Of a stretch of DNA of 64,000 nucleotides, positions 1 through 64,000 are shown one piece after another; position 1 is the first letter of the stretch, and every line of letters starts with the position of its first letter. The notes below the pieces were generated by a model. The model did no database searches and was not told the DNA's origin. It was given only the letters and a program-made list of their open reading frames with translations. The stretch is from Candidatus Tabaqchalia intestinavium (GTDB taxonomy: Bacteria > Bacillota > Clostridia > Oscillospirales > CAJFTT01): positions 1 through 64,000 of the forward strand of contig CAJFTT010000050.1 of NCBI GenBank assembly GCA_904420005.1, written 5' to 3'. The position numbers and the translations under genes are program-made.

Positions 1-157
1 GCGCGCGGCGGCCCGATCAACCGGAATCCCGCAAACGCCAGGCCCCGCACATCCTCCAGCGGGCAGAACCCCCGCGCGCGGCGGCCGGAGCGGGCGCGGA
101 CATCCTCTCGCACGCGGCCTCCCGCGCGTGTTCATTCCCCGCCGCCGCGCCCGGCTT

Positions 158-895
158 TCATTCCCCGGCTTTGCCCGCGCGCACGAGCAGCATCATCGGC
201 CGGCGCAGCTCGTCGCGCATCCCCGGCAGCTCCAGCATCTCGGCCGGCGGCTGCGGCTCCTGCACATCTTCGATCGCAAAGCCCGCCGCCAGCAGCGCGC
301 CCAAATACGTCGTCAGCGTGCGGTGGAATTTCTTCACCCGCTCCCCGAGAAACATCGTCTGCCGCGCCCCCTCGGAGAAATACCGGTCCACCGGCCAATG
401 CAGGATTTCGCCGTCCGGGCCGTAGACCCAGTCCTGCGTCCCCTCGGCGGTGAAAACCGGATGCTCAACGGAAAACACGAACGTTCCCCCCGGCGCGAGC
501 GTCGAGAAAATCCTGCGGCACATCCCCTCGAAATCCTCCACATAGTGCAGCGCGAGCGAGCTGAGCACCACGTCGAAGGCTTCCGCCGCAAATGCATATT
601 CCTCCATGGGCATATGGACATAGGTAATCACCGCCGCACCGTTTTGTTCCCTGGCGCGCGCGAGCATCTTCTCCGACAGCTCCACGCCCACGACGCGCGC
701 AGCGCCCTGCCGCGCCGCATAGCCGCAGTGCCAGCCGAAGCCGCAGCCGAGATCCAGCACGCGCCGGCCGGCGAAATCAGGCAGCATCCGGCGCAGCACA
801 TGCCACTCGCCCGCGCCGTCCAGGCCCTTTTGCGACCGCAGCATTTGGCTGTAGGCCGCGAAAAAAGATTCCCGATCATAAGGACTTTCCCGCAA
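158..895 (-). CDS. class I SAM-dependent methyltransferase
   Basis: Glycine-rich SAM motif VLDLGCGFGWHCGYAA, followed by VVLSSLALHYVEDF. Confidence 0.9.
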   Translation of the reverse strand: MRESPYDRESFFAAYSQMLRSQKGLDGAGEWHVLRRMLPDFAGRRVLDLGCGFGWHCGYAARQGAARVVGVELSEKMLARAREQNGAAVITYVHMPMEEYAFAAEAFDVVLSSLALHYVEDFEGMCRRIFSTLAPGGTFVFSVEHPVFTAEGTQDWVYGPDGEILHWPVDRYFSEGARQTMFLGERVKKFHRTLTTYLGALLAAGFAIEDVQEPQPPAEMLELPGMRDELRRPMMLLVRAGKAGE

Positions 896-949
896 GACAA
901 ACGCCTCCCGTCTCTTTCCCTTCCTCGCCCGCCGCTGTGCGCAGCGGCC

Positions 950-1630
950 TCACTGCACGTCCACGCCGCCAAACACGCACACCGCCTGGACATACACCGT
1001 CGGCGCGGCCGCATCCGCGCAGGACTGCGCCTGATTGTCGCAGCCGCCGAAGATCGGCACGCCGGACAGCTCGACCTTCACGTTGGGCGGCAGGTACACA
1101 TCCACGCCGCCGAACACCGCCGTGGCCTTGACGACGACGTCCTGTTCGATCACGGCCCGCCGAAGATCGAGCTCCACCCCGCCGAACACCGCCACCAGAT
1201 CGGCGCCGAAAAAGCGCTCCTCCTCGACCTTCGCGTCATTGGCGCAGAACACGCCGACATAGCTGCGGCGCGCCCCGTCCGCCTGCTTGGCCGGGCGCGG
1301 CGGCCTGCGTTTCCAGCCGAACGCGCCCGCCAGGATCCGCAGACCGATGAGGATGAACACCAGCGGCAAAGCGATCTTCCACAGCATATCCCAAGCCAGC
1401 ACATCCTGCGCCGCGAGCAGAAGCAGCACGCCGATTCCCAGCCCGACAAGCGGCGCCGTATGAAACCCATGCTGCACCAGGCTGATGAAGCACGGCACAA
1501 TGAGAAACAGCGTCCACCAACCGTCGAAGAACAATTCAAAATCCCACCAGCCGCAGGCATTGCCCAAAAAGCCGACGCCCACCGCCAAAAACGCGATCCC
1601 CCACAGGATGTTGCCCAGCCGAACCCGCAT
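950..1630 (-). CDS. LiaF-like membrane protein (N-terminal TM domain, C-terminal repeated VFGGV motifs)
   Basis: MRVRLGNILWGIAFLAVGVGFLGN TM region; repeated AVFGGVELDL/AVFGGVDVYL motifs; start placed at the internal Met. Confidence 0.75.
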   Translation of the reverse strand: MRVRLGNILWGIAFLAVGVGFLGNACGWWDFELFFDGWWTLFLIVPCFISLVQHGFHTAPLVGLGIGVLLLLAAQDVLAWDMLWKIALPLVFILIGLRILAGAFGWKRRPPRPAKQADGARRSYVGVFCANDAKVEEERFFGADLVAVFGGVELDLRRAVIEQDVVVKATAVFGGVDVYLPPNVKVELSGVPIFGGCDNQAQSCADAAAPTVYVQAVCVFGGVDVQ

Positions 1631-1909
1631 TCTCTCCGCCGCCTTTCTTCTCCGGCCCCATAGCCGGTGCGTTTGTGCTATTATACCACGCGCACCCGCG
1701 CGGCGCAATCGCTGCGTTCACCCGCGCAATGAAGTAACGCTTTCGTCATACAAAACACAGAGAAAGATCCGCGCGCGCCATTCTCCCTTTCTCCTCTTTA
1801 TTCGTCACGGCAACATTTGACCACGCTCTCAAATCTGCATAAAACTACAAGAACACAAGAAACTTAACTTAAACGCATTTGGGCAATTATTTATCCAACG
1901 GCGCGCTTT

Positions 1910-2476
1910 TTAGTTCTGCCATTCGTTTTTAAGAATGGCAAACTGTACAGTGTTTTCATAATGCGGCGTGCCATCCGGATTATTGACAAATGATACAAAC
2001 TCCTTAAATACACCTTCTTGACGCATATTCAGCTTTTCACAAAGACGCTGACTTGCCAGATTATAGTCCTCCGTATAAGCGTAAATGCGTCTCGCGCCTT
2101 TTTCATTAAACAGATAATCAAAAAAAGCATAAGCCGCTTCATATGCATAGCCTTTTCCTTGATATACCTTGTTCAGCATCCAGCAGGGGCTAAATGTGTC
2201 AAAAGGAGAGGTTGCATCGTGTGCTTCCCCTCGTTCCGGATAAGCATCTATCTCGCCGATAACCTTGCCGGTATCTTTCAGAACAATTGCAAAATAATAT
2301 TCCGTTTCACAGCTTCGCTTTTTCATCTCCGTCTTTGCTTCTTCCAGGGTTTTCAATTTCATGCTGGCAAAACAGTTCACCATCGGTTCTTTTAGGTATT
2401 CCAGCACATCAGCGGCATCGCGCTCAGAGAAAGGGCGCAGAATCAATCTTTTCGTATGAATAATCACGGCGTTCAC
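1910..2476 (-). CDS. GNAT family N-acetyltransferase (RimJ/RimL-like)
   Basis: TKRLILRPFSERDAADVLEYL ... GKGYAYEAAYAFFDYLF ... SQRLCEKLNMRQEG. Confidence 0.9.
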   Translation of the reverse strand: MNAVIIHTKRLILRPFSERDAADVLEYLKEPMVNCFASMKLKTLEEAKTEMKKRSCETEYYFAIVLKDTGKVIGEIDAYPERGEAHDATSPFDTFSPCWMLNKVYQGKGYAYEAAYAFFDYLFNEKGARRIYAYTEDYNLASQRLCEKLNMRQEGVFKEFVSFVNNPDGTPHYENTVQFAILKNEWQN

Positions 2477-2661
2477 ATCCCCATAAATTTTTTCTCAAAA
2501 AGAACAGCAGTTCCTACCACCTGTTCTGTAACAAAGGGCAGAACCCCCGCGCGCGGCGGCCGGAGCGGGCGCGGACATCCTTTCGCATGCGGCGGGGCTG
2601 AAGCCCGCCGTCCCGCCGCGGCCTCGCGCGTGTTCACCCCCTTACACCGCTAGGCCATTTG

Positions 2662-2715
2662 GGGGATGCGCTTTCGTGCGAGCCGCCGCCGCGATCGACG
2701 CGAAAGCGCATCCCC
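2662..2715. repeat. large perfect inverted repeat, 15-bp arms
   Basis: GGGGATGCGCTTTCG (2662-2676) and CGAAAGCGCATCCCC (2701-2715). Confidence 0.85.
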
Positions 2716-2925
2716 AGCGTTGCGGGCGCTGCCGGGAAATCCCCTCTGCGTCAGCGGCCAGCGAAATAGCCGGCCGTCCGGGGGAACCGGCCGGGCAGCG
2801 CAATGCAATCGAGCCTGCCGCGAGGCGCGCAGCCGGCCTCCTCAGCGCCTTCCGGCCCCGGGTGCAATGGAGCCTCCCGGTTGCGCGCGCCCCAGCCGGC
2901 CGGGAAACGCGCGCAGCCCCGCCCG

Positions 2926-3519
2926 TCACGCCCGGGGCTGCGCCGTCTCTGCCGGCGTCTTTTTCCCCCGCAGCCGGCCCGCCAGCCCCGCCGCAAGGCA
3001 ATACAGCGCCCCGCCGACAAAGCCCGCGATGATGTCGCCCATGGTGTCGGCGTTGCCGTGCTGCACCTCCATCGCCAGGAGCTGATCCGCCGTGAACTCG
3101 AAAATCTCCCACATCCCGGCGCACATCCCCGCGAACAGGAAGGCCATAACCAGGCGCAGGGCGCGGCTGTCGGGAAGGCGCAGGCGGCGCAGCAGCACCC
3201 CCGCCAAAAAGTACCCGATATAGGCCAGCATCACGCCGCTGATGCCGTGCACAATCTTGTCATAGAAGAAAAACCGCGCATACAGCCCCACAATCGATCC
3301 CGCCGCTGCCAGCAGCGTAAATCCCAGCGGCAGCAGGTAAATCGGCAGCGGGAACCACCACAGCACCACGGACAACGCCGCCACCGCCGCGAGCATCCCG
3401 ACAACGTCCATCGTCTCCGCCTCCGGGTTGATGAACGCGAAACATATAATCACCAAAATCGCAAAAACCGAGGCCGCCACGCGGCAGGCCGCGATGGTCC
3501 TTCTCCTCTTTTCTTCCAT
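2926..3519 (-). CDS. multi-pass membrane protein, YjdF/DUF2238-like
   Basis: Multiple TM segments with DKIVHGISGVMLAYIGYFL, MWEIFEF and NADTMGDIIAGFVGGAL. Confidence 0.65.
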   Translation of the reverse strand: MEEKRRRTIAACRVAASVFAILVIICFAFINPEAETMDVVGMLAAVAALSVVLWWFPLPIYLLPLGFTLLAAAGSIVGLYARFFFYDKIVHGISGVMLAYIGYFLAGVLLRRLRLPDSRALRLVMAFLFAGMCAGMWEIFEFTADQLLAMEVQHGNADTMGDIIAGFVGGALYCLAAGLAGRLRGKKTPAETAQPRA

Positions 3520-3607
3520 GTCCGTCTTCCCCTTTCCGCCGTGCCGGCGGTTTTTGATCGGCCCTGCCCCTGCGCCGGCGCGCTGAACGCAGCGGCCCCG
3601 CCGCCCG

Positions 3608-4351
3608 TCAGCGCGGCCGCTGGACGCGCGCCGCTTCGCGCCCTTCTCCGCGCCCCTCGCTACAATATGCCGGCGCGTCGAGCAAAAATGCCTCCACCGC
3701 GCGGTTGAACGCTTCGCTGCGGCGGCTGGCGATGAAATGGTCCCCCTCGAGCAGGCACAGCCGGCTGCCCGGAATGGCGCGGTGAATCCGCTCGGTATGC
3801 CGCCGGCGGATCATATCCCGCGTGCCGGCGATAACCAGCACCGGCATCGGCAGCGCGGCCAGCCGCGCCGGGTCAATATGCGGCTGCGTCACCATCAGGC
3901 CGAGCAATTCCTTCTTCGCGGCGGCCCGCGCAGAAAAGGGCGCCAGCGCCGCCGTCATCCCGTATCCCAGCACGATGGGCAGCTACGTGCGCAGGCGCAC
4001 GCCCCCGGGCGAAAGATTCGCGCCGTTGAGCACGAGCTTCTCGACATATTGCGGATAGCGCAGCGAAAACAGCAGCGCGACGTTGGCGCCGTCGCTGAAG
4101 CCGAGCAGCTGGATGCGCCGCAGCCCCTCCCGCTCGAGGAACGCATGCAGATCCTCGGCAAACTGCGCCAGCGTGAACGGCGCATCCCCGCGCGGCGAAC
4201 GCCCGTGGCCGCGCGTGTCGATCGCGATGACGCGCCAGGCGCGGGAAAACCAGGCGATCTGCTGCGAAAAATAGGAGGAATCCTCTCCGTTTCCATGCAG
4301 CAGCACCAGCGGCTTCCCGCTCCCCTGCTGCCGAAAAAACAGCTCCGTCAC
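3608..4351 (-). pseudogene. alpha/beta hydrolase interrupted by a single in-frame TAG
   Basis: N-terminal half VTELFFRQQGSGKPLVLLHGNGEDSSYF...GFSDGANVALLFSLRYP ends ...GGVRLRT-TAG (3985-3983). The same frame continues LPIVLGYGMTAALAPF...PMPVLVIAGTRDMI...LLEGDHFIA. Confidence 0.85.
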
Positions 4352-4441
4352 GCTTTTCCCCTCCCTGCGGTTGCCGGCCAGCGGCCCCAGGATGCGCAAA
4401 GGCGGCCGGAACTGCGCCCGACCGCCCTTTTCAGCGCCAAC

Positions 4442-4600
4442 TCACATTTTCGAGAACTGATCCTTGCCGACGCCGCACAGCGGGCAGACGAAATCGTCCG
4501 GCAGATCTTCCCATTTGGTGCCGGGCGCAATGCCGTTGTCCGGATCGCCCGCCGCCTCGTCGTAAACGTAGCCGCAAACATCGCAAACATATTTTTCCAT
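4442..4600 (-). CDS. rubredoxin (52 aa, absent from the supplied ORF track)
   Basis: Manual translation: [52 protein letters not shown], with both CxxCG knuckles. Confidence 0.95.
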
Positions 4601-4920
4601 ACTTCTCTGACCTCCCTGGCTTTTTCTCTACTATAGCATATCTGTCTACCAAAAGCAAGCAGAATCTATACGAAAAAAGGAGAATTTGAAGATGGGCGTT
4701 CCTCCCCGCCATCCGCACCGCCGGAGAACCATGAAAGCCGCCGGACGCCGCCTCCGCTTCTCCCTGCAAACGCAGCCAGCCGGCCCCTGCACGCCAATGC
4801 GCGCCGAATCCGCCGCAGCGTTGGCAAAAAATTTTTCTCCCCCCCTTGACAAATGGGGCGCGCATGTGTATTATTGTATTGTTCATTTAGTACAATAACA
4901 CAAAGAGGAGGTGCAGTGCC

Positions 4921-5310
4921 GTGCAATGGCAGTTTGATGCGCAGACGCCCATCTATGCGCAGCTGGTGGAACAATTCACCTGCCGCGTGCTTTCGGGGGA
5001 ATATCCGCCCGGCAGCCGCGCGCCGGCGGTGCGCGAGCTGGCGCAGGAAGCGCAGGTCAACCCCAACACCATGCAGCGCGCGTTTACGGAGCTGGAGCGG
5101 CAGGGGCTGGTATTCACGCAGCGCACAAGCGGCCGGTTCATCACGGAGGACACCGCGCTGCTCGGGCAGCTGCGGCAGCAGAAAGCGGCGGAAGCCTTGC
5201 GCGAATTTCTCGAGAAAATGCGGCAGCTGGGGATGCAGAGAGAAGAAATCCTCGCGCTGCTCCAACAACAAAAGGGGGAAGAACATCATGGCGACGATTC
5301 TGCAATGTGA
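4921..5310 (+). CDS. GntR family regulator, short YtrA-like
   Basis: TPIYAQLVEQFTCRVLSGEYPPGSRAPAVRELAQEAQVNPNTMQRAFTELERQGLVFTQRTSGRFI. Confidence 0.92.
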   Translation: MQWQFDAQTPIYAQLVEQFTCRVLSGEYPPGSRAPAVRELAQEAQVNPNTMQRAFTELERQGLVFTQRTSGRFITEDTALLGQLRQQKAAEALREFLEKMRQLGMQREEILALLQQQKGEEHHGDDSAM

Positions 5311-5986
5311 GAATCTGCAAAAGCGGTTCGGCATGCACCCGGCGCTCGACGGCGTCAGCCTGCGGCTGGAGAGCGGGCGCGTCGTGGGCCTGCTCGGGCC
5401 CAACGGCAGCGGCAAATCGACGTTCCTCAAGCTGTGCAACGGCCTGCTCACGCCCAGCGGCGGCAGCCTGCTGATCGACGGCAAGCCCATCGGCGTGCAG
5501 ACGAAAAAGGTGGTCAGCTATCTGCCGGAGCGCACCTATCTCAGCGACTGGATGCGCGTGCGCGACGTGCTGTCGTTTTTCCAGGATTTTTACGACGACT
5601 TCGACCGGGAGAAGGCCCGCGACATGCTCGCGCGGCTGTCCATCGGCGAGGCCGACCGGCTGAAAACCATGTCCAAGGGCACGCGCGAGAAAGTGCAGCT
5701 GATCCTGGTGATGAGCCGCGCGGCCAAGCTCTATCTGCTCGACGAGCCGATCGGCGGCGTGGATCCGGCGGCGCGGGATTACATTCTCGACACCATCCTC
5801 ACCAATTACAATCCCGAGGCGACGGTCGTCATCTCGACGCATCTGATCATGGACATCGAGCGCATTCTCGACGACATCATTTTCCTGCAGAACGGGCGCG
5901 TGGCGCTTTTCGGGGAGGCGGACGCCATCCGGGCGGAGCGCGGCCAATCCATCGACCAACTGTTCAGGGAGGTATTCAGATGCTAG
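5288..5986 (+). CDS. ABC transporter ATP-binding protein
   Basis: GLLGPNGSGKSTFLKL Walker A, YLLDEPIGGVDPAARD Walker B; the longer ORF is trimmed to the ATG after an RBS. Confidence 0.92.
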   Translation: MATILQCENLQKRFGMHPALDGVSLRLESGRVVGLLGPNGSGKSTFLKLCNGLLTPSGGSLLIDGKPIGVQTKKVVSYLPERTYLSDWMRVRDVLSFFQDFYDDFDREKARDMLARLSIGEADRLKTMSKGTREKVQLILVMSRAAKLYLLDEPIGGVDPAARDYILDTILTNYNPEATVVISTHLIMDIERILDDIIFLQNGRVALFGEADAIRAERGQSIDQLFREVFRC

Positions 5987-6750
5987 GCAAATTGATGAAA
6001 TACGAAATCCGCTCGATGGGGCGGATCTTCCTGGGGCTTTACGCCGCGGTGCTGGCCTTCGCTGTGGTCAACCGCGTGTTCTATACGCTGCAGTGGGAGA
6101 TCCCGATGGTGCTGGCCTCGATGGCGATGGTGCTTTTGATCTTCGCGAGCATTGTGACGACCGTGATCCTGATCGTGTACCGGTTTTACAAAAACCTGCT
6201 CAGCGACGAAGGCTATCTCATGTTCACGCTGCCGGTCAAGCTCGACGCCCTGCTGCTCAGCAAGCTCTTCACCGCGTTTCTGTTCATTTTTCTCAGCATC
6301 GTGGTGGCGGCCGCCGCTCTGTTCGTTTCTTTCGGGGCGCTGCCGGAGGATTTCTGGCAGGAGCTGGGGCGTATAATCTCCACCTTTACCAACGCCCGGG
6401 GCATCAGCGGCGGGCGGCTCGCGTCCTATATCGTCGCCATCGTGCTGTTCCTGCTGCTGAACATGTTCACCTTCTCGCTGGAGGCCTACACCTGCATGGC
6501 CATCGGGCAGCTGTCCAACCGCAACAAGGTCGCCATGGCGTTCGTGGCGTATATCGTCATCAGCATGGCTCTGCAGATCCTGTCCATCTTCGTCGCCATC
6601 GCGCTGGCCATGATGGGAGAGGCCGGCATGCTCGATTGGCTGGCCACGCCGAACCTGATCTATGCGCTGCCGCTGCTGCCGCTGGTGATGGATCTGATCT
6701 ATTATTTCGTCACCCGCACGCTGCTCAAGCGCCGGATCAACCTGGCCTGA
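5980..6750 (+). CDS. ABC transporter permease
   Basis: MLGKLMKYEIRSMGRIFLGLYAAVLAF...; overlaps the ATPase stop; multiple TM segments. Confidence 0.85.
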   Translation: MLGKLMKYEIRSMGRIFLGLYAAVLAFAVVNRVFYTLQWEIPMVLASMAMVLLIFASIVTTVILIVYRFYKNLLSDEGYLMFTLPVKLDALLLSKLFTAFLFIFLSIVVAAAALFVSFGALPEDFWQELGRIISTFTNARGISGGRLASYIVAIVLFLLLNMFTFSLEAYTCMAIGQLSNRNKVAMAFVAYIVISMALQILSIFVAIALAMMGEAGMLDWLATPNLIYALPLLPLVMDLIYYFVTRTLLKRRINLA

Positions 6751-6830
6751 CGCCGCAACGGCAAGCCCAAGCAAAAAGGCGACGCCGCCCGGCGGAAGAA
6801 CGCGATGCCAACCGGCAAAAATATCCTGGC

Positions 6831-6912
6831 CAGCCGGCGGAAGCATACCGCGCCAGCCGGCGGAAGCATACCGCGCCAGCCGGCGGAAGCGTACCGCGCC
6901 AACCGGCGGAAG
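6831..6912. repeat. 23-bp tandem repeat, about 3.5 copies
   Basis: CAGCCGGCGGAAGCATACCGCGC at 6831, 6854 and 6877 (one mismatch), partial copy at 6900. Confidence 0.9.
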
Positions 6913-6917
6913 CGGAT

Positions 6918-6953
6918 AAAAGGAGGCAGACACGACGTGTCCGCCTCCTTTTT
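6918..6953 (+). terminator. intrinsic terminator of the GntR/ABC operon
   Basis: AAAGGAGGC(A)GACAC-GAC-GTGTC(C)GCCTCCTTTTT. Confidence 0.85.
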
Positions 6954-7041
6954 CGCTGCCCGGGGCACCGGCCGCCGGCTCACGCCGACCATGCATCCCA
7001 GCCCGCGGCCTCGCCGAAATCCTCCGCACCCATAAAAAGCA

Positions 7042-7074
7042 GGGCGCAGCCGCCGCACAATCCGGCTTCTGCGC
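7042..7074 (-). terminator. intrinsic terminator of the 7085-8302 gene
   Basis: AGCAGGGCGCAG ... CTGCGCCCTGCT inverted repeat with a T-run on the minus strand. Confidence 0.7.
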
Positions 7075-7084
7075 CCTGCTCCCT

Positions 7085-8302
7085 TTATCTGCCCGGCCCT
7101 TCCCCGCCCGGCGCAGCCGACTGTCGCAGGCCGTGACGCCGCAGGATTTCCACCATCTCCTCCAGGACTTCCTCCCGCCGGGTGGAAACCTCCAATGTTT
7201 GCTGGTCCGAAATGATCACGCGCACCGGCGTCTCTTCCCATACCTGAATGCGCTGCGGCAAGCCCCGCGCACGGCGCATCCGCTTTTTCCACGGCGCATA
7301 TTCCGGCACTGCGGCATAACACAGCCGGTCTCTGCCGCCGGGAACATAAATCTCCCGGAAAAACTGCGCGGAAACGCCGTATTTCCGGTAAGGTGCGTAT
7401 GCCGCTTCCCAGAACGCCTCCATCGACTGCGGCGGCGCATACAGCGCCGGGAGCGGCGCGGCATAAACGCCCCGGCAGAGATGGTCCGCGCCCCGGCGCG
7501 GCATGGAAAAAATCTCATACAGCGCAAAGCGCCGCGCCAAACCGGCATAGACTTCCCAGGTCAGCGCATGGGGCAACGGAAGCGGGAGCTTCGTCCTCGG
7601 ATTCTCCCCTTCGGCCTGCGCCCACAGCGTGTTCCCGGCTCTCCAATAGCGCCCCGGCGCGACGCGCTGCCTCCCGTCGCCGTCCTTCTCCTGCCGGTCG
7701 GATTCGCCGCGCTGCGCTCCCTGCTCCGACATTGGCAGAAGCGCGATCTTCCCCATCTCGTCAAGCACGGCGCAAACGCGGCGCAGGTGCGGGGCGTACC
7801 GCGCCGTCTGCCGGCAGCTGAACCACGGAAAGCAGAATATATCCTTCCCGCCCGCAACGCCAATCGCCGCGTTGCACTGCAAAAAGCCCGCGCCCGTCTG
7901 CCAAAGCGGGCGCGCCAGATCCTCCTCCCGGATGGCGAACAGCATCGCCAGCTCCTCCGCCCGGACAGGCGTCCCCGCCTGCCGGGCGGCGCGCTCTATC
8001 AACTGCCGGACGCGCCTCGCCGTTCGCGGGCAGGCACCCATGTCCTGCGCCTTGCTGCGCAAGCGAGCCAACGGGACCTCCCGCCCATCGAGCAGAAACC
8101 GCGTCTCGGCATCCAGCACATTTCCCGTCCGGCTGCACAGGGCATGCGACAGCATCCAGCCCCCGCTGTCAATCTCCCCCGGGAGAAGATGAACGCCCGG
8201 ACCGAAGGAAAACGACAAATCGCTGCAAACCGCGCGCACAGAACCGGCAATCGGCGATTTACACGTGAAATATCCTCCAAAATTCCGAACGGTCAGCCGC
8301 AT
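7085..8302 (-). CDS. hypothetical ABC-ATPase-like protein with degenerate P-loop
   Basis: RBS GGAGGGCGAAAA-ATG at 8302; LSFSFGPGVHLLPGEIDSGGWMLSHAL occupies the Walker A position but lacks GK[ST]. Confidence 0.7.
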   Translation of the reverse strand: MRLTVRNFGGYFTCKSPIAGSVRAVCSDLSFSFGPGVHLLPGEIDSGGWMLSHALCSRTGNVLDAETRFLLDGREVPLARLRSKAQDMGACPRTARRVRQLIERAARQAGTPVRAEELAMLFAIREEDLARPLWQTGAGFLQCNAAIGVAGGKDIFCFPWFSCRQTARYAPHLRRVCAVLDEMGKIALLPMSEQGAQRGESDRQEKDGDGRQRVAPGRYWRAGNTLWAQAEGENPRTKLPLPLPHALTWEVYAGLARRFALYEIFSMPRRGADHLCRGVYAAPLPALYAPPQSMEAFWEAAYAPYRKYGVSAQFFREIYVPGGRDRLCYAAVPEYAPWKKRMRRARGLPQRIQVWEETPVRVIISDQQTLEVSTRREEVLEEMVEILRRHGLRQSAAPGGEGPGR

Positions 8303-8404
8303 TTTTCGCCCTCCTTTTCTTCGGGCCGCGCGCCGGCCCGGCTTTGCTGCCGGGAACGCCCGCAAGAGGAACCGTGTCATCGTGTGGTTTCCCCGCCGCC
8401 AATA

Positions 8405-8446
8405 GAACCACTCGACTATTCCGTGGTTCCCTCTGACAAAAAGCGG
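8405..8446. repeat. AACCAC stem-loop element, copy 1
   Basis: GAACCAC-TCGACTATTCC-GTGGTTC, then ...ACAAAAAGCG; resembles 42817-42857. Confidence 0.65.
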
Positions 8447-8474
8447 ACGGTCTGCTCTGCGCAGATCGCCCGCT
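8442..8474 (-). terminator. probable terminator downstream of ftsZ
   Basis: AGCGGACGGTCTGC/GCAGATCGCCCGCT stem with G-T pairs, followed by CTTTTTGTC on the minus strand. Confidence 0.6.
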
Positions 8475-8814
8475 CGCCCAATTTTATCTGCCCGGCCTGT
8501 GTTCTTCCGCCCGGTCAGGATACCTGCCTGGCCTGCGCGCTCCGCTGCGCTATCCCCAGATATGGAAAAACACACGCCTGCCATTTCAAAACAGGGGCCC
8601 CGGCGAGCGCGCTGCACACCCCGCTGCCGTCTATCCCCCTATAGGACCGGAACCCCTTGTGTCCCAAGGGGTTCCGTACTCTTTCCCTGTTTCGTCTTCC
8701 CTGCATTGATTTTCCCTGCACCGAGAAGCGGCGCATCGGCTCGCCGGCGCCTTCCGTGGCGCCAGCCGATCTTCCGGCCACGCCTGCCCCGCCGGACCAT
8801 CCGCAGGGAACGGC

Positions 8815-9885
8815 TCACTTGCTGCCGAACACGCGGAACAGATCATCCAGCTGGCTCTCAAAGGAGCTCTGATTCTGCTCGGGCGTCTCCGGCTTTTTCG
8901 CCGCGGCGCTCTCCGTCGTCTGCGCGGGCGCGAGCGTGTCAAACCCTGTGGCGATGACGGTGATGCGGATAGCGTCCTCCAGCGCGGGGTCGAACGCAAC
9001 GCCCCAGATGATGGTCGCGTCGGGATCGGTCTCGTCGGTGATCATCTGCGCCGCCGTCTCGATCTCCTCGAGCGCGACGTCGGGCGAGGCCGTGAAATTG
9101 ATGATAACGCCGCGCGCGCCGCTGATGGAGGTCTCCAGCAGCGGGCTCGCGATGGCGATCTTCGCCGCCTCGACCGCCTTCTCCTGTCCCTCGGCATATC
9201 CCACGCCCATGTGGGCATAACCGGCGTCGCGCATGACGGTCGTCACGTCGGCGAAGTCGAGGTTAATCAGCCCCGGCACCAGGATCAGGTCGGAAATGCT
9301 CTGCACGCCCTGGCGCAGCACGTCGTCCGCGACCTCGAACGCGTTGGCCAGCGAAATCTTCTGCTCGGAAACATATTTCAGCCGCTCGTTGGGGATGACG
9401 ACCAGCGAGTCGACATGCTCCCGCAGCTCCGTGATGCCCAGCTCCGCCTGCTCCATCTTGCGGCGGCCCTCAAAGGCGAAGGGCTTGGTCACGATGCCGA
9501 CCGTCAGGATCCCCATCTCCTTGGCCACGGCCGCGATGACCGGGGCCGCGCCCGTGCCCGTGCCGCCGCCCATGCCCGCCGTGACGAACACCATGCTCGT
9601 CCCGCGCAGGGAGTTGGCGATCTCGTCGCGGTTCTCCTCGGCGCTCTTCTTGCCGATCTCCGGGCGCGCGCCCGCGCCGCGGCCGTGCGTCAGCTTCTCG
9701 CCGATCTGCACCTTGTGCGTCGCCTGAGAATTGAACAGCGCCTGCTTGTCCGTATTCACCGCGACGAATTCCACGCCCTTGACGCCGCTGCGGATCATGC
9801 GGTCTACCGCATTGTTTCCGCCGCCACCGACGCCCACCACCTTGATCTTGATGACATTATCCATTTCTACGGCCGGCTCAAACAT
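8815..9885 (-). CDS. ftsZ: cell division protein FtsZ
   Basis: [41 protein letters not shown]-type motifs. Confidence 0.99.
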
Positions 9886-10054
9886 TTCAAAACCTCCATT
9901 TAACGCTGTGATCTCTCACGCGATATCCATTTTCATTTTCTCTGCACAGGATGAACCTATGTTTTTTCTATTTTACCTTCTTTCCGCGCATTTTTCAATA
10001 CATATTGTATAAAAACTTCAACTTTTCTCCTACTTCTTGTTGTTTGGAGGATTT

Positions 10055-10882
10055 TTATTCCAGATAGATTTCCTCCTGCGTGACGCCCGTCGTGCGCAGG
10101 GAAACATGCCCCGACTCTCTGGCGTTGATGACAGCCAGCTGTCCCTCGCCCACCTGCTCCTGCAGAATCGTGCGCACAAATTTCAGCTTATAATCCAGAT
10201 CCACAGAATTGCCCAGCAGCACTTTCACGCGGTCCTCCAGCACAAAGGCCAGATCGATATAATCCGCTGCCCGGATGGCCGTGATGCGCCCCAGCTGCAT
10301 CTCGTCGACAGTGCTGACGATCTCGGTGAAGGCCGCCTGCGTGCGCTCGTCGACGAACCGGATCCGGGGAATTTCCAGCGCGGCGGCATATTCCTCCAGG
10401 CTCTTCTCCGGCGGCAGCGCGCCGATGAGCAGCGCCGTGCCTGCGGGCTGGTCATAGCCCTGGCTTTTCTCGAGCACCTTGCCCGTTTTCGACACCACCC
10501 AGTAAAAGCCGGTATCGGCCAGCGCGGCGAACGGCTCCGCCTCCTGCACCGTGATATGCAGCGTGGCGGGCAGCTGCGCGCGCACCTCCACGCTCTCGAT
10601 ATACAGCAGCGTGGCGCACAGCGTCTGTTCGATCTTCTCCTCGTCCAGGCGCAGGAGGTTCTCGTCGCCGGTGAGGCCCGCGGTTTGCAGCACCTCTTCG
10701 ACCGTGTAACGCGACAGGCCCTCCACTTCTATGTTCTTCGCCTTGAACAGCACCGTCAGGCTGAGAATGACAACCACCGCCAGCATCAGCACGGCAAGCA
10801 GCAGATACACCGGCGCCATGTTGCGGCGACGGCGACGGCGGGGCCGGGGACGGGCTTGTCCCGCGCGGCTGGTGTTGGGCAT
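10055..10882 (-). CDS. ftsQ: cell division protein FtsQ/DivIB
   Basis: One N-terminal TM and a POTRA-like KAKNIEVEGLSRYTVEEVLQTAGL; position in dcw cluster. Confidence 0.88.
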   Translation of the reverse strand: MPNTSRAGQARPRPRRRRRRNMAPVYLLLAVLMLAVVVILSLTVLFKAKNIEVEGLSRYTVEEVLQTAGLTGDENLLRLDEEKIEQTLCATLLYIESVEVRAQLPATLHITVQEAEPFAALADTGFYWVVSKTGKVLEKSQGYDQPAGTALLIGALPPEKSLEEYAAALEIPRIRFVDERTQAAFTEIVSTVDEMQLGRITAIRAADYIDLAFVLEDRVKVLLGNSVDLDYKLKFVRTILQEQVGEGQLAVINARESGHVSLRTTGVTQEEIYLE

Positions 10883-11051
10883 GCTGGCTCCTCCCTTCCT
10901 GCTTCCCGGCGCGCCGCGCGCTTTGAGCGCGGCGTGCCGGGCTATAATAGGCTTGCTTCCTTAGTCCGGCGGCGCTCCCCGCCGGGCGGCGCCTCCCCAG
11001 GAACTCGGCTTCGGGGCGCGCGCCGCGGCTGTCCTGCGCCGGGGCCGCGCG

Positions 11052-12305
11052 TCACTCGACGCGGCGGATGTCCGCCCCAACGGACGACAGCAGCGTCTCC
11101 AGCCCTTCATAGCCGCGGTCGATGTGCCGCAGGCCGGAAACCTCCGTCACGCCTTCCGCCGCGAGGCCCGCGATGACCACGGCCGCGCCGCCGCGCAGGT
11201 CGGTGGACTCCACCGGCGCGCCGGACAGGCGCTTGACGCCTTCGACGACCGCGATGCGGCCCTCCGTCTTGATATGCGCGCCCAGCCGCGTCAGCTCGCC
11301 GACGTGCTTGAACCGGCTGTCGAAAATGCTCTCGATAAATACGCTCGTGCCCCGCGCCACCGTGGCGGCGGCCATCACGGGCGCCTGCGCGTCGGTGGGG
11401 AAGCCCGGGTACGGCATGGTGCGCACGGTTTTCACCGGCAGCAGCCGCTGGGCCCCGCGCACCAGGCAGCAGTCCCCCGCCACGCGCAGCTGGCAGCCCA
11501 TCTCCTCAAACGCCGCCATCACGGGCGTCACATGCGCCGGCACCATGCCGCGCAGCAGCAGCTCGCCCCCGGTGATGGCCGCCGCGGAAAGGAACGTCGC
11601 CGTCACGATGCGGTCGGGAATGATCGTATGCTCGAAGCCGTGCAGTTTCTCCACGCCCTCGATGACGATGGTGCTCTCGCCCGCGCCGTGGATCCTGCCG
11701 CCCATTTTGTTCAGGCAGTCGGCGAGGTCCATGATCTCCGGCTCCCGTGCGGCGTTGACGATGGTGGTGGTGCCTTTGGCCGTGGCGGCGCACAGCAGGA
11801 TATTCTCCGTCGCGCCGACCGACGGGAAAGACAGCGCCGTCTCGCAGCCGCGCAGCTGGCAGGCGCGGCAGTCCAGCAACCCCCGCTGCTCGCGGATCTC
11901 GGTTCCCAGCCGGCGCAGCGCCATCAGGTGCAGGTCGATCGGCCGGCTACCCAGCTCGCAGCCGCCGGGCGCGCTCATGACCGCCTCATGCATGCGGCTG
12001 ATGATCGCGCCGAGGAACACGATCGAGGAGCGCATCTGGCGCATCAGGCGTTCCGGCACGTCGCTGCGCGTCAGGTTCGTGCTGTCCACGACGACGGTTT
12101 TGCCTTCTCTGCGCACCCGGCAACCCAGATATTCGAGAATCCGCAGGGAAATCTCGACGTCCGTCAGCTCCGGGCAGTTATGTATCACGCTCTCTCCGCA
12201 GCCCAGCAGCGTCGCGGCCAACACAGGCAAAACGCTGTTTTTCGCCCCCTGGATCGGAATTTCCCCCTCCAGGCGGCGGCCGCCCTCTATGATGAATCTT
12301 GCCAT
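11052..12305 (-). CDS. murA: UDP-N-acetylglucosamine 1-carboxyvinyltransferase
   Basis: IEGGRRLEGEIPIQGAKNSVLPVLAATLL; APGGCELGSRPIDLHL; start chosen at MARFIIEGG. Confidence 0.97.
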   Translation of the reverse strand: MARFIIEGGRRLEGEIPIQGAKNSVLPVLAATLLGCGESVIHNCPELTDVEISLRILEYLGCRVRREGKTVVVDSTNLTRSDVPERLMRQMRSSIVFLGAIISRMHEAVMSAPGGCELGSRPIDLHLMALRRLGTEIREQRGLLDCRACQLRGCETALSFPSVGATENILLCAATAKGTTTIVNAAREPEIMDLADCLNKMGGRIHGAGESTIVIEGVEKLHGFEHTIIPDRIVTATFLSAAAITGGELLLRGMVPAHVTPVMAAFEEMGCQLRVAGDCCLVRGAQRLLPVKTVRTMPYPGFPTDAQAPVMAAATVARGTSVFIESIFDSRFKHVGELTRLGAHIKTEGRIAVVEGVKRLSGAPVESTDLRGGAAVVIAGLAAEGVTEVSGLRHIDRGYEGLETLLSSVGADIRRVE

Positions 12306-12437
12306 ATTCAGCACCCTTTCAGCCTTGTACATTTCCATGGATAGTCCATACTATGCGGCTTGTTCGAAAAGGGTGCAAGCCCTGCCTGTCAGGCTCGTCT
12401 TCCGGCCGGCCGGCGTGGGGCAGGCAAACGGTTTATC

Positions 12438-13610
12438 TCATTGACCGGCGGCGTTCCCGCCTTTGACCGGCGGCGTTTTCCCGCGCGCCGGGGCCTTTTT
12501 GTGCGCCTCGATGACCTCGCGGATCACCGCGTAAATGCGCTCGTTTGCGTCCAGGATGGCCATGCGGCCCGCGTTCTCCGCCATGCGGTGCAGCCGCGCG
12601 GCGTCGCCCGCGAGCGCGTCGAGCGTCTGCTCCAGGCGCGCGGGGGTGAGGTCCTTCTCCTCGATCATGACGGCGGCGTCCTGCTTGACCAGCGCCTGGC
12701 CGTTATAAAACTGATGGTTCTCCGCCACCCGCGGCGAAGGCACCAGCACGGACGGCTTGCATTGCGCCTCGATCTCGGCGAGGATGCTCGCGCCGCAGCG
12801 GGTGACGATGATGTCGCACGCCGCAAGATAAGGCGCCATATCGACATATTCCAGCACGCGTATGCCCGGCGCCTTTTCCGGGTCCCAGCCGCCTTCCCGC
12901 AGCCGCGCGGGGACCCATTCCCAGCCGGCGCGGCCGGTGACGTGCACATGCTGCAGGGCGCCCTTCTTCACGCTGGACAGCAGCACGTCGCACAGCACTT
13001 CATTGAACATGCGCGACCCCAGGCTGCCGCCCACCGACAGCACCAGCGGCCGCTCGTCGAAGCCCAGGCGGGCGCGCGCCTCTTTCTTGCGCGCCATAAG
13101 CACCTCCGTGCGCACCGGCAGTCCCGTCACGACGCAGCGGTCCTTCGCCTTGGGGAAATATTGCCGGCTCTCCTCCACCGTGAGCATCACGCGGTCGACG
13201 TGCCGGCTGGTCATTTTGCTGGTCACGCCGGGGAAGGCGTTCTGCTCATGGATGACCGAAGGGATGCCGAGCTTTCTCGCCTCATAAATGGCGGGAAAGC
13301 TGACGTAACCGCCCGTGCCGATGACGATATCCGGCTGAAACTCCCGCAGCAAGCGGCGCACATCGCGCAGCGCGCCCAGCAGCAGGCGCAGGGTCTTGAT
13401 GTTGCGCCAGGGCTTCTTGCGGTTGAGCCCGCGGATCTCCACCGTCGACAGCGGGAACCCCGCCGCGGGCACGAGCTTCTCCTCCATGCTGTTCTTGCTG
13501 CCGACGAAACGGATGTCGGCGTCGGGATGCTTCTCCCGCAGCACGCCGGCGATGGCCAGCGCGGGATTGATATGGCCGGCGGTGCCGCCGCCCGTCAACA
13601 AAACCTTCAA
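12438..13610 (-). CDS. murG: undecaprenyl-PP-MurNAc-pentapeptide-UDPGlcNAc GlcNAc transferase
   Basis: MKVLLTGGGTAGHINPALAIAGVL; ARCGASILAEI-type motif; dcw context. Confidence 0.97.
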   Translation of the reverse strand: MKVLLTGGGTAGHINPALAIAGVLREKHPDADIRFVGSKNSMEEKLVPAAGFPLSTVEIRGLNRKKPWRNIKTLRLLLGALRDVRRLLREFQPDIVIGTGGYVSFPAIYEARKLGIPSVIHEQNAFPGVTSKMTSRHVDRVMLTVEESRQYFPKAKDRCVVTGLPVRTEVLMARKKEARARLGFDERPLVLSVGGSLGSRMFNEVLCDVLLSSVKKGALQHVHVTGRAGWEWVPARLREGGWDPEKAPGIRVLEYVDMAPYLAACDIIVTRCGASILAEIEAQCKPSVLVPSPRVAENHQFYNGQALVKQDAAVMIEEKDLTPARLEQTLDALAGDAARLHRMAENAGRMAILDANERIYAVIREVIEAHKKAPARGKTPPVKGGNAAGQ

Positions 13611-13650
13611 AATGCTTCCCCCAATGGTTGTTTTCTTCCCGCAGCCGCCG

Positions 13651-14844
13651 TCAACTTCGTCGGACCGCGGCGTGACGGGAAACGGACATGACCAGCCCCA
13701 TCTGGAACAGGATCATCATCAGCGCCGTGCCGCCATAGCTGAAAAACGGCAGGCTGATGCCGGTGTTCGGCACGGTATTGGTCACGACGGCGATGTTGAG
13801 CGCCGCCTGGATCCCGACCTGCGAGACGACGCCGACCGTGATGAGCATGCCGAAAGAGTCCGGCGCGCGCATCGCCACGACGAAGCCGCGCCACACCAGC
13901 AGCGCGAACAGGATAATCACAATCGCCGCGCCGACGAAGCCCAGCTCCTCGCACACCACGGCGAACACGAAGTCATTCTGCGGCTCGCTAATATACAGAT
14001 GCTTCTGCCGGGAGTTGCCCAGCCCCTGTCCCAGCAGCCCCCCCGAGCCGATGGCGTAAAGCGACTGGATGGTCTGCCAGCCCTTGCCGCGCGGGTCGGA
14101 GAAGGGATCGAGCCACACCTCCAGCCGGGTGGAGGCGTAGGAAATCACGTCCGTGAACAGCACCAGCACCGTCAGCGCGCCGGCCAGCAGGCCGCCGCCG
14201 ATGGCGAACCATTTGAACGCCGTGCCGCCGACGAACATCATGATCAGCGCGATGGCAACGATGAGGATGGTGCCCGACAGATGCGGCTCGAGCACCATGA
14301 GAATCACCACGGGAATGAGCAGGATCGCAAACGGCAAAACGCCGTACTTAAACGTCTTGATGCGTTTTTGAAACAGCACCGCCATGTGCGCGAAAGCCAG
14401 GATAATGGCCAGCTTCGCGATCTCGGAGGGCTGGAAATTGATCGGGCCGAACCACACCCAGCGATGCACGTTGCTGCGCGCGGGGTAAAACAGCGCCAGC
14501 ACGAGCAGCAGCAGCGCTACCGCGTAGAGCGGAAGGGCAAGGCGATGCCAGACATGATAATCGACATAGGAGATGGCGAACATCGCCGCCACGCCCAGCA
14601 CCGCGAAGATCAGCTGTTTGGAAATGTAATAAAAGCTGTCTCCGTCGTGATAATACGCATACGCATAGCTGGCGGAAAACATCATGACAAGGCCGATGGT
14701 CAAAAGAAGCAGCACCAGCGTCACGAACGGCAGGTCCACGCCGTTGGCGTTGAACCGGATGAAGCCGAGATGCGGCCCCTTCTTTTTCCTGGCTTCGGCC
14801 TCCCGCTCGCCCGCGGCCTGCGGCCCGCTGTGTACTCTGGTCAT
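13651..14844 (-). CDS. ftsW: FtsW/RodA/SpoVE family peptidoglycan polymerase
   Basis: VNTVPNTGISLPFFSYGGTALMM, LGNSRQKHLYISEPQNDFVFAVVCEELGF. Confidence 0.95.
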   Translation of the reverse strand: MTRVHSGPQAAGEREAEARKKKGPHLGFIRFNANGVDLPFVTLVLLLLTIGLVMMFSASYAYAYYHDGDSFYYISKQLIFAVLGVAAMFAISYVDYHVWHRLALPLYAVALLLLVLALFYPARSNVHRWVWFGPINFQPSEIAKLAIILAFAHMAVLFQKRIKTFKYGVLPFAILLIPVVILMVLEPHLSGTILIVAIALIMMFVGGTAFKWFAIGGGLLAGALTVLVLFTDVISYASTRLEVWLDPFSDPRGKGWQTIQSLYAIGSGGLLGQGLGNSRQKHLYISEPQNDFVFAVVCEELGFVGAAIVIILFALLVWRGFVVAMRAPDSFGMLITVGVVSQVGIQAALNIAVVTNTVPNTGISLPFFSYGGTALMMILFQMGLVMSVSRHAAVRRS

Positions 14845-14883
14845 GTCACCGCCTCCTTTCTCTGCAGCGTCCGCTCCCTGCCG

Positions 14884-15897
14884 TCATCGCAGCAGGAAGA
14901 AAATCCAAACCGCCGTCGCCGTGCACATCACCAGCGTGATGCCGGAAAAAACGGCGACGATTTTATTCTCGCTCCATCCGCTGATCTGATAATGATGATG
15001 GATAGGCGTCATTTTGAACAGCCGTTTTCCGTGGGTGATCTTATAATACGTCACCTGGATGACGACGCTGATCGCCTCGATGAAATAAATCAGCCCCACG
15101 GGGAACAGCAAAAGCGGCATGCGCACCGCGAAGCACAGCGCGACGAAGCTCGCGCCGAGGAACATCGAGCCCGTGTCCCCCATGAATACCTTCGCCGGAT
15201 GCAGGTTCCACACCAGAAAGCCCAGCAGCCCGCCGGCCAGCGCCGCGGCGAAAACCGTGAAGGCCGGCTCGCCGAACGGGACCGTCACCAGCACAAAGAA
15301 CGCCGCCACCACCAGCGTGACGCTGCCGCACAGCCCGTCGATGCCGTCGGTGAGGTTGACCGCGTTGACGAAGCCGTAAATGGCGATGAGCATGACAGGA
15401 TAATAAAACGGGCCGAGCGGGATGGAAAATTCGGAGAAGGGGATCTGCAGGGAGGTCTGCCGCTCGCCCAGCAGGTAGAGCGTGAACAGATACGCCCCCG
15501 CGATGAGCATCTGCAGCACCGTTTTCTGCAATGAAGTCAGGCCGAGATTGCGCTTTTTCGCGACCTTGACGAAATCGTCCAGAAAGCCCACGGCCGTGAA
15601 CGCCAGGATCATCAGGATCGAGACGATCAGCCGCTGCATCTCCGAAGTGGTGACGGGATTGCCCAGCGCCGCCATCAGAAACAGCACCGCCAGCGTCAGC
15701 AGCACCGTCGGCAGGATGAACAGGAACCCGCCCATCGTGGGGGTGTCCTGTTTGGCCTTATGCCATTGGCTGACATATTCGCTGATCGTCTGGCCGAAGT
15801 GCCGGCGCCGCAGCAGCGGAATGAGCACCTTGCCCAGCAGCGCCGCGCAGCCAAAGGAAAACAGCGCCGTCAGGATGATCACATATTGCTGCTCCAT
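14884..15897 (-). CDS. mraY: phospho-N-acetylmuramoyl-pentapeptide-transferase
   Basis: HAKQDTPTMGGFLFI-type motif, NLTDGIDGLCGS, TPIHHHYQISGWSENKIV. Confidence 0.98.
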   Translation of the reverse strand: MEQQYVIILTALFSFGCAALLGKVLIPLLRRRHFGQTISEYVSQWHKAKQDTPTMGGFLFILPTVLLTLAVLFLMAALGNPVTTSEMQRLIVSILMILAFTAVGFLDDFVKVAKKRNLGLTSLQKTVLQMLIAGAYLFTLYLLGERQTSLQIPFSEFSIPLGPFYYPVMLIAIYGFVNAVNLTDGIDGLCGSVTLVVAAFFVLVTVPFGEPAFTVFAAALAGGLLGFLVWNLHPAKVFMGDTGSMFLGASFVALCFAVRMPLLLFPVGLIYFIEAISVVIQVTYYKITHGKRLFKMTPIHHHYQISGWSENKIVAVFSGITLVMCTATAVWIFFLLR

Positions 15898-15932
15898 CGG
15901 TGTCCATCATGCCTTTCCCTGTGAATTTTCTT

Positions 15933-17303
15933 TCAGTGGTTTTCCGCGTCGCGCTCTTCCAGCCCGGCATAGACCGCCTGCATAACGTCTTCCATCTTCA
16001 TGCCGCGGCTGGCCTTGAAGAGCACGGTATCGCCCGGCCGCAGCGCGGCGAGCAGGTCCGACGCGAGCGCCGGCTTGTCGTCATATTCCCACACGGCCGC
16101 GAGGCCCGCCTCCCGCGCCGCAGCGGCCATGCCGCGCGCGCGTTCTCCCAGGCAGTAAAGGGCGTCCACCGGCGTGCGCGCCGCTTCCTGGCCGACCAGC
16201 CGGTGCGCCCGCTCGCTCCACGCCCCCAGCTCGAACATATCGCCCAGCACGGCGATCTTCCGTCCCGGCGCCAGCTCCCGCAGCGTCGCGAGCCCGGCGC
16301 GCATCGAGTCGGGGCTCGCATTGTAGCAGTCCTCGATGAACAGCATACCGCCCGCGCGGCGCAAATGCTGCCGAAACCCGGTGGTCTGGTAATTTTTCAG
16401 CCCCTGCGCCGCCTCCTGCGCGGGGATGCCGAGCTGCCCCGCCACGGCCAGCGCCGCCAGCGCATTATATACATTATGCCGCCCCAGCGCCGGCAATTCC
16501 ACCGTGACCTCCCCTTCCGGCGTCTGCGCCGCGAAGCGCATGCCGGTCTGTGTGGGGACCGCTTCCCGCGCCCGGTACAGGCACCCCTCGCCAAAGCCGT
16601 AACGGATCTGCGGCTGGTACTCCACGGTCGCCAGCAGGTCGTCGTCCCCATTGAGCACCAGCGGCGCGTCCGCCGGCATCCCGTCGAGGATCTCGAGCTT
16701 GGCGCGCAGGATATTCTCCCGGCTGCCAAGGCTCTCAATATGCGAAATCCCGATATTGGAAATGACGCCGATCTCGGGCCGCGCGACGCGGGTGAGCGCG
16801 GAAATCTCCCCGAAATCGCTCATCCCCATCTCATAGACCGCGGCGTCGTAACTGTCGTCGAGCGTGAGGATGGTCGCCGGCAGACCGATGTCATTGTTGC
16901 GGTTCCCCTCGTTGCGGTGCACGCGCCAGCGCTTGGACAGGGCGGCGGCGATCATCTCGCGGGTGGTGGTTTTCCCCACGCTGCCCGTCACGCCCACCAC
17001 CGGGATGGAGAACTGCGCGCGGTACCACGCCGCCAGGCGCAGGAACGCGCGGCGCGTGTTGTCCACGAGGACATACGGCGCGCCCAGCTCCATCTCCCGC
17101 TCCACGATGGCCGCGGCGGCTCCCGCCTGCACCGCCTGCGGGGCGAAGGCGTTGCCGTCGAAGTTCGCGCCCCGGATGGCGAGAAACACGCAGCCGGGCG
17201 TCAGCCGGCGCGTATCGGTGCAGACCGCATCAACCACGCGGTCCTGCCCGCACAGCCGGCCGCCCGTCGCTTCCGCGATCTGCCGCAAGGTCAATTCTCT
17301 CAT
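15933..17303 (-). CDS. murF: UDP-MurNAc-tripeptide--D-Ala-D-Ala ligase
   Basis: VTGSVGKTTTREMIAAAL; NEGNRNNDIGLPATIL; DCYNASPDSM. Confidence 0.97.
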   Translation of the reverse strand: MRELTLRQIAEATGGRLCGQDRVVDAVCTDTRRLTPGCVFLAIRGANFDGNAFAPQAVQAGAAAAIVEREMELGAPYVLVDNTRRAFLRLAAWYRAQFSIPVVGVTGSVGKTTTREMIAAALSKRWRVHRNEGNRNNDIGLPATILTLDDSYDAAVYEMGMSDFGEISALTRVARPEIGVISNIGISHIESLGSRENILRAKLEILDGMPADAPLVLNGDDDLLATVEYQPQIRYGFGEGCLYRAREAVPTQTGMRFAAQTPEGEVTVELPALGRHNVYNALAALAVAGQLGIPAQEAAQGLKNYQTTGFRQHLRRAGGMLFIEDCYNASPDSMRAGLATLRELAPGRKIAVLGDMFELGAWSERAHRLVGQEAARTPVDALYCLGERARGMAAAAREAGLAAVWEYDDKPALASDLLAALRPGDTVLFKASRGMKMEDVMQAVYAGLEERDAENH

Positions 17304-17339
17304 GAAGCCCTCGTCTCCCTGTCTGCAAAAATGCGCCGT

Positions 17340-18791
17340 TCAGGCCCGTATGGCCTGCGCGACTTCCCGCACCACCTCGCGCTCGTCCAAATGCACTTTG
17401 CCCGTCGCGAGGATCTGATAATCCTCATGCCCCTTGCCCAGCAGGAAAATGACGTCGCCGGGCTGCGCGTGCTCCATCGCGTACCGGATGGCCTCCCTGC
17501 GGTCGACGATGGCGACATAGGGTGTGGCGCAGTCCCGCAGGCCCGCCAGCACATCCTCCAGGATGCGGTTGGGGTCTTCGCTGCGGGGATTGTCGGACGT
17601 GACGATGAGGAAATCCGCATATTTCGCCGCCGCCTGCGCCATGAGCGGCCGCTTCCCGCGGTCGCGGTCCCCGCCGCAGCCGAACAGCACCACCCGCCGG
17701 CCCTGCGGATTGGGCACGGCCTGCAGAATGTTGCAAATGGCGTCGGGCGTGTGCGCGTAATCGATGAGCACCGTCATGCGCTCGTCCCGATACGCGACCT
17801 CCGCGCGGCCCCGCACGGGAACCGCCCGCGCGAGCACCTGCGCGGCCGTCTCCGTCGGCACGCCCGCCAGGACCGCCGCCGACAGCGCGGCGAGGGAGTT
17901 ATACACCGTGAAATTGCCCGGGATGGGGACCCGCACGCGCACCGGCGGCGTCTGCGGCGCGGCGAGGGCGTATTCCACGCTGTCCGGCCGGTAAGCGATG
18001 TCCCCCGCCGTGAAATCTGCGCTGCGCCCCGCGGCCGAATAGAAGCGCACCTGGCCTTTGGCGGCGGCCGCCATCGCGGCGGACGCCGGGTCGTCGGCAT
18101 TGAGCAGCGCGACGCGGCTGTGCGTGAACAGGCGGCTTTTGGCCGCCTGATAGTTCGCCATAGTGCCATGGTAGTCCAGATGATCCTGCGTGAGGTTGGT
18201 GAACACGCCCACCTCGAAATCCAGCCCTTCCAGCCGGCGCTGCTCGAGCGCCTGCGAAGAGCATTCCATCACGACATATTCCATCCCGGCCTGCGCCATG
18301 CGCGCGAATAACGCATGCAGCTCGACCGGTTCGGGCGTCGTCAGGCTCGCGGCGGTATGCTCGCCGCCGACGATGGTCTCCACCGTGCCGATCAGCCCGG
18401 TCGGATGCCCCGCCGCCTCGAGGATCTGGCGGGTGAGATACGCGGTGGAGGTTTTCCCGTTGGTGCCGGTCACGCCGATGAGGCGCAGGCGCTGCGCGGG
18501 ATTGCCGAAGAAATTCGCGCTCATGACGGCCAGCGCCGCGCGCGCGTCCGCCACGACGATCTGCAGCAGGTCCTCGCCGCATTCGATGGTCTGCTGCGTC
18601 ACCGCCGCGACCGCGCCCAGGCGCGCCGCCTGCGCGAGATAGGCCGAATAGTCCCGATGGGAGCGGCCAGGCAGGCAAACGAACACGTCGCCCGGCTCCG
18701 CCTTCTGAGAATTGCTGCAGACGCCCGTGATTTCCACATCCTGCTCCGGCGTGAGCGCCGCCACGCCGCGCAACAGTTCGCGCAACCGCAT
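17340..18791 (-). CDS. murE: UDP-MurNAc-tripeptide synthetase
   Basis: VTGTNGKTSTAYLTRQIL; MECSSQALEQRR; DYAHTPDAI; TSDNPRSEDP. Confidence 0.97.
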   Translation of the reverse strand: MRLRELLRGVAALTPEQDVEITGVCSNSQKAEPGDVFVCLPGRSHRDYSAYLAQAARLGAVAAVTQQTIECGEDLLQIVVADARAALAVMSANFFGNPAQRLRLIGVTGTNGKTSTAYLTRQILEAAGHPTGLIGTVETIVGGEHTAASLTTPEPVELHALFARMAQAGMEYVVMECSSQALEQRRLEGLDFEVGVFTNLTQDHLDYHGTMANYQAAKSRLFTHSRVALLNADDPASAAMAAAAKGQVRFYSAAGRSADFTAGDIAYRPDSVEYALAAPQTPPVRVRVPIPGNFTVYNSLAALSAAVLAGVPTETAAQVLARAVPVRGRAEVAYRDERMTVLIDYAHTPDAICNILQAVPNPQGRRVVLFGCGGDRDRGKRPLMAQAAAKYADFLIVTSDNPRSEDPNRILEDVLAGLRDCATPYVAIVDRREAIRYAMEHAQPGDVIFLLGKGHEDYQILATGKVHLDEREVVREVAQAIRA

Positions 18792-18826
18792 CTTCTTCTC
18801 CCCTTTCGTCCGGACGCCGGCGGCGT

Positions 18827-21073
18827 TTATTCCGTGCTTGCCTCCGCGCGCACCGAAACGGTGATGATCGTGCCTTCGTCGACCTTCTCTCCCTGCTGCA
18901 CCGACTGCTCATAGACCTTGAGCGTCCCGCTGCCGGAGGAAATGCCGTTGAATTTGATGTTGAGCCCTGCGTTATTGAGCGCGCGCGTGGCTTCCGCAGG
19001 CGTCAGGCCGATGAGCTTGGGCACGGTCGCCTGTTTGATTTCGGCGTCGCTGTCGGTATATAGGATGACAGTGCCGTTTTTCGGCATTTCCGAGCCCTTC
19101 TTCGGGATCTGGCTGATGACGTTCTCCCCGTCGCCGCGGATGTCAACCTTGAGGTTGAGGCGCTTGAGGCGCTTCTCCGCTTCCTCCACCGTGCCGCCGG
19201 TCAGGTCGGGCACGGACACGTCCATGTTCGCCTGCTCCTCTTCGCTGAAGACCGGCTCCACGCCCAGATAAGGCAGGATCTCGCTGAGGATCCCGCTGAT
19301 AGCCGGGCCCGCCACCGTGCCGCCGCTGCGCATGGACACGCCCGGCTCGTCGGCGAGGATGAGGATGGCGACCTGCGGGTTATCCGCCGGGGCCACCGCC
19401 ACCATCGAGGCGACGACCTCCTCGATTCTGCCGGTCTCCGGGTTTCTGGTCTCGGTCTTTTCCGAGGTGCCGGTCTTGCCGGCCACACGGTAACCCGCAA
19501 CGTAGGCGTTCTTGGCCGTACCGGTTTCCACCACCTGCTCCATCATCTGGCACAGCTGCTGGGAAACCTCCTCCGATATGACCTGCCGCTTTTCCGTGGT
19601 GCCGTAGCTCTTGACGACGTTGCCGTCCGCGTCCACCATCTGCCGCACGAGATGCGGCTGCACGAGCGTGCCGCCGTTGGTGGCCGCGGCCACCGCCGTG
19701 ATCATCTGGATGGGCGTGACCTTGAAGGTCTGGCCGAACGAAGAAATCGCCAGCTCCACTTCCCCGAACGCGCTCTCATCATGGTAAACGCTCTTCTGCT
19801 CGCCCGGCAGGTCGATGCCGGTCTTTTCCATCAGGCCGAACGCCTCGAAATATTCGCGGAACGTGTCCGTTCCCAGGCGCAGGCCCATCGTCACGAACAC
19901 CGGGTTGCAGGAATTCATCAGCGCATGCACGAAGTCCTCCGAGCCGTGCGTCTTGGTGCAGCGGATCCGCCGGTCGGCCACGGTGATGGAGCCGCTGCAG
20001 TTGAAATGCTCATCCAGCGTCACCAGCCCCTCCTCCAGGGCGGAGGCCGCGACGAGCGTCTTGAAGGTCGAGCCCGGCTCGTAGGTCATGGTGATGGCCT
20101 TATTCTGCCACATGCGCTCGCGTTCATTGGCCAGCGCCGTGGAATATTCCTCCGTCCCGGCCGTATATTCCTCCAGCCGCAGCAGCGCCTGCGCGTCGGA
20201 GACGGTGAAGGGATCTTCGAGATCGAAATCGGGCTTGGAGCTCATGGCGAGGATCTCGCCGGTATTGACATCCATTATAATACCCGTCACACTTTGTTTT
20301 ACCTGATATTCCGTGTAAATTTTCTCCAAATATTTTTCCAGCAGGCTTTGAATCGTATAATCAATGGTCAGATACAGGTCATATCCGTCCTGCGCCTCGA
20401 TGTAGGTTTCGTAGCTGTCGGGCATATCGTCGCCCACAGCGTTGCGCGCCGCGACGACGCGCCCATTGACGCCGGTGAGATATTGGTCGTAATATTTCTC
20501 GATGCCGTAAAGGCCCTGGTTATCCGTGCCGGTGAAGCCGAGCACCTGGGAGGCGATGTTACCCTGCGGGTAATAACGCTTGTTGTCGTCCGCCAGGGTC
20601 AGGCTGCTGATTTTGTTCTCGTCGATGAAGGCGCGCACCTGCTCGGCCTGGTCGTTCTCGATGCGGCGTTTGATCACCTCATACTGGGAATCCTTGCAGG
20701 TTTTTTGGTAGATCTCCTCCCGGTCCATGTCGAGGATCGCGGACAGCCGGTCCGCGATGAGCGCGCGCTGCGTCTCGTCGTCGTCCTCGATGAGGTTGGG
20801 GGAGAGAATGACCGTATAGGCCGTCGCGCTCTGCACCAGCGCCTTGCCGTTGCGGTCATAGATCGAGCCGCGCTTGGCGTAAATCGGCGTGTCGGACAGC
20901 TGCTGGCTGAGCGCGCGTTTCTGGTAATATTCGCCGTTGACAAGCTGAAGATAGCCCAAGCGCACATTGAGGCCCAGGAAGCCGACGATCAGCAACACGG
21001 AAAGGACGATATTGGCCCGCACTCGCATCTGTCTGCTCGGCGTGTTGGTTTTGGGTTTGGATTGTGTCTGCAC
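18827..21073 (-). CDS. penicillin-binding protein, FtsI/SpoVD class with two C-terminal PASTA domains
   Basis: TYEPGSTFKTLVAASAL (SxxK), AGKTGTSEKT (KTG); PASTA-like VPDLTGGTVEEAEKRL and VPKLIGLTPAEATRAL; GTG start at 21073 after GGAGGC. Confidence 0.95.
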   Translation of the reverse strand: MQTQSKPKTNTPSRQMRVRANIVLSVLLIVGFLGLNVRLGYLQLVNGEYYQKRALSQQLSDTPIYAKRGSIYDRNGKALVQSATAYTVILSPNLIEDDDETQRALIADRLSAILDMDREEIYQKTCKDSQYEVIKRRIENDQAEQVRAFIDENKISSLTLADDNKRYYPQGNIASQVLGFTGTDNQGLYGIEKYYDQYLTGVNGRVVAARNAVGDDMPDSYETYIEAQDGYDLYLTIDYTIQSLLEKYLEKIYTEYQVKQSVTGIIMDVNTGEILAMSSKPDFDLEDPFTVSDAQALLRLEEYTAGTEEYSTALANERERMWQNKAITMTYEPGSTFKTLVAASALEEGLVTLDEHFNCSGSITVADRRIRCTKTHGSEDFVHALMNSCNPVFVTMGLRLGTDTFREYFEAFGLMEKTGIDLPGEQKSVYHDESAFGEVELAISSFGQTFKVTPIQMITAVAAATNGGTLVQPHLVRQMVDADGNVVKSYGTTEKRQVISEEVSQQLCQMMEQVVETGTAKNAYVAGYRVAGKTGTSEKTETRNPETGRIEEVVASMVAVAPADNPQVAILILADEPGVSMRSGGTVAGPAISGILSEILPYLGVEPVFSEEEQANMDVSVPDLTGGTVEEAEKRLKRLNLKVDIRGDGENVISQIPKKGSEMPKNGTVILYTDSDAEIKQATVPKLIGLTPAEATRALNNAGLNIKFNGISSGSGTLKVYEQSVQQGEKVDEGTIITVSVRAEASTE

Positions 21074-21289
21074 GATGGCGCCTCCTTTTTCATGTCCGTG
21101 TCCGCGACTTCCTCCCGCCCGTTCGCCCGCCGGGCAGAGACCGGCAGGCGGCCGGCTTTCCCGCGCGCGAAACGCGGCGTCGAACGATCGCTCCGGCGCC
21201 CGCGTGGGCTTTCCGCGCGCAAAGGGGAAATAATGAAAAGGAGAGAAGAGAGCAAAACTCTCCACTCTCTGTTTCATTTTATAGGTTGG

Positions 21290-21778
21290 TCAGGCAAAGT
21301 ATTCCTTGATGCTCTGAAAGAAGCTTTTAATATTTTCAATCCAGCCGGTGGACGGCGCGTCCTGCACCTCGAGCACGTCGCCTTCGGAAAGATTGACGTA
21401 ATGCACCTGGTTCTTCTCCTGTTTGACCAGGCCGTTTGCCTGTACGTACTCCTCGATTTTCGCGGTGCTGACCTTGCGGTCGAGCTCGATACGCAGCCGG
21501 GCCTGCTCGTCCTGCGCTTTCTCCAGCTGCTTGCTGAGATTCTGGCTGGTGGCGTTGAGCGCCGTCAGCTGCGCCTGGGAATAGAGCATCAGGCCGACGA
21601 CGGAGCCGATGAGCAGCACAACGGCCAGAATCTTGACCGCCACGCGGGTGTTGCTTTTCCGCGCGACGAGCTTGGGTTCCTCGGGCTTGGGCTCTTCCTT
21701 GGGCCTTGCTTTCTTCTCTTCAAACAGAGACAGATCATAGGCGAGATTGTCTTTCATCGGCGCCGGCATGCTTCCCAT
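21290..21778 (-). CDS. ftsL: FtsL-like division protein
   Basis: Single TM followed by coiled coil (LTALNATSQNLSKQLEKAQDEQARLRIELDRKVS); between rsmH and the PBP gene. Confidence 0.8.
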   Translation of the reverse strand: MGSMPAPMKDNLAYDLSLFEEKKARPKEEPKPEEPKLVARKSNTRVAVKILAVVLLIGSVVGLMLYSQAQLTALNATSQNLSKQLEKAQDEQARLRIELDRKVSTAKIEEYVQANGLVKQEKNQVHYVNLSEGDVLEVQDAPSTGWIENIKSFFQSIKEYFA

Positions 21779-21829
21779 CCTTTCTTTTTCCTTCTTCTTG
21801 GTTGTGTCCGTACCTCGTTGTCTTCCTTT

Positions 21830-22771
21830 TTATTCCTGCGGCAGCTTCTCCGCGACCCGCAGCTTGGCGCTGCGGCTGCGCGGGTTGCGCGCGAGTTCTT
21901 CCTCGCTGGCGACGACCGGTTTGCGCGTGACGAGCCGGATCTGCGGCTTGTTGCCGCAGACGCACACCGGCAGCTGCGGCGGGCAGGTGCAGCCTTTGGC
22001 CGCCTGGGCGAAGGCCTGCTTGACGATGCGATCCTCCAGCGAATGAAACGTAATAATGCAGAAACGGCCGCCCGGCCGCAGCAGGGAAATGCCTTCCTCC
22101 ACGGCCCGGCGCAGCTCGCCGAGCTCGTCGTTGACCGCGATGCGAATGGCCTGGAACGTGCGTTTCGACGGATGCGGCCCGTCGCGGCGTGCGCCGGCGG
22201 GAACCGCCTGCTTGATGACGGCGTTGAGCTGGAAGGTCGTCTCGATGGGCGCCGTCTGCCGCGCCTGCACGATGAACGCGGCGATGCGCTTGGCCCAGCG
22301 TTCCTCGCCGTAGGTGAAGATCAGGTCGGCCAGCGCCTGCTCGGAATAGCCGTTGACGATCTGGTAAGCCGTGAGCGGCTGATCCTGCGCCATGCGCATG
22401 TCGAGCGGTGCGTCGTGATTATAGCTGAAGCCGCGCGCCGGGTTGTCGAGCTGATACGAGGACACCCCGATGTCAAGCAAAATTCCGTCCACCTCGTGCA
22501 CGCCAATCCGGCGCGTCGCTTCAGCCATAGTCGAGAAATTGCAGCGCAGCACCGTGGCCCGCTCCCCCAACGGGGCGAGGCGCGCCGACGCCGCGCGGAC
22601 CGCTTCCTCATCGCGGTCAAGCGCGATCAGGCGGCCGCTCGTAAGGCGTTTCGCGATCTCAAAGGAATGGCCCCCGCCGCCCGCCGTGCCGTCGAGATAG
22701 ACGCCGTCCGGCCGGATGGCGAGGCCTTCGATGCATTCTTGCAGCAATACTGGTTCATGCGAAAATTCCAT
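21830..22771 (-). CDS. rsmH: 16S rRNA (cytosine1402-N4)-methyltransferase
   Basis: FSHEPVLLQECIEGLAIRPDGVYLDGTAGGGGHS; ILLDIGVSSYQLDNPARGFSY. Confidence 0.98.
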   Translation of the reverse strand: MEFSHEPVLLQECIEGLAIRPDGVYLDGTAGGGGHSFEIAKRLTSGRLIALDRDEEAVRAASARLAPLGERATVLRCNFSTMAEATRRIGVHEVDGILLDIGVSSYQLDNPARGFSYNHDAPLDMRMAQDQPLTAYQIVNGYSEQALADLIFTYGEERWAKRIAAFIVQARQTAPIETTFQLNAVIKQAVPAGARRDGPHPSKRTFQAIRIAVNDELGELRRAVEEGISLLRPGGRFCIITFHSLEDRIVKQAFAQAAKGCTCPPQLPVCVCGNKPQIRLVTRKPVVASEEELARNPRSRSAKLRVAEKLPQE

Positions 22772-22785
22772 ACCGTCCTCCGCGC

Positions 22786-23208
22786 TCAGATGCCGAGCTC
22801 CTCCATGCTCTGCTCCACTTTGAGCTTGACATTTTCATCCTCCGAATACTGCATCCAGCGGTCACGGCTCCAGATCTCGGCCCAGTCGCCCGCGCCGATG
22901 ACCACGATGTCCTGCTCGAGGCCCGCGTAATCCCGCAGGTTCTGTGGAATGAGGATACGCCCCTGCTTGTCCAGCTCCACCTCCGTCGCGGAGGAAAAGA
23001 AAAAACGTTTGGTGTCGCGGGATTTCGCCATCGGCTGGCTGTTGAGCGTGGCGGCGAGCTGGTTCCATTTCTCCATCGTGTAAACCGCGAGGCAATTGTC
23101 CAGCCAGCGTGTAATCATGAAGCTCAGGCCCAGCTCCTTGCGCATCTTGACGGGAATGAATGTCCTGCCCTTGACGTCCATCTTGTTCTCATACGTCCCT
23201 GTGAGCAC
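22786..23208 (-). CDS. mraZ: transcriptional regulator MraZ
   Basis: LTGTYENKMDVKGRTFIPVKMRKEL; GTG start after a GGAGGGA RBS. Confidence 0.95.
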   Translation of the reverse strand: MLTGTYENKMDVKGRTFIPVKMRKELGLSFMITRWLDNCLAVYTMEKWNQLAATLNSQPMAKSRDTKRFFFSSATEVELDKQGRILIPQNLRDYAGLEQDIVVIGAGDWAEIWSRDRWMQYSEDENVKLKVEQSMEELGI

Positions 23209-23313
23209 GGCATTCCCTCCCCTCCCGATTCGAAGCGCTCGTACGGTCCGCGTCGTCACGCCGGCGGCTTGTCCTCAGTCTGGCGGAGAACGAACCCTAC
23301 GGGGTGAAATTCA

Positions 23314-23340
23314 CCACTTTTAACCACTTCACCCCACTTT
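23314..23340 (-). promoter_or_regulatory. MraZ box: three direct repeats at 10-bp period
   Basis: Minus strand AAAGTGG-ggt-GAAGTGG-tta-AAAGTGG. Confidence 0.85.
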
Positions 23341-23347
23341 TTTCTAA

Positions 23348-23376
23348 ATTATACGGCTTTTTACAAACAATTGCAA
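23348..23376 (-). promoter_or_regulatory. sigma-A-type promoter of the dcw cluster
   Basis: Minus strand TTGCAA - 17 bp - TATAAT, immediately upstream of the MraZ boxes. Confidence 0.85.
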
Positions 23377-23430
23377 GATCAAGGGAGAATCTTTTTCTAG
23401 AAAATTTTTCTAATTGTGGAGACAAACAAA

Positions 23431-23456
23431 GAGCACCACTATATCTAGTGGTGCTC
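23431..23456 (-). terminator. stem-loop, possible terminator of the XRE gene
   Basis: GAGCACCACTA-TATC-TAGTGGTGCTC with a T-rich minus-strand 3' side. Confidence 0.5.
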
Positions 23457-23516
23457 AAAATTGTTATCCTCAACACGTGCGCCGAGCATGCCGCTGGACC
23501 GCCGGTGGGGAATCCC

Positions 23517-23726
23517 GCTCTTTTCGTACCCGCGGGCCGCCGTTGGTTTGTCGGGCCTGTTATCTCTTGGAGAACCTGCTCTTCTCGTGCCCGCGGGCCG
23601 CCGTCTGCGCCGCCCATGCGCCAAGGGCCGCCGTTCTCCCCTTTCTCCTTGCGCGCCGCCGCTCCATATGGAGCGCAAACGCCATCGCGCCGCCGGCACG
23701 CCTTCTCTCCCGCGCGCCGCCGGCCC
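23517..23726. repeat. degenerate repeats at 61-bp spacing
   Basis: GCTCTTTTCGTACCCGCGGGCCGCCGTTGG at 23517 and GCTCTTCTCGTGCCCGCGGGCCGCCGTCTG at 23578; weaker copies near 23639 and 23700. Confidence 0.6.
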
Positions 23727-23855
23727 CGGCTCCTGTCACGGCGCGGGAAGCGGCGAAACCTCTTTCCCGGACAAGCCCGTCACGGCGGCGCCAGGGGAGG
23801 GCCGCCCCCCAGCGCTATACCCTGGCCCGGCGCTGCGCGCGCTCCGCCCGGCGGT

Positions 23856-24320
23856 TCACCGGCCCAGCAGGCTTTTGCCCGCGAGATACAGGCCGACCAG
23901 CATCTCCCCCACCGCCAGGCCGCACAGAAGGCCGCCCAGAAAGTCCTGAAACGCCGAGCCGCCAAACCACCCGGCCACAGCCAGCAGCGCGATTCCCATC
24001 ACGATGAGCAATACACCGTACAGCGTGCCTCTCTGCTGCTGCAGCTGTCGGATTTCCCGGATCAGCTCGAGCATCTGCGCCTCTTCCCGGTCGGGCGCGG
24101 CGCTTTTTTCCGCATCCGCTCCCGCCATCAGCTCCGCAACGGAAATCTCCAGCGCGGCGCACAACGCCTCCACCACGCTGTAATCCGGCATACAGACCCC
24201 GGTCTCCCATTTGGAAATGGTTTTGTTCGAGACGTGCAGTCGCTCGGCCAGCTGCGCCTGCGTCAGATTTTTCTCTTTGCGTTTCTGCGCGATGTATTTG
24301 CCGATGTTTCGTTGCTGCAT
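23856..24320 (-). CDS. XRE-family HTH regulator with C-terminal TM segments
   Basis: MQQRNIGKYIAQKRKEKNLTQAQLAERLHVSNKTISKWETGVCMPDYSVVEALCAALEISVAELM. Confidence 0.92.
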   Translation of the reverse strand: MQQRNIGKYIAQKRKEKNLTQAQLAERLHVSNKTISKWETGVCMPDYSVVEALCAALEISVAELMAGADAEKSAAPDREEAQMLELIREIRQLQQQRGTLYGVLLIVMGIALLAVAGWFGGSAFQDFLGGLLCGLAVGEMLVGLYLAGKSLLGR

Positions 24321-25313
24321 GTGTCTTCTCCTCCTGCCCGATTTTGCCATCTTTAGTATATACCCTCGGTGCGCAAAACGCAACGCGCCCGACGACGGTC
24401 GCCGTTGCCAGAGGGAGCGGCGTTTCCGCGCCCGAGAAACGGTCTGCCTGCCCTGCGTCGCGGCGTCGCCCGCGCGCGTTTCCTCTCGCCGGCATCTCCG
24501 CGGCGTTTCCCGGGGAAAAGCGCGCGGCCTGCAAAGGGCGCAAAACGCCCCGGTGCGCGCCTGGCGACAAGAACGGCCCGGCCGGCCATCCGTTTGGCCG
24601 TCAAAAAGCCGGCGTCCCCTCTTGCCTTTTGAGGCTACCATTTTCTGCGGCAAAACGCCACCCCTCAAAAAGGGAATTTGGTTGGAATCCACCAGACCCG
24701 CGTTTTTCGCAGCGGCTTGCTGCAACCCGGTCCCTTCCGGGAAGGGCCGCCCGCACGGTGCGCAGCGCGCTCCGCCCGCGCCTCCCTGCCCGGGTCGGCC
24801 GGGCGGCGACTTTGCGTCGCCGCCTGGCGGGATTGGCCCGTATCGTTATGCCCCAAGGATTCACTTACCAGGGCAGGAGGATTCGATTGTCTGCCGCGCC
24901 TGGCACGCGGCCAACGAAAACGGAGCCTGAACAGGCGCGGGCCGCTCTGGCAGGGCGGCCGCTCAATGCAGCCCCCCGGTGGATAAGGGTATTACAAACA
25001 TGTATAAGCGATAGGACCCTACACTTTATTGTCGGCTGTCCTTTCCTGTATCCCTATCACAAACATGCAAAATTCCAATTTTTATAAGAGCCGCCCCTTG
25101 CAAAAGGCCGGAGCTGTCGCTATGAAAGCAATGCACATTCCGTACTCCCGCATTGCCGCGCGTTATCGCGCAAAGCCGCGCGCCGCTGCCCCCAGCAGAG
25201 GGCCAAACCCCAGCGCGCAAAACCACGTCGAACGCGGTGGGCAAGGCAAATGGACCCTATGCACAAGCACGGCGGAGAGAATCCTCCGAAAAAACCGATC
25301 GGCATACAAAAAT

Positions 25314-25343
25314 ACCGTCTGCAACAGTTCCATTGCAGACGGT
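25314..25343 (-). terminator. intrinsic terminator of the nitroreductase gene
   Basis: ACCGTCTGCAA...TTGCAGACGGT followed by ATTTTTGT on the minus strand. Confidence 0.85.
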
Positions 25344-25350
25344 AGCCTTT

Positions 25351-26034
25351 TCACTTCGCCCAAGTAAAGTTTTCTTTTCCTGCGCCGGCCTCAAAATGGC
25401 ACTTGACGATGCCCAAATCGGTTTTGGAATAGAAACCGCCCAGGGATTTTGCCGTGACGGTGCTCCCGCTGAGGGAAAGCATGAATTTCTGCTGGTTCAT
25501 GGCTGTGGGCGCCAGCATAGCCGCTTCCATGCCCTTGCGGAACCAGTCTGGCATCGCGCCCGCTACCTGGCAGAGGGCTTCCATGGGCTTGCTCTTGTGG
25601 GCGACGCCCTGCGTGGCGCCGTAGCCCAGGGACAGCACGCACACCAGCTTTTCCCCGGGCGCGATGGCGCAGCGGCTCTTGGCCGCCCCTTTGCCGAAAG
25701 TCATGGCCACCCAGCAGGTGTTGAGCCCCAGCGTCTGGGCCAGCAGAGCCAGCCGCTCCCCGTAATAGCCCAAGCGTTCCTCCAGGTCGCCGCCCTTTCG
25801 CCCGATGAGGGCAATGTAATTCTGCACACCGGAGAATTTTCCGTAATGCGCCATGAAGCTGTCAAAGGCTTTGGGCTCATTTGTTACCAGCTGGATATGC
25901 AGGCCGCCCTCCTGGTTGCAGGCGTCGATCTCCTTTTGCAGGGTCTGGATATCCTCCGGCTTCAGCGGGGTATCCTTGTAGCTGCGCACCGAGTGGCGCG
26001 CCTGCATCGCTTCCAAAATCGTCATGACAATCAT
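25351..26034 (-). CDS. nitroreductase family protein
   Basis: AMQARHSVRSYKDTPL; GKLVCVLSLGYG-type region; APTAMNQQKF. Confidence 0.88.
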   Translation of the reverse strand: MIVMTILEAMQARHSVRSYKDTPLKPEDIQTLQKEIDACNQEGGLHIQLVTNEPKAFDSFMAHYGKFSGVQNYIALIGRKGGDLEERLGYYGERLALLAQTLGLNTCWVAMTFGKGAAKSRCAIAPGEKLVCVLSLGYGATQGVAHKSKPMEALCQVAGAMPDWFRKGMEAAMLAPTAMNQQKFMLSLSGSTVTAKSLGGFYSKTDLGIVKCHFEAGAGKENFTWAK

Positions 26035-26038
26035 CCTT

Positions 26039-26446
26039 TCATTCTGTCAAACGGGGGTAATGGGCGCGCGCGGCGTCCTGCGCCGCCTGACAAACATGAT
26101 CCACCAGCGCCTTGATCTCGCTCCATTTGCCGAGGTTGGCGTCCACATAATAATAATTCCTAGTGCCCTGGCGATGGACGTTGACCAGCCCGGCATCCTT
26201 GAGGATCCGCAGGTGATGGGACACGGCCGGGCGGGAAAGATGGGTGCGCTTGGTGATCTCCGGCACACGCATGCCCACGGTTTCATATTCCAGCAGGGCG
26301 ATAAAGATCTGCTGGCGGGTTTCATCTCCCAGCGCCGCGAAGAAGCTTTGCAGCGCCTTGAATTCTTCCGCCAGAGACTGCCGCTGCGCTCTGCACTCGT
26401 CCATCCCCATCCCCCTTTTGACAAATAGTTTAAACTTTTGAACCAT
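26039..26446 (-). CDS. ArsR-family HTH regulator
   Basis: FAALGDETRQQIFIALLE...MRVPEITKRTHLSRPAVSHHLRILKDAGLVNVHRQGTRNYYYV. Confidence 0.93.
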   Translation of the reverse strand: MVQKFKLFVKRGMGMDECRAQRQSLAEEFKALQSFFAALGDETRQQIFIALLEYETVGMRVPEITKRTHLSRPAVSHHLRILKDAGLVNVHRQGTRNYYYVDANLGKWSEIKALVDHVCQAAQDAARAHYPRLTE

Positions 26447-26656
26447 TATAGCACAGATTCTCCCCCTTGGCGCATCGGGAAAGAAAATCGAGACAGAGGC
26501 TTTGCCGCATCAGCGCCGAAACGACAATTCTTCCGGCAACGGGGCTCGCTGCCGGAAGAATTCCACGCCATACAGACAAAAAAGCAGCCCGCGCCGGGCC
26601 CTGCCAGCGCAAAAGCTTGTTTGCCGGCCGGAAGCTTACCAGCCCGCCGTCCCACC

Positions 26657-26866
26657 CTACGGATCCGGATCCGCCGCAATTTCCTCGCACTCGCTCAATT
26701 CCGTGAAATCCTCCAAAGAATGTCGGAATCCTCGCCTTAAATATTCCTTCCCGCCGTCCACGCTGCAGCAGCCGCATCGGCAGGTCACAAAATCATGTCG
26801 GTGCGTGGAAACCAGGATTTCCCCGCAGTGATTGCACTGGATCGCGTTTTTGATAATCCGTTTCAT
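26657..26866 (-). CDS. small conserved Cys-rich (zinc-ribbon-like) protein, 69 aa
   Basis: MKRIIKNAIQCNHCGEILVSTHRHDFVTCRCGCCSVDGGKEYLRRGF; start inside the longer ORF, after AAGGAAAAACGC. Confidence 0.75.
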   Translation of the reverse strand: MKRIIKNAIQCNHCGEILVSTHRHDFVTCRCGCCSVDGGKEYLRRGFRHSLEDFTELSECEEIAADPDP

Positions 26867-27051
26867 GCGTTTTTCCTTTCCGGGGCAATGGGGGAGCCGC
26901 GGGCGCGCCGCCCCAACGCGCCTGCATCTTTTCAGGGCGCTTTGGAGGCCGAGGGGACGATGCCCGGCCGCTTTGCCGCCCTTGCCGGCCGTTCCCCTTC
27001 CCGAAGGCGTCGCGTCATCGCCGCCGTCCCCGCCCCCGCCGGTGTCTGCGC

Positions 27052-27112
27052 GAAAAAGAGACAGCCGGAGGCATCGGAGAATCCCGGCGCCTTCGGCTGT
27101 TTCGCTTTTTGG
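27052..27112 (-). terminator. intrinsic terminator downstream of gpmI
   Basis: ACAGCCGgAGGC...GCCTtCGGCTGT stem with CTCTTTTTCG on the minus strand. Confidence 0.7.
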
Positions 27113-27181
27113 GGATGTACGCAAGGCTTCGCGCGCCCGCACGCGCGCCGCTGTTTCCCCGCGCCGCGCGGCGGGCGCGGC

Positions 27182-28699
<1,518 letters not shown>

Positions 28700-28792
28700 T
28701 ACGATCGTTTCCCCTTTCCGCGCCGGTCTGCGGCGCGCTGCAATGGATGAAATCCGGCTTTCGCCGGGATGGGACGCTCTCCCCGGAGCGGC

Positions 28793-28836
28793 AAAACAGA
28801 CGTGCCGCGCTGCGGGAGCGCCTGCGCGTCTGTTTT
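28793..28836. terminator. hairpin between tpiA and gpmI
   Basis: AAAACAGACG...CGTCTGTTTTTT. Confidence 0.55.
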
Positions 28837-28970
28837 TTGCCGGGAAAGGCCGCCCCGCGCGGGGATGCACCGCAAAAGTGCGGGCGCCGTCCCCTATGCG
28901 ATCGCCTCGGTCCCGCGGCGGGCCGTCTCCGCCCCGCGCCGCGCGGCCGCTTGCGTCGCATTCACGCGGC

Positions 28971-29738
28971 TCACTTGCTCGCCGCGGCGACGATGACGGA
29001 GAAATCCTTGGCCTTGAGCGACGCGCCGCCGATCAGGCCGCCGTCGACGTCAGGCTGCGCGAGCAGCTCCTCGGCGTTGCCGGCGTTCATCGAGCCGCCG
29101 TACTGGATGGTCATGCCGCCGGCGCATTTGTCGCAATACAGCGACGCCACCACGCCGCGGATGAGGGCGCAGACCTCGTTGGCCTGCGCGGCTGTCGCGG
29201 TCTTGCCCGTGCCGATGGCCCACACCGGCTCATAGGCGATGATGATGCGGCTGAGCTCCTCCGCCTTGACGCCGGACAGCGCGACCTTGACCTGCGTCGC
29301 GACGACCTCCGCCGTGATGCCCAGCTCCCGCTCACGCTCCAGCTCGCCCACGCACAGGATGACCGTCAGCCCCTCGTCGAGCGCGGCGCGCACGCGACGG
29401 TTGACCGTGGCGTCCGTCTCGCCGAAATACTGCCGGCGCTCGGAATGGCCGATGACGACATAGGAAACGCCCATCTCGCGCAGCATCGGGGCCGAGATCT
29501 CGCCCGTGAAGGCGCCGCTCTTCTCCCAGTGGCAGTTCTGCGCGCCGACGCGGATGTTCGAGCCCTTGACGGCTTCGAGCGCGGCCGGCAGATCGACGAA
29601 CGGCACGCAAACGACCACGTCGCAGCCCGCGTCCGCGACGAGCGGGCGCAGCTCGGCGATGAGCGCGCTGGCCTCCGCCGGGGTCTTGTTCATCTTCCAG
29701 TTGCCGGCAATGACGGCAGGACGAAGGGACTTATTCAT
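28971..29738 (-). CDS. tpiA: triosephosphate isomerase
   Basis: [54 protein letters not shown]. Confidence 0.98.
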
Positions 29739-29853
29739 GAAAATCAACCTTTCTTGTGTTCTTTTGGATTTCTCATTGTTTCTGCACTTCCCGCGCCGCG
29801 ACCGGCGCAAAAAGGCGGCCCAGAAAACGCTCTGCGCCGCCTGCGAAGCCAAC

Positions 29854-31041
29854 TTATTTGTCGTTGAGCGCGGCGATTCCGGGCAGCTCCAGCCCCTCCA
29901 GGAACTCCAGCGACGCGCCGCCGCCGGTGGAGATATGCGTCATCTTGTCGGCGAAGCCCAGCGCTTCCACCGCCGCGGCCGAGTCGCCGCCGCCGATGAT
30001 GGAGATCGCGCCGCTCTCCGCGACCGCACGGGCCACCGCGCGGGTGCCGGACGCGTAACGCTCCCATTCGGAAACGCCCATCGGGCCGTTCCAGATGACC
30101 GTGCCCGCGCCCTGGACCGCCTGCGCGAACAGCTTCTCCGTCTCGGGACCGATGTCAAGGCCCATCCAGCCGTCGGGGATGTTGTCCGACTTCGTCTCGC
30201 CATACTGGCAGTTGGGGTCGTACTTGTCGCCGATGCGGTTGTCCACCGGCAGCAGGAGCTTGACGCCCTTGGCCGCCGCCTTCTCGATGAGGCTCTTGGC
30301 CAGCTCGACCTTGTCGTCCTCGCAGATGGAGGTGCCGATGGAATAGCCCTGCGCCTTGAAGAAGGTATAGGCCATGCCGCCGCCGATGATGAGCGTGTCG
30401 ACCTTCTCGATGAGGTTGTTGATGACGCCGATCTTGTCGGAAACCTTCGCGCCGCCCAGGATCGCGACGAACGGGCGCTTCGGGTTCTCCAGCGCGCCGC
30501 CCATGATGTTGATCTCCTTCTGGATCAGGTAGCCGCAGACCGCCGGCAGGTACGCCGTCACGCCCGCCGTGGAAGCGTGCGCGCGGTGCGCGGTGCCGAA
30601 CGCGTCGTTGACATAGATCTCCGCCAGGGAAGCCAGCGCCTTGGCGTATTCGGGATCGTTCTTTTCCTCTTCCTTATGGAAGCGGACGTTCTCCAGCAGC
30701 ATCACGTCGCCGTCCTGCAGGGAGGCCGCGAGCTCCTTCGCGCTGTCGCCGATGACGTCTTTGGCCATCTTGACCTCCTTGCCCAGCAGCTCGGAGAGGC
30801 GCTTGGCGACCGGCGCCAGGGAATATTTCATGTTGAATTCACCCTTCGGGCGGCCCATATGGGAGCAGAGGATGACGCGCGCGCCATGATCGATCAGATA
30901 CTGAATCGTGGGCAGCGCCTCGCGGATGCGCTTATCGTCGGTGATGACGCCATCCGCCAGCGGCACGTTGAAATCGCAGCGGACGAGCACTCGTTTCCCC
31001 TTGACCTCGATGTCCTCGATCGTCTTTTTATTCAGAGCCAT
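29854..31041 (-). CDS. pgk: phosphoglycerate kinase
   Basis: [60 protein letters not shown]. Confidence 0.98.
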
Positions 31042-31171
31042 GAAATCCATTCCTTTCGCAGAGGCAGCCTGCGGGCGGGTATCCCCGGCGCGCCGTCCTC
31101 TTTCCTATTTTTTCAGTTTATTATTTTACCTTATTTTTCTTTTCATTGCAAGAGGCTTTGGCGGCAAAGCG

Positions 31172-31936
31172 TTAAATAAGCTGTGAATTTTCGCCCTCCC
31201 CGGCGAGCGCGCGCAGCACGTGCCCCGCCAGGATCATGCCCGCCACGGGCGGCACGAACGGCACGCTTGCGGGCGGCGTGCGGCCGGCCGGCCCGCCGGG
31301 CGCGGGGACCTGCGCCTCCTGCGCGTCCGCCGGCGGCTCGGTGGAATAGACCACCGTCAGCGCCCCGATCCCGCGCCGGCGCAGTTCACGGCGCATGACG
31401 CGGCACAGCGGGCAGACGGAGGTGGAGAAGATGTCCGCCACCGCAAAGCGCGTGGGGTCGAGCTTGTTGCCCGTGCCCATCGCGCTGATGATGGGCACGC
31501 CGTGCGCCGCGGCGTATTCGGCCAGCACGAGCTTGGCGCTGACGGTGTCGATGGCGTCGACGATATAATCCACGCCCGCGAGCGGGAATTGTTCGATATT
31601 CTCCGGCAGCAGAAAGGCCTGCCGCGTCTGCACCTGACAGGCGGGGTTGATGTCCAGCACACGCTCGCGCATGACGTCCACCTTCGGCCGCCCCAGCGTC
31701 GAGCGCAGGGCGATGAGCTGCCGGTTGAGGTTGCTCTCCTCGACGCAGTCGGCGTCCACGAGGCGCAGCGCGCCGACGCCCCCGCGCGCCAGCGCCTCCG
31801 CCGCCGCGGCCCCTACGCCGCCCAGGCCAAAGACCGCGACCGTGCTGCGCTGCAGCCGCTCGACGCCCGCGTCCCCGAGCAGACGCCGCGTGCGCGACAG
31901 CATGTCCCCGTCTGCCCGCTCCTTTGCGCCGTTCAT
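31172..31936 (-). CDS. tcdA: tRNA threonylcarbamoyladenosine dehydratase (ThiF/E1-like)
   Basis: VAVFGLGGVGAAAAEALARGGVGALRLVDADCVEESNLNRQLIALRSTLGRPKVDVM. Confidence 0.9.
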   Translation of the reverse strand: MNGAKERADGDMLSRTRRLLGDAGVERLQRSTVAVFGLGGVGAAAAEALARGGVGALRLVDADCVEESNLNRQLIALRSTLGRPKVDVMRERVLDINPACQVQTRQAFLLPENIEQFPLAGVDYIVDAIDTVSAKLVLAEYAAAHGVPIISAMGTGNKLDPTRFAVADIFSTSVCPLCRVMRRELRRRGIGALTVVYSTEPPADAQEAQVPAPGGPAGRTPPASVPFVPPVAGMILAGHVLRALAGEGENSQLI

Positions 31937-32544
31937 TCGATGTCGATCCTCCTGGTCTTTTCATAATACTGCCGGTCATGCTCGCTGATCTCCCGCAGCA
32001 CGCGGCAGGGCGTGCCGACAGCGACGACGTTGGCGGGGATATCCTTCGTCACGACGCTGCCCGCCCCGATGACCGAATTCTCCCCGATGCGCACGCCCGG
32101 CAGGATGATCGACCCCGCGCCGATCCAGACGTTGTCCTCGATCACGACCGGCAGGTTATACTGCGCCTGCCGGCGCCGCAGCTCCGGATGGATCGGATGC
32201 GTCGCGGCGTCCACCACCACGCCCGGGCCGAACATGACCTTGTCGCCGATATAAATATGCGTGTCGTCCACCAGCGTGAGGTTGAAATTGGCGTAGACAT
32301 CGCGCCCCATGTGGACGTGCCGGCCCCAGTTGGTGTGCAGAGGCGGCTCGATATAGCTGCCCTCCCCGAACGAGGCGAACAGCTTCTCCAGCAGCGCGCG
32401 GCGTCGCTCGGCCTCCGACGGGCGCGTCTGGTTGAAGTCGTAAAGAATTTCCAGGCAGGCGGCCTGCTCGGCGAGCAGCGCCTTATCGTTGCAAAAATAG
32501 AGTTTGCCGCTGTGCATGCGTTCTTTGATTTCCTGCATTTCCAT
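31933..32544 (-). CDS. sugar O-acetyltransferase (maltose O-acetyltransferase-like)
   Basis: MHSGKLYFCNDKALLAEQ; left-handed beta-helix hexapeptide region DNVWIGAGSIILPGVRIGENSVIGAGSVVTKDIP; 4-nt overlap with tcdA. Confidence 0.93.
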   Translation of the reverse strand: MEMQEIKERMHSGKLYFCNDKALLAEQAACLEILYDFNQTRPSEAERRRALLEKLFASFGEGSYIEPPLHTNWGRHVHMGRDVYANFNLTLVDDTHIYIGDKVMFGPGVVVDAATHPIHPELRRRQAQYNLPVVIEDNVWIGAGSIILPGVRIGENSVIGAGSVVTKDIPANVVAVGTPCRVLREISEHDRQYYEKTRRIDIE

Positions 32545-32801
32545 GTGGATCGCTCCTTTTCGTCCGTTTGTTTCCCGCCGGGAAGCCGCGGGCGGCGTTT
32601 TGCGCCGCGTCAAAGCCGCCGGGCCGCCGGGCGCACCCGATGGGCGCGCCGGCCCCCGCTTTCCCGCGCGCCGGCCGCGTTTCCCCGTTTGCCGCGGGGC
32701 CGCTCTCCCACTATATAATGCTTTCCCCGCAAAGTCAAGAATAAACCGCCCGCACCGCGGCGACAGACCCACACGGCCGTCGCCCGGTTCCCTGCATGCA
32801 A

Positions 32802-32835
32802 AAAGATGGCGGACACGCTTGTGTCTGCCATCTTT
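32802..32835 (-). terminator. intrinsic terminator downstream of typA
   Basis: AAAGATGGCGGACAC-GCTT-GTGTCTGCCATCTTT, with a T-run on the minus strand. Confidence 0.85.
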
Positions 32836-32924
32836 CTATCCCTTCCGGCCGGTTTCCCGGCAGCGGACGGCTTGTCTCTATCTTGCTCCCGCGGCGTTCC
32901 CGCGGCGCGAAGCCGCGCGGCGGC

Positions 32925-34748
<1,824 letters not shown>

Positions 34749-34941
34749 ACTTGGTAGCTTCCTTTCTCTCACGGCGCGGCGCCCCGCCGCGCGGCCGTTT
34801 CCTCGGCGCAAAAATCGAATGTCCACAAGTATTTTATTATACACAACAGAAATGGCGGAATCCAGAAGTTTTTCTCTTTTTTTACAAATTCCTCATCATT
34901 TCCTCCCCCTGGCGCGCGCAAAATAGAGCGGTAGGCGGTCG

Positions 34942-35225
34942 GCTTTCCCCGCCGGCCGCGCGCAGCATCGCAGGCGGCCCGGGAAAGCCGGCGCTCGCGG
35001 GTTCGTCCGCCGCCGGCCGCGCGCTGCATTCCCTCCATAGGATAGCGCCCCGCCGGTTTCCCCCGTTTGATGGAGGCGGCCGAACTTCTCGCAAACGCGG
35101 CGCCCCGGACCTGCCAGTTCCCCCGCCGCGCGGCTGCAGCCGTGCCTGCCCGGTCCGCCCTGGGCCGCAGGAGCGCCATTCTGCCCGGCATGGGTTGCAG
35201 CCAGACCTGCCCGGCCCGCCTTCTG
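34942..35225. repeat. imperfect repeats at 61-bp spacing
   Basis: GCCGGCCGCGCGC at 34951 and 35012; GCTGCAGCCGTGCCTGCCCGGTCCGCC at 35133 versus GTTGCAGCCAGACCTGCCCGGCCCGCC at 35194. Confidence 0.5.
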
Positions 35226-35653
35226 CGGCCGCCCGCGATAGCGGCAAGGATTTCTGCGGCCGGCCGCCTCCTCTTGCCCCCCGCTTGCCGCGGCGCGCCG
35301 CGACGAAAGCGGGGGCCGCGAATCTGCCGGCGCGTTGCCGCGACATAGCGCGCGTTCTCTCCATACGGCACGTTTCTCCGAGGCGGCGCACTCCCTCTGC
35401 GGCGCGTTTGTGCGATACAACGCGCCCCCAAGGCGGCCGCAATCGCCGCGCCTCCGCCGCCTTTTCCCTTCTTTTCCAAATGCGACCAAAAATGTATATT
35501 TTTTCATTCAGGCGATTTTTGTCGGATTTTCTCAATTTTTTCTGGGAAATTTGCCGGTTTTTGCTTCAACTGTGACCGAGGGATAACGCATATATTGTCT
35601 TTCTCTCAGGCGCATGCTATACTGTGCATGATTTTTAACGGAGGTGAAGCTCT

Positions 35654-36577
35654 TTGAAACTGGAAGTGCGCGACATCCGCAAAAGCTTCGGTGAAAAAGA
35701 AGTGCTGCGCGGGATCTCTTTCTCCGCCCAGAGCGGCGCGGCGCTGGGCCTGCTGGGCCGCAACGGCGCCGGCAAAACCACGACCATCCGCATCATCATG
35801 GACGTTTTCCCCGCCGACGCCGGGCAGGTGCTGCTCGACGGCCGCCCCCTGCGGGAAACGGGCGTCTCGGTCGGCTATCTGCCGGAGGAACGCGGGCTCT
35901 ACCCCAAAAAGCTCATCAGCGACCAGATGATCTATCTCGGCGAGCTCAAGGGGCTCAGCCGCCGCGCCGCGCGTGAGCAGGCCTACGCCCTGTGCGAGCG
36001 GCTGGGGATGCAGGAGCACTGGGGACGCCGGCTGGACATGCTCTCCAAAGGCAACCAGCAGAAGATCCAGCTCGCCGCGACCCTGCTCGGCGATCCGGAC
36101 ATCGTTATTCTCGACGAGCCGTTCAGCGGGCTTGACCCGGTCAACGCGCAGCTGCTCAAGGATCTGGTGAGCGAGCAGGTCGCCCGCGGGAAGATCGTCA
36201 TCTTCTCCAGTCATCAGATGAGCTATGTCGAGCAGTTCTGCCATTCCATCGCGATCATGAACCACGGCGACATGGTGCTCTCGGGCGATCTGCGGCAGAT
36301 CAAGCGATCCTACCCGCGCGATCTCGCACGCGTGAGCGTCCCGGACGAGGCGGCGCTCGCGCCGCTGATGGCCTGTCTGCAAAGCGAGCCGGCCCGGCCC
36401 TTTGTGGCCTCGGCAGAGAAGGCGGACTATGCCGCAACGGTGCGGCTGACTTCCCCCGACGCGCGGCGCGGCCTCGTCGCGCTGCTGGTCGAGCAGAAGA
36501 TCGATTTTGAGAGTTTCGAAATCCTCGAGCCGTCGCTGGAGCGGATTTTTGTGGAGAAAGCGGGGGAAGCCGAATGA
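35654..36577 (+). CDS. ABC transporter ATP-binding protein (NatA-like)
   Basis: GLLGRNGAGKTTTIRIIMDVF; LSKGNQQKIQLAATLL; VILDEPFSGLDPVN; TTG start. Confidence 0.93.
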   Translation: MKLEVRDIRKSFGEKEVLRGISFSAQSGAALGLLGRNGAGKTTTIRIIMDVFPADAGQVLLDGRPLRETGVSVGYLPEERGLYPKKLISDQMIYLGELKGLSRRAAREQAYALCERLGMQEHWGRRLDMLSKGNQQKIQLAATLLGDPDIVILDEPFSGLDPVNAQLLKDLVSEQVARGKIVIFSSHQMSYVEQFCHSIAIMNHGDMVLSGDLRQIKRSYPRDLARVSVPDEAALAPLMACLQSEPARPFVASAEKADYAATVRLTSPDARRGLVALLVEQKIDFESFEILEPSLERIFVEKAGEAE

Positions 36578-37824
36578 AACAGTTTCTGGCAGTATTGCGC
36601 TTTGAATTCCTGGGGTATTTGAAAAACAAGGTCTACGTCGGCATCACCATCGCGTTTGTGCTGATTTTCGGCATTCTGCTGTCGCTGCCCAATCTGCTGG
36701 GGCTGTTTGGCAGCGGCGACGACACGTCCGCGCCGGACGAGGGGACCAAAGCGCTCGTGCTGGTGGCGGACGAGACGGGCGGCGCAGGGCTGACCGAGTA
36801 TCTCAACGCCGCGCTGCCGAGCTATCGGTTTGAAGCCGCGCAGTTCGACGCGGACAGCATCGCGCCGCGCCTGGAAAGCGGCGAAGCGGCGGCGGGGATC
36901 ATCCTGCACACGCCGCTGCAGTTCGATTTCTATCTCGAGCAGGCCGGCATGGACATGACGCTGTATTCCGCCGTGTCGGACGCGCTGGGTGAGAAATACC
37001 GCGTGGAAACGCTGGAATCGATGGGCCTGACGGCGGAGGAGGCGGCGGGCGTGCTGACCGCCCAGGCCGCCGGCACCGTCAACGAAACGGGCAAGAGCTT
37101 CACCCAGACGTATTTTTACACCTACGTGCTGCTGTTTCTGCTGTATATGGCGGTGATGATGTACGGCCAGCTGGTGGCGACCTCCGTGGCGAGCGAGAAA
37201 AGCTCCCGCGCGATGGAGGTGCTCGTCACGACCGTGCGCCCGACCAACCTGCTGTTCGGCAAGATCCTGGGTTCCGGCCTCGCGGGGCTGATGCAGCTCG
37301 GCGTGATTCTGTTGTCGGCCTTCGGGTTTTATAAGGTCAATTCCCTGTTCTGGGAGGACAGCGCGGCGATGGACATCGTGTCGAGCATCTTCAGCATGCC
37401 GCTGGATATTCTGCTGTACACGATCCTGTTCTTCCTGCTGGGCTATTTCTTCTACGCCTCGCTTTTCGGCGCGCTGGGGTCGCTGGCGAGCAAGGTCGAG
37501 GACATCAACACCTCTTCCTTCCCGGTGATCATGCTGCTGCTCGCGGCGTTCCTGCTGTCGTTCTACGCCATGATGGGCAGCGCGGACAGCACGCTGACGG
37601 TGGTGTGCTCCTTCCTGCCGCCGTTTGCGCCGATGGTCATGTTCGTGCGCATCTGCATGTCGTCGGTGCCCGCGTGGCAGATCCTCGTTTCCGTCGGCCT
37701 GCTCATCGCGAGCATCGTGCTGGTGGCCGTGCTGGCCGCCCGGATTTACCGCATGGGCGTGCTGATGTACGGCAAGCCGCCCAAGCTGCGCGATGTGCTG
37801 CGCGCGCTCAAGGACGCGAAATGA
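36574..37824 (+). CDS. ABC transporter permease (NatB-like)
   Basis: MKQFLAVLRFEFLGYLKNKVYVGITIAFVLIF...; VASEKSSRAMEVLVTTVRPTNLLFGKILG. Confidence 0.9.
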   Translation: MKQFLAVLRFEFLGYLKNKVYVGITIAFVLIFGILLSLPNLLGLFGSGDDTSAPDEGTKALVLVADETGGAGLTEYLNAALPSYRFEAAQFDADSIAPRLESGEAAAGIILHTPLQFDFYLEQAGMDMTLYSAVSDALGEKYRVETLESMGLTAEEAAGVLTAQAAGTVNETGKSFTQTYFYTYVLLFLLYMAVMMYGQLVATSVASEKSSRAMEVLVTTVRPTNLLFGKILGSGLAGLMQLGVILLSAFGFYKVNSLFWEDSAAMDIVSSIFSMPLDILLYTILFFLLGYFFYASLFGALGSLASKVEDINTSSFPVIMLLLAAFLLSFYAMMGSADSTLTVVCSFLPPFAPMVMFVRICMSSVPAWQILVSVGLLIASIVLVAVLAARIYRMGVLMYGKPPKLRDVLRALKDAK

Positions 37825-37857
37825 CGCGTCGCTCCTCAGCAGGGCGCGTCGTTCCCA

Positions 37858-37902
37858 TAAAAGAGAGGGGAGCCGGTACAGTGCCGGTTCCCCTCTTTTT
37901 GT
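37858..37902. terminator. intrinsic, probably bidirectional terminator between convergent genes
   Basis: AAAAGAGAGGGGAGCCGGTACAGTGCCGGTTCCCCTCTTTTT. Confidence 0.85.
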
Positions 37903-38082
37903 GTGCCGGTTTGTTCGGCGGCGGCCGTCTCTTCCCCGCGCGGTCGATTCCCGCGTCTGCCGCAGGCTGCCGTTTCCCGCCAGCAAGGCCTCCCCGGGGA
38001 AGGGCTTGCTGGCCTCGCATCGCAGCCGCCCGTTGGCTCCGCATAGCTCCGCGCGCCAAGCCGCCGGTCCTCGGCAACGCCG

Positions 38083-39708
38083 TCAGCTTTCCTTCGTGAT
38101 CTCCCCGTTGACCAGGCCGATCCATTTATCCAGCCATTCGCCGCGCTGATGCAGGAAAATCTTCATCGCGTTGACCGCCTCTTCATAGCTCGTGGGATAC
38201 TGCGCGTTCATGTCCACCGCCGTCACGCCGTCAAACTGCTCCGGCCACCGGGACGCGTTGCGCTGCGCCGCGGCGTAAATCTCGGCATACGCTTCGTCGA
38301 TACGCTGCTGCGTGCGCTCGTCGCTGAGCACCGTGGCGCGCAGCTCGCGATACCGCTCGACCAGCCGGTCGCAGAACGCCTCGTCCTGCAGCAGCCGATC
38401 CAGCCAGGGATAATCGTCCGTCCCGCGCTTCTCCGTATCCAGGCAGACAAACCAGCGGTAGTCGTCCCATTCGTCGCCATAATTGGCTATGCCACAGCTG
38501 ATGTCCCAGTCCCAGATGGGGCCAGAGGTGATTTTGCCGTCCTTGTCGAAATAGAAATAGCTCGACAGGCGCACGCCGTCGACGTTTTTCATGTATTCAG
38601 TCAGCAGGATCAGGTCGATATATTCCGTCTCATGCATATACGCCCGCCAGCCGGTCTCCGGATCCGTGAAGTTCTCGCTATACAGCACATCCTCAAACTG
38701 CTGGATCCGCGCAACCAGGTAATCCCGCTGCTCGTCACTGATGTTGTCCGGCTTGGGGTAAACCAGCTCGTAGTTATAATACGTCGTGGAGAGGACATTC
38801 TCCGCCGTGAGCTTTTCCTGCTTATCTTTGGCGAAGATGAATCCCATCTGTTCGGGATCGGTGGTGCTGTCTCCTTTGGTGATGTTGACGCGGTCGTCAT
38901 CGGCCTTGATGCTCTCCATCAGCAGGAACACGCCCTTGTAATCCTCGTTTTGGATATTGCCCGCATCCTGGGTGATATACACCTCGCAGAACTGCACGCG
39001 CGGGGTATAGGCAAAGGACAGCTCCGCGCCGACGGTGTAAGCGAACCAATTGTGCAGCAGCGTGCGGTCGGCATAGGAGCCGTTGATGATCCAGTCGTTC
39101 TCCCTGGGCATCCCCAGCAGGGACAGGTTATTGTTGGTGCCGTCCTCTTTGACGAATTCCAGCTTATATTGCTTTTTGGGGAAATCGGCAGACGACTGGC
39201 CGCGCACATGGATCTCGCAGGCGGTGGTCGCCGTGGCGTTGGAGCCCACGACCGTCACGCCGTCCACCCCCGGCTCGTAAAGGGTGAAGGTCGCGGTGAT
39301 CTCGCCATCCGCCTTGCTCTCCGGGATGCTGTGGCCGTTGGTGTCGATGACCACGATCGGCAGATCGGACGCATAGCCCGCTGTGACGGTGATCACGTTG
39401 GAAAATTGCCCGTTATAGTTGGCCACGATCTGCAGCTCGGTCTTTCTCCGGGAAGTGATGGCGCCCGGCCGCGGGCTGCCGTTGACATAGATTTTCACAT
39501 CCTCCAGCGGGATTTCCTCGCCGTCGAGCGTGGTGCATTGCAGGCGTACTGTATCCTTGCCATTGGGCAGGATCTGGTAGCGGTCGGCCGCGAGAACAAA
39601 CGCCCCTTCGCCGTATACGGCGCATGACGGCAGCAGCGCGAACAGCGTCGCCGCAAGCAGCAGCACCGCCGTCCATTTCAGCCAGCGTCTTTTGTGTCGA
39701 TATTCCAT
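38083..39708 (-). CDS. CotH-like kinase family lipoprotein
   Basis: Signal peptide with lipobox-like LLPSC; IHVRGQSSADFPKKQYKLEF; WIINGSYADRTLLHNWFAY; GPIWDWDISCG. Confidence 0.85.
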   Translation of the reverse strand: MEYRHKRRWLKWTAVLLLAATLFALLPSCAVYGEGAFVLAADRYQILPNGKDTVRLQCTTLDGEEIPLEDVKIYVNGSPRPGAITSRRKTELQIVANYNGQFSNVITVTAGYASDLPIVVIDTNGHSIPESKADGEITATFTLYEPGVDGVTVVGSNATATTACEIHVRGQSSADFPKKQYKLEFVKEDGTNNNLSLLGMPRENDWIINGSYADRTLLHNWFAYTVGAELSFAYTPRVQFCEVYITQDAGNIQNEDYKGVFLLMESIKADDDRVNITKGDSTTDPEQMGFIFAKDKQEKLTAENVLSTTYYNYELVYPKPDNISDEQRDYLVARIQQFEDVLYSENFTDPETGWRAYMHETEYIDLILLTEYMKNVDGVRLSSYFYFDKDGKITSGPIWDWDISCGIANYGDEWDDYRWFVCLDTEKRGTDDYPWLDRLLQDEAFCDRLVERYRELRATVLSDERTQQRIDEAYAEIYAAAQRNASRWPEQFDGVTAVDMNAQYPTSYEEAVNAMKIFLHQRGEWLDKWIGLVNGEITKES

Positions 39709-40259
39709 AGTGTCCCTCCCTGATCGATGTTTCCCCTGTTTGGTCCCGCCCGTTGCCGGCGGGCCGCTCGATCCATCTATGCGCCGTCCAGCGGCTGTGC
39801 CCGCCGGACATCCGCCCCGCAGCCGGATCCCATCGCCACGAATGGCGCCCCATCGGTCCAGCCTTGGGAAAAGCAATCCCCCAATTGCGTTGCCTATTCA
39901 TTTCGCCTGCATCCCGGCCCGCGCACGGGACGCCGCCGGTAAGCCAGCCGATCCATGGTTTGGCCTGGGAAAGTAGGGTTTTATTATACAGGATTTGGCA
40001 CAAAACGTACAGCGCAAATTCTGAATTTTTTATTTCTTCTGACAACACCCGCGGTGGACAAAGGGCAACGCGTCCCGCGGGAGAACGGACGCGGACGCGC
40101 ATTCGGCGGGCGTTTCGTTTTGCGAAAAAAGCCGGAATGGCGCCCTCTGGCGCGCCCGCCGTCCCGCTGCGGCCTCGTCCATGCCCCTTCCCTTCCACCC
40201 GCCGGGGCCAGAGTTTTTCGGACGGAAAGCGGGCGCAGCCCCGCTGACAAGGCGGCACG

Positions 40260-40470
40260 GGCGCCCGTCCGCGGGAGAAGAAAACTTCATGACGGTAAAG
40301 CCACCGCTGCCAGATTCTCGGGCGCTCGCCCGCGGGCAAGGAAAACACTCCTCCGCCGTCACGGCATCCGCGGCGCTGTGCGGCGCTCTCCTGCGGGCGA
40401 GGAAAACACCCTCCGTGATTCCGGCTTACGCCCGGATTCCATGGCGCTCTCCTGCGGGCAAGGAAAATAC
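40260..40470. repeat. four 28-bp imperfect repeats at exact 61-bp spacing (CRISPR-like)
   Basis: 40260 GGCGCCCGTCCGCGGGAGAAGAAAACTT; 40321 GGCGCTCGCCCGCGGGCAAGGAAAACAC; 40382 GGCGCTCTCCTGCGGGCGAGGAAAACAC; 40443 GGCGCTCTCCTGCGGGCAAGGAAAATAC; intervening 33-nt segments differ. Confidence 0.7.
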
Positions 40471-40862
40471 AGCCGGCCGTCTGTTTAGCATCGCAAAAAC
40501 CGCGTTTTCCTTGGTCCGCCGCGGGTTCCCTGCCCGGTACACACGAGCTCCCCCGCCTCGTCTCTCAGGTGGGTCCTGTCGGATTCGCTTCATTTTTCCC
40601 GGGGAATCCGCCGGTGTTTGCGCCAGCTATAGCCGGAGGATAACGCAAGGGAATGGGCTGCCACCCGGCGCCGGTACCCCCGGCCGCCTTCTGCCGCCAG
40701 GGGGCAGTCCACATCCCCGGTACAGCCGGCAGGACTTAACCTCGGGCCCGCCTTGTTTCACGGCGTCCGGAAATTCCCAGCCTCTTCGGGCTGCACGAGC
40801 GCAGGACAACGTCTGCAATGCAGCGGGATCCTCCGCCGGGCGCAAAAAAAATCGAAATCCCC

Positions 40863-40891
40863 TTGACATCGCCGCTGACTCGCGATATAAT
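40863..40891 (+). promoter_or_regulatory. consensus sigma-A promoter for the Rrf2-rubrerythrin operon
   Basis: TTGACA - 17 bp - TATAAT. Confidence 0.9.
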
Positions 40892-40928
40892 ATATACGAA
40901 ATAAGTCGACAATGGAGGCGCGGGCAGC

Positions 40929-41360
40929 ATGAAAATTACGCAAGAGGCGGATTATGCCGTGCGAATCGTTTCCTGCCTCGCACAGAATGAAACGCGGCAG
41001 AGCGCGGCCGCCATCGCGGCGGAGATGCACGTCACCCTGCGGTTCACCCTCAAGATCCTGCACAAGCTGGTCGCGGCCGGCATCGCGCAGTCTTTCAAGG
41101 GCGCCGGGGGCGGCTATCGGCTGACGCGTCCGCCAGGGGAAATCACACTGCGGCAGGTCGTCGAAGCCATCGACGGACCGCTGCTGCTCAACCGCTGCCT
41201 GGCGCAGAGCGCCGATTGCAGCCGTCTGGGCGAGCAGAAAGCCTGCTGTCCGTTTCATCGGGCGTTCGCTGACGTCTCCTCTCTGGTCGCCAAGACCATG
41301 GACGGCTACACGTTTGACGTGCCGCTGCCGCCAAAATCGTCGGTCAAAAAATCCATATAA
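40929..41360 (+). CDS. Rrf2 family transcriptional regulator
   Basis: [21 protein letters not shown]...[33 protein letters not shown], with downstream Cys residues. Confidence 0.93.
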
Positions 41361-41386
41361 AAATCAAAATGCAGGAGGAATGTACC

Positions 41387-41932
41387 ATGAAAAAGTTCAT
41401 CTGTTCTGTGTGCGGTTATGTCTACGAAGGCACCGAGCCCCCTGAGAAATGTCCGCAGTGCGGCGTGCCGGGCTCCAAATTCAAGGAGCAGGCTTCTGAG
41501 CGCGCCTGGGCGGACGAGCACGTTATCGGCGTGGCGCAGGGCGTAGATCCGGAGATCATCGAAGGGCTGCGCGCGAACTTCACCGGCGAATGCACCGAAG
41601 TCGGCATGTATCTCGCGATGAGCCGGCAGGCCGATCGCGAGGGCTATCCGGAGGTCGCCGAGGCTTACAAGCGCATTGCTTTCGAGGAAGCCGAGCACGC
41701 GGCGAAGTTTGCGGAGCTGCTGGGCGAGGTTGTTTTCCCCGACACGAAGAAGAACCTCGAGCTGCGCGTCGAGGCCGAATACGGCGCGACCGCCGGCAAG
41801 AAGGATCTGGCTGTCAAGGCCAAGCAGCAGAATCTCGACGCCATTCATGACACCGTCCACGAAATGTGCAAGGACGAAGCACGCCATGGCAAGGCGTTCG
41901 AGGGCCTGCTCAAGAGATATTTCAACAAGTAA
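41387..41932 (+). CDS. rubrerythrin-family protein with N-terminal rubredoxin-like domain
   Basis: [32 protein letters not shown] followed by a four-helix ferritin-like domain ([24 protein letters not shown]). Confidence 0.95.
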
Positions 41933-41957
41933 AATCCGTATCCATCAAGGATTTCCG

Positions 41958-41991
41958 GAGCACTCGCCGTTTCGGCGGGTGCTTCTTTTTT
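41958..41991 (+). terminator. intrinsic terminator of the Rrf2-rubrerythrin operon
   Basis: GAGCACTCGCCG-TTT-CGGCGGGTGCTTCTTTTTTG. Confidence 0.85.
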
Positions 41992-42065
41992 GTCTCTTTT
42001 GATGCTGTGGGGGATAAAATAAAGGGCAAACATGGAGGACAAGCGGTGGCCAATCCGTTGCCCCC

Positions 42066-42182
42066 ATGCTGCGCGACTTCAGCCTGACGCTGCCGGCGCG
42101 CGGTCGGATGCTGCTCTATGCTCCCTCCGGCTGCGGCAAGACGACGCTCACGCGCCTGCTACATACGCCCCTCGTTGGATAA
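42066..42182 (+). pseudogene. truncated ABC-transporter ATPase remnant
   Basis: Manual translation MLRDFSLTLPARGRMLLYAPSGCGKTTLTRLLHTPLVG-stop: intact Walker A, rest of the gene missing. Confidence 0.7.
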
Positions 42183-42540
42183 AACGGGAACACCGTTTGC
42201 GGAATTGCGGAGCAGGCGGTCAGCTGCGTTTTCTCGCCTGCCTGCACGCAGCGGCCGCATGTTGTCGGCCGGTCCCCCATTTTTGAAAAATACCCCATGA
42301 TATGGAAAATCACCGATTATTTTTACATAAAAATGCCGCAGAGCCGGCATGCAGCGGTGGGAGGGCGCTGCCATGGAGACAAGCCTGCCGCACTAGGCGG
42401 GTTGACGCCCGTCTAATGCGGCAGGGCCGGACGCGGCCATTTCTGGCCGCCGGTCGCTGCGGCGAGCGAAAGCCAAGGCTAACGCCGAAATGGCGGCTCC
42501 ATAAACCTCATAAACCTCAAAAGCTCCAGTATCGGCGAAC

Positions 42541-42700
42541 CGCTCAACGCGCCGGGCACCGCACTGCATCCCGCATCCCAGCCCGCGCAAATAGCCTCCC
42601 TTTGGTACCGCCCCCGTAGATACCGCGCTCTTCATAGATTTGCAAAAGCCTCCAGCAACCTTCAACCGGTTCCCCGTGCATACTGCGCTCTGCCCCGTCG
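42541..42700. repeat. decayed approximately 60-bp tandem repeat
   Basis: GCAAATAGCCTCC...TACCGCGCTCTTC and GCAAAAGCCTCC...ATACTGCGCTCTGC; TACCGCGCTC at 42621 and TACTGCGCTC at 42681. Confidence 0.5.
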
Positions 42701-42816
42701 GCCATACGCCTTTTCGCGAAAAACACAGCCTTCTTCCCCTGCCGCAGCGTCCGCTTTTTCTCCTCTCCCGGCGGAATTGGCAAAGAGAAAGAGCAGACAG
42801 ACAATCATTCTTTCCC

Positions 42817-42857
42817 AACCACGCGACTATCGCGTGGTTTTCTTGATACAAAAAGCG
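42817..42857. repeat. AACCAC stem-loop element, copy 2
   Basis: AACCACGCG-ACTAT-CGCGTGGTT then TTCTTGATACAAAAAGCG. Confidence 0.65.
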
Positions 42858-42881
42858 CGCCCGGGAATAATCCCGGGCGCG
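42856..42881 (-). terminator. intrinsic terminator of the carbohydrate-ABC locus
   Basis: CGCGCCCGGGAATAATCCCGGGCGCG then CTTTTTGT on the minus strand. Confidence 0.9.
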
Positions 42882-42914
42882 TGAGCAAAAAGCGAACAGG
42901 GAGAGCAGCCGCCG

Positions 42915-43892
42915 TCAGCCGACGATACCGCTGCGCTCGATCCCCTGCGTAAACTGCCGCTGCAAGATGAAATAAACAATCATCACCGGCAGCACAACGA
43001 GGAAAGTCGCGGCCATAACCACCGCTTCGTTATAGATAAGCTGGTTTTGAATCTCCGTCTCCGTTTGCGCCTCGGAATTCAGAATGCTGAACAGCTCCGG
43101 CAGGCGCGCGATGACGACCATCTTGGTGCGCTCACGGATATACAGAACCGACTCATACGTATCCGTCCAGTGCCACACGATGGACAGCACGATGGACACC
43201 AGAAACGGCGCTTTGGACATCGGCACGATGACGCGCAGGAAGGTGGAAACCGGTCCGCAGCCGTCCACGCGCGCCGCTTCCTCCAGCTCTGAGGGGATGC
43301 CGGTATAGAACTGGCGGAAGATGAAGATGAACACGCCGCCCTTGAGCCCCATGCCGAAGAACGTCGGCAGCACAATGGGCAAATACGAAGTGAGCAGCCG
43401 CAGGTTGGCATACAGAATATAGTTCGGGATGGAAATAACCTGCGGGGGCACGATGATGGCCAGAACCAGCAGAACCAGCAGAATGCTTCTGCCCTTAAAG
43501 CGGTACCGCGCCAGTCCATAGCCGGCCAGGGAGGCGGAGAACACATGCCCCACCGTGGACAGCAGCGTGACGATCGCGGAGTTCTTCAGGCCCTGCCAAT
43601 ATTGCAGGCCGCGAATGGCCACCGTGTAGTTATCCTTCCAGATGGCCGTCGGGATCCAGCTGACCGTCGGGTCAGCCAGATCGCTCGGCGACTTGAACGA
43701 GGTGATGATCATATACAGGAACGGATAAACAAACACGAACGCAATACAGATAATCAGCAAATATTTCACGATGCCCAGCAAAAACCGAGCGATGATCTTC
43801 CGCAAAAACGCCGGGAGGTTCTTGGTGTCTTTCAGCTTCCTGCCGAAATTGGTGAAGCTGTACGAAACATTGTCCGCAAATTTCTTAAACAT
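42915..43892 (-). CDS. carbohydrate ABC transporter permease (MalG-type)
   Basis: TSFKSPSDLADPTVSWIPT; EELEEAARVDGCGPVSTFLRVIVPMSKAPF EAA-loop-type motif. Confidence 0.93.
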   Translation of the reverse strand: MFKKFADNVSYSFTNFGRKLKDTKNLPAFLRKIIARFLLGIVKYLLIICIAFVFVYPFLYMIITSFKSPSDLADPTVSWIPTAIWKDNYTVAIRGLQYWQGLKNSAIVTLLSTVGHVFSASLAGYGLARYRFKGRSILLVLLVLAIIVPPQVISIPNYILYANLRLLTSYLPIVLPTFFGMGLKGGVFIFIFRQFYTGIPSELEEAARVDGCGPVSTFLRVIVPMSKAPFLVSIVLSIVWHWTDTYESVLYIRERTKMVVIARLPELFSILNSEAQTETEIQNQLIYNEAVVMAATFLVVLPVMIVYFILQRQFTQGIERSGIVG

Positions 43893-43915
43893 TTCTTCAC
43901 TCTCCTTCCCGGCTC

Positions 43916-45334
43916 TCAGTTCTCGACGCCATTGTTGGTCTTACGTGTTGCAAAGAGCACGATACCAACCATCGCCAGCACAACCGCCATATAAATCCAG
44001 CTCATGGCCGCTGCGCCGCCATAGTCCGCGACACCGTTTTCGCCCGTACCTGTAACGCCGTTGGTCGTGTTGACGATCAAATTGATCAGCGGGTTGGTCA
44101 AGTCGGTCGCGGAATCCACGATCGTATAGATAATGGTCAGCACCGTCACTGGCGCCAAGGAAGGAATCGTGATTTTCCAGAACATCTCCCATTCTGTCGC
44201 GCCGTCCACACGGGCCGATTCGTAAACCGAGGTGGAGATGGACTGCAGGCCCGACAGGAAGATGAGGATCTGCACGCCCGACCGCCACAGGATCTGGGTG
44301 ATCTGGGAGAAAACAAGCTCAATCACCGTGGCAAATTGCGGTGGTATAAATGCCAGCAAATTCTCTGGTACGGTGATACCTCTGCTCATTTCGCTGCTCA
44401 TCATCTCGTAACCGGCCTGCGCCGCCGCCTGGTCCACTTCCATACCCAGCAGCTGCTGGAGAATATACCCTGTGCCAAGCAGCACCGGCAGGAAGAACAT
44501 CGTGCGGAAAAGGCCGCGGAACACAATCTTACCGTTGAGCAGCACCGCCAGAATCATGGAGATGATCACAACCGAAGGAACAAAGATGATCATCTGACCC
44601 AAGGCATTCATAAACGCGCTGGTGAATTCAGAATTGTTAAACAGCCCTGTATAATTGCGCAGCCCAACGAACTCCATCTCAAAGCCCATGATACGGGTAA
44701 TCCGGCTGAAGCTCAGCTGCAGAGAGGTAATGATCGGATAGGCAAAGAACACAAGCAGACCGATCAGCCAGGGCAGCATGAAGGCAACCGCTTCCAGCGT
44801 TTTTCTTGTCTGGCTCTTGATCTCGGCACGGCTGCGCTGCAGCGTAACCTTGCGTTTCTTCTTCCCCTTCTTTTTCTTACCGGAAGACTTTTTGCCGCTG
44901 GATGCGGTTCCGGCCTTTTTCGTGCCCGTCCCGGAGGACTTCTTCGTGCCGGTTGTGGACGAAGATTTCTTCGTACCGGTGGAGGAAGAAGTCTTTTTCG
45001 TGCCGGTGGAGGACTTTTTCGTCCCAGTGGAGGAAGTCTTCTTTGTGCCTGTAGAGGCGCTCTTTTTCTTCTCTCCGCCGGGGGCCTCCTTCTGCGCAGC
45101 ATCGGCATTCGCCTCCGCCGCAGCCGGCGCCGTTTCCGGCTCGCCGGCTGTTGCAGATGCCGGAGACGCCTGGGTCTGCGGCTGCTCGACGGCTTCCGCT
45201 GCGGGAGCCGCTTCCTCGGAAGGGGTGGATTCCGCCGCTTCGGGCGGAACAGGCTGTGTCATCGCGGGGATCTGTTCTTCTTGCTGCGCGGGCGCAGCGT
45301 TCTGCTCAGAATGTTCCAGTCTTTCCTCTGACAA
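43916..45334 (-). CDS. sugar ABC transporter permease (MalF-type) with a long low-complexity N-terminal extension
   Basis: Core FMLPWLIGLLVFFAYPIITSLQLSF, YESARVDGATEWEMFWKITIPSLAPV; first about 180 aa are Ala/Glu/Pro-rich then (S/T)TGTKK repeats. Confidence 0.92.
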   Translation of the reverse strand: MSEERLEHSEQNAAPAQQEEQIPAMTQPVPPEAAESTPSEEAAPAAEAVEQPQTQASPASATAGEPETAPAAAEANADAAQKEAPGGEKKKSASTGTKKTSSTGTKKSSTGTKKTSSSTGTKKSSSTTGTKKSSGTGTKKAGTASSGKKSSGKKKKGKKKRKVTLQRSRAEIKSQTRKTLEAVAFMLPWLIGLLVFFAYPIITSLQLSFSRITRIMGFEMEFVGLRNYTGLFNNSEFTSAFMNALGQMIIFVPSVVIISMILAVLLNGKIVFRGLFRTMFFLPVLLGTGYILQQLLGMEVDQAAAQAGYEMMSSEMSRGITVPENLLAFIPPQFATVIELVFSQITQILWRSGVQILIFLSGLQSISTSVYESARVDGATEWEMFWKITIPSLAPVTVLTIIYTIVDSATDLTNPLINLIVNTTNGVTGTGENGVADYGGAAAMSWIYMAVVLAMVGIVLFATRKTNNGVEN

Positions 45335-45353
45335 TCCAATCCACTCCTTTCCT

Positions 45354-47672
45354 TCAGACTACAACGTAATCCGTTGCGGGAATCGTAACATCGCCATAGA
45401 CATAATCGCTACTGGTGTAGTTGACATACACAACCTTGCCGTTGGCGTATTCAATCCGGTAGACTTCCTGACTGTTCAGCTTCTCGTGCCGCACCATTTC
45501 GGAATTCCACACGCAGCTCAGGCGCTCCTTCATGCGGTTGATCACTTCAACCGCTCTGGGACCCCATTGGCTGTACACGGAAGAATACAACCAGTTGGCG
45601 TCGGTATATTTGAGGTTCTCCGCGTTTTCTTCCGTCAGCATGAAGTAGGGCATATAACCATACTCGGCCCACTTCAGCTCGATCCAGTTGAGATCATGCG
45701 CAAGGTTGCCCGGATACGAGGTATACGGCAGGTAGCTATGCACGACCATCTGGTAGAACGGAATCGACTCATTGGAGATGTCGTATTGCGAATGTTCATA
45801 GGAAAGGTTCACAATACGGCTGGCGTTGGACATGGCGTAAAGGTTCGCTTCCGACCAATAGTTCATGCCCTCCGACCGGATCTCGCCCAGCTTCTGCTGA
45901 ATGAAATCATACGCCTGGGTTCTGGTATAGAAGCTGTGCTCGCTGTAATCATTATACAGCCACCAGCCAAGCCGCTCGATATTCAAGCCGATTCCCATCG
46001 ATTTTGCGTAATCCACAAAATCCGGCAGGTAATCGTTGAACATCGAATTGAGGTTGCGGACGTATTCGTTATATTTTCTCGAATACAGCGGCAGACCGGA
46101 AGAAGTATAGGCCGCATCGGTTCTGGCCGTATAGCCGCTCCGCTCACCGTTAAGCGTCACAGGATTGACGTTGAGCGTGAGCGTAATGCCATTCTGGTTG
46201 GCAAACTCCGCCAGCTCCTCCAGCCCGCTGTTTCCGCCCAGCTGCGAGGCCGCTTTTGCCGACGTAGGATTACGGTCATAGCCTTCCTTTTGCCAGCCGT
46301 ACAAGGCGGTTTGAATCCCCACGCCTGTCTGCTCCCGGATCTCGCCGAGAATCTGCTGCGCTTCCTCAAACGTCGTCTGCGCCATGAACTTGTCGCCCAG
46401 CGCGCGCTCCTCATAGATGCCCATGAACAGGTCGATGCCCGCCATCATGTTGTCATCCTGGATGTAATCCTTGAGCAGATCATTCTGAATCAGGTATTCC
46501 CGATAGGCCGCCGCCATACCGCTGTAATCCGCCTGGCCCTGCAGGAGGAATTTGTAGGTCATGGCCGCATCTTTCCTCTGAAGCTCGGCCTCAAACCGGG
46601 TCACATCCCGGTCGGCGTTGCCCACGCCCGTGCCGCCGATCTCCGACAGATCCACCGGGCGCCGATAGGTAAAGGTGGTATACAACCGGTTCAGTTCCAC
46701 GACGTAACCGCCGGGGACATAGTTGATGATCGCATCGGCAGAGCCGGAAGAGATAATCGCGAGCAGCGCATGGGAATCATCCTCGCGGATGCCGTAAACC
46801 GGCATGCTCGCCGGCGTGACGTTATCGTCGTCGTTGTCCAGGATACTGTCATAATCCATGCGCTCCCTGGATTCGCCGATCCACTGCATTTCGCCCGGAG
46901 TCTCGCCGTAGACCTTCCACATATATCTGGCTTCCTGCTCACGGACGTTTTCAACCGTGAAATAGGAAAGCGCGCCGCTGCCGTCAGGATAGAAGACGTA
47001 ACCGTCTTCCTTATTGGTCTCCACGCAGCCGAACATCGGCAGAACATCCGCGGAAACCAGCATGTAATTCCCCTGCTCAAAGATGCTGTCGCCGGGGATC
47101 TCGGCATGCAGCTCATCATCCTTCATATAAATCCGAAGGCTCAGCTGGATGTACTGCGCCTCGAACGCGAAGGTGACCTCGATGCCGCCTTCAATCTCCG
47201 TGACGGAGAATTTCGCGCCGTCGTGCGGATAAATCGTCGTTGCAATGCCTTGGTTGTGGTTTGTGTCAATCACATCGATGGTGATGACTGAACTGAGCTT
47301 TTTGCGCCACAGCTCCTCGACCCGTTCCAGCGGCTTCTGCTGCAGGTCAACGGAGGACGTCCACATATACCCGCTCGCCAGATCGCGCACAATGATGGAG
47401 CAATCCTTCGGATGATACAGCAGCTCATATTTGTCGCTCTTGTAGCGGGAGATATAGCCGTCGTAATCCAGCGGGGAACTCGCCGAATCGTTGACGTACG
47501 ATTCCTCGTAAGTCTGCATATTCGTCGTGTCCAGCGGCGTATACACAATCCCGTCGTCCGTTTCGTCGTCGGCGCCCGTGATTCTGCAGGAAACCGCCGT
47601 CGTCAGCAACATTGCCGCGGTCAGAAGCAGCGCCGCAGCGCGCTTCCATCTGTTCTTCGTCATCCTTTTCAC
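45354..47672 (-). CDS. DUF5696-like lipoprotein
   Basis: Lipobox-like TAVSC; 772 aa; EYELLYHPKDCSIIVRDLASGYMW-type N-terminal part; internal GYDRNPTSAKAASQLGGNSGLEELAEFANQNGITLTLNVNPV region reminiscent of TIM-barrel glycosidases. Confidence 0.7.
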   Translation of the reverse strand: MKRMTKNRWKRAAALLLTAAMLLTTAVSCRITGADDETDDGIVYTPLDTTNMQTYEESYVNDSASSPLDYDGYISRYKSDKYELLYHPKDCSIIVRDLASGYMWTSSVDLQQKPLERVEELWRKKLSSVITIDVIDTNHNQGIATTIYPHDGAKFSVTEIEGGIEVTFAFEAQYIQLSLRIYMKDDELHAEIPGDSIFEQGNYMLVSADVLPMFGCVETNKEDGYVFYPDGSGALSYFTVENVREQEARYMWKVYGETPGEMQWIGESRERMDYDSILDNDDDNVTPASMPVYGIREDDSHALLAIISSGSADAIINYVPGGYVVELNRLYTTFTYRRPVDLSEIGGTGVGNADRDVTRFEAELQRKDAAMTYKFLLQGQADYSGMAAAYREYLIQNDLLKDYIQDDNMMAGIDLFMGIYEERALGDKFMAQTTFEEAQQILGEIREQTGVGIQTALYGWQKEGYDRNPTSAKAASQLGGNSGLEELAEFANQNGITLTLNVNPVTLNGERSGYTARTDAAYTSSGLPLYSRKYNEYVRNLNSMFNDYLPDFVDYAKSMGIGLNIERLGWWLYNDYSEHSFYTRTQAYDFIQQKLGEIRSEGMNYWSEANLYAMSNASRIVNLSYEHSQYDISNESIPFYQMVVHSYLPYTSYPGNLAHDLNWIELKWAEYGYMPYFMLTEENAENLKYTDANWLYSSVYSQWGPRAVEVINRMKERLSCVWNSEMVRHEKLNSQEVYRIEYANGKVVYVNYTSSDYVYGDVTIPATDYVVV

Positions 47673-48308
47673 CTACTTTCCTAACAACCGGATTTCTGCG
47701 AAGACCGAACCAATCACGCCGAACATCTGCTGCACAATCGCATAAAGCAGGAACACAATGCACCACACGACTACCATTGCCAGCAGCGAGCAAAGCACGC
47801 CTTTGATAAACGGTCCGGTCTCATAGTCGTTGAGCACTTTGAAGCTTCCCAAAAACAGCAGGATCGTCCAGATCAGCAGCGCGGAAATCGCGCCGTAATA
47901 GAAGAACGCCTGGCCGTTTTCCATCAAGTACGAAAGCAGTGTGAGCGGCCCCAGCAGCGCCGTGGCCGGGATCAGGCTGTACGCCGTGGCAATGGTGAAT
48001 TCCTTGAGCTTCATTTCCCCGTTGAGGATGGAAGACATCAAATAGGCGATCAGCACCCAGGAAGCCACCGGAACAAGAATCGTCGTGATGTCCATCATGA
48101 AGTTCGCCTGCCGCACGTCTACCGTGGTGAACGGGAAATGCACCAGCAGTCGGGACAGGACATAGACGATCGTGAAAAGCACGAAAACCACAATGGCAAA
48201 CGGCCAACGCATCTGGTCTCTTTTCCGTTTGATCTGCCGGAAGGTGACGGCGGGATGGAAAATGATGCCGGCTATCAGCTGAAAATATTCTTTCTTCTCC
48301 ATTTTCAC
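47673..48308 (-). CDS. Yip1-like membrane protein
   Basis: HPAVTFRQIKRKRDQMRWPFAIVVFVLF and multiple TM segments. Confidence 0.75.
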   Translation of the reverse strand: MKMEKKEYFQLIAGIIFHPAVTFRQIKRKRDQMRWPFAIVVFVLFTIVYVLSRLLVHFPFTTVDVRQANFMMDITTILVPVASWVLIAYLMSSILNGEMKLKEFTIATAYSLIPATALLGPLTLLSYLMENGQAFFYYGAISALLIWTILLFLGSFKVLNDYETGPFIKGVLCSLLAMVVVWCIVFLLYAIVQQMFGVIGSVFAEIRLLGK

Positions 48309-48316
48309 TCGCCCCC

Positions 48317-50029
48317 TTACTTATACAAATCGTCAGATTTTCGCTTGAGCTTGATCAGTCCATACGCAATCAGGAAAATCAGAGCGAACAGAGACAAAAC
48401 AATCGGCGTAAAATAATAACGGAAAACATTGATTCTGAATTCTGCAAACGCCTTATCGTATCCGTCATAATCATAGCTGTACTGGAAGCTCTCCATTGCC
48501 TCAACGTTCTTGCCCTGGCCATACAGCGCCTCGCCGACGCCCATATGCGCATGCATATACGTTTCGTCCATCTTGAGCACTTCCAGCCACAGACCATACG
48601 CCTGCTCATAGAGGCCGTCAAAATACATTCTCGAAGCCTCATGCACCTTCTGAATGAAGTCCGTCGGCTCGAAAATCTGAACGCTGCCCTTGGAGGAGTC
48701 GGACACGAACAGTCGGCCCGTGCCATCCTCAACATCCAGCGCGGTGGGCAGCATGAACTGCCCCTGCCGGTTGCCCAGACCGCCGAAGAAGGTGATGATG
48801 GTTCCCATCTGGTTGGTCTGGACGATATAGCCCAAATTCTGGTCAATCGTGGTCACGATCCCATTGCTGTCAACCGCAATGTCGACATAGTCGACCGTGA
48901 CATACTCCTGATCGGATGTGCTGTATTCTTCCACTTCATCATAGTTGCCTTCCGGGAACAAGTCGCTGCCCACCATGTTGATCTTCATGATCCGTTTGGG
49001 ATCCGTGGTCGTGGAAGATTCGGTATTCACGGTGTAGATCATATTGCCGTCCACCGTCAGGTTGACTGCTGGAGGCGGCTGCTTGTTCTCCACCGCTTGG
49101 CGTTGCGCCGCCGAGCCGAAGATTCTCACCAGAATATCCGTCACACTCGACTGCACTCTCGTCGCACCGGTGTAGCCCAGGAATTCGCCATCCAGATTCA
49201 TGGTGAAGAGGCCCTGGTAGCTGCTCTTGTTGAGCACATAGATGGTGCCGGTGTTGGATACGCCGACTTTTTGCGGCATAAAGTTATAGTTGGCGCCCAG
49301 CTCTTCAATTTGCCGGATATCGTCCTGGGTGAAGATCGCCTTGACATTATAATCGGAATCATACACCAGCAGGCGACGGTTCTCCGTGTCACAAATATAA
49401 ATATCGCCTTCCGGGGAGATGCACACGCCTTCCGGCGCGTTGAGATACGTATAGATCACGCGCACGACATAGGGTTCAGAGCCGTCGGAACCGTCAGAAA
49501 TGACATAATCCATCTGCGTCCCTTCGACAATTCTGCCCGACTCATCGCGCGGAAGGTTCTCCGAACCGGGGATGTCCAGCACTTCGTTGTTTCCGCTGGA
49601 CCCGGTCTGCGTATTGGAGGTCGTCCCCTCGTTCTCCGCATCGGTTCCTTCTGTGGTTTCCGTCCCTTCCGTGGTACCCGTTCCAGACACGTCGGTATTG
49701 CTCGAGCTGGGCAGGCCGGCGCAGAACATGGCCAGCACCTTGCCGTCCGTGGTCGTTTTGAGGACACGGTTGTTGCCCCGGTCGACGATCAGCAGGTTGC
49801 CGTCGTTGTCAAACATAATGTCGCTCGGGCTGTCCAGAATGCCGATACCGCCCTCGAAGCGGTTGATGACGCCTGCCGGACGATAGCTCTCCGGCATAGC
49901 GACCACTTCGCCGTTGTCGTAGATGGAACTGGTGCGCAGCTGGATGGCCGACGCCGGCACCATCGACGAAAGCAGAAGCAGGGACATCGCAAGACCGATG
50001 GAGGAAATTCGAAGCAATATTTTTCTCAT
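48317..50029 (-). CDS. secreted, C-terminally anchored NHL/beta-propeller protein with TPR-like segment
   Basis: Signal peptide; LDSPSDIMFDNDGNLLIVDRGNNRVLK, LNAPEGVCISPEGDIYICDTENRRLLVYD; TPR-like segment; C-terminal TM YYFTPIVLSLFALIFLIAYGLIKLKRK. Confidence 0.8.
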   Translation of the reverse strand: MRKILLRISSIGLAMSLLLLSSMVPASAIQLRTSSIYDNGEVVAMPESYRPAGVINRFEGGIGILDSPSDIMFDNDGNLLIVDRGNNRVLKTTTDGKVLAMFCAGLPSSSNTDVSGTGTTEGTETTEGTDAENEGTTSNTQTGSSGNNEVLDIPGSENLPRDESGRIVEGTQMDYVISDGSDGSEPYVVRVIYTYLNAPEGVCISPEGDIYICDTENRRLLVYDSDYNVKAIFTQDDIRQIEELGANYNFMPQKVGVSNTGTIYVLNKSSYQGLFTMNLDGEFLGYTGATRVQSSVTDILVRIFGSAAQRQAVENKQPPPAVNLTVDGNMIYTVNTESSTTTDPKRIMKINMVGSDLFPEGNYDEVEEYSTSDQEYVTVDYVDIAVDSNGIVTTIDQNLGYIVQTNQMGTIITFFGGLGNRQGQFMLPTALDVEDGTGRLFVSDSSKGSVQIFEPTDFIQKVHEASRMYFDGLYEQAYGLWLEVLKMDETYMHAHMGVGEALYGQGKNVEAMESFQYSYDYDGYDKAFAEFRINVFRYYFTPIVLSLFALIFLIAYGLIKLKRKSDDLYK

Positions 50030-50046
50030 AATCGCATCCCCTCCCT

Positions 50047-50997
50047 TTAAGACTTAATGCCGGAATAGCCCATGGCATCCAAGACACGCGCCTGCATAAC
50101 CACATAAATGATGATGGTTGGCGCCGTTGTTAGCAAGCTTGCGGCCTGCATGGCGCCCTGACGGGACAGCGTACCAGTCTGGTTAATCAGCTGCAGCGCC
50201 AGCGGCAGCGTCTTCATGGCCTGATCCTGAATATACACCAGGGCGTTGAAATAGTCGTTCCAGTTGGCCACAAAGGCGAACACGATAACCGTGGACAGCG
50301 CCGGCTTGAGGCACGGCATGATAATTTTCCAGAAGATCGTCCATTCTCCCGCGCCGTCGAGATACGCCGCCTCGATGAAGTCCCCCGGGATCTGATCGCA
50401 GAACTGTTTGAGCAGGAAGAGATAATAGCTCGAAACGATTTTCGGGATAATCATAACCCAGTAGGTATCGTTCAGATGCAAGGCGTTCGTGATCAGATAG
50501 GACGGGATCGCCGTGGTCTGCGTGCCGAAGCTCAGCGCCATGACCAGGACGGCGAAGATGAAGTTCGCGCCCTTGAGGTTGAATTTCGCCAGTGCGTAGG
50601 CGCACATGGCGCAGATCACAACCGTCAGGAACACCGTCGCAACCGTGGTCAGAAGGCTGTTAAACACATACCGGGAAAACGGCACCGACGTGGAGGAGAT
50701 CGCCGCCGACAGGTTCTTGAAATTATCCAGCGTCGGGCTGGAGACGTAAAACCGCGGCGGATAAATCAGCAGCTCGTCAATCGGCTTGAACGCTGTCACG
50801 ACCATATAAACCAGCGGCAACATCATCAGCACGATCAGCGCGAGCATGAAAATGTACAAAAGGAAATGCGAAAGCTTGAACCACCGGCGGATATGCCGCA
50901 GGCGCCGGAAGAACCGGGTGACCGCAGAGGATGGAAGCGTGGCGGTCTGCTGTGTGAGCATGTATCGCGGAATCGCTTGTTGTTTCGCTCTTGCCAT
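50047..50997 (-). CDS. carbohydrate ABC transporter permease (MalG-type)
   Basis: VVTAFKPIDELLIYPPRFYVSSPTLDNFKNL; DFIEAAYLDGAGEWTIFWKIIMPCLKPAL. Confidence 0.94.
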   Translation of the reverse strand: MARAKQQAIPRYMLTQQTATLPSSAVTRFFRRLRHIRRWFKLSHFLLYIFMLALIVLMMLPLVYMVVTAFKPIDELLIYPPRFYVSSPTLDNFKNLSAAISSTSVPFSRYVFNSLLTTVATVFLTVVICAMCAYALAKFNLKGANFIFAVLVMALSFGTQTTAIPSYLITNALHLNDTYWVMIIPKIVSSYYLFLLKQFCDQIPGDFIEAAYLDGAGEWTIFWKIIMPCLKPALSTVIVFAFVANWNDYFNALVYIQDQAMKTLPLALQLINQTGTLSRQGAMQAASLLTTAPTIIIYVVMQARVLDAMGYSGIKS

Positions 50998-51013
50998 AAC
51001 TTCTCCTCCCCTC

Positions 51014-51937
51014 TTAATCCGTCGTGCGGAACACTCTCATGCAGATGCGTCCGAGCAAAATCGTCGTGATGGCCAGCACAATGGAAATTGCCGATGCATA
51101 GCCCATCTGGAACCGGGTGAACGCATAATCATACAAGTGTGTCACAATGGTGTGGGCCGCATATTCCGGCGACGGCATACCGGCAATGTTGACGGCGATA
51201 TCGAACACGCCGAACGAACCGACGACGGTGTTGACCGCGCCGAACAGCAGCTGCGGCTTCATCTGCGGCCAGGTGATGTACGCCATCTCCTGGAACTTGT
51301 TCTTCACGCCGTCGATGGACGCCGCTTCATACAAATCCTTCGGAATGTTCTGCAAACCAGCCAGGAAAACCAGGAACTGGTTGCCCATACTCATCATCAG
51401 AGAGACGAAAATAACAACCGGCATGATCGTGTCCGGGTTGGTCGTCCACAGGATCGGCTCGGTGATGATCCCCCACTTGAGCAGATAGTAGTTAAACAGA
51501 CCATAGCGGTCGCCAGCGAAGAAGTACAGCCAAATCTGGCTGAGCGCGATACCGCTGGCCAGCGTCGGCGTATAAAAGCCGAGGGTGAACGCCTTGCGGA
51601 ATTTCAGATTGTTGATCACCCAAGCCAGCACAAAGGCCAGCAGGAAGCTCGTCGGGCCGTAGATAATCGCATAAACCAGCGTATTCTGAACGGCAGTCAG
51701 GAACAGGTCGTCTTCCAGGATCAAGGTCTTGAAGTTTTCCAGGCCGACGAAGCTCCACGGCTGGATCATATTATAGTTCGTCAAGCTGTAAAATGCGCCT
51801 ACCAGAAGCGGAAGAATCGTAAACACAAAGAACAGAAGCAAGCCGGGAATTACGAACATGTAGCGGTTGATCGTCCGCAGCCGTCTTGTGCGTTTGCCGG
51901 CCTTTACCGCATCGGCATGAGAAAGCGCAGTCTGCAT
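51014..51937 (-). CDS. sugar ABC transporter permease (MalF-type)
   Basis: MFVIPGLLLFFVFTILPLLVGAFYSLTNYNMIQPWSFVGLENF; DLYEAASIDGVKNKFQEMAYITWPQMKPQL. Confidence 0.94.
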   Translation of the reverse strand: MQTALSHADAVKAGKRTRRLRTINRYMFVIPGLLLFFVFTILPLLVGAFYSLTNYNMIQPWSFVGLENFKTLILEDDLFLTAVQNTLVYAIIYGPTSFLLAFVLAWVINNLKFRKAFTLGFYTPTLASGIALSQIWLYFFAGDRYGLFNYYLLKWGIITEPILWTTNPDTIMPVVIFVSLMMSMGNQFLVFLAGLQNIPKDLYEAASIDGVKNKFQEMAYITWPQMKPQLLFGAVNTVVGSFGVFDIAVNIAGMPSPEYAAHTIVTHLYDYAFTRFQMGYASAISIVLAITTILLGRICMRVFRTTD

Positions 51938-51954
51938 TTCTCTTCCCTCCTAAC

Positions 51955-54900
51955 TCATGAAATCGTATAGGCATCGGCCGGAACTTCTCTGTTATATTCC
52001 TCACGCTTGTTCCAGATCTCCTGGTTGATATCCTTCACAGCCATGAGCAGGGAGTCGCGGGCCCGGTACGTACGTGTAACTGCCACTCGGTTGAATGCAT
52101 TGCTGACGTGGCGGGCGGTGAAATAGCTTCCCAAGCAGTTGGGCGTCGTCACCGCAAGCCGCTGGGCCTCCGCAATGATCTCACCATGATTGGAATCCCA
52201 GGTCATACGCTCAAACGCTTCGATATTGGAGGGCAGCCAGCGCGCGTCGCGGCCAACAACCGCTTCCACTTCATTGCCAAAGTAAACCTGCGTATCGGTT
52301 CTCGTCCACCACTCGAGCATCTTCCAGGAAGAATCCACTTTCTGGCTGTTGCCCATGATGAAGCAATAGGTGCCCGCGGTACCCGTTGTGGTTCTGTCGA
52401 TATATTCGTTTCCGTTCTCGTCGGTGCGAACCGTGCCGGGGATGGGCGCGATGGTCCATTTACCCTGCATTTCCGGCGCCGCGATCAAAAACTGCATATA
52501 TTCCGTGAAGGTACCCAGGCCGATGGGCATGTCGCCCGAGCGGAACTGGTTGAAGAAGTTGGCCGTCACAGGGATTCCCTGCTCGACATACATATCCGTC
52601 CACTGCACAAACGCGTTATATGCCGCGTCCGTATCCAAGCCGGTACGCATGAAGTCATATTCCACGCCATCCGTGCCCACGTCGGAGCGATAGTAGCTGC
52701 CGCCGTTTTGATACAGGAACACGTCAAAACCGCCCGCATACCAGAACTGCATGTCGTTTTCATACAGCGCGGGGATCACCACGCCGCACAGCTCATCCCA
52801 GGTTTCCGGCGCTTCTATGCCAATCCGATCGAAAATATCCGTGCGGTAGAACATCACCAGGAAGTTGGTCGATTCAGGAATGGCGTAAATATGATCTTCA
52901 AAAATAACCGGGGTAAAGAGCGATTCATGGAACCGGCTCTTGACTTCCTCGAATCCTTCTAGCTCATCCAGCGGCGTCATAGCGTCACGAATGGAAAATT
53001 CCACCGCATCCGTCGGAGCCGCGCCCATAACCACGTCCGGCGCGTTGCCGGAAATGTACGACAGCATCAGCACGCTGGTGCCGTTCGCGCTTAGCTGACC
53101 GTTCGGCAGGACGTTGACATTCACGCCGATACCGGTCTCCGGCGTGAAATCACGCTTGACCTGCTCGCGGAACACTTCGCACCATTCATTACCACGGCTG
53201 ATCCACACGTCGATGCTCTCCTGCGTACCGCTGATCACACCGATGCTGTTATAATCCTTGAAGAAGGACAGCCAGAACTCCATGAAGAACTTGTAGATCC
53301 GATCAAAGAAGCTGGCTTCCTTGATGTCGAAGTTCTCATTCTGCGCCGCGAAATAGATCGTATCGATCTCCAGCGACTGCGCTTCCATTTCCGTCACCCA
53401 GGTGGTGATGTCGGTCGCCGCTTTGGTGATCTGGTCCAGCTCTGCCGGAATCTGGAACGTGTCGCTGTGCAGCTGCTCAAACAGATCCGCGATGGTGTTG
53501 AAATTGCTCACCATGCCGGGACGTCTGTTGCTGATCGCCATGAGCTGCTCGTTGATCTGCAGCATGGAGGTGCGCAGCTCAGACAGGATTTCCTGGAGAT
53601 TGGGGATCCAGCGCTGCAGCTGATAGTCATAGTTGGGGTCGGGGTCGGTACCCGTACGGATGCGGATGTCGCTGTACAGATCCATGATCCGGTCAACGTT
53701 CTCCTCCAGCTGACGGATGATATCCGCCGTGTCGCCCATCACAACCGTCAGCGTCAGCGTATCGCCCGGCTCCAGATAGAACAGCCAGGGATCGTCGCCG
53801 CCCAGCGTGACGTTTTCATAGGAGCTGGAATAGTCAAACTTGATGGCCGCGCATTCGGCAAACGGCACCTCGCCGTTGATCTCCAGGCGGCGGAACGAAG
53901 GCAGGCCGTCGCCCCAGTTCTGCAGAACATGGAAGCCGATCTTATACAGGCCCGGCTGCGTGACGTTGACCGTCCACGTGGCCGCCTCGCCGCCCGCGCT
54001 CCAGTTCTCCGCGCCCATGACGTTGAGCACCTTGCGCTCGAAAGAGTAGGGCTCCGTGGAAGGATCGGTCCCGTACTCACGGCGCACGGAGGTGCTGTTA
54101 CGGAACGTGATCTCCTCCGCTTCCAGGCGAACCGAACCCACGCCGTTCTGGTAACCCTGCTCGGCATAATACTGCTTGATCTGCTCGTAGGTCATCAGCT
54201 CTTCCGGGGGCACGAAAGAGATCTCCTTGATGGCCAGCATCTGGCTTCTATAATTGAGGGTGAGCGTGTGCTCGCCTTCGGTGAGATAGAACTGCAGCGG
54301 CAGCGCCTCGCGCAGGGAAGGATCGTAAACCAGCTGCGTCTGCCAACCGAAAACCTCCGAGAGAGAGGGACGGATATCGTCGCCCTCGAGGCCCTCGCCG
54401 ACGTCGGTCTGCGTCACGTCGCCGTTCTCGACATATTTGCGGTACAGGGGGTTGGCACGCGCTTCCTCAAACGGCAGCGCACCGTCGATGAGGATGTCGC
54501 GCTTGACCTCGTCATAAGAACCCTCCAGCGCGTCGTAAACGAACTGCAGATTATACAGGCCCGCCTGCTCCACGTAGAATGTCCAGGTGTAAGAAGTATT
54601 CTGATTGCCGACGGTGCTGCCGGGATTGGTGTAATCCCAGATGAACACTTCTTCATCGTTGTGGTTGCCGATCGTCACGACCGAACCGTCGTTGCCGACC
54701 GCCGTCGTGGGATCGATCACAATCGGCTCCGTCCCGAGCGGATACCCATTCTGCTCGTACTGATTTTTCACGTCGGCGTAAGACGCTTCTCCGTCCGTGT
54801 CTGTGTCCGTCTCCTCGTCCTGTCCCTCCTGCGTCTCCGACTGCGTCGCGTCGCTCTCGGGAAGCGTCTCCTCCGCGCCCGCAGGCTCCGCGAACACCGC

Positions 54901-54975
54901 GACACTGGTGGACAGAAGCATCATGAGCGTAAGACACAGAGCCGTGAACCGCTTTGCAAAACTTGCGCCTGTCAT
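51955..54975 (-). CDS. very large extracellular solute-binding protein with N-terminal beta-rich (carbohydrate-binding-like) domains
   Basis: Signal peptide LMMLLSTSVAVFAEPAGA; CBM-like VRLEAEEITFRNSTSVRREY...GLYKIGFHVLQNWGDG; C-terminal SBP fold (APDVVMGAAPTDAVEFSIRDAMTPLDEL, PESTNFLVMFYRTDIFDRIGIEAPETWDEL). Confidence 0.88.
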   Translation of the reverse strand: MTGASFAKRFTALCLTLMMLLSTSVAVFAEPAGAEETLPESDATQSETQEGQDEETDTDTDGEASYADVKNQYEQNGYPLGTEPIVIDPTTAVGNDGSVVTIGNHNDEEVFIWDYTNPGSTVGNQNTSYTWTFYVEQAGLYNLQFVYDALEGSYDEVKRDILIDGALPFEEARANPLYRKYVENGDVTQTDVGEGLEGDDIRPSLSEVFGWQTQLVYDPSLREALPLQFYLTEGEHTLTLNYRSQMLAIKEISFVPPEELMTYEQIKQYYAEQGYQNGVGSVRLEAEEITFRNSTSVRREYGTDPSTEPYSFERKVLNVMGAENWSAGGEAATWTVNVTQPGLYKIGFHVLQNWGDGLPSFRRLEINGEVPFAECAAIKFDYSSSYENVTLGGDDPWLFYLEPGDTLTLTVVMGDTADIIRQLEENVDRIMDLYSDIRIRTGTDPDPNYDYQLQRWIPNLQEILSELRTSMLQINEQLMAISNRRPGMVSNFNTIADLFEQLHSDTFQIPAELDQITKAATDITTWVTEMEAQSLEIDTIYFAAQNENFDIKEASFFDRIYKFFMEFWLSFFKDYNSIGVISGTQESIDVWISRGNEWCEVFREQVKRDFTPETGIGVNVNVLPNGQLSANGTSVLMLSYISGNAPDVVMGAAPTDAVEFSIRDAMTPLDELEGFEEVKSRFHESLFTPVIFEDHIYAIPESTNFLVMFYRTDIFDRIGIEAPETWDELCGVVIPALYENDMQFWYAGGFDVFLYQNGGSYYRSDVGTDGVEYDFMRTGLDTDAAYNAFVQWTDMYVEQGIPVTANFFNQFRSGDMPIGLGTFTEYMQFLIAAPEMQGKWTIAPIPGTVRTDENGNEYIDRTTTGTAGTYCFIMGNSQKVDSSWKMLEWWTRTDTQVYFGNEVEAVVGRDARWLPSNIEAFERMTWDSNHGEIIAEAQRLAVTTPNCLGSYFTARHVSNAFNRVAVTRTYRARDSLLMAVKDINQEIWNKREEYNREVPADAYTIS

Positions 54976-55107
54976 TTTGCTACCTCCTAATGAAAATTAT
55001 GCCCTTGGATTTGTCGGATGCAAACAAAACAACACAGACCAAAGCAAGCCTCTGCCTTGGCTGTTTCCCCCGTTCATTGTTCTGTTTGCACAAAAATTGC
55101 GTTCTCA

Positions 55108-55126
55108 ATTGTGCGAATTGCACAAT
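55108..55126. promoter_or_regulatory. 19-bp palindromic operator candidate
   Basis: ATTGTGC-GAATT-GCACAAT downstream of the -10 box. Confidence 0.6.
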
Positions 55127-55157
55127 CAAAGTCCGCAATTGATTTGTGATTGTCACT

Positions 55158-55186
55158 ATTCTATCGTATTTCCCGCATTTTGTCAA
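55158..55186 (-). promoter_or_regulatory. sigma-A-type promoter of the solute-binding protein locus
   Basis: Minus strand TTGACA - 17 bp - TAGAAT. Confidence 0.75.
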
Positions 55187-55465
55187 TATTCCCACGCGGC
55201 CCCCAGCGGTACAATGCCCGGTCGAATGCGGACCGACGAGCCGCGAGGTGGCATTCTTCCGTTATTGACAACAATAACTTTGTGCAATATGCCCATTTAA
55301 GTAGAACATTTGTTCCACTTTGCATTCGTGAAATATGTCTAGAATATACATGTGCGTTTTATATTCCCTTCATAAACCGCGATCCGCCAGGAAAATGCCG
55401 GCTTTCAGCGCGGTTCACGCGGCGCGGCGGGGCATCCGGCCCGCCCGTCTCTGCCTGCAACGCCG

Positions 55466-56143
55466 TCAGCGGCGCGGCCAGGCCGGCTCGCGCACCAGGC
55501 GCGCCAGCGCCGGGAAAAGGGCGCGGTACCCCGTTTCGGTGATGTGCATCCCTTCGATGGTGTATTCCGCCTTCAGCCGCCCCTGCGCGTCGCGCAGCGG
55601 GGCGTTGAGGTCGACGAAGCGCGCGCCGCGCCGGGCCGCGAGCTTCTCCGCCGCGCGGTTGGCCTCGTCGATCCGGCCGTTGTTGCGCAGCCGCAGCAGC
55701 CCGCGCATGAAGTCGTCCGGCGCGGCGTCCTCGTTGACGGGATAATACGCCATCATATAAATCTCTACCTCCGGCAGCCTGTCCTGCACCGCCGCGAGGA
55801 TTTTTTCATATTGCTCCATCAGCCCTTCGACCGTCACGTCGAGGCTGGTCAGGTCGTTGGTGCCGATATTGATGAACAGCCGCGCCGGCGCAAGATCGAA
55901 AATACAGACGTCGAGCGCCTGCAGCAGCTCCCCCGTCACGAAGCCGCCGACGCCGCGGTTATAGATCGTGCGCTCGACGCCCATCTCCCGCACGAATTCC
56001 TCCGTCGGGAACATCTCCATCAGCGACGAGCCGGCGAACACGATCTGCCCCCGCCGGCAGGCGCGGTTGTCCGCCTCGTACTGCGCCAGGCGGGCCTGCT
56101 TATCCGGGCTCATCTGCGCGAAACGCTCCTGCGTTGTCTGCAT
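55466..56143 (-). CDS. SGNH/GDSL-type esterase/lipase family protein
   Basis: IVFAGSSLMEMFP; YNRGVGGFVTGELL; LFINIGTNDLTSLD; IEGMHITETGY. Confidence 0.92.
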   Translation of the reverse strand: MQTTQERFAQMSPDKQARLAQYEADNRACRRGQIVFAGSSLMEMFPTEEFVREMGVERTIYNRGVGGFVTGELLQALDVCIFDLAPARLFINIGTNDLTSLDVTVEGLMEQYEKILAAVQDRLPEVEIYMMAYYPVNEDAAPDDFMRGLLRLRNNGRIDEANRAAEKLAARRGARFVDLNAPLRDAQGRLKAEYTIEGMHITETGYRALFPALARLVREPAWPRR

Positions 56144-56251
56144 AGCTCTTTCCTCCCCCGGCGGCGCGGGGCCGCCTTCCTTTCATCAAAGGGCGGCGAA
56201 GCGCCGCCGCGCCCCGCCGTCCCGCTGTTGCCGTCCCTGTTTACGCGGCCA

Positions 56252-57478
56252 TCATTCGCAGACCGCGCGGTGGAACACTTTCTTGCCCTTTTTGATGACG
56301 ACGCCGTCCGCGAACGCCGCCTGCGGCACCGTCTGATCGATCGACGTCACCTTTTCGCCGTCCAGGCTGACGCCGCCCTGCTCGATCAGGCGGCGCGCTT
56401 CCCCGCGGGAGGGCGCGAGCTTGGTGCGGATGAGCAGGTCGATCACGCCGATGGCCCCGTCGGAGAAATCCGCCGCGGCGAGCGCCGTGGTGGGCATATC
56501 CTCGCTGACGCCCCCTGCGCCGAATACCGCGCGCGCGGTCTCCAGCGCCTTGTCGGCTTCCTCCTTGCCGTGCACGAGCTTCGTGACCTCGTAGGCCAGC
56601 ACTTCCTTCGCGTGGTTGATCTCCTGGTCGCGCAACGCGGCGAGCCGTTCGATCTCGTCCAGCGGCAGGAACGTGAGGAATTTCAGGCACTTCTCGACGT
56701 TCGCGTCGTCGGTGTTGCGCCAGTACTGGAAGAATTCGTAGGGGGACGTCTTGTTGGGATCGAGCCAGACGGCGCCCTTCTGCGTCTTGCCCATTTTCTT
56801 GCCGTCGGCCGTGGTGAGCAGCGCGAAGGTCAGGCCATAGACCTCCTTGCCCTCCTTGCGGCGGATGAGCTCGATGCCGCCGAGGATGTTCGACCACTGG
56901 TCGTCCCCGCCGAATTCCAGCGTGCAGCCGTAGTCCTTATATAATTTATAGAAATCATAGCCCTGCATGAGCATGTAATTAAATTCAATGAACGAAAGCC
57001 CGCGCTCCAGACGGGACTTGAAGCATTCGGCCGCCAGCATGCGGTTGACCGAGAAATGCACGCCCACGTCGCGCAAAAACTCGATATAGTTGAGCCCCAG
57101 CAGCCAGTCGGCGTTGTTGACCATCCTGGCCTGCCCTTCGGAAAAGTCCACGATCTTCTCCATCTGCTTTTTGAAACAGTCGCAGTGGTACTGGATCTTC
57201 TCCGGGGTGAGCATCTCGCGCATGTCCGTGCGTCCGGAAGGGTCTCCCACCATGCCGGTGCCGCCGCCGAGCAACGCGATGGGGCGATTGCCGGCCCGCT
57301 GCATATGCCGCATGATGATCAGCTGCATCAGATGCCCCACGTGCAGGCTGTCCGCCGTCGGGTCAAAGCCGATATAGAACGTCACGCCGCCCTTGTCAAT
57401 CAGCTCCTTGACCGCCGCCTCGTTGGTGCACTGGGCAATCAGTCCTCTTGCCCGCAGCTCTTCGAACAAACTCATCAA
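56252..57478 (-). CDS. tyrS: tyrosyl-tRNA synthetase
   Basis: [21 protein letters not shown] (HIGH-like); [13 protein letters not shown] (KMSKS-like); C-terminal S4-like domain. Confidence 0.97.
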
Positions 57479-57549
57479 TCTTCCTCCTACTGTTTTTGAT
57501 ATCTATCCTTCAACTCTGCCCCGCGCCCGCGGGACCCGAGCGAAAGCCG

Positions 57550-59229
57550 TCATTTCTCTCCGCCGTGCGCGTGCGCCAGCAGCTCGCCGGCGCTCTGCAG
57601 CGTCGAAGGGGTGATCAGGTCGCCGCCAATGATGCGCGCCAGCTCCTCGCAGCGCCCCGCATGGTCGAGCGGGCGGATCTGGGTGAAGGTGCGCCCGTCG
57701 CGCACCGCCTTGGAGATGAGCATATGCCGGTCGCCATAGGCCGCGATCTGCGCCAGGTGCGTCACGCAGAGGATCTGATGCTGCCGCGCGATCTCGTGCA
57801 GCTTGACGCCGATTTTCTGCGCGGCGCGGCCGCTGACGCCGGCGTCGATCTCGTCGAAGACCATCGTCGGCACCTCGTCCCGCCCGGCCAGCGCGTTCTT
57901 GATGGCCAGCATGATGCGCGACAGCTCGCCGCCGGAAGCGATCTTCGCCAACGGCCGCGGCGCCTCGCCGGGGTTGGCCGACAGCAGAAACTCCGCTTCA
58001 TCCGCGCCCCGCGGCGTCAGATCCGCCGCCGGGGTGAGCGCCGTGAGGAACCGCGCGGACGGCATGTCGAGGAATTGCAGCTCCCGCTCGACCGCCGCCG
58101 TCAGCTGCGCGGCGGCCTGCTCGCGCTTGTCGTGCAGGCAGGCGGCGTATTCCTCCGCCTCCCGGCGCGCCTCCTCCGCCTGCCGCGTGAGCCGGTCGAG
58201 CAGCTCGTCCCGGTTGACAAACTCCGACAGCTCCTGCTCGGCCTCGTCGCGGTAAGCCAGGATCTCCTCGATGTTCGCGCCGTATTTCTTCTTCAGGCGA
58301 TAGATGCGGTCGATGCGGCTCTCGATCTCGTCGAGATTCTCCGGCTCGTCCTCCATGCCGTCGAGAAACTCCCGCAGCCGGGAAGCGCATTCTTCCATCT
58401 GGTAGGACAGGTCAAACAGCCGTTCCGCTTCGGGCGCGAGCTCCTCGCTCACGCCGGCGATCTCCTGCAGCGCGCCCGCCGCCGCCTGCGCGAGCTCCAC
58501 GGCGCCCGCCGCCTCCTCCCCGCGCAGCGCGGCATAGGCCCCGCCCGCCGCCTGCACGATTTTCTCGAGGTTCTGTAACTTTTTGCGCCGGGCGAGCAGC
58601 TCTTCCTCCTCGCCGGGCGTGAGCTCCGCCGCGTCGATCTCCTCGATCTGGTAGCGCAGCAGGTCGATGCGCCGCTCCTTCTCCTGCTCGTCGGTCTGCA
58701 GCGCTCGCAGCCGCTGCGTCACGGCGCGCCATTCGTCATAGGCCCTGGTGTACGCCTCCAGCAGCACATCCGTCTCGGCGAAGCGGTCGAGGATCCCCAG
58801 ATGCTGCTGCGGCTGCAGCAGCGACTGGTTGTCGTGCTGGCCATGGATGTTGATCAGCAGGTTCCCGGCTTCGCGCAGCGTCGCCACCGGTACCGGCCGC
58901 CCGCCGATGCGCGCGCTGCCGCGCCCGTCCCTCGTGATCTCCCGCTCGAGGATGAGGTTGCCGTCCTCGTCCGGCGCAGCGCCCAGCGCCGCGAGCGGCG
59001 CGAGCAGGCTCTCCGGCAGCAGGCAGAACACCGCCGAAACGCAGGCTTTGTCCGCGCCCGTGCGGATGATCTCGCGGTTGGACCGCTGGCCCAGCACGAG
59101 ATTGATCGAGTCGATGACGATGGATTTGCCCGCGCCGGTCTCGCCCGTGAGGACGTTGAACCCGCGGTCAAATTCCACATCCGCGCGCTCGATCACCGCC
59201 ACATTCTCAATTGTCAGTCGAAAAAGCAT
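57550..59229 (-). CDS. recN: DNA repair protein RecN
   Basis: IENVAVIERADVEFDRGFNVLTGETGAGKSIVIDSINLVLGQR; VFDEIDAGVSGRAAQKIG. Confidence 0.97.
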   Translation of the reverse strand: MLFRLTIENVAVIERADVEFDRGFNVLTGETGAGKSIVIDSINLVLGQRSNREIIRTGADKACVSAVFCLLPESLLAPLAALGAAPDEDGNLILEREITRDGRGSARIGGRPVPVATLREAGNLLINIHGQHDNQSLLQPQQHLGILDRFAETDVLLEAYTRAYDEWRAVTQRLRALQTDEQEKERRIDLLRYQIEEIDAAELTPGEEEELLARRKKLQNLEKIVQAAGGAYAALRGEEAAGAVELAQAAAGALQEIAGVSEELAPEAERLFDLSYQMEECASRLREFLDGMEDEPENLDEIESRIDRIYRLKKKYGANIEEILAYRDEAEQELSEFVNRDELLDRLTRQAEEARREAEEYAACLHDKREQAAAQLTAAVERELQFLDMPSARFLTALTPAADLTPRGADEAEFLLSANPGEAPRPLAKIASGGELSRIMLAIKNALAGRDEVPTMVFDEIDAGVSGRAAQKIGVKLHEIARQHQILCVTHLAQIAAYGDRHMLISKAVRDGRTFTQIRPLDHAGRCEELARIIGGDLITPSTLQSAGELLAHAHGGEK

Positions 59230-59291
59230 CCGTTTTCACCGTCCTGCCGCCGGCTCTCCCGGCGCGTATGGATTTCCCGTCTCCCGCCGCC

Positions 59292-59747
59292 TCACACGAA
59301 GCGGCCGCTGAGCTGCGCGCACAGCCGCTGAGCTTCCCGCTCGCTTTTCATCAGGATAAAAATGGTATCGTCCCCCGCGATGCTGCCCACGATCTTCAGC
59401 TCGGCGCTCTGCCGGTCGAGCATGGAGCAGACCGCCGGCGCCGTCCCCGGCGAGCAGCGGATCACCACCGTGTTGCCCGCATAGTCGAACCGCGCCTCCA
59501 CCTCGCGCAAAAAGCTCGCCAGGCGCGACTGCGCCGCTTCCTCGCGCGAGTGGGCGGAAAGGGCATATTTCGATCCGCCCGACTCGGCGGGCACTTTGAT
59601 CAGCCGCAGCTCGCGGATGTCGCGCGAGACGGTGGCCTGCGTCACCGGGAACCCCGCCTCCCGCAGCAGGGCGGACAACGCCTCCTGCGTCTCGACGTCC
59701 CGGCTCCCGATGATCTGCAAAATTTTCTCATGGCGCTGCGATTTCAT
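59292..59747 (-). CDS. argR: arginine repressor
   Basis: MKSQRHEKILQIIGSRDVETQEALSALLREAGFPVTQATVSRDIRELRLIKV; C-terminal GSIAGDDTIFIL. Confidence 0.96.
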   Translation of the reverse strand: MKSQRHEKILQIIGSRDVETQEALSALLREAGFPVTQATVSRDIRELRLIKVPAESGGSKYALSAHSREEAAQSRLASFLREVEARFDYAGNTVVIRCSPGTAPAVCSMLDRQSAELKIVGSIAGDDTIFILMKSEREAQRLCAQLSGRFV

Positions 59748-59784
59748 TCGGACGACCCCTCTCCTTCCCCGCCGCCGGCCCCGC

Positions 59785-60612
59785 TCAGACCCGGCGGGTG
59801 AGTTTGCGATGCATCACTTCGAAAAATTCCGTTTCCCGCAGGCGCAGCAGCTTGACGCGCCGCTCGGAAAGGCGGATGACGACCGGCTGCTCCGGCGCGA
59901 CCGGCACGCTGATCTCTCCGTCGACCGTCAGGTGCGTATCCTCTGAATGCACCATGACCTCCAGCGTGGAGTTTTCGGAGAACAGCAGCGTGCGCGAGGA
60001 CAGCGCATGCGGGCAGATGGGCGTCGCGAGCAGCAGCCGCAGCGTCGGCTCGACGATGGGCCCGCCCGCCGAGAGGCTATAGGCCGTGGAACCGGTGGGC
60101 GTCGCGACGATCAGGCCGTCCGCGCGGTATTGCTCGACGAGATTGCCGTCCCGCCGGAGCGTCAGGTCGACGATCTTGGACACTTCCCCTCGCGACACCA
60201 CCGCGTCGTTGAGGCAGTCGAACGTCTTCTCCCCCGCCGTCACCGCCAGCATGCTGCGCTCCTCTATGCGGTATTCGCCCCGCAGCAGGCCGGCCAGCAG
60301 CGGGATCTCCTCCGCCTCCAGCTCGGCGATGAAGCCCAGGTGCCCGCAGTTGATGCCCAGCACCGGCGTGCCGTACTGCGCAGCGCGGCGGGCGCTGTGG
60401 ATGATGGTCCCGTCGCCGCCCACCGTGAGAACCGCCTCCGCCTCGCGGTAAATCTCCTCCGCCGGGCGATATGCCGCGCCCGGCGCCGCCCCGGCGAATT
60501 CCTCCGGCAGCAGCACTTCGGCCCCCAACGCGCGCAGCTGCGCCGCGGTGCGTCCCGTCAGCGCAAGCCCCAGATCGCGCTGTGGATTGGGAATGATTCC
60601 CAGGCGCTTCAT
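59785..60612 (-). CDS. nadK: NAD kinase
   Basis: VGGDGTIIHSAR; GINCGHLGFIAELE; TPTGSTAYSLSAGGPIV. Confidence 0.97.
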   Translation of the reverse strand: MKRLGIIPNPQRDLGLALTGRTAAQLRALGAEVLLPEEFAGAAPGAAYRPAEEIYREAEAVLTVGGDGTIIHSARRAAQYGTPVLGINCGHLGFIAELEAEEIPLLAGLLRGEYRIEERSMLAVTAGEKTFDCLNDAVVSRGEVSKIVDLTLRRDGNLVEQYRADGLIVATPTGSTAYSLSAGGPIVEPTLRLLLATPICPHALSSRTLLFSENSTLEVMVHSEDTHLTVDGEISVPVAPEQPVVIRLSERRVKLLRLRETEFFEVMHRKLTRRV

Positions 60613-60655
60613 CCCGCCTCCGTCCTTTCTCCGTGAAGTCGTCCGCAGCGCAGGT

Positions 60656-61450
60656 TCAGCGCCGCAGCGCCGCGAACGCCGCCTGCACGAGCGCGCGGAC
60701 AGGCGGCGCATGCAGGGAGGGGGCTTCGTCCCCCTTATATAACAGCATCAGATATTCGATATTCCCGTCTCCCCCGCGGATGGGGGAGAACACGGCGTCC
60801 CGCACCGCGAGGCCGCACAGCCGCGCCGCGGAAAAAACATCCTCGAGCACCCGCTCGTGCACCTTCGGCTCCCGGACGATCCCGCGCTTGCCGACGTGCT
60901 CCCGCCCGGCCTCGAACTGCGGCTTGACGAGGCAGACCGCCTCCCCGCCGGCGCGCAGCAGCGCCGCGATCTTGGGCAGCACCAGCCGCAGGGAAATGAA
61001 GGAAACATCGCAGCAGATGAAATCCATCGCCGGCAGCGCCGTCTCGTCGAGCGTGCGGATGTTGCAGCGCTCCATGTTATGCACCGCGGGGTTTGCCCGC
61101 AGCGCCGGCGCGAGCTGCCCGCTGCCCGAATCGACGGCATAGACCTCGCGCGCGCCGTGACGCAGCAGGCAATCGGTGAAGCCGCCGGTCGAAGCGCCGA
61201 TGTCCATCGCCGTCACGCCCGCCAGCCGCAGCCCGAACGCCTCCACAGCCCGCTCGAGCTTGTCGCCCCCGCGGGAAACGAAGGTCTCGTTCTCCGCGCA
61301 GGAGGCGACCTCGTCCGCCGGCGTCACCGCATACGCGCACTTGCGCACGACGCAGCCGTTGACCGTCACGCGGCCGGCCTCCACCGCCTCCTGCGCCCGC
61401 GCGCGGCTGCGCGCGAGGCCTGTCTGCACGAGATACTGGTCAAGTCGCAT
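60656..61450 (-). CDS. tlyA: TlyA family rRNA (cytidine-2'-O)-methyltransferase
   Basis: RLDQYLVQTGLARSRARAQEAVEAGRVTVNG; FVSRGGDKLERA; DIGASTGGFTDCLL. Confidence 0.96.
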   Translation of the reverse strand: MRLDQYLVQTGLARSRARAQEAVEAGRVTVNGCVVRKCAYAVTPADEVASCAENETFVSRGGDKLERAVEAFGLRLAGVTAMDIGASTGGFTDCLLRHGAREVYAVDSGSGQLAPALRANPAVHNMERCNIRTLDETALPAMDFICCDVSFISLRLVLPKIAALLRAGGEAVCLVKPQFEAGREHVGKRGIVREPKVHERVLEDVFSAARLCGLAVRDAVFSPIRGGDGNIEYLMLLYKGDEAPSLHAPPVRALVQAAFAALRR

Positions 61451-63287
61451 CGTCCCGCGCCTCCAGCACCGCCGCCGTCACGCCGTCGGCGTCCAATCCC
61501 AGGTCGTGCAGCGCTTCCTCGCAGGTCGACTGCCGGACGTACTGCCCCTCCACCGCGCGCAGCCGGTACCGGCCGGAAAACCCGCGCTCCAGCAGCGCGG
61601 CAGCCAGCCGTTCGCCCACGCCGCCCGTGCGCATGCCTTCCTCGAAGAAGAAAATCTCCCGGCCCGCCGCCGCGCGGTCGATGGCCTCGGCCGGCAACGG
61701 CTGGATGCGGATGAGCTGCAGCACATCGGCCCCGATCCCCGCCTCCCGCAGGCGGCGGCGCGCCTCCAGCAGCTGGGTGGTCAGCACGCCATACGTCACC
61801 AGCAGCGTCGCGCCGCCCCGCCCAAACAGCCGGTATTCCGGCGTGGCGAAGTCCGGCGCCTCCTCCGGCGGCTCGCCGCCGCGCGGATAGCGCACGGCCG
61901 CAGGGCCGTCGGTCTCATATAGGGCCCGCTTGAGGCAGGCGCGCAGCTGCGCGAAATTGGAGGGAGAATCGACCGTCATATGCGGCAGCGCGCCGAGGAA
62001 GCTGACGTCGAACAGCCCCTGGTGCGTCTCGCCGTCCTCCCCCACCACGCCCGCGCGGTCGATGGCCAGCACCACATGCGCGCGCGGCAGGCAGATGTCG
62101 TGATTGATCTGATCATAGGCGCGCTGCAGGAAGGAAGAATACACCGCCAGGACCGGGCGCAGGCCGCCGCGCCACAGCCCGGCCGAGAAGGTCGCCGCGT
62201 GCTCTTCCGCCATCCCCACGTCAATCACGCGCTCGGCGGGCAGCGCCTCCAGCCCGGTGCCGATGGTCATGGCCGCCGTGACGGCGCGCAGCTTATCGTC
62301 CTCGCCGCACCAGTCCGCCAGCGTCTGGCCGAAAACGGAGGAGAACGTCGGCTTGCCGCCCGCTTCCCGCTCGCCTGTCATGATGTCGAAGCTCGGCAGG
62401 CCGTGGAACGTGTCGGGCTGATGCTCGGCGTAAGGATACCCCTTGCCCTTGATGGTCTGCACATGCACGAGCACCGGCCGGTGCATCTCCTTGGCGCGCC
62501 GCAGCAGGCGCGTCAGATCCGTGAGGTTGTGCCCGTCGCAGGGACCGAGATATTTGAAGCCCATCTTCTGGAAGATCGTGTCGTCCAGAAACAGGTCGCG
62601 CAGCTTATCCTTGACGGCGACGAACACGCGCCGCAGGCCGCCGCCGATGCCGGGGATGGAGGAAACCAGCCGGTCAAAGCGCGCCTTGAAGCGGAAATAC
62701 TGCTCGCCGTTGCGCAGCCGGGTGAGATATTTCGCCATCGCGCCGACGCTGCGGTCGATGGACATGGCGTTGTCGTTGAGCACCACAATGAGCGGCTCGG
62801 CGCTGCGCCCGCTGTGGTTGAGCGCCTCAAACGCCATGCCGCCGGAAATGGAACCGTCGCCGATGACGCACACGACGCTGCCCGGCTCGCCCTGCACGGT
62901 CTTGGCTTTGGCCAGACCGTAGGCCACCGAGACCGACGTGCTGCTGTGCCCGGCGATGAAAATATCATGCTCGCTCTCCTCCGGCTTGGGGAAGCCGGAC
63001 AGGCCGCCCTTCTGCCGCAGCGTGTCGAAGCGCCCGCCGCGCCCCGTGACGATCTTGTGCGTATAGCACTGATGCCCCACGTCCCAGATGATCTCATCCA
63101 CGGGGGAGTCGAACACCCGGTGCAGCGCGAGCGTCAGCTCCACCACGCCCAAATTGGACGCGAGATGCCCGCCGTTATGCGAAACCGTGCGGATGAGCAG
63201 CGTGCGGATCTCCCCCGCGAGGGCGGTGAGCTCCGCGTCGGTCATCTGTTTGATTATCTGCGGAGACAGTTGCGTCAGATCCGCCAT
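61440..63287 (-). CDS. dxs: 1-deoxy-D-xylulose-5-phosphate synthase
   Basis: HNGGHLASNLGVVELTLALHRVFD; VIGDGSISGGMAFEALNHSG; DVGMAEEHAATFSAGL. Confidence 0.98.
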   Translation of the reverse strand: MADLTQLSPQIIKQMTDAELTALAGEIRTLLIRTVSHNGGHLASNLGVVELTLALHRVFDSPVDEIIWDVGHQCYTHKIVTGRGGRFDTLRQKGGLSGFPKPEESEHDIFIAGHSSTSVSVAYGLAKAKTVQGEPGSVVCVIGDGSISGGMAFEALNHSGRSAEPLIVVLNDNAMSIDRSVGAMAKYLTRLRNGEQYFRFKARFDRLVSSIPGIGGGLRRVFVAVKDKLRDLFLDDTIFQKMGFKYLGPCDGHNLTDLTRLLRRAKEMHRPVLVHVQTIKGKGYPYAEHQPDTFHGLPSFDIMTGEREAGGKPTFSSVFGQTLADWCGEDDKLRAVTAAMTIGTGLEALPAERVIDVGMAEEHAATFSAGLWRGGLRPVLAVYSSFLQRAYDQINHDICLPRAHVVLAIDRAGVVGEDGETHQGLFDVSFLGALPHMTVDSPSNFAQLRACLKRALYETDGPAAVRYPRGGEPPEEAPDFATPEYRLFGRGGATLLVTYGVLTTQLLEARRRLREAGIGADVLQLIRIQPLPAEAIDRAAAGREIFFFEEGMRTGGVGERLAAALLERGFSGRYRLRAVEGQYVRQSTCEEALHDLGLDADGVTAAVLEARDDAT

Positions 63288-63376
63288 GCTTCAGGCCTCC
63301 GATCCCCCTGAGGAAAAATAGGTTCCGCTGCCGGCCGCCGCGCGGATAGCGAGGAACGCCCTTACGCAAAGCGGAT

Positions 63377-63850
63377 TCAGCCGCCGTATTGATAAATCAT
63401 CGAAATCAGGATTCCCAGCAGCGCGCCGCCGAGCACCTCCATCGGGGTATGGCCCAGCAGCTCCTTGAGATCCTTTTTGCGCTCCGGCAGGCCATCCTCC
63501 CCCAGTTCGTCGTTCTTTTCATATTCGTCCATCATTTGGTTGAGGATCTTCGCATGTTCGCCCGCCGCGCGGCGCACGCCCATCGCGTCGTAGATGACGA
63601 TGGCCGACAGCGCAGCCGCGATGGCGAACTCCGCCGACGAATAACCGCACACCTGCGCCACGCCCATCGTCAGCGCGCACACCGTCGCCGTGTGCGAGCT
63701 GGGCATGCCGCCGGAGCCGTAAAGCCTCTCCAACTTGACATTGTGGTGCGACACGAGATTGATCAGGAATTTGATCAGCTGCGCGCAGCACCAGGCGAGG
63801 ACGCAAAGATTCAATAAGTAGTTGGAGAACAGCCTCTGCATCAACTCCAT
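63377..63850 (-). CDS. divergent PAP2 family protein (YuiD-like)
   Basis: AQLIKFLINLV...YGSGGMPSSHTATVCALTMGVAQ; YDAMGVRRAAGEHAKILNQM. Confidence 0.93.
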   Translation of the reverse strand: MELMQRLFSNYLLNLCVLAWCCAQLIKFLINLVSHHNVKLERLYGSGGMPSSHTATVCALTMGVAQVCGYSSAEFAIAAALSAIVIYDAMGVRRAAGEHAKILNQMMDEYEKNDELGEDGLPERKKDLKELLGHTPMEVLGGALLGILISMIYQYGG

Positions 63851-63917
63851 TTCCAACGTCCTTCCCTTTCTCAGGCCTTCGCCCGTTCTTCCCTTCTGCC
63901 GCCAGGCCGCGTATCTT

Positions 63918-64000
63918 TCACTGCAGCCGCACAGCCAGCGCCTGCGCCAGCTCTGCGAGCGGCCGGCCTTTTTCCCCAAAGGGTATTGTAGCCGAAATCG
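63918..64000 (-). CDS. C-terminal end of an upstream gene, possibly ispA (partial at window edge)
   Basis: Open frame ...ISATIPFGEKGRPLAELAQALAVRLQ-stop resembles polyprenyl synthetase C-termini; position upstream of dxs fits known synteny. Confidence 0.4.
   Translation of the reverse strand, partial: ISATIPFGEKGRPLAELAQALAVRLQ

Follow-up and report, generated by a model that had tools for sequence, protein, structure and literature searches.

The locus described here raises the question of what eight tightly spaced genes, encoding two complete permease pairs, one very large solute-binding protein (SBP) and three proteins of other families, do together when neither an ATPase nor a member of an annotated glycosidase family is found among the eight. 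The window is the whole 64,000-nucleotide stretch of Candidatus Tabaqchalia intestinavium DNA that was analysed (contig CAJFTT010000050.1). Our preferred reading, to which we give a probability of roughly 0.6, is that the locus encodes a dual ABC importer of the CUT1 type, conserved among relatives, which would take up glycan fragments such as pieces of plant or host polysaccharide and would comprise two half-modules, an NHL-Yip1 scaffold and one shared ATPase. Import and the shared ATPase appear well supported by the sequences, while the direction of transport and the substrate class are suggested by the protein families.

Layout of the locus and its occurrence in relatives

The initial annotation had described tight same-strand genes running from a promoter near 55.18 kb to a terminator at 42.86 kb, with one large SBP and no ATPase or intracellular glycosidase, and this description holds. 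The eight ORFs occupy 54975-42915 of the minus strand in the order giant SBP, F1, G1, NHL/TPR, Yip1, DUF5696, F2, G2, with intergenic gaps of 0-24 bp, and an AGGAGG precedes the start ATG of the giant SBP at 54975. By Pfam, four of the proteins are BPD_transp_1 permeases, and NHL repeats, Yip1 and a full-length DUF5696 were recognised in the others named accordingly. In transcriptional order the features are:

55158 to 55186, minus strand: promoter-like TTGACA-17-TAGAAT (11/12 consensus matches)
51955 to 54975, minus strand: giant SBP of 1006 aa, with signal peptide, CBM-like pair, helical insertion and SBP fold
51014 to 51937, minus strand: F1, MalF/UgpA-type permease with EAA loop (Pfam BPD_transp_1)
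50047 to 50997, minus strand: G1, MalG/UgpE-type permease with EAA loop (Pfam BPD_transp_1)
48317 to 50029, minus strand: NHL beta-propeller and TPR protein with signal sequence and C-terminal TM segment (Pfam NHL)
47673 to 48308, minus strand: Yip1-domain membrane protein with five hydrophobic segments (Pfam Yip1)
45354 to 47672, minus strand: DUF5696 lipoprotein, lipobox AVSC, GH129-like fold (Pfam, 484 bits)
43916 to 45334, minus strand: F2, MalF/UgpA-type permease with EAA loop (Pfam BPD_transp_1)
42915 to 43892, minus strand: G2, MalG/UgpE-type permease with EAA loop (Pfam BPD_transp_1)
42856 to 42881, minus strand: terminator-like hairpin and T run (11 bp, 10 GC pairs)

The checks set beforehand were that the locus is unsplit, that its genes co-occur in other genomes and that no exact characterised homologue system exists. 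Neither a strand change nor a strong internal terminator dividing the locus was found, and no Rfam elements were detected within 41.0-57.5 kb. Related loci were sought with five query sequences; the exact eight-gene order recurs in 98 of 119 such loci from Clostridia, Paenibacillus/Cohnella and Anaerolineae, and all genes lie on a single strand in every one of the 119, with median gaps of -14 to +14 bp, a conservation of gene order far beyond chance. Co-occurrence is strict across 59 relatives, with full-length DUF5696 present in 32 and the N-domain of the giant SBP and the NHL protein in 31 each, both confined to DUF5696-positive genomes, and the sole mismatch is a locus that sits on a truncated contig. 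The NHL and Yip1 proteins are fused into one in 50 of 111 loci. The core proteins diverge to about 25-35% identity yet stay together as a unit, and a single genome can have as many as six or seven copies of the core, with different glycan enzymes alongside.

The giant SBP and the DUF5696 protein

The N-terminal part of the giant SBP consists of the signal peptide and two beta-sandwich domains resembling CBM35/CBM6, an assignment that comes from profiles, the Foldseek list being dominated by SBP-domain and MBP-fusion matches. A four-helix insertion (residues 416-531) and an amphipathic helix (556-569) follow, and the C-terminal part of about 430 residues is a sugar SBP (PF01547, 76 bits) whose fold, matched by PDB comparison, spans 577-993. 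No lipobox was found in the window protein, and of 104 giant SBPs only 10 have a lipobox-like motif; the protein is a rarely lipidated CBM-CBM-helical-SBP fusion. The closest sequence match of the C-terminal domain is Lin1841, the beta-1,2-glucooligosaccharide SBP of Listeria innocua (5ysb; family profile E 5e-33), compared with which the giant SBP has about 570 extra N-terminal residues comprising the CBM-like pair and the helical insertion. The substrate is not deducible from this similarity. Beta-1,2-glucan, which Lin1841 alone would suggest, was not adopted, since the enzyme families neighbouring the relatives are many (GH26, GH10, GH9, GH43, GH2, GH3, GH35, GH95, GH32, GH106-like, RGL11 and PF10091). 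We propose that the secreted giant SBP would use its CBM-like domains to hold polysaccharide or oligosaccharide, and would hand oligosaccharide to F1-G1 through its C-terminal SBP domain.

The initial annotation had placed two permease pairs on either side of three proteins of poorly known function; the pairs stand, but the layout was understated, as DUF5696 directly precedes pair 2 just as the SBP precedes pair 1. In transporter loci this position is invariant, DUF5696 always lying ahead of a permease pair. Compared with the GH129 glycosidases (ZgGH129, 5opq; NagBb, 5wzn) and GH101, DUF5696 has the whole multi-domain GH129 fold (Foldseek against ZgGH129, E 2.8e-31, TM 0.61/0.70; profile match, E 1e-12), at 12-13% identity. 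Most members have lost the GH129 catalytic acids, whereas two stand-alone homologues retain them.

The best of the alternatives holds that DUF5696 works outside the cell as an active GH129-like glycosidase, trimming captured glycans on the surface, with both permeases importing the products and the giant SBP as sole receptor. Its fold and lipoprotein signal would suit such a role, E670 is conserved at 93%, and in the loosest register D466, E566 and E608 of the window protein lie near all three GH129 functional positions, so that this member could have hydrolase activity of its own. In the HMM register, however, the nucleophile position aligns with R567, to which E566 is adjacent, and acids occur at both catalytic positions in 11 (strict) to just 21 (loose) of 120 members and at all three functional positions in 9 of 120 by the loosest count, while the operon position never varies. 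We consider this explanation unlikely. In the dual importer that we favour, DUF5696 would be a surface lipoprotein acting as the second glycan receptor, in the receptor position of F2-G2, and in a minority of members a trimming enzyme instead. We know of no glycosidase fold that serves as an ABC receptor, and such a receptor would, if true, be new.

Permeases, ATPase and membrane-anchored partners

The ATPase-coupling EAA loop is present in all four permeases, with its E conserved at 94-100%, G at 95-100% and P at 97-100% (106-120 sequences), and F2 has an N-terminal extension of about 170 aa that is Lys/Ser/Thr-rich and predicted to be cytosolic. F1, F2, G1 and G2 each form a separate deep clade in a permease tree, and because the tree used few outgroups the order of these ancient splits is left unclaimed. 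Partial distance correlations within the half-modules were 0.53 (F1-G1), 0.23 (F2-G2), 0.20 (DUF-F2) and 0.16 (SBP-F1), and across them -0.08 (F1-G2), -0.09 (DUF-G1), -0.03 (SBP-F2) and 0.19 (SBP-G2); they are weak and overlapping, as the SBP-G2 value illustrates, and linkage could explain them.

The separate clades, and F1-G1 and F2-G2 correlations that exceed the cross-pair ones, would also be expected of two ordinary CUT1 importers for different substrates, having merely a transcript and an ATPase in common, with NHL and Yip1 as accessory or regulatory proteins. Against this, full-length DUF5696, the giant-SBP N-domain and NHL were never found apart in the 59 genomes, and no classical SBP for pair 2 was found in the assembly, which holds one PF01547 SBP and no PF13416 SBP (genome 82% complete), making two independent importers improbable. 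In about 38 other loci a small lipoprotein SBP adjoins the core and could be the receptor for F2-G2.

The assembly contains one UgpC/MsmX-type ATPase (PRK11650-positive, 479 bits), unlinked to the locus, alongside two permease pairs, and it carries D77, R104, E110 and K154 at the same numbering as the published multitask residues (PMC7658222). Counts of a single ATPase and a single SBP are provisional because the genome is 82% complete; within the same assembly no other CUT1-like permeases were found by family reading. Together these observations favour what had been proposed at the outset, a surface system that captures glycans and relies on a shared MsmX-like ATPase. In six Paenibacillus loci the operon itself includes a UgpC-type ATPase gene, located upstream at a distance of 16-28 bp, one relative (G011) has six DUF5696 matches against one OB_MalK protein, and an OB_MalK match is absent in two DUF5696-positive relatives. 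Two candidates were rejected as CUT1 ATPases, that of L040 being LolD-like and the downstream ABC protein of L140 MsbA-like; the similar proteins of L144 and L150 were left out of the count on the basis of clustering only.

To our knowledge, no known importer has an NHL/TPR or Yip1 protein among its transport components. This, with AraC or LacI regulators near some related loci, would suit a transport-coupled glycan sensor formed by one permease pair and its receptor in place of an importer, yet the EAA loops are kept in both pairs and neither the conserved core nor the window locus has a kinase or regulator, so that signalling, also raised in the initial annotation, seems very improbable. Export or polymer secretion, raised there too, would fit the two permease pairs and large surface apparatus but is highly improbable given the type I importer permeases with EAA loops, the sugar SBP, the UgpC/MsmX-type ATPase and the catabolic enzyme neighbours. 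In the preferred dual importer, the membrane-anchored NHL-propeller/TPR protein and its Yip1 partner would act as a scaffold that joins the half-modules SBP-F1-G1 and DUF5696-F2-G2, holding the mostly non-lipidated receptor and both permeases together, while the single unlinked multitask ATPase would power both permeases and the partner enzymes, which differ among genomes, would determine the substrate.

Significance and comparison with known systems

Because the core is widespread, is retained as a unit despite divergence and occurs in multiple copies beside different enzymes, it is likely a major, unnamed polysaccharide-uptake route in gut and soil bacteria, and three protein families without an assigned function in such a context gain a testable joint role. 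The open-access literature searched yielded no description of the eight-gene set or of DUF5696, and no characterised homologue system. New here are the GH129 fold of DUF5696 with its mostly lost acids, the domain fusion of the giant SBP and the frequent NHL-Yip1 fusion.

CUT1 importers of Gram-positives such as B. subtilis AraNPQ-MsmX are energised by a multitask ATPase (PMC7658222; PMC5730181), and the present system has in common with them MalF/MalG-type permeases with EAA loops, a sugar SBP and an unlinked UgpC/MsmX-type ATPase with the four multitask residues. It differs in that a single invariant operon encodes two permease pairs, where one pair per system is the rule, and in adding the giant CBM-SBP fusion and the DUF5696, NHL/TPR and Yip1 proteins; a lipoprotein SBP is usual, if not strictly defining, in Gram-positive CUT1 importers, whereas the window SBP is without a lipobox. 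The gpPULs of Roseburia and E. rectale, defined as loci in which a degrading enzyme is encoded together with a transporter and a regulator (PMC5320581), likewise place a glycan transporter near degrading enzymes, and AraC/LacI regulators occur in several relatives of our locus. Here, by contrast, the core alone is conserved and the enzymes are interchangeable, and the window locus falls outside that definition because it provides the transporter side only and encodes neither a degrading enzyme nor a regulator.

The SusC/SusD systems of Bacteroidetes likewise combine a core that is conserved with glycan enzymes that can be exchanged. The likeness is one of analogy only, the two having no proteins in common and the present system being ABC-driven and found in Bacillota and Chloroflexota. 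It is possible, and we put it forward tentatively, that the locus represents a new ABC importer architecture, in which NHL-TPR-Yip1 would lock two CUT1 permeases with one shared motor into a supercomplex, and a giant CBM-SBP and a catalytically retired GH129-fold protein would feed it as two different receptors; for Bacillota and Chloroflexota this would be a general counterpart of SusC/SusD.

Layout and conservation of the locus

The eight genes are as the initial annotation described them, all on the minus strand with gaps of 0-24 bp, and its promoter and terminator were also recovered, as a near-consensus site (55186-55158) followed by a ribosome-binding site ahead of the giant solute-binding protein (SBP) gene, and a strong terminator-like hairpin (42881-42856) after G2. 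An Rfam search of 41.0-57.5 kb returned no element. A GDSL-like hydrolase gene (55466-56143, minus) lies directly upstream of the promoter, outside the conserved core.

Genes of the locus, in order of transcription
54975-51955, minus, giant SBP
51937-51014, minus, F1, MalF-type permease of pair 1 (BPD_transp_1)
50997-50047, minus, G1, MalG-type permease of pair 1 (BPD_transp_1)
50029-48317, minus, NHL/TPR protein (NHL family)
48308-47673, minus, Yip1 family membrane protein
47672-45354, minus, DUF5696 lipoprotein (DUF5696, 484 bits)
45334-43916, minus, F2, MalF-type permease of pair 2 (BPD_transp_1)
43892-42915, minus, G2, MalG-type permease of pair 2 (BPD_transp_1)

Residues ~1-170 of F2 (43916-45334) form a long Lys/Ser/Thr-rich low-complexity extension with TGTKKSS repeats; by predicted starts, G001, L043 and L044 likewise encode a long F2 of 445-462 aa, and the F2 ORFs of the Cohnella loci L124/L125 reach 623 and 805 aa.

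DUF5696 was present in 33/59 relatives, and the order SBP-F1-G1-NHL-(Yip1)-DUF5696-F2-G2 recurred across 40 of the DUF5696 loci in this panel, the exceptions being contig-end cuts, one locus with G2 unrecognised and one with short DUF5696 proteins alone. Contrary to the first refuting condition set in the initial annotation, the genes do co-occur: the giant-SBP N-domain and NHL were found in 31/32 genomes with full-length DUF5696 vs 0/27 without (59 genomes; Fisher p 6e-16), and the lone mismatch is G001, where the 8.3-kb contig that carries the locus starts just before DUF5696. A scan of named genomes gave at least 558 confirmed relatives, the best 80 of which (Paenibacillus, Cohnella, Lachnospiraceae, Oscillospiraceae, Limnochordales and Anaerolineae among them) show an identical order wherever the contig permits, these being top-scoring loci biased to close relatives of the query; many related loci are from MAGs. 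All loci were single-strand (119/119), with the exact full order in 98/119 and median gaps of -14 to +14 bp, and most of the non-exact loci were cut at the end of a contig or had a Yip1 part that escaped recognition. Phylum-wide, 12/150 genomes were above the cut-off, several with 7 among the matches listed.

ATPase and energising

The initial annotation had suggested a shared MsmX-like ATPase, and this reading is well supported, with one ATPase probably serving both permease pairs. The EAA loops (ATPase contact) are near-invariant in F1, G1, F2 and G2, and the source assembly (2.13 Mb, 82% complete) holds one ATPase above the UgpC model cut-off (L088:5943-7085, minus, G000:C44), on another contig than the locus and with no permease nearby. 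Other permeases in the assembly adjoin their own ATPases or are Opp-like (family read from positions and lengths). This UgpC/MsmX-type ATPase carries D77, R104, E110 and K154, whose importance for the multitask role of MsmX was shown by mutation (PMC7658222). An alpha-amylase/neopullulanase-like gene (by eye) lies near it. A 1.8-Mb relative, G011, has six DUF5696 matches (L037, L038, L064, L065, L066 and contig C6; five with giant SBP and NHL, one at a contig cut) and a single OB_MalK-type ATPase, and OB_MalK occurred in 30/32 DUF5696-positive vs 18/27 negative relatives (p 0.016). Six Paenibacillus loci (L129, L134, L137, L143, L146, L161) carry a UgpC-type ATPase gene 16-28 bp upstream of SBP; position 154 of these proteins is Q, R or E and position 110 also deviates in some, which would fit a dedicated, not shared, motor.

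Giant SBP, candidate scaffold and DUF5696

The C-terminal half of the giant SBP is an SBP by PDB profile matches, PF01547 and fold, and no other PF01547 protein was found in the source assembly (82% complete), where a PF13416 search gave none. Its structure model (pLDDT 86.8) comprises two beta-sandwich domains, matching CBM35/CBM6-like proteins by profile and the second holding a four-helix insertion, and then the SBP. A Gram-positive SBP without a lipobox is unusual, and a lipobox-like motif was found in only 10/104 giant SBPs, so something else would have to hold the protein at the surface. The natural candidate is NHL/TPR-Yip1, in which the propeller and TPR protein ends in a C-terminal TM segment and Yip1 has five segments, the two being a single polypeptide in nearly half of loci (50/111). 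The giant SBP gene is immediately preceded by a gene for a small SBP, mostly with a lipobox, in L102, L104, L108, L133, L138-L142 and ~30 other loci; the window genome has no such small SBP gene.

The DUF5696 AlphaFold model (pLDDT 87.9, pTM 0.89) best matched ZgGH129 (E 2.8e-31, TM 0.61/0.70), followed by NagBb and GH101, and the family profile recovers those GH129/GH101 proteins from PDB by sequence. We take D435 and E478 to be the catalytic residues of NagBb, and D330 a substrate-binding one. D435 aligns to R567 of the window protein, a position acidic in 44/120 DUF5696 proteins, and acids occupy both catalytic positions in 11/120 (21/120 in a looser register). The window protein has D466, E566 and E608, and could remain enzymatically active. 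In the literature NagBb has catalytic residues together with Ca2+ and a tryptophan platform. In G041, two DUF5696 proteins (L070:7009-8739 and L070:12428-14179, both minus) stand alone, with no signal sequence and no transporter core adjoining; they retain the GH129-like catalytic motifs YIDEL/YVDEL and SEG, and this DUF probably conceals two genuine glycosidases of the cytosol here. Since the acids are mostly lost in the family and the motifs kept in these homologues, transporter-linked DUF5696 appears in most cases to have lost its enzymatic role, and its gene keeps an invariant position.

Proposed half-modules, substrates and relation to CUT1 importers

DUF5696 is positioned relative to F2-G2 as SBP is relative to F1-G1 in every complete locus, and the idea of half-modules SBP-F1-G1 and DUF5696-F2-G2 came from this gene order, followed by a check of evolutionary distances. 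Partial correlations across 77 loci were 0.53 (F1-G1), 0.23 (F2-G2), 0.22 (SBP-G1), 0.20 (DUF-F2) and 0.16 (SBP-F1) within half-modules, and -0.08 (F1-G2), -0.09 (DUF-G1) and -0.03 (SBP-F2) across them, with SBP-G2 (0.19) an exception; NHL distances correlate with DUF as well as F2/G2. Linkage alone could account for part of this pattern, and the half-modules are thus a mildly supported hypothesis. Few outgroups were included in the comparison of the four permease clades.

Enzymes beside the core in other genomes include GH26, GH10, GH9, GH43, GH2, GH3, GH35, GH95, GH32, GH106-like, rhamnogalacturonan lyase and PF10091 proteins, with AraC and LacI regulators; they differ between genomes, so the core is constant and the enzymes change. 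No such glycan enzyme was found in the window locus.

An open-access literature search returned no description of this system. An NHL-Yip1 scaffold and DUF5696 as second receptor are candidate roles and the point of interest in the locus. Import is well supported as a prediction from the protein families, and the gene set, real and strictly conserved, would be a glycan-import system, a variant of the CUT1 importer.
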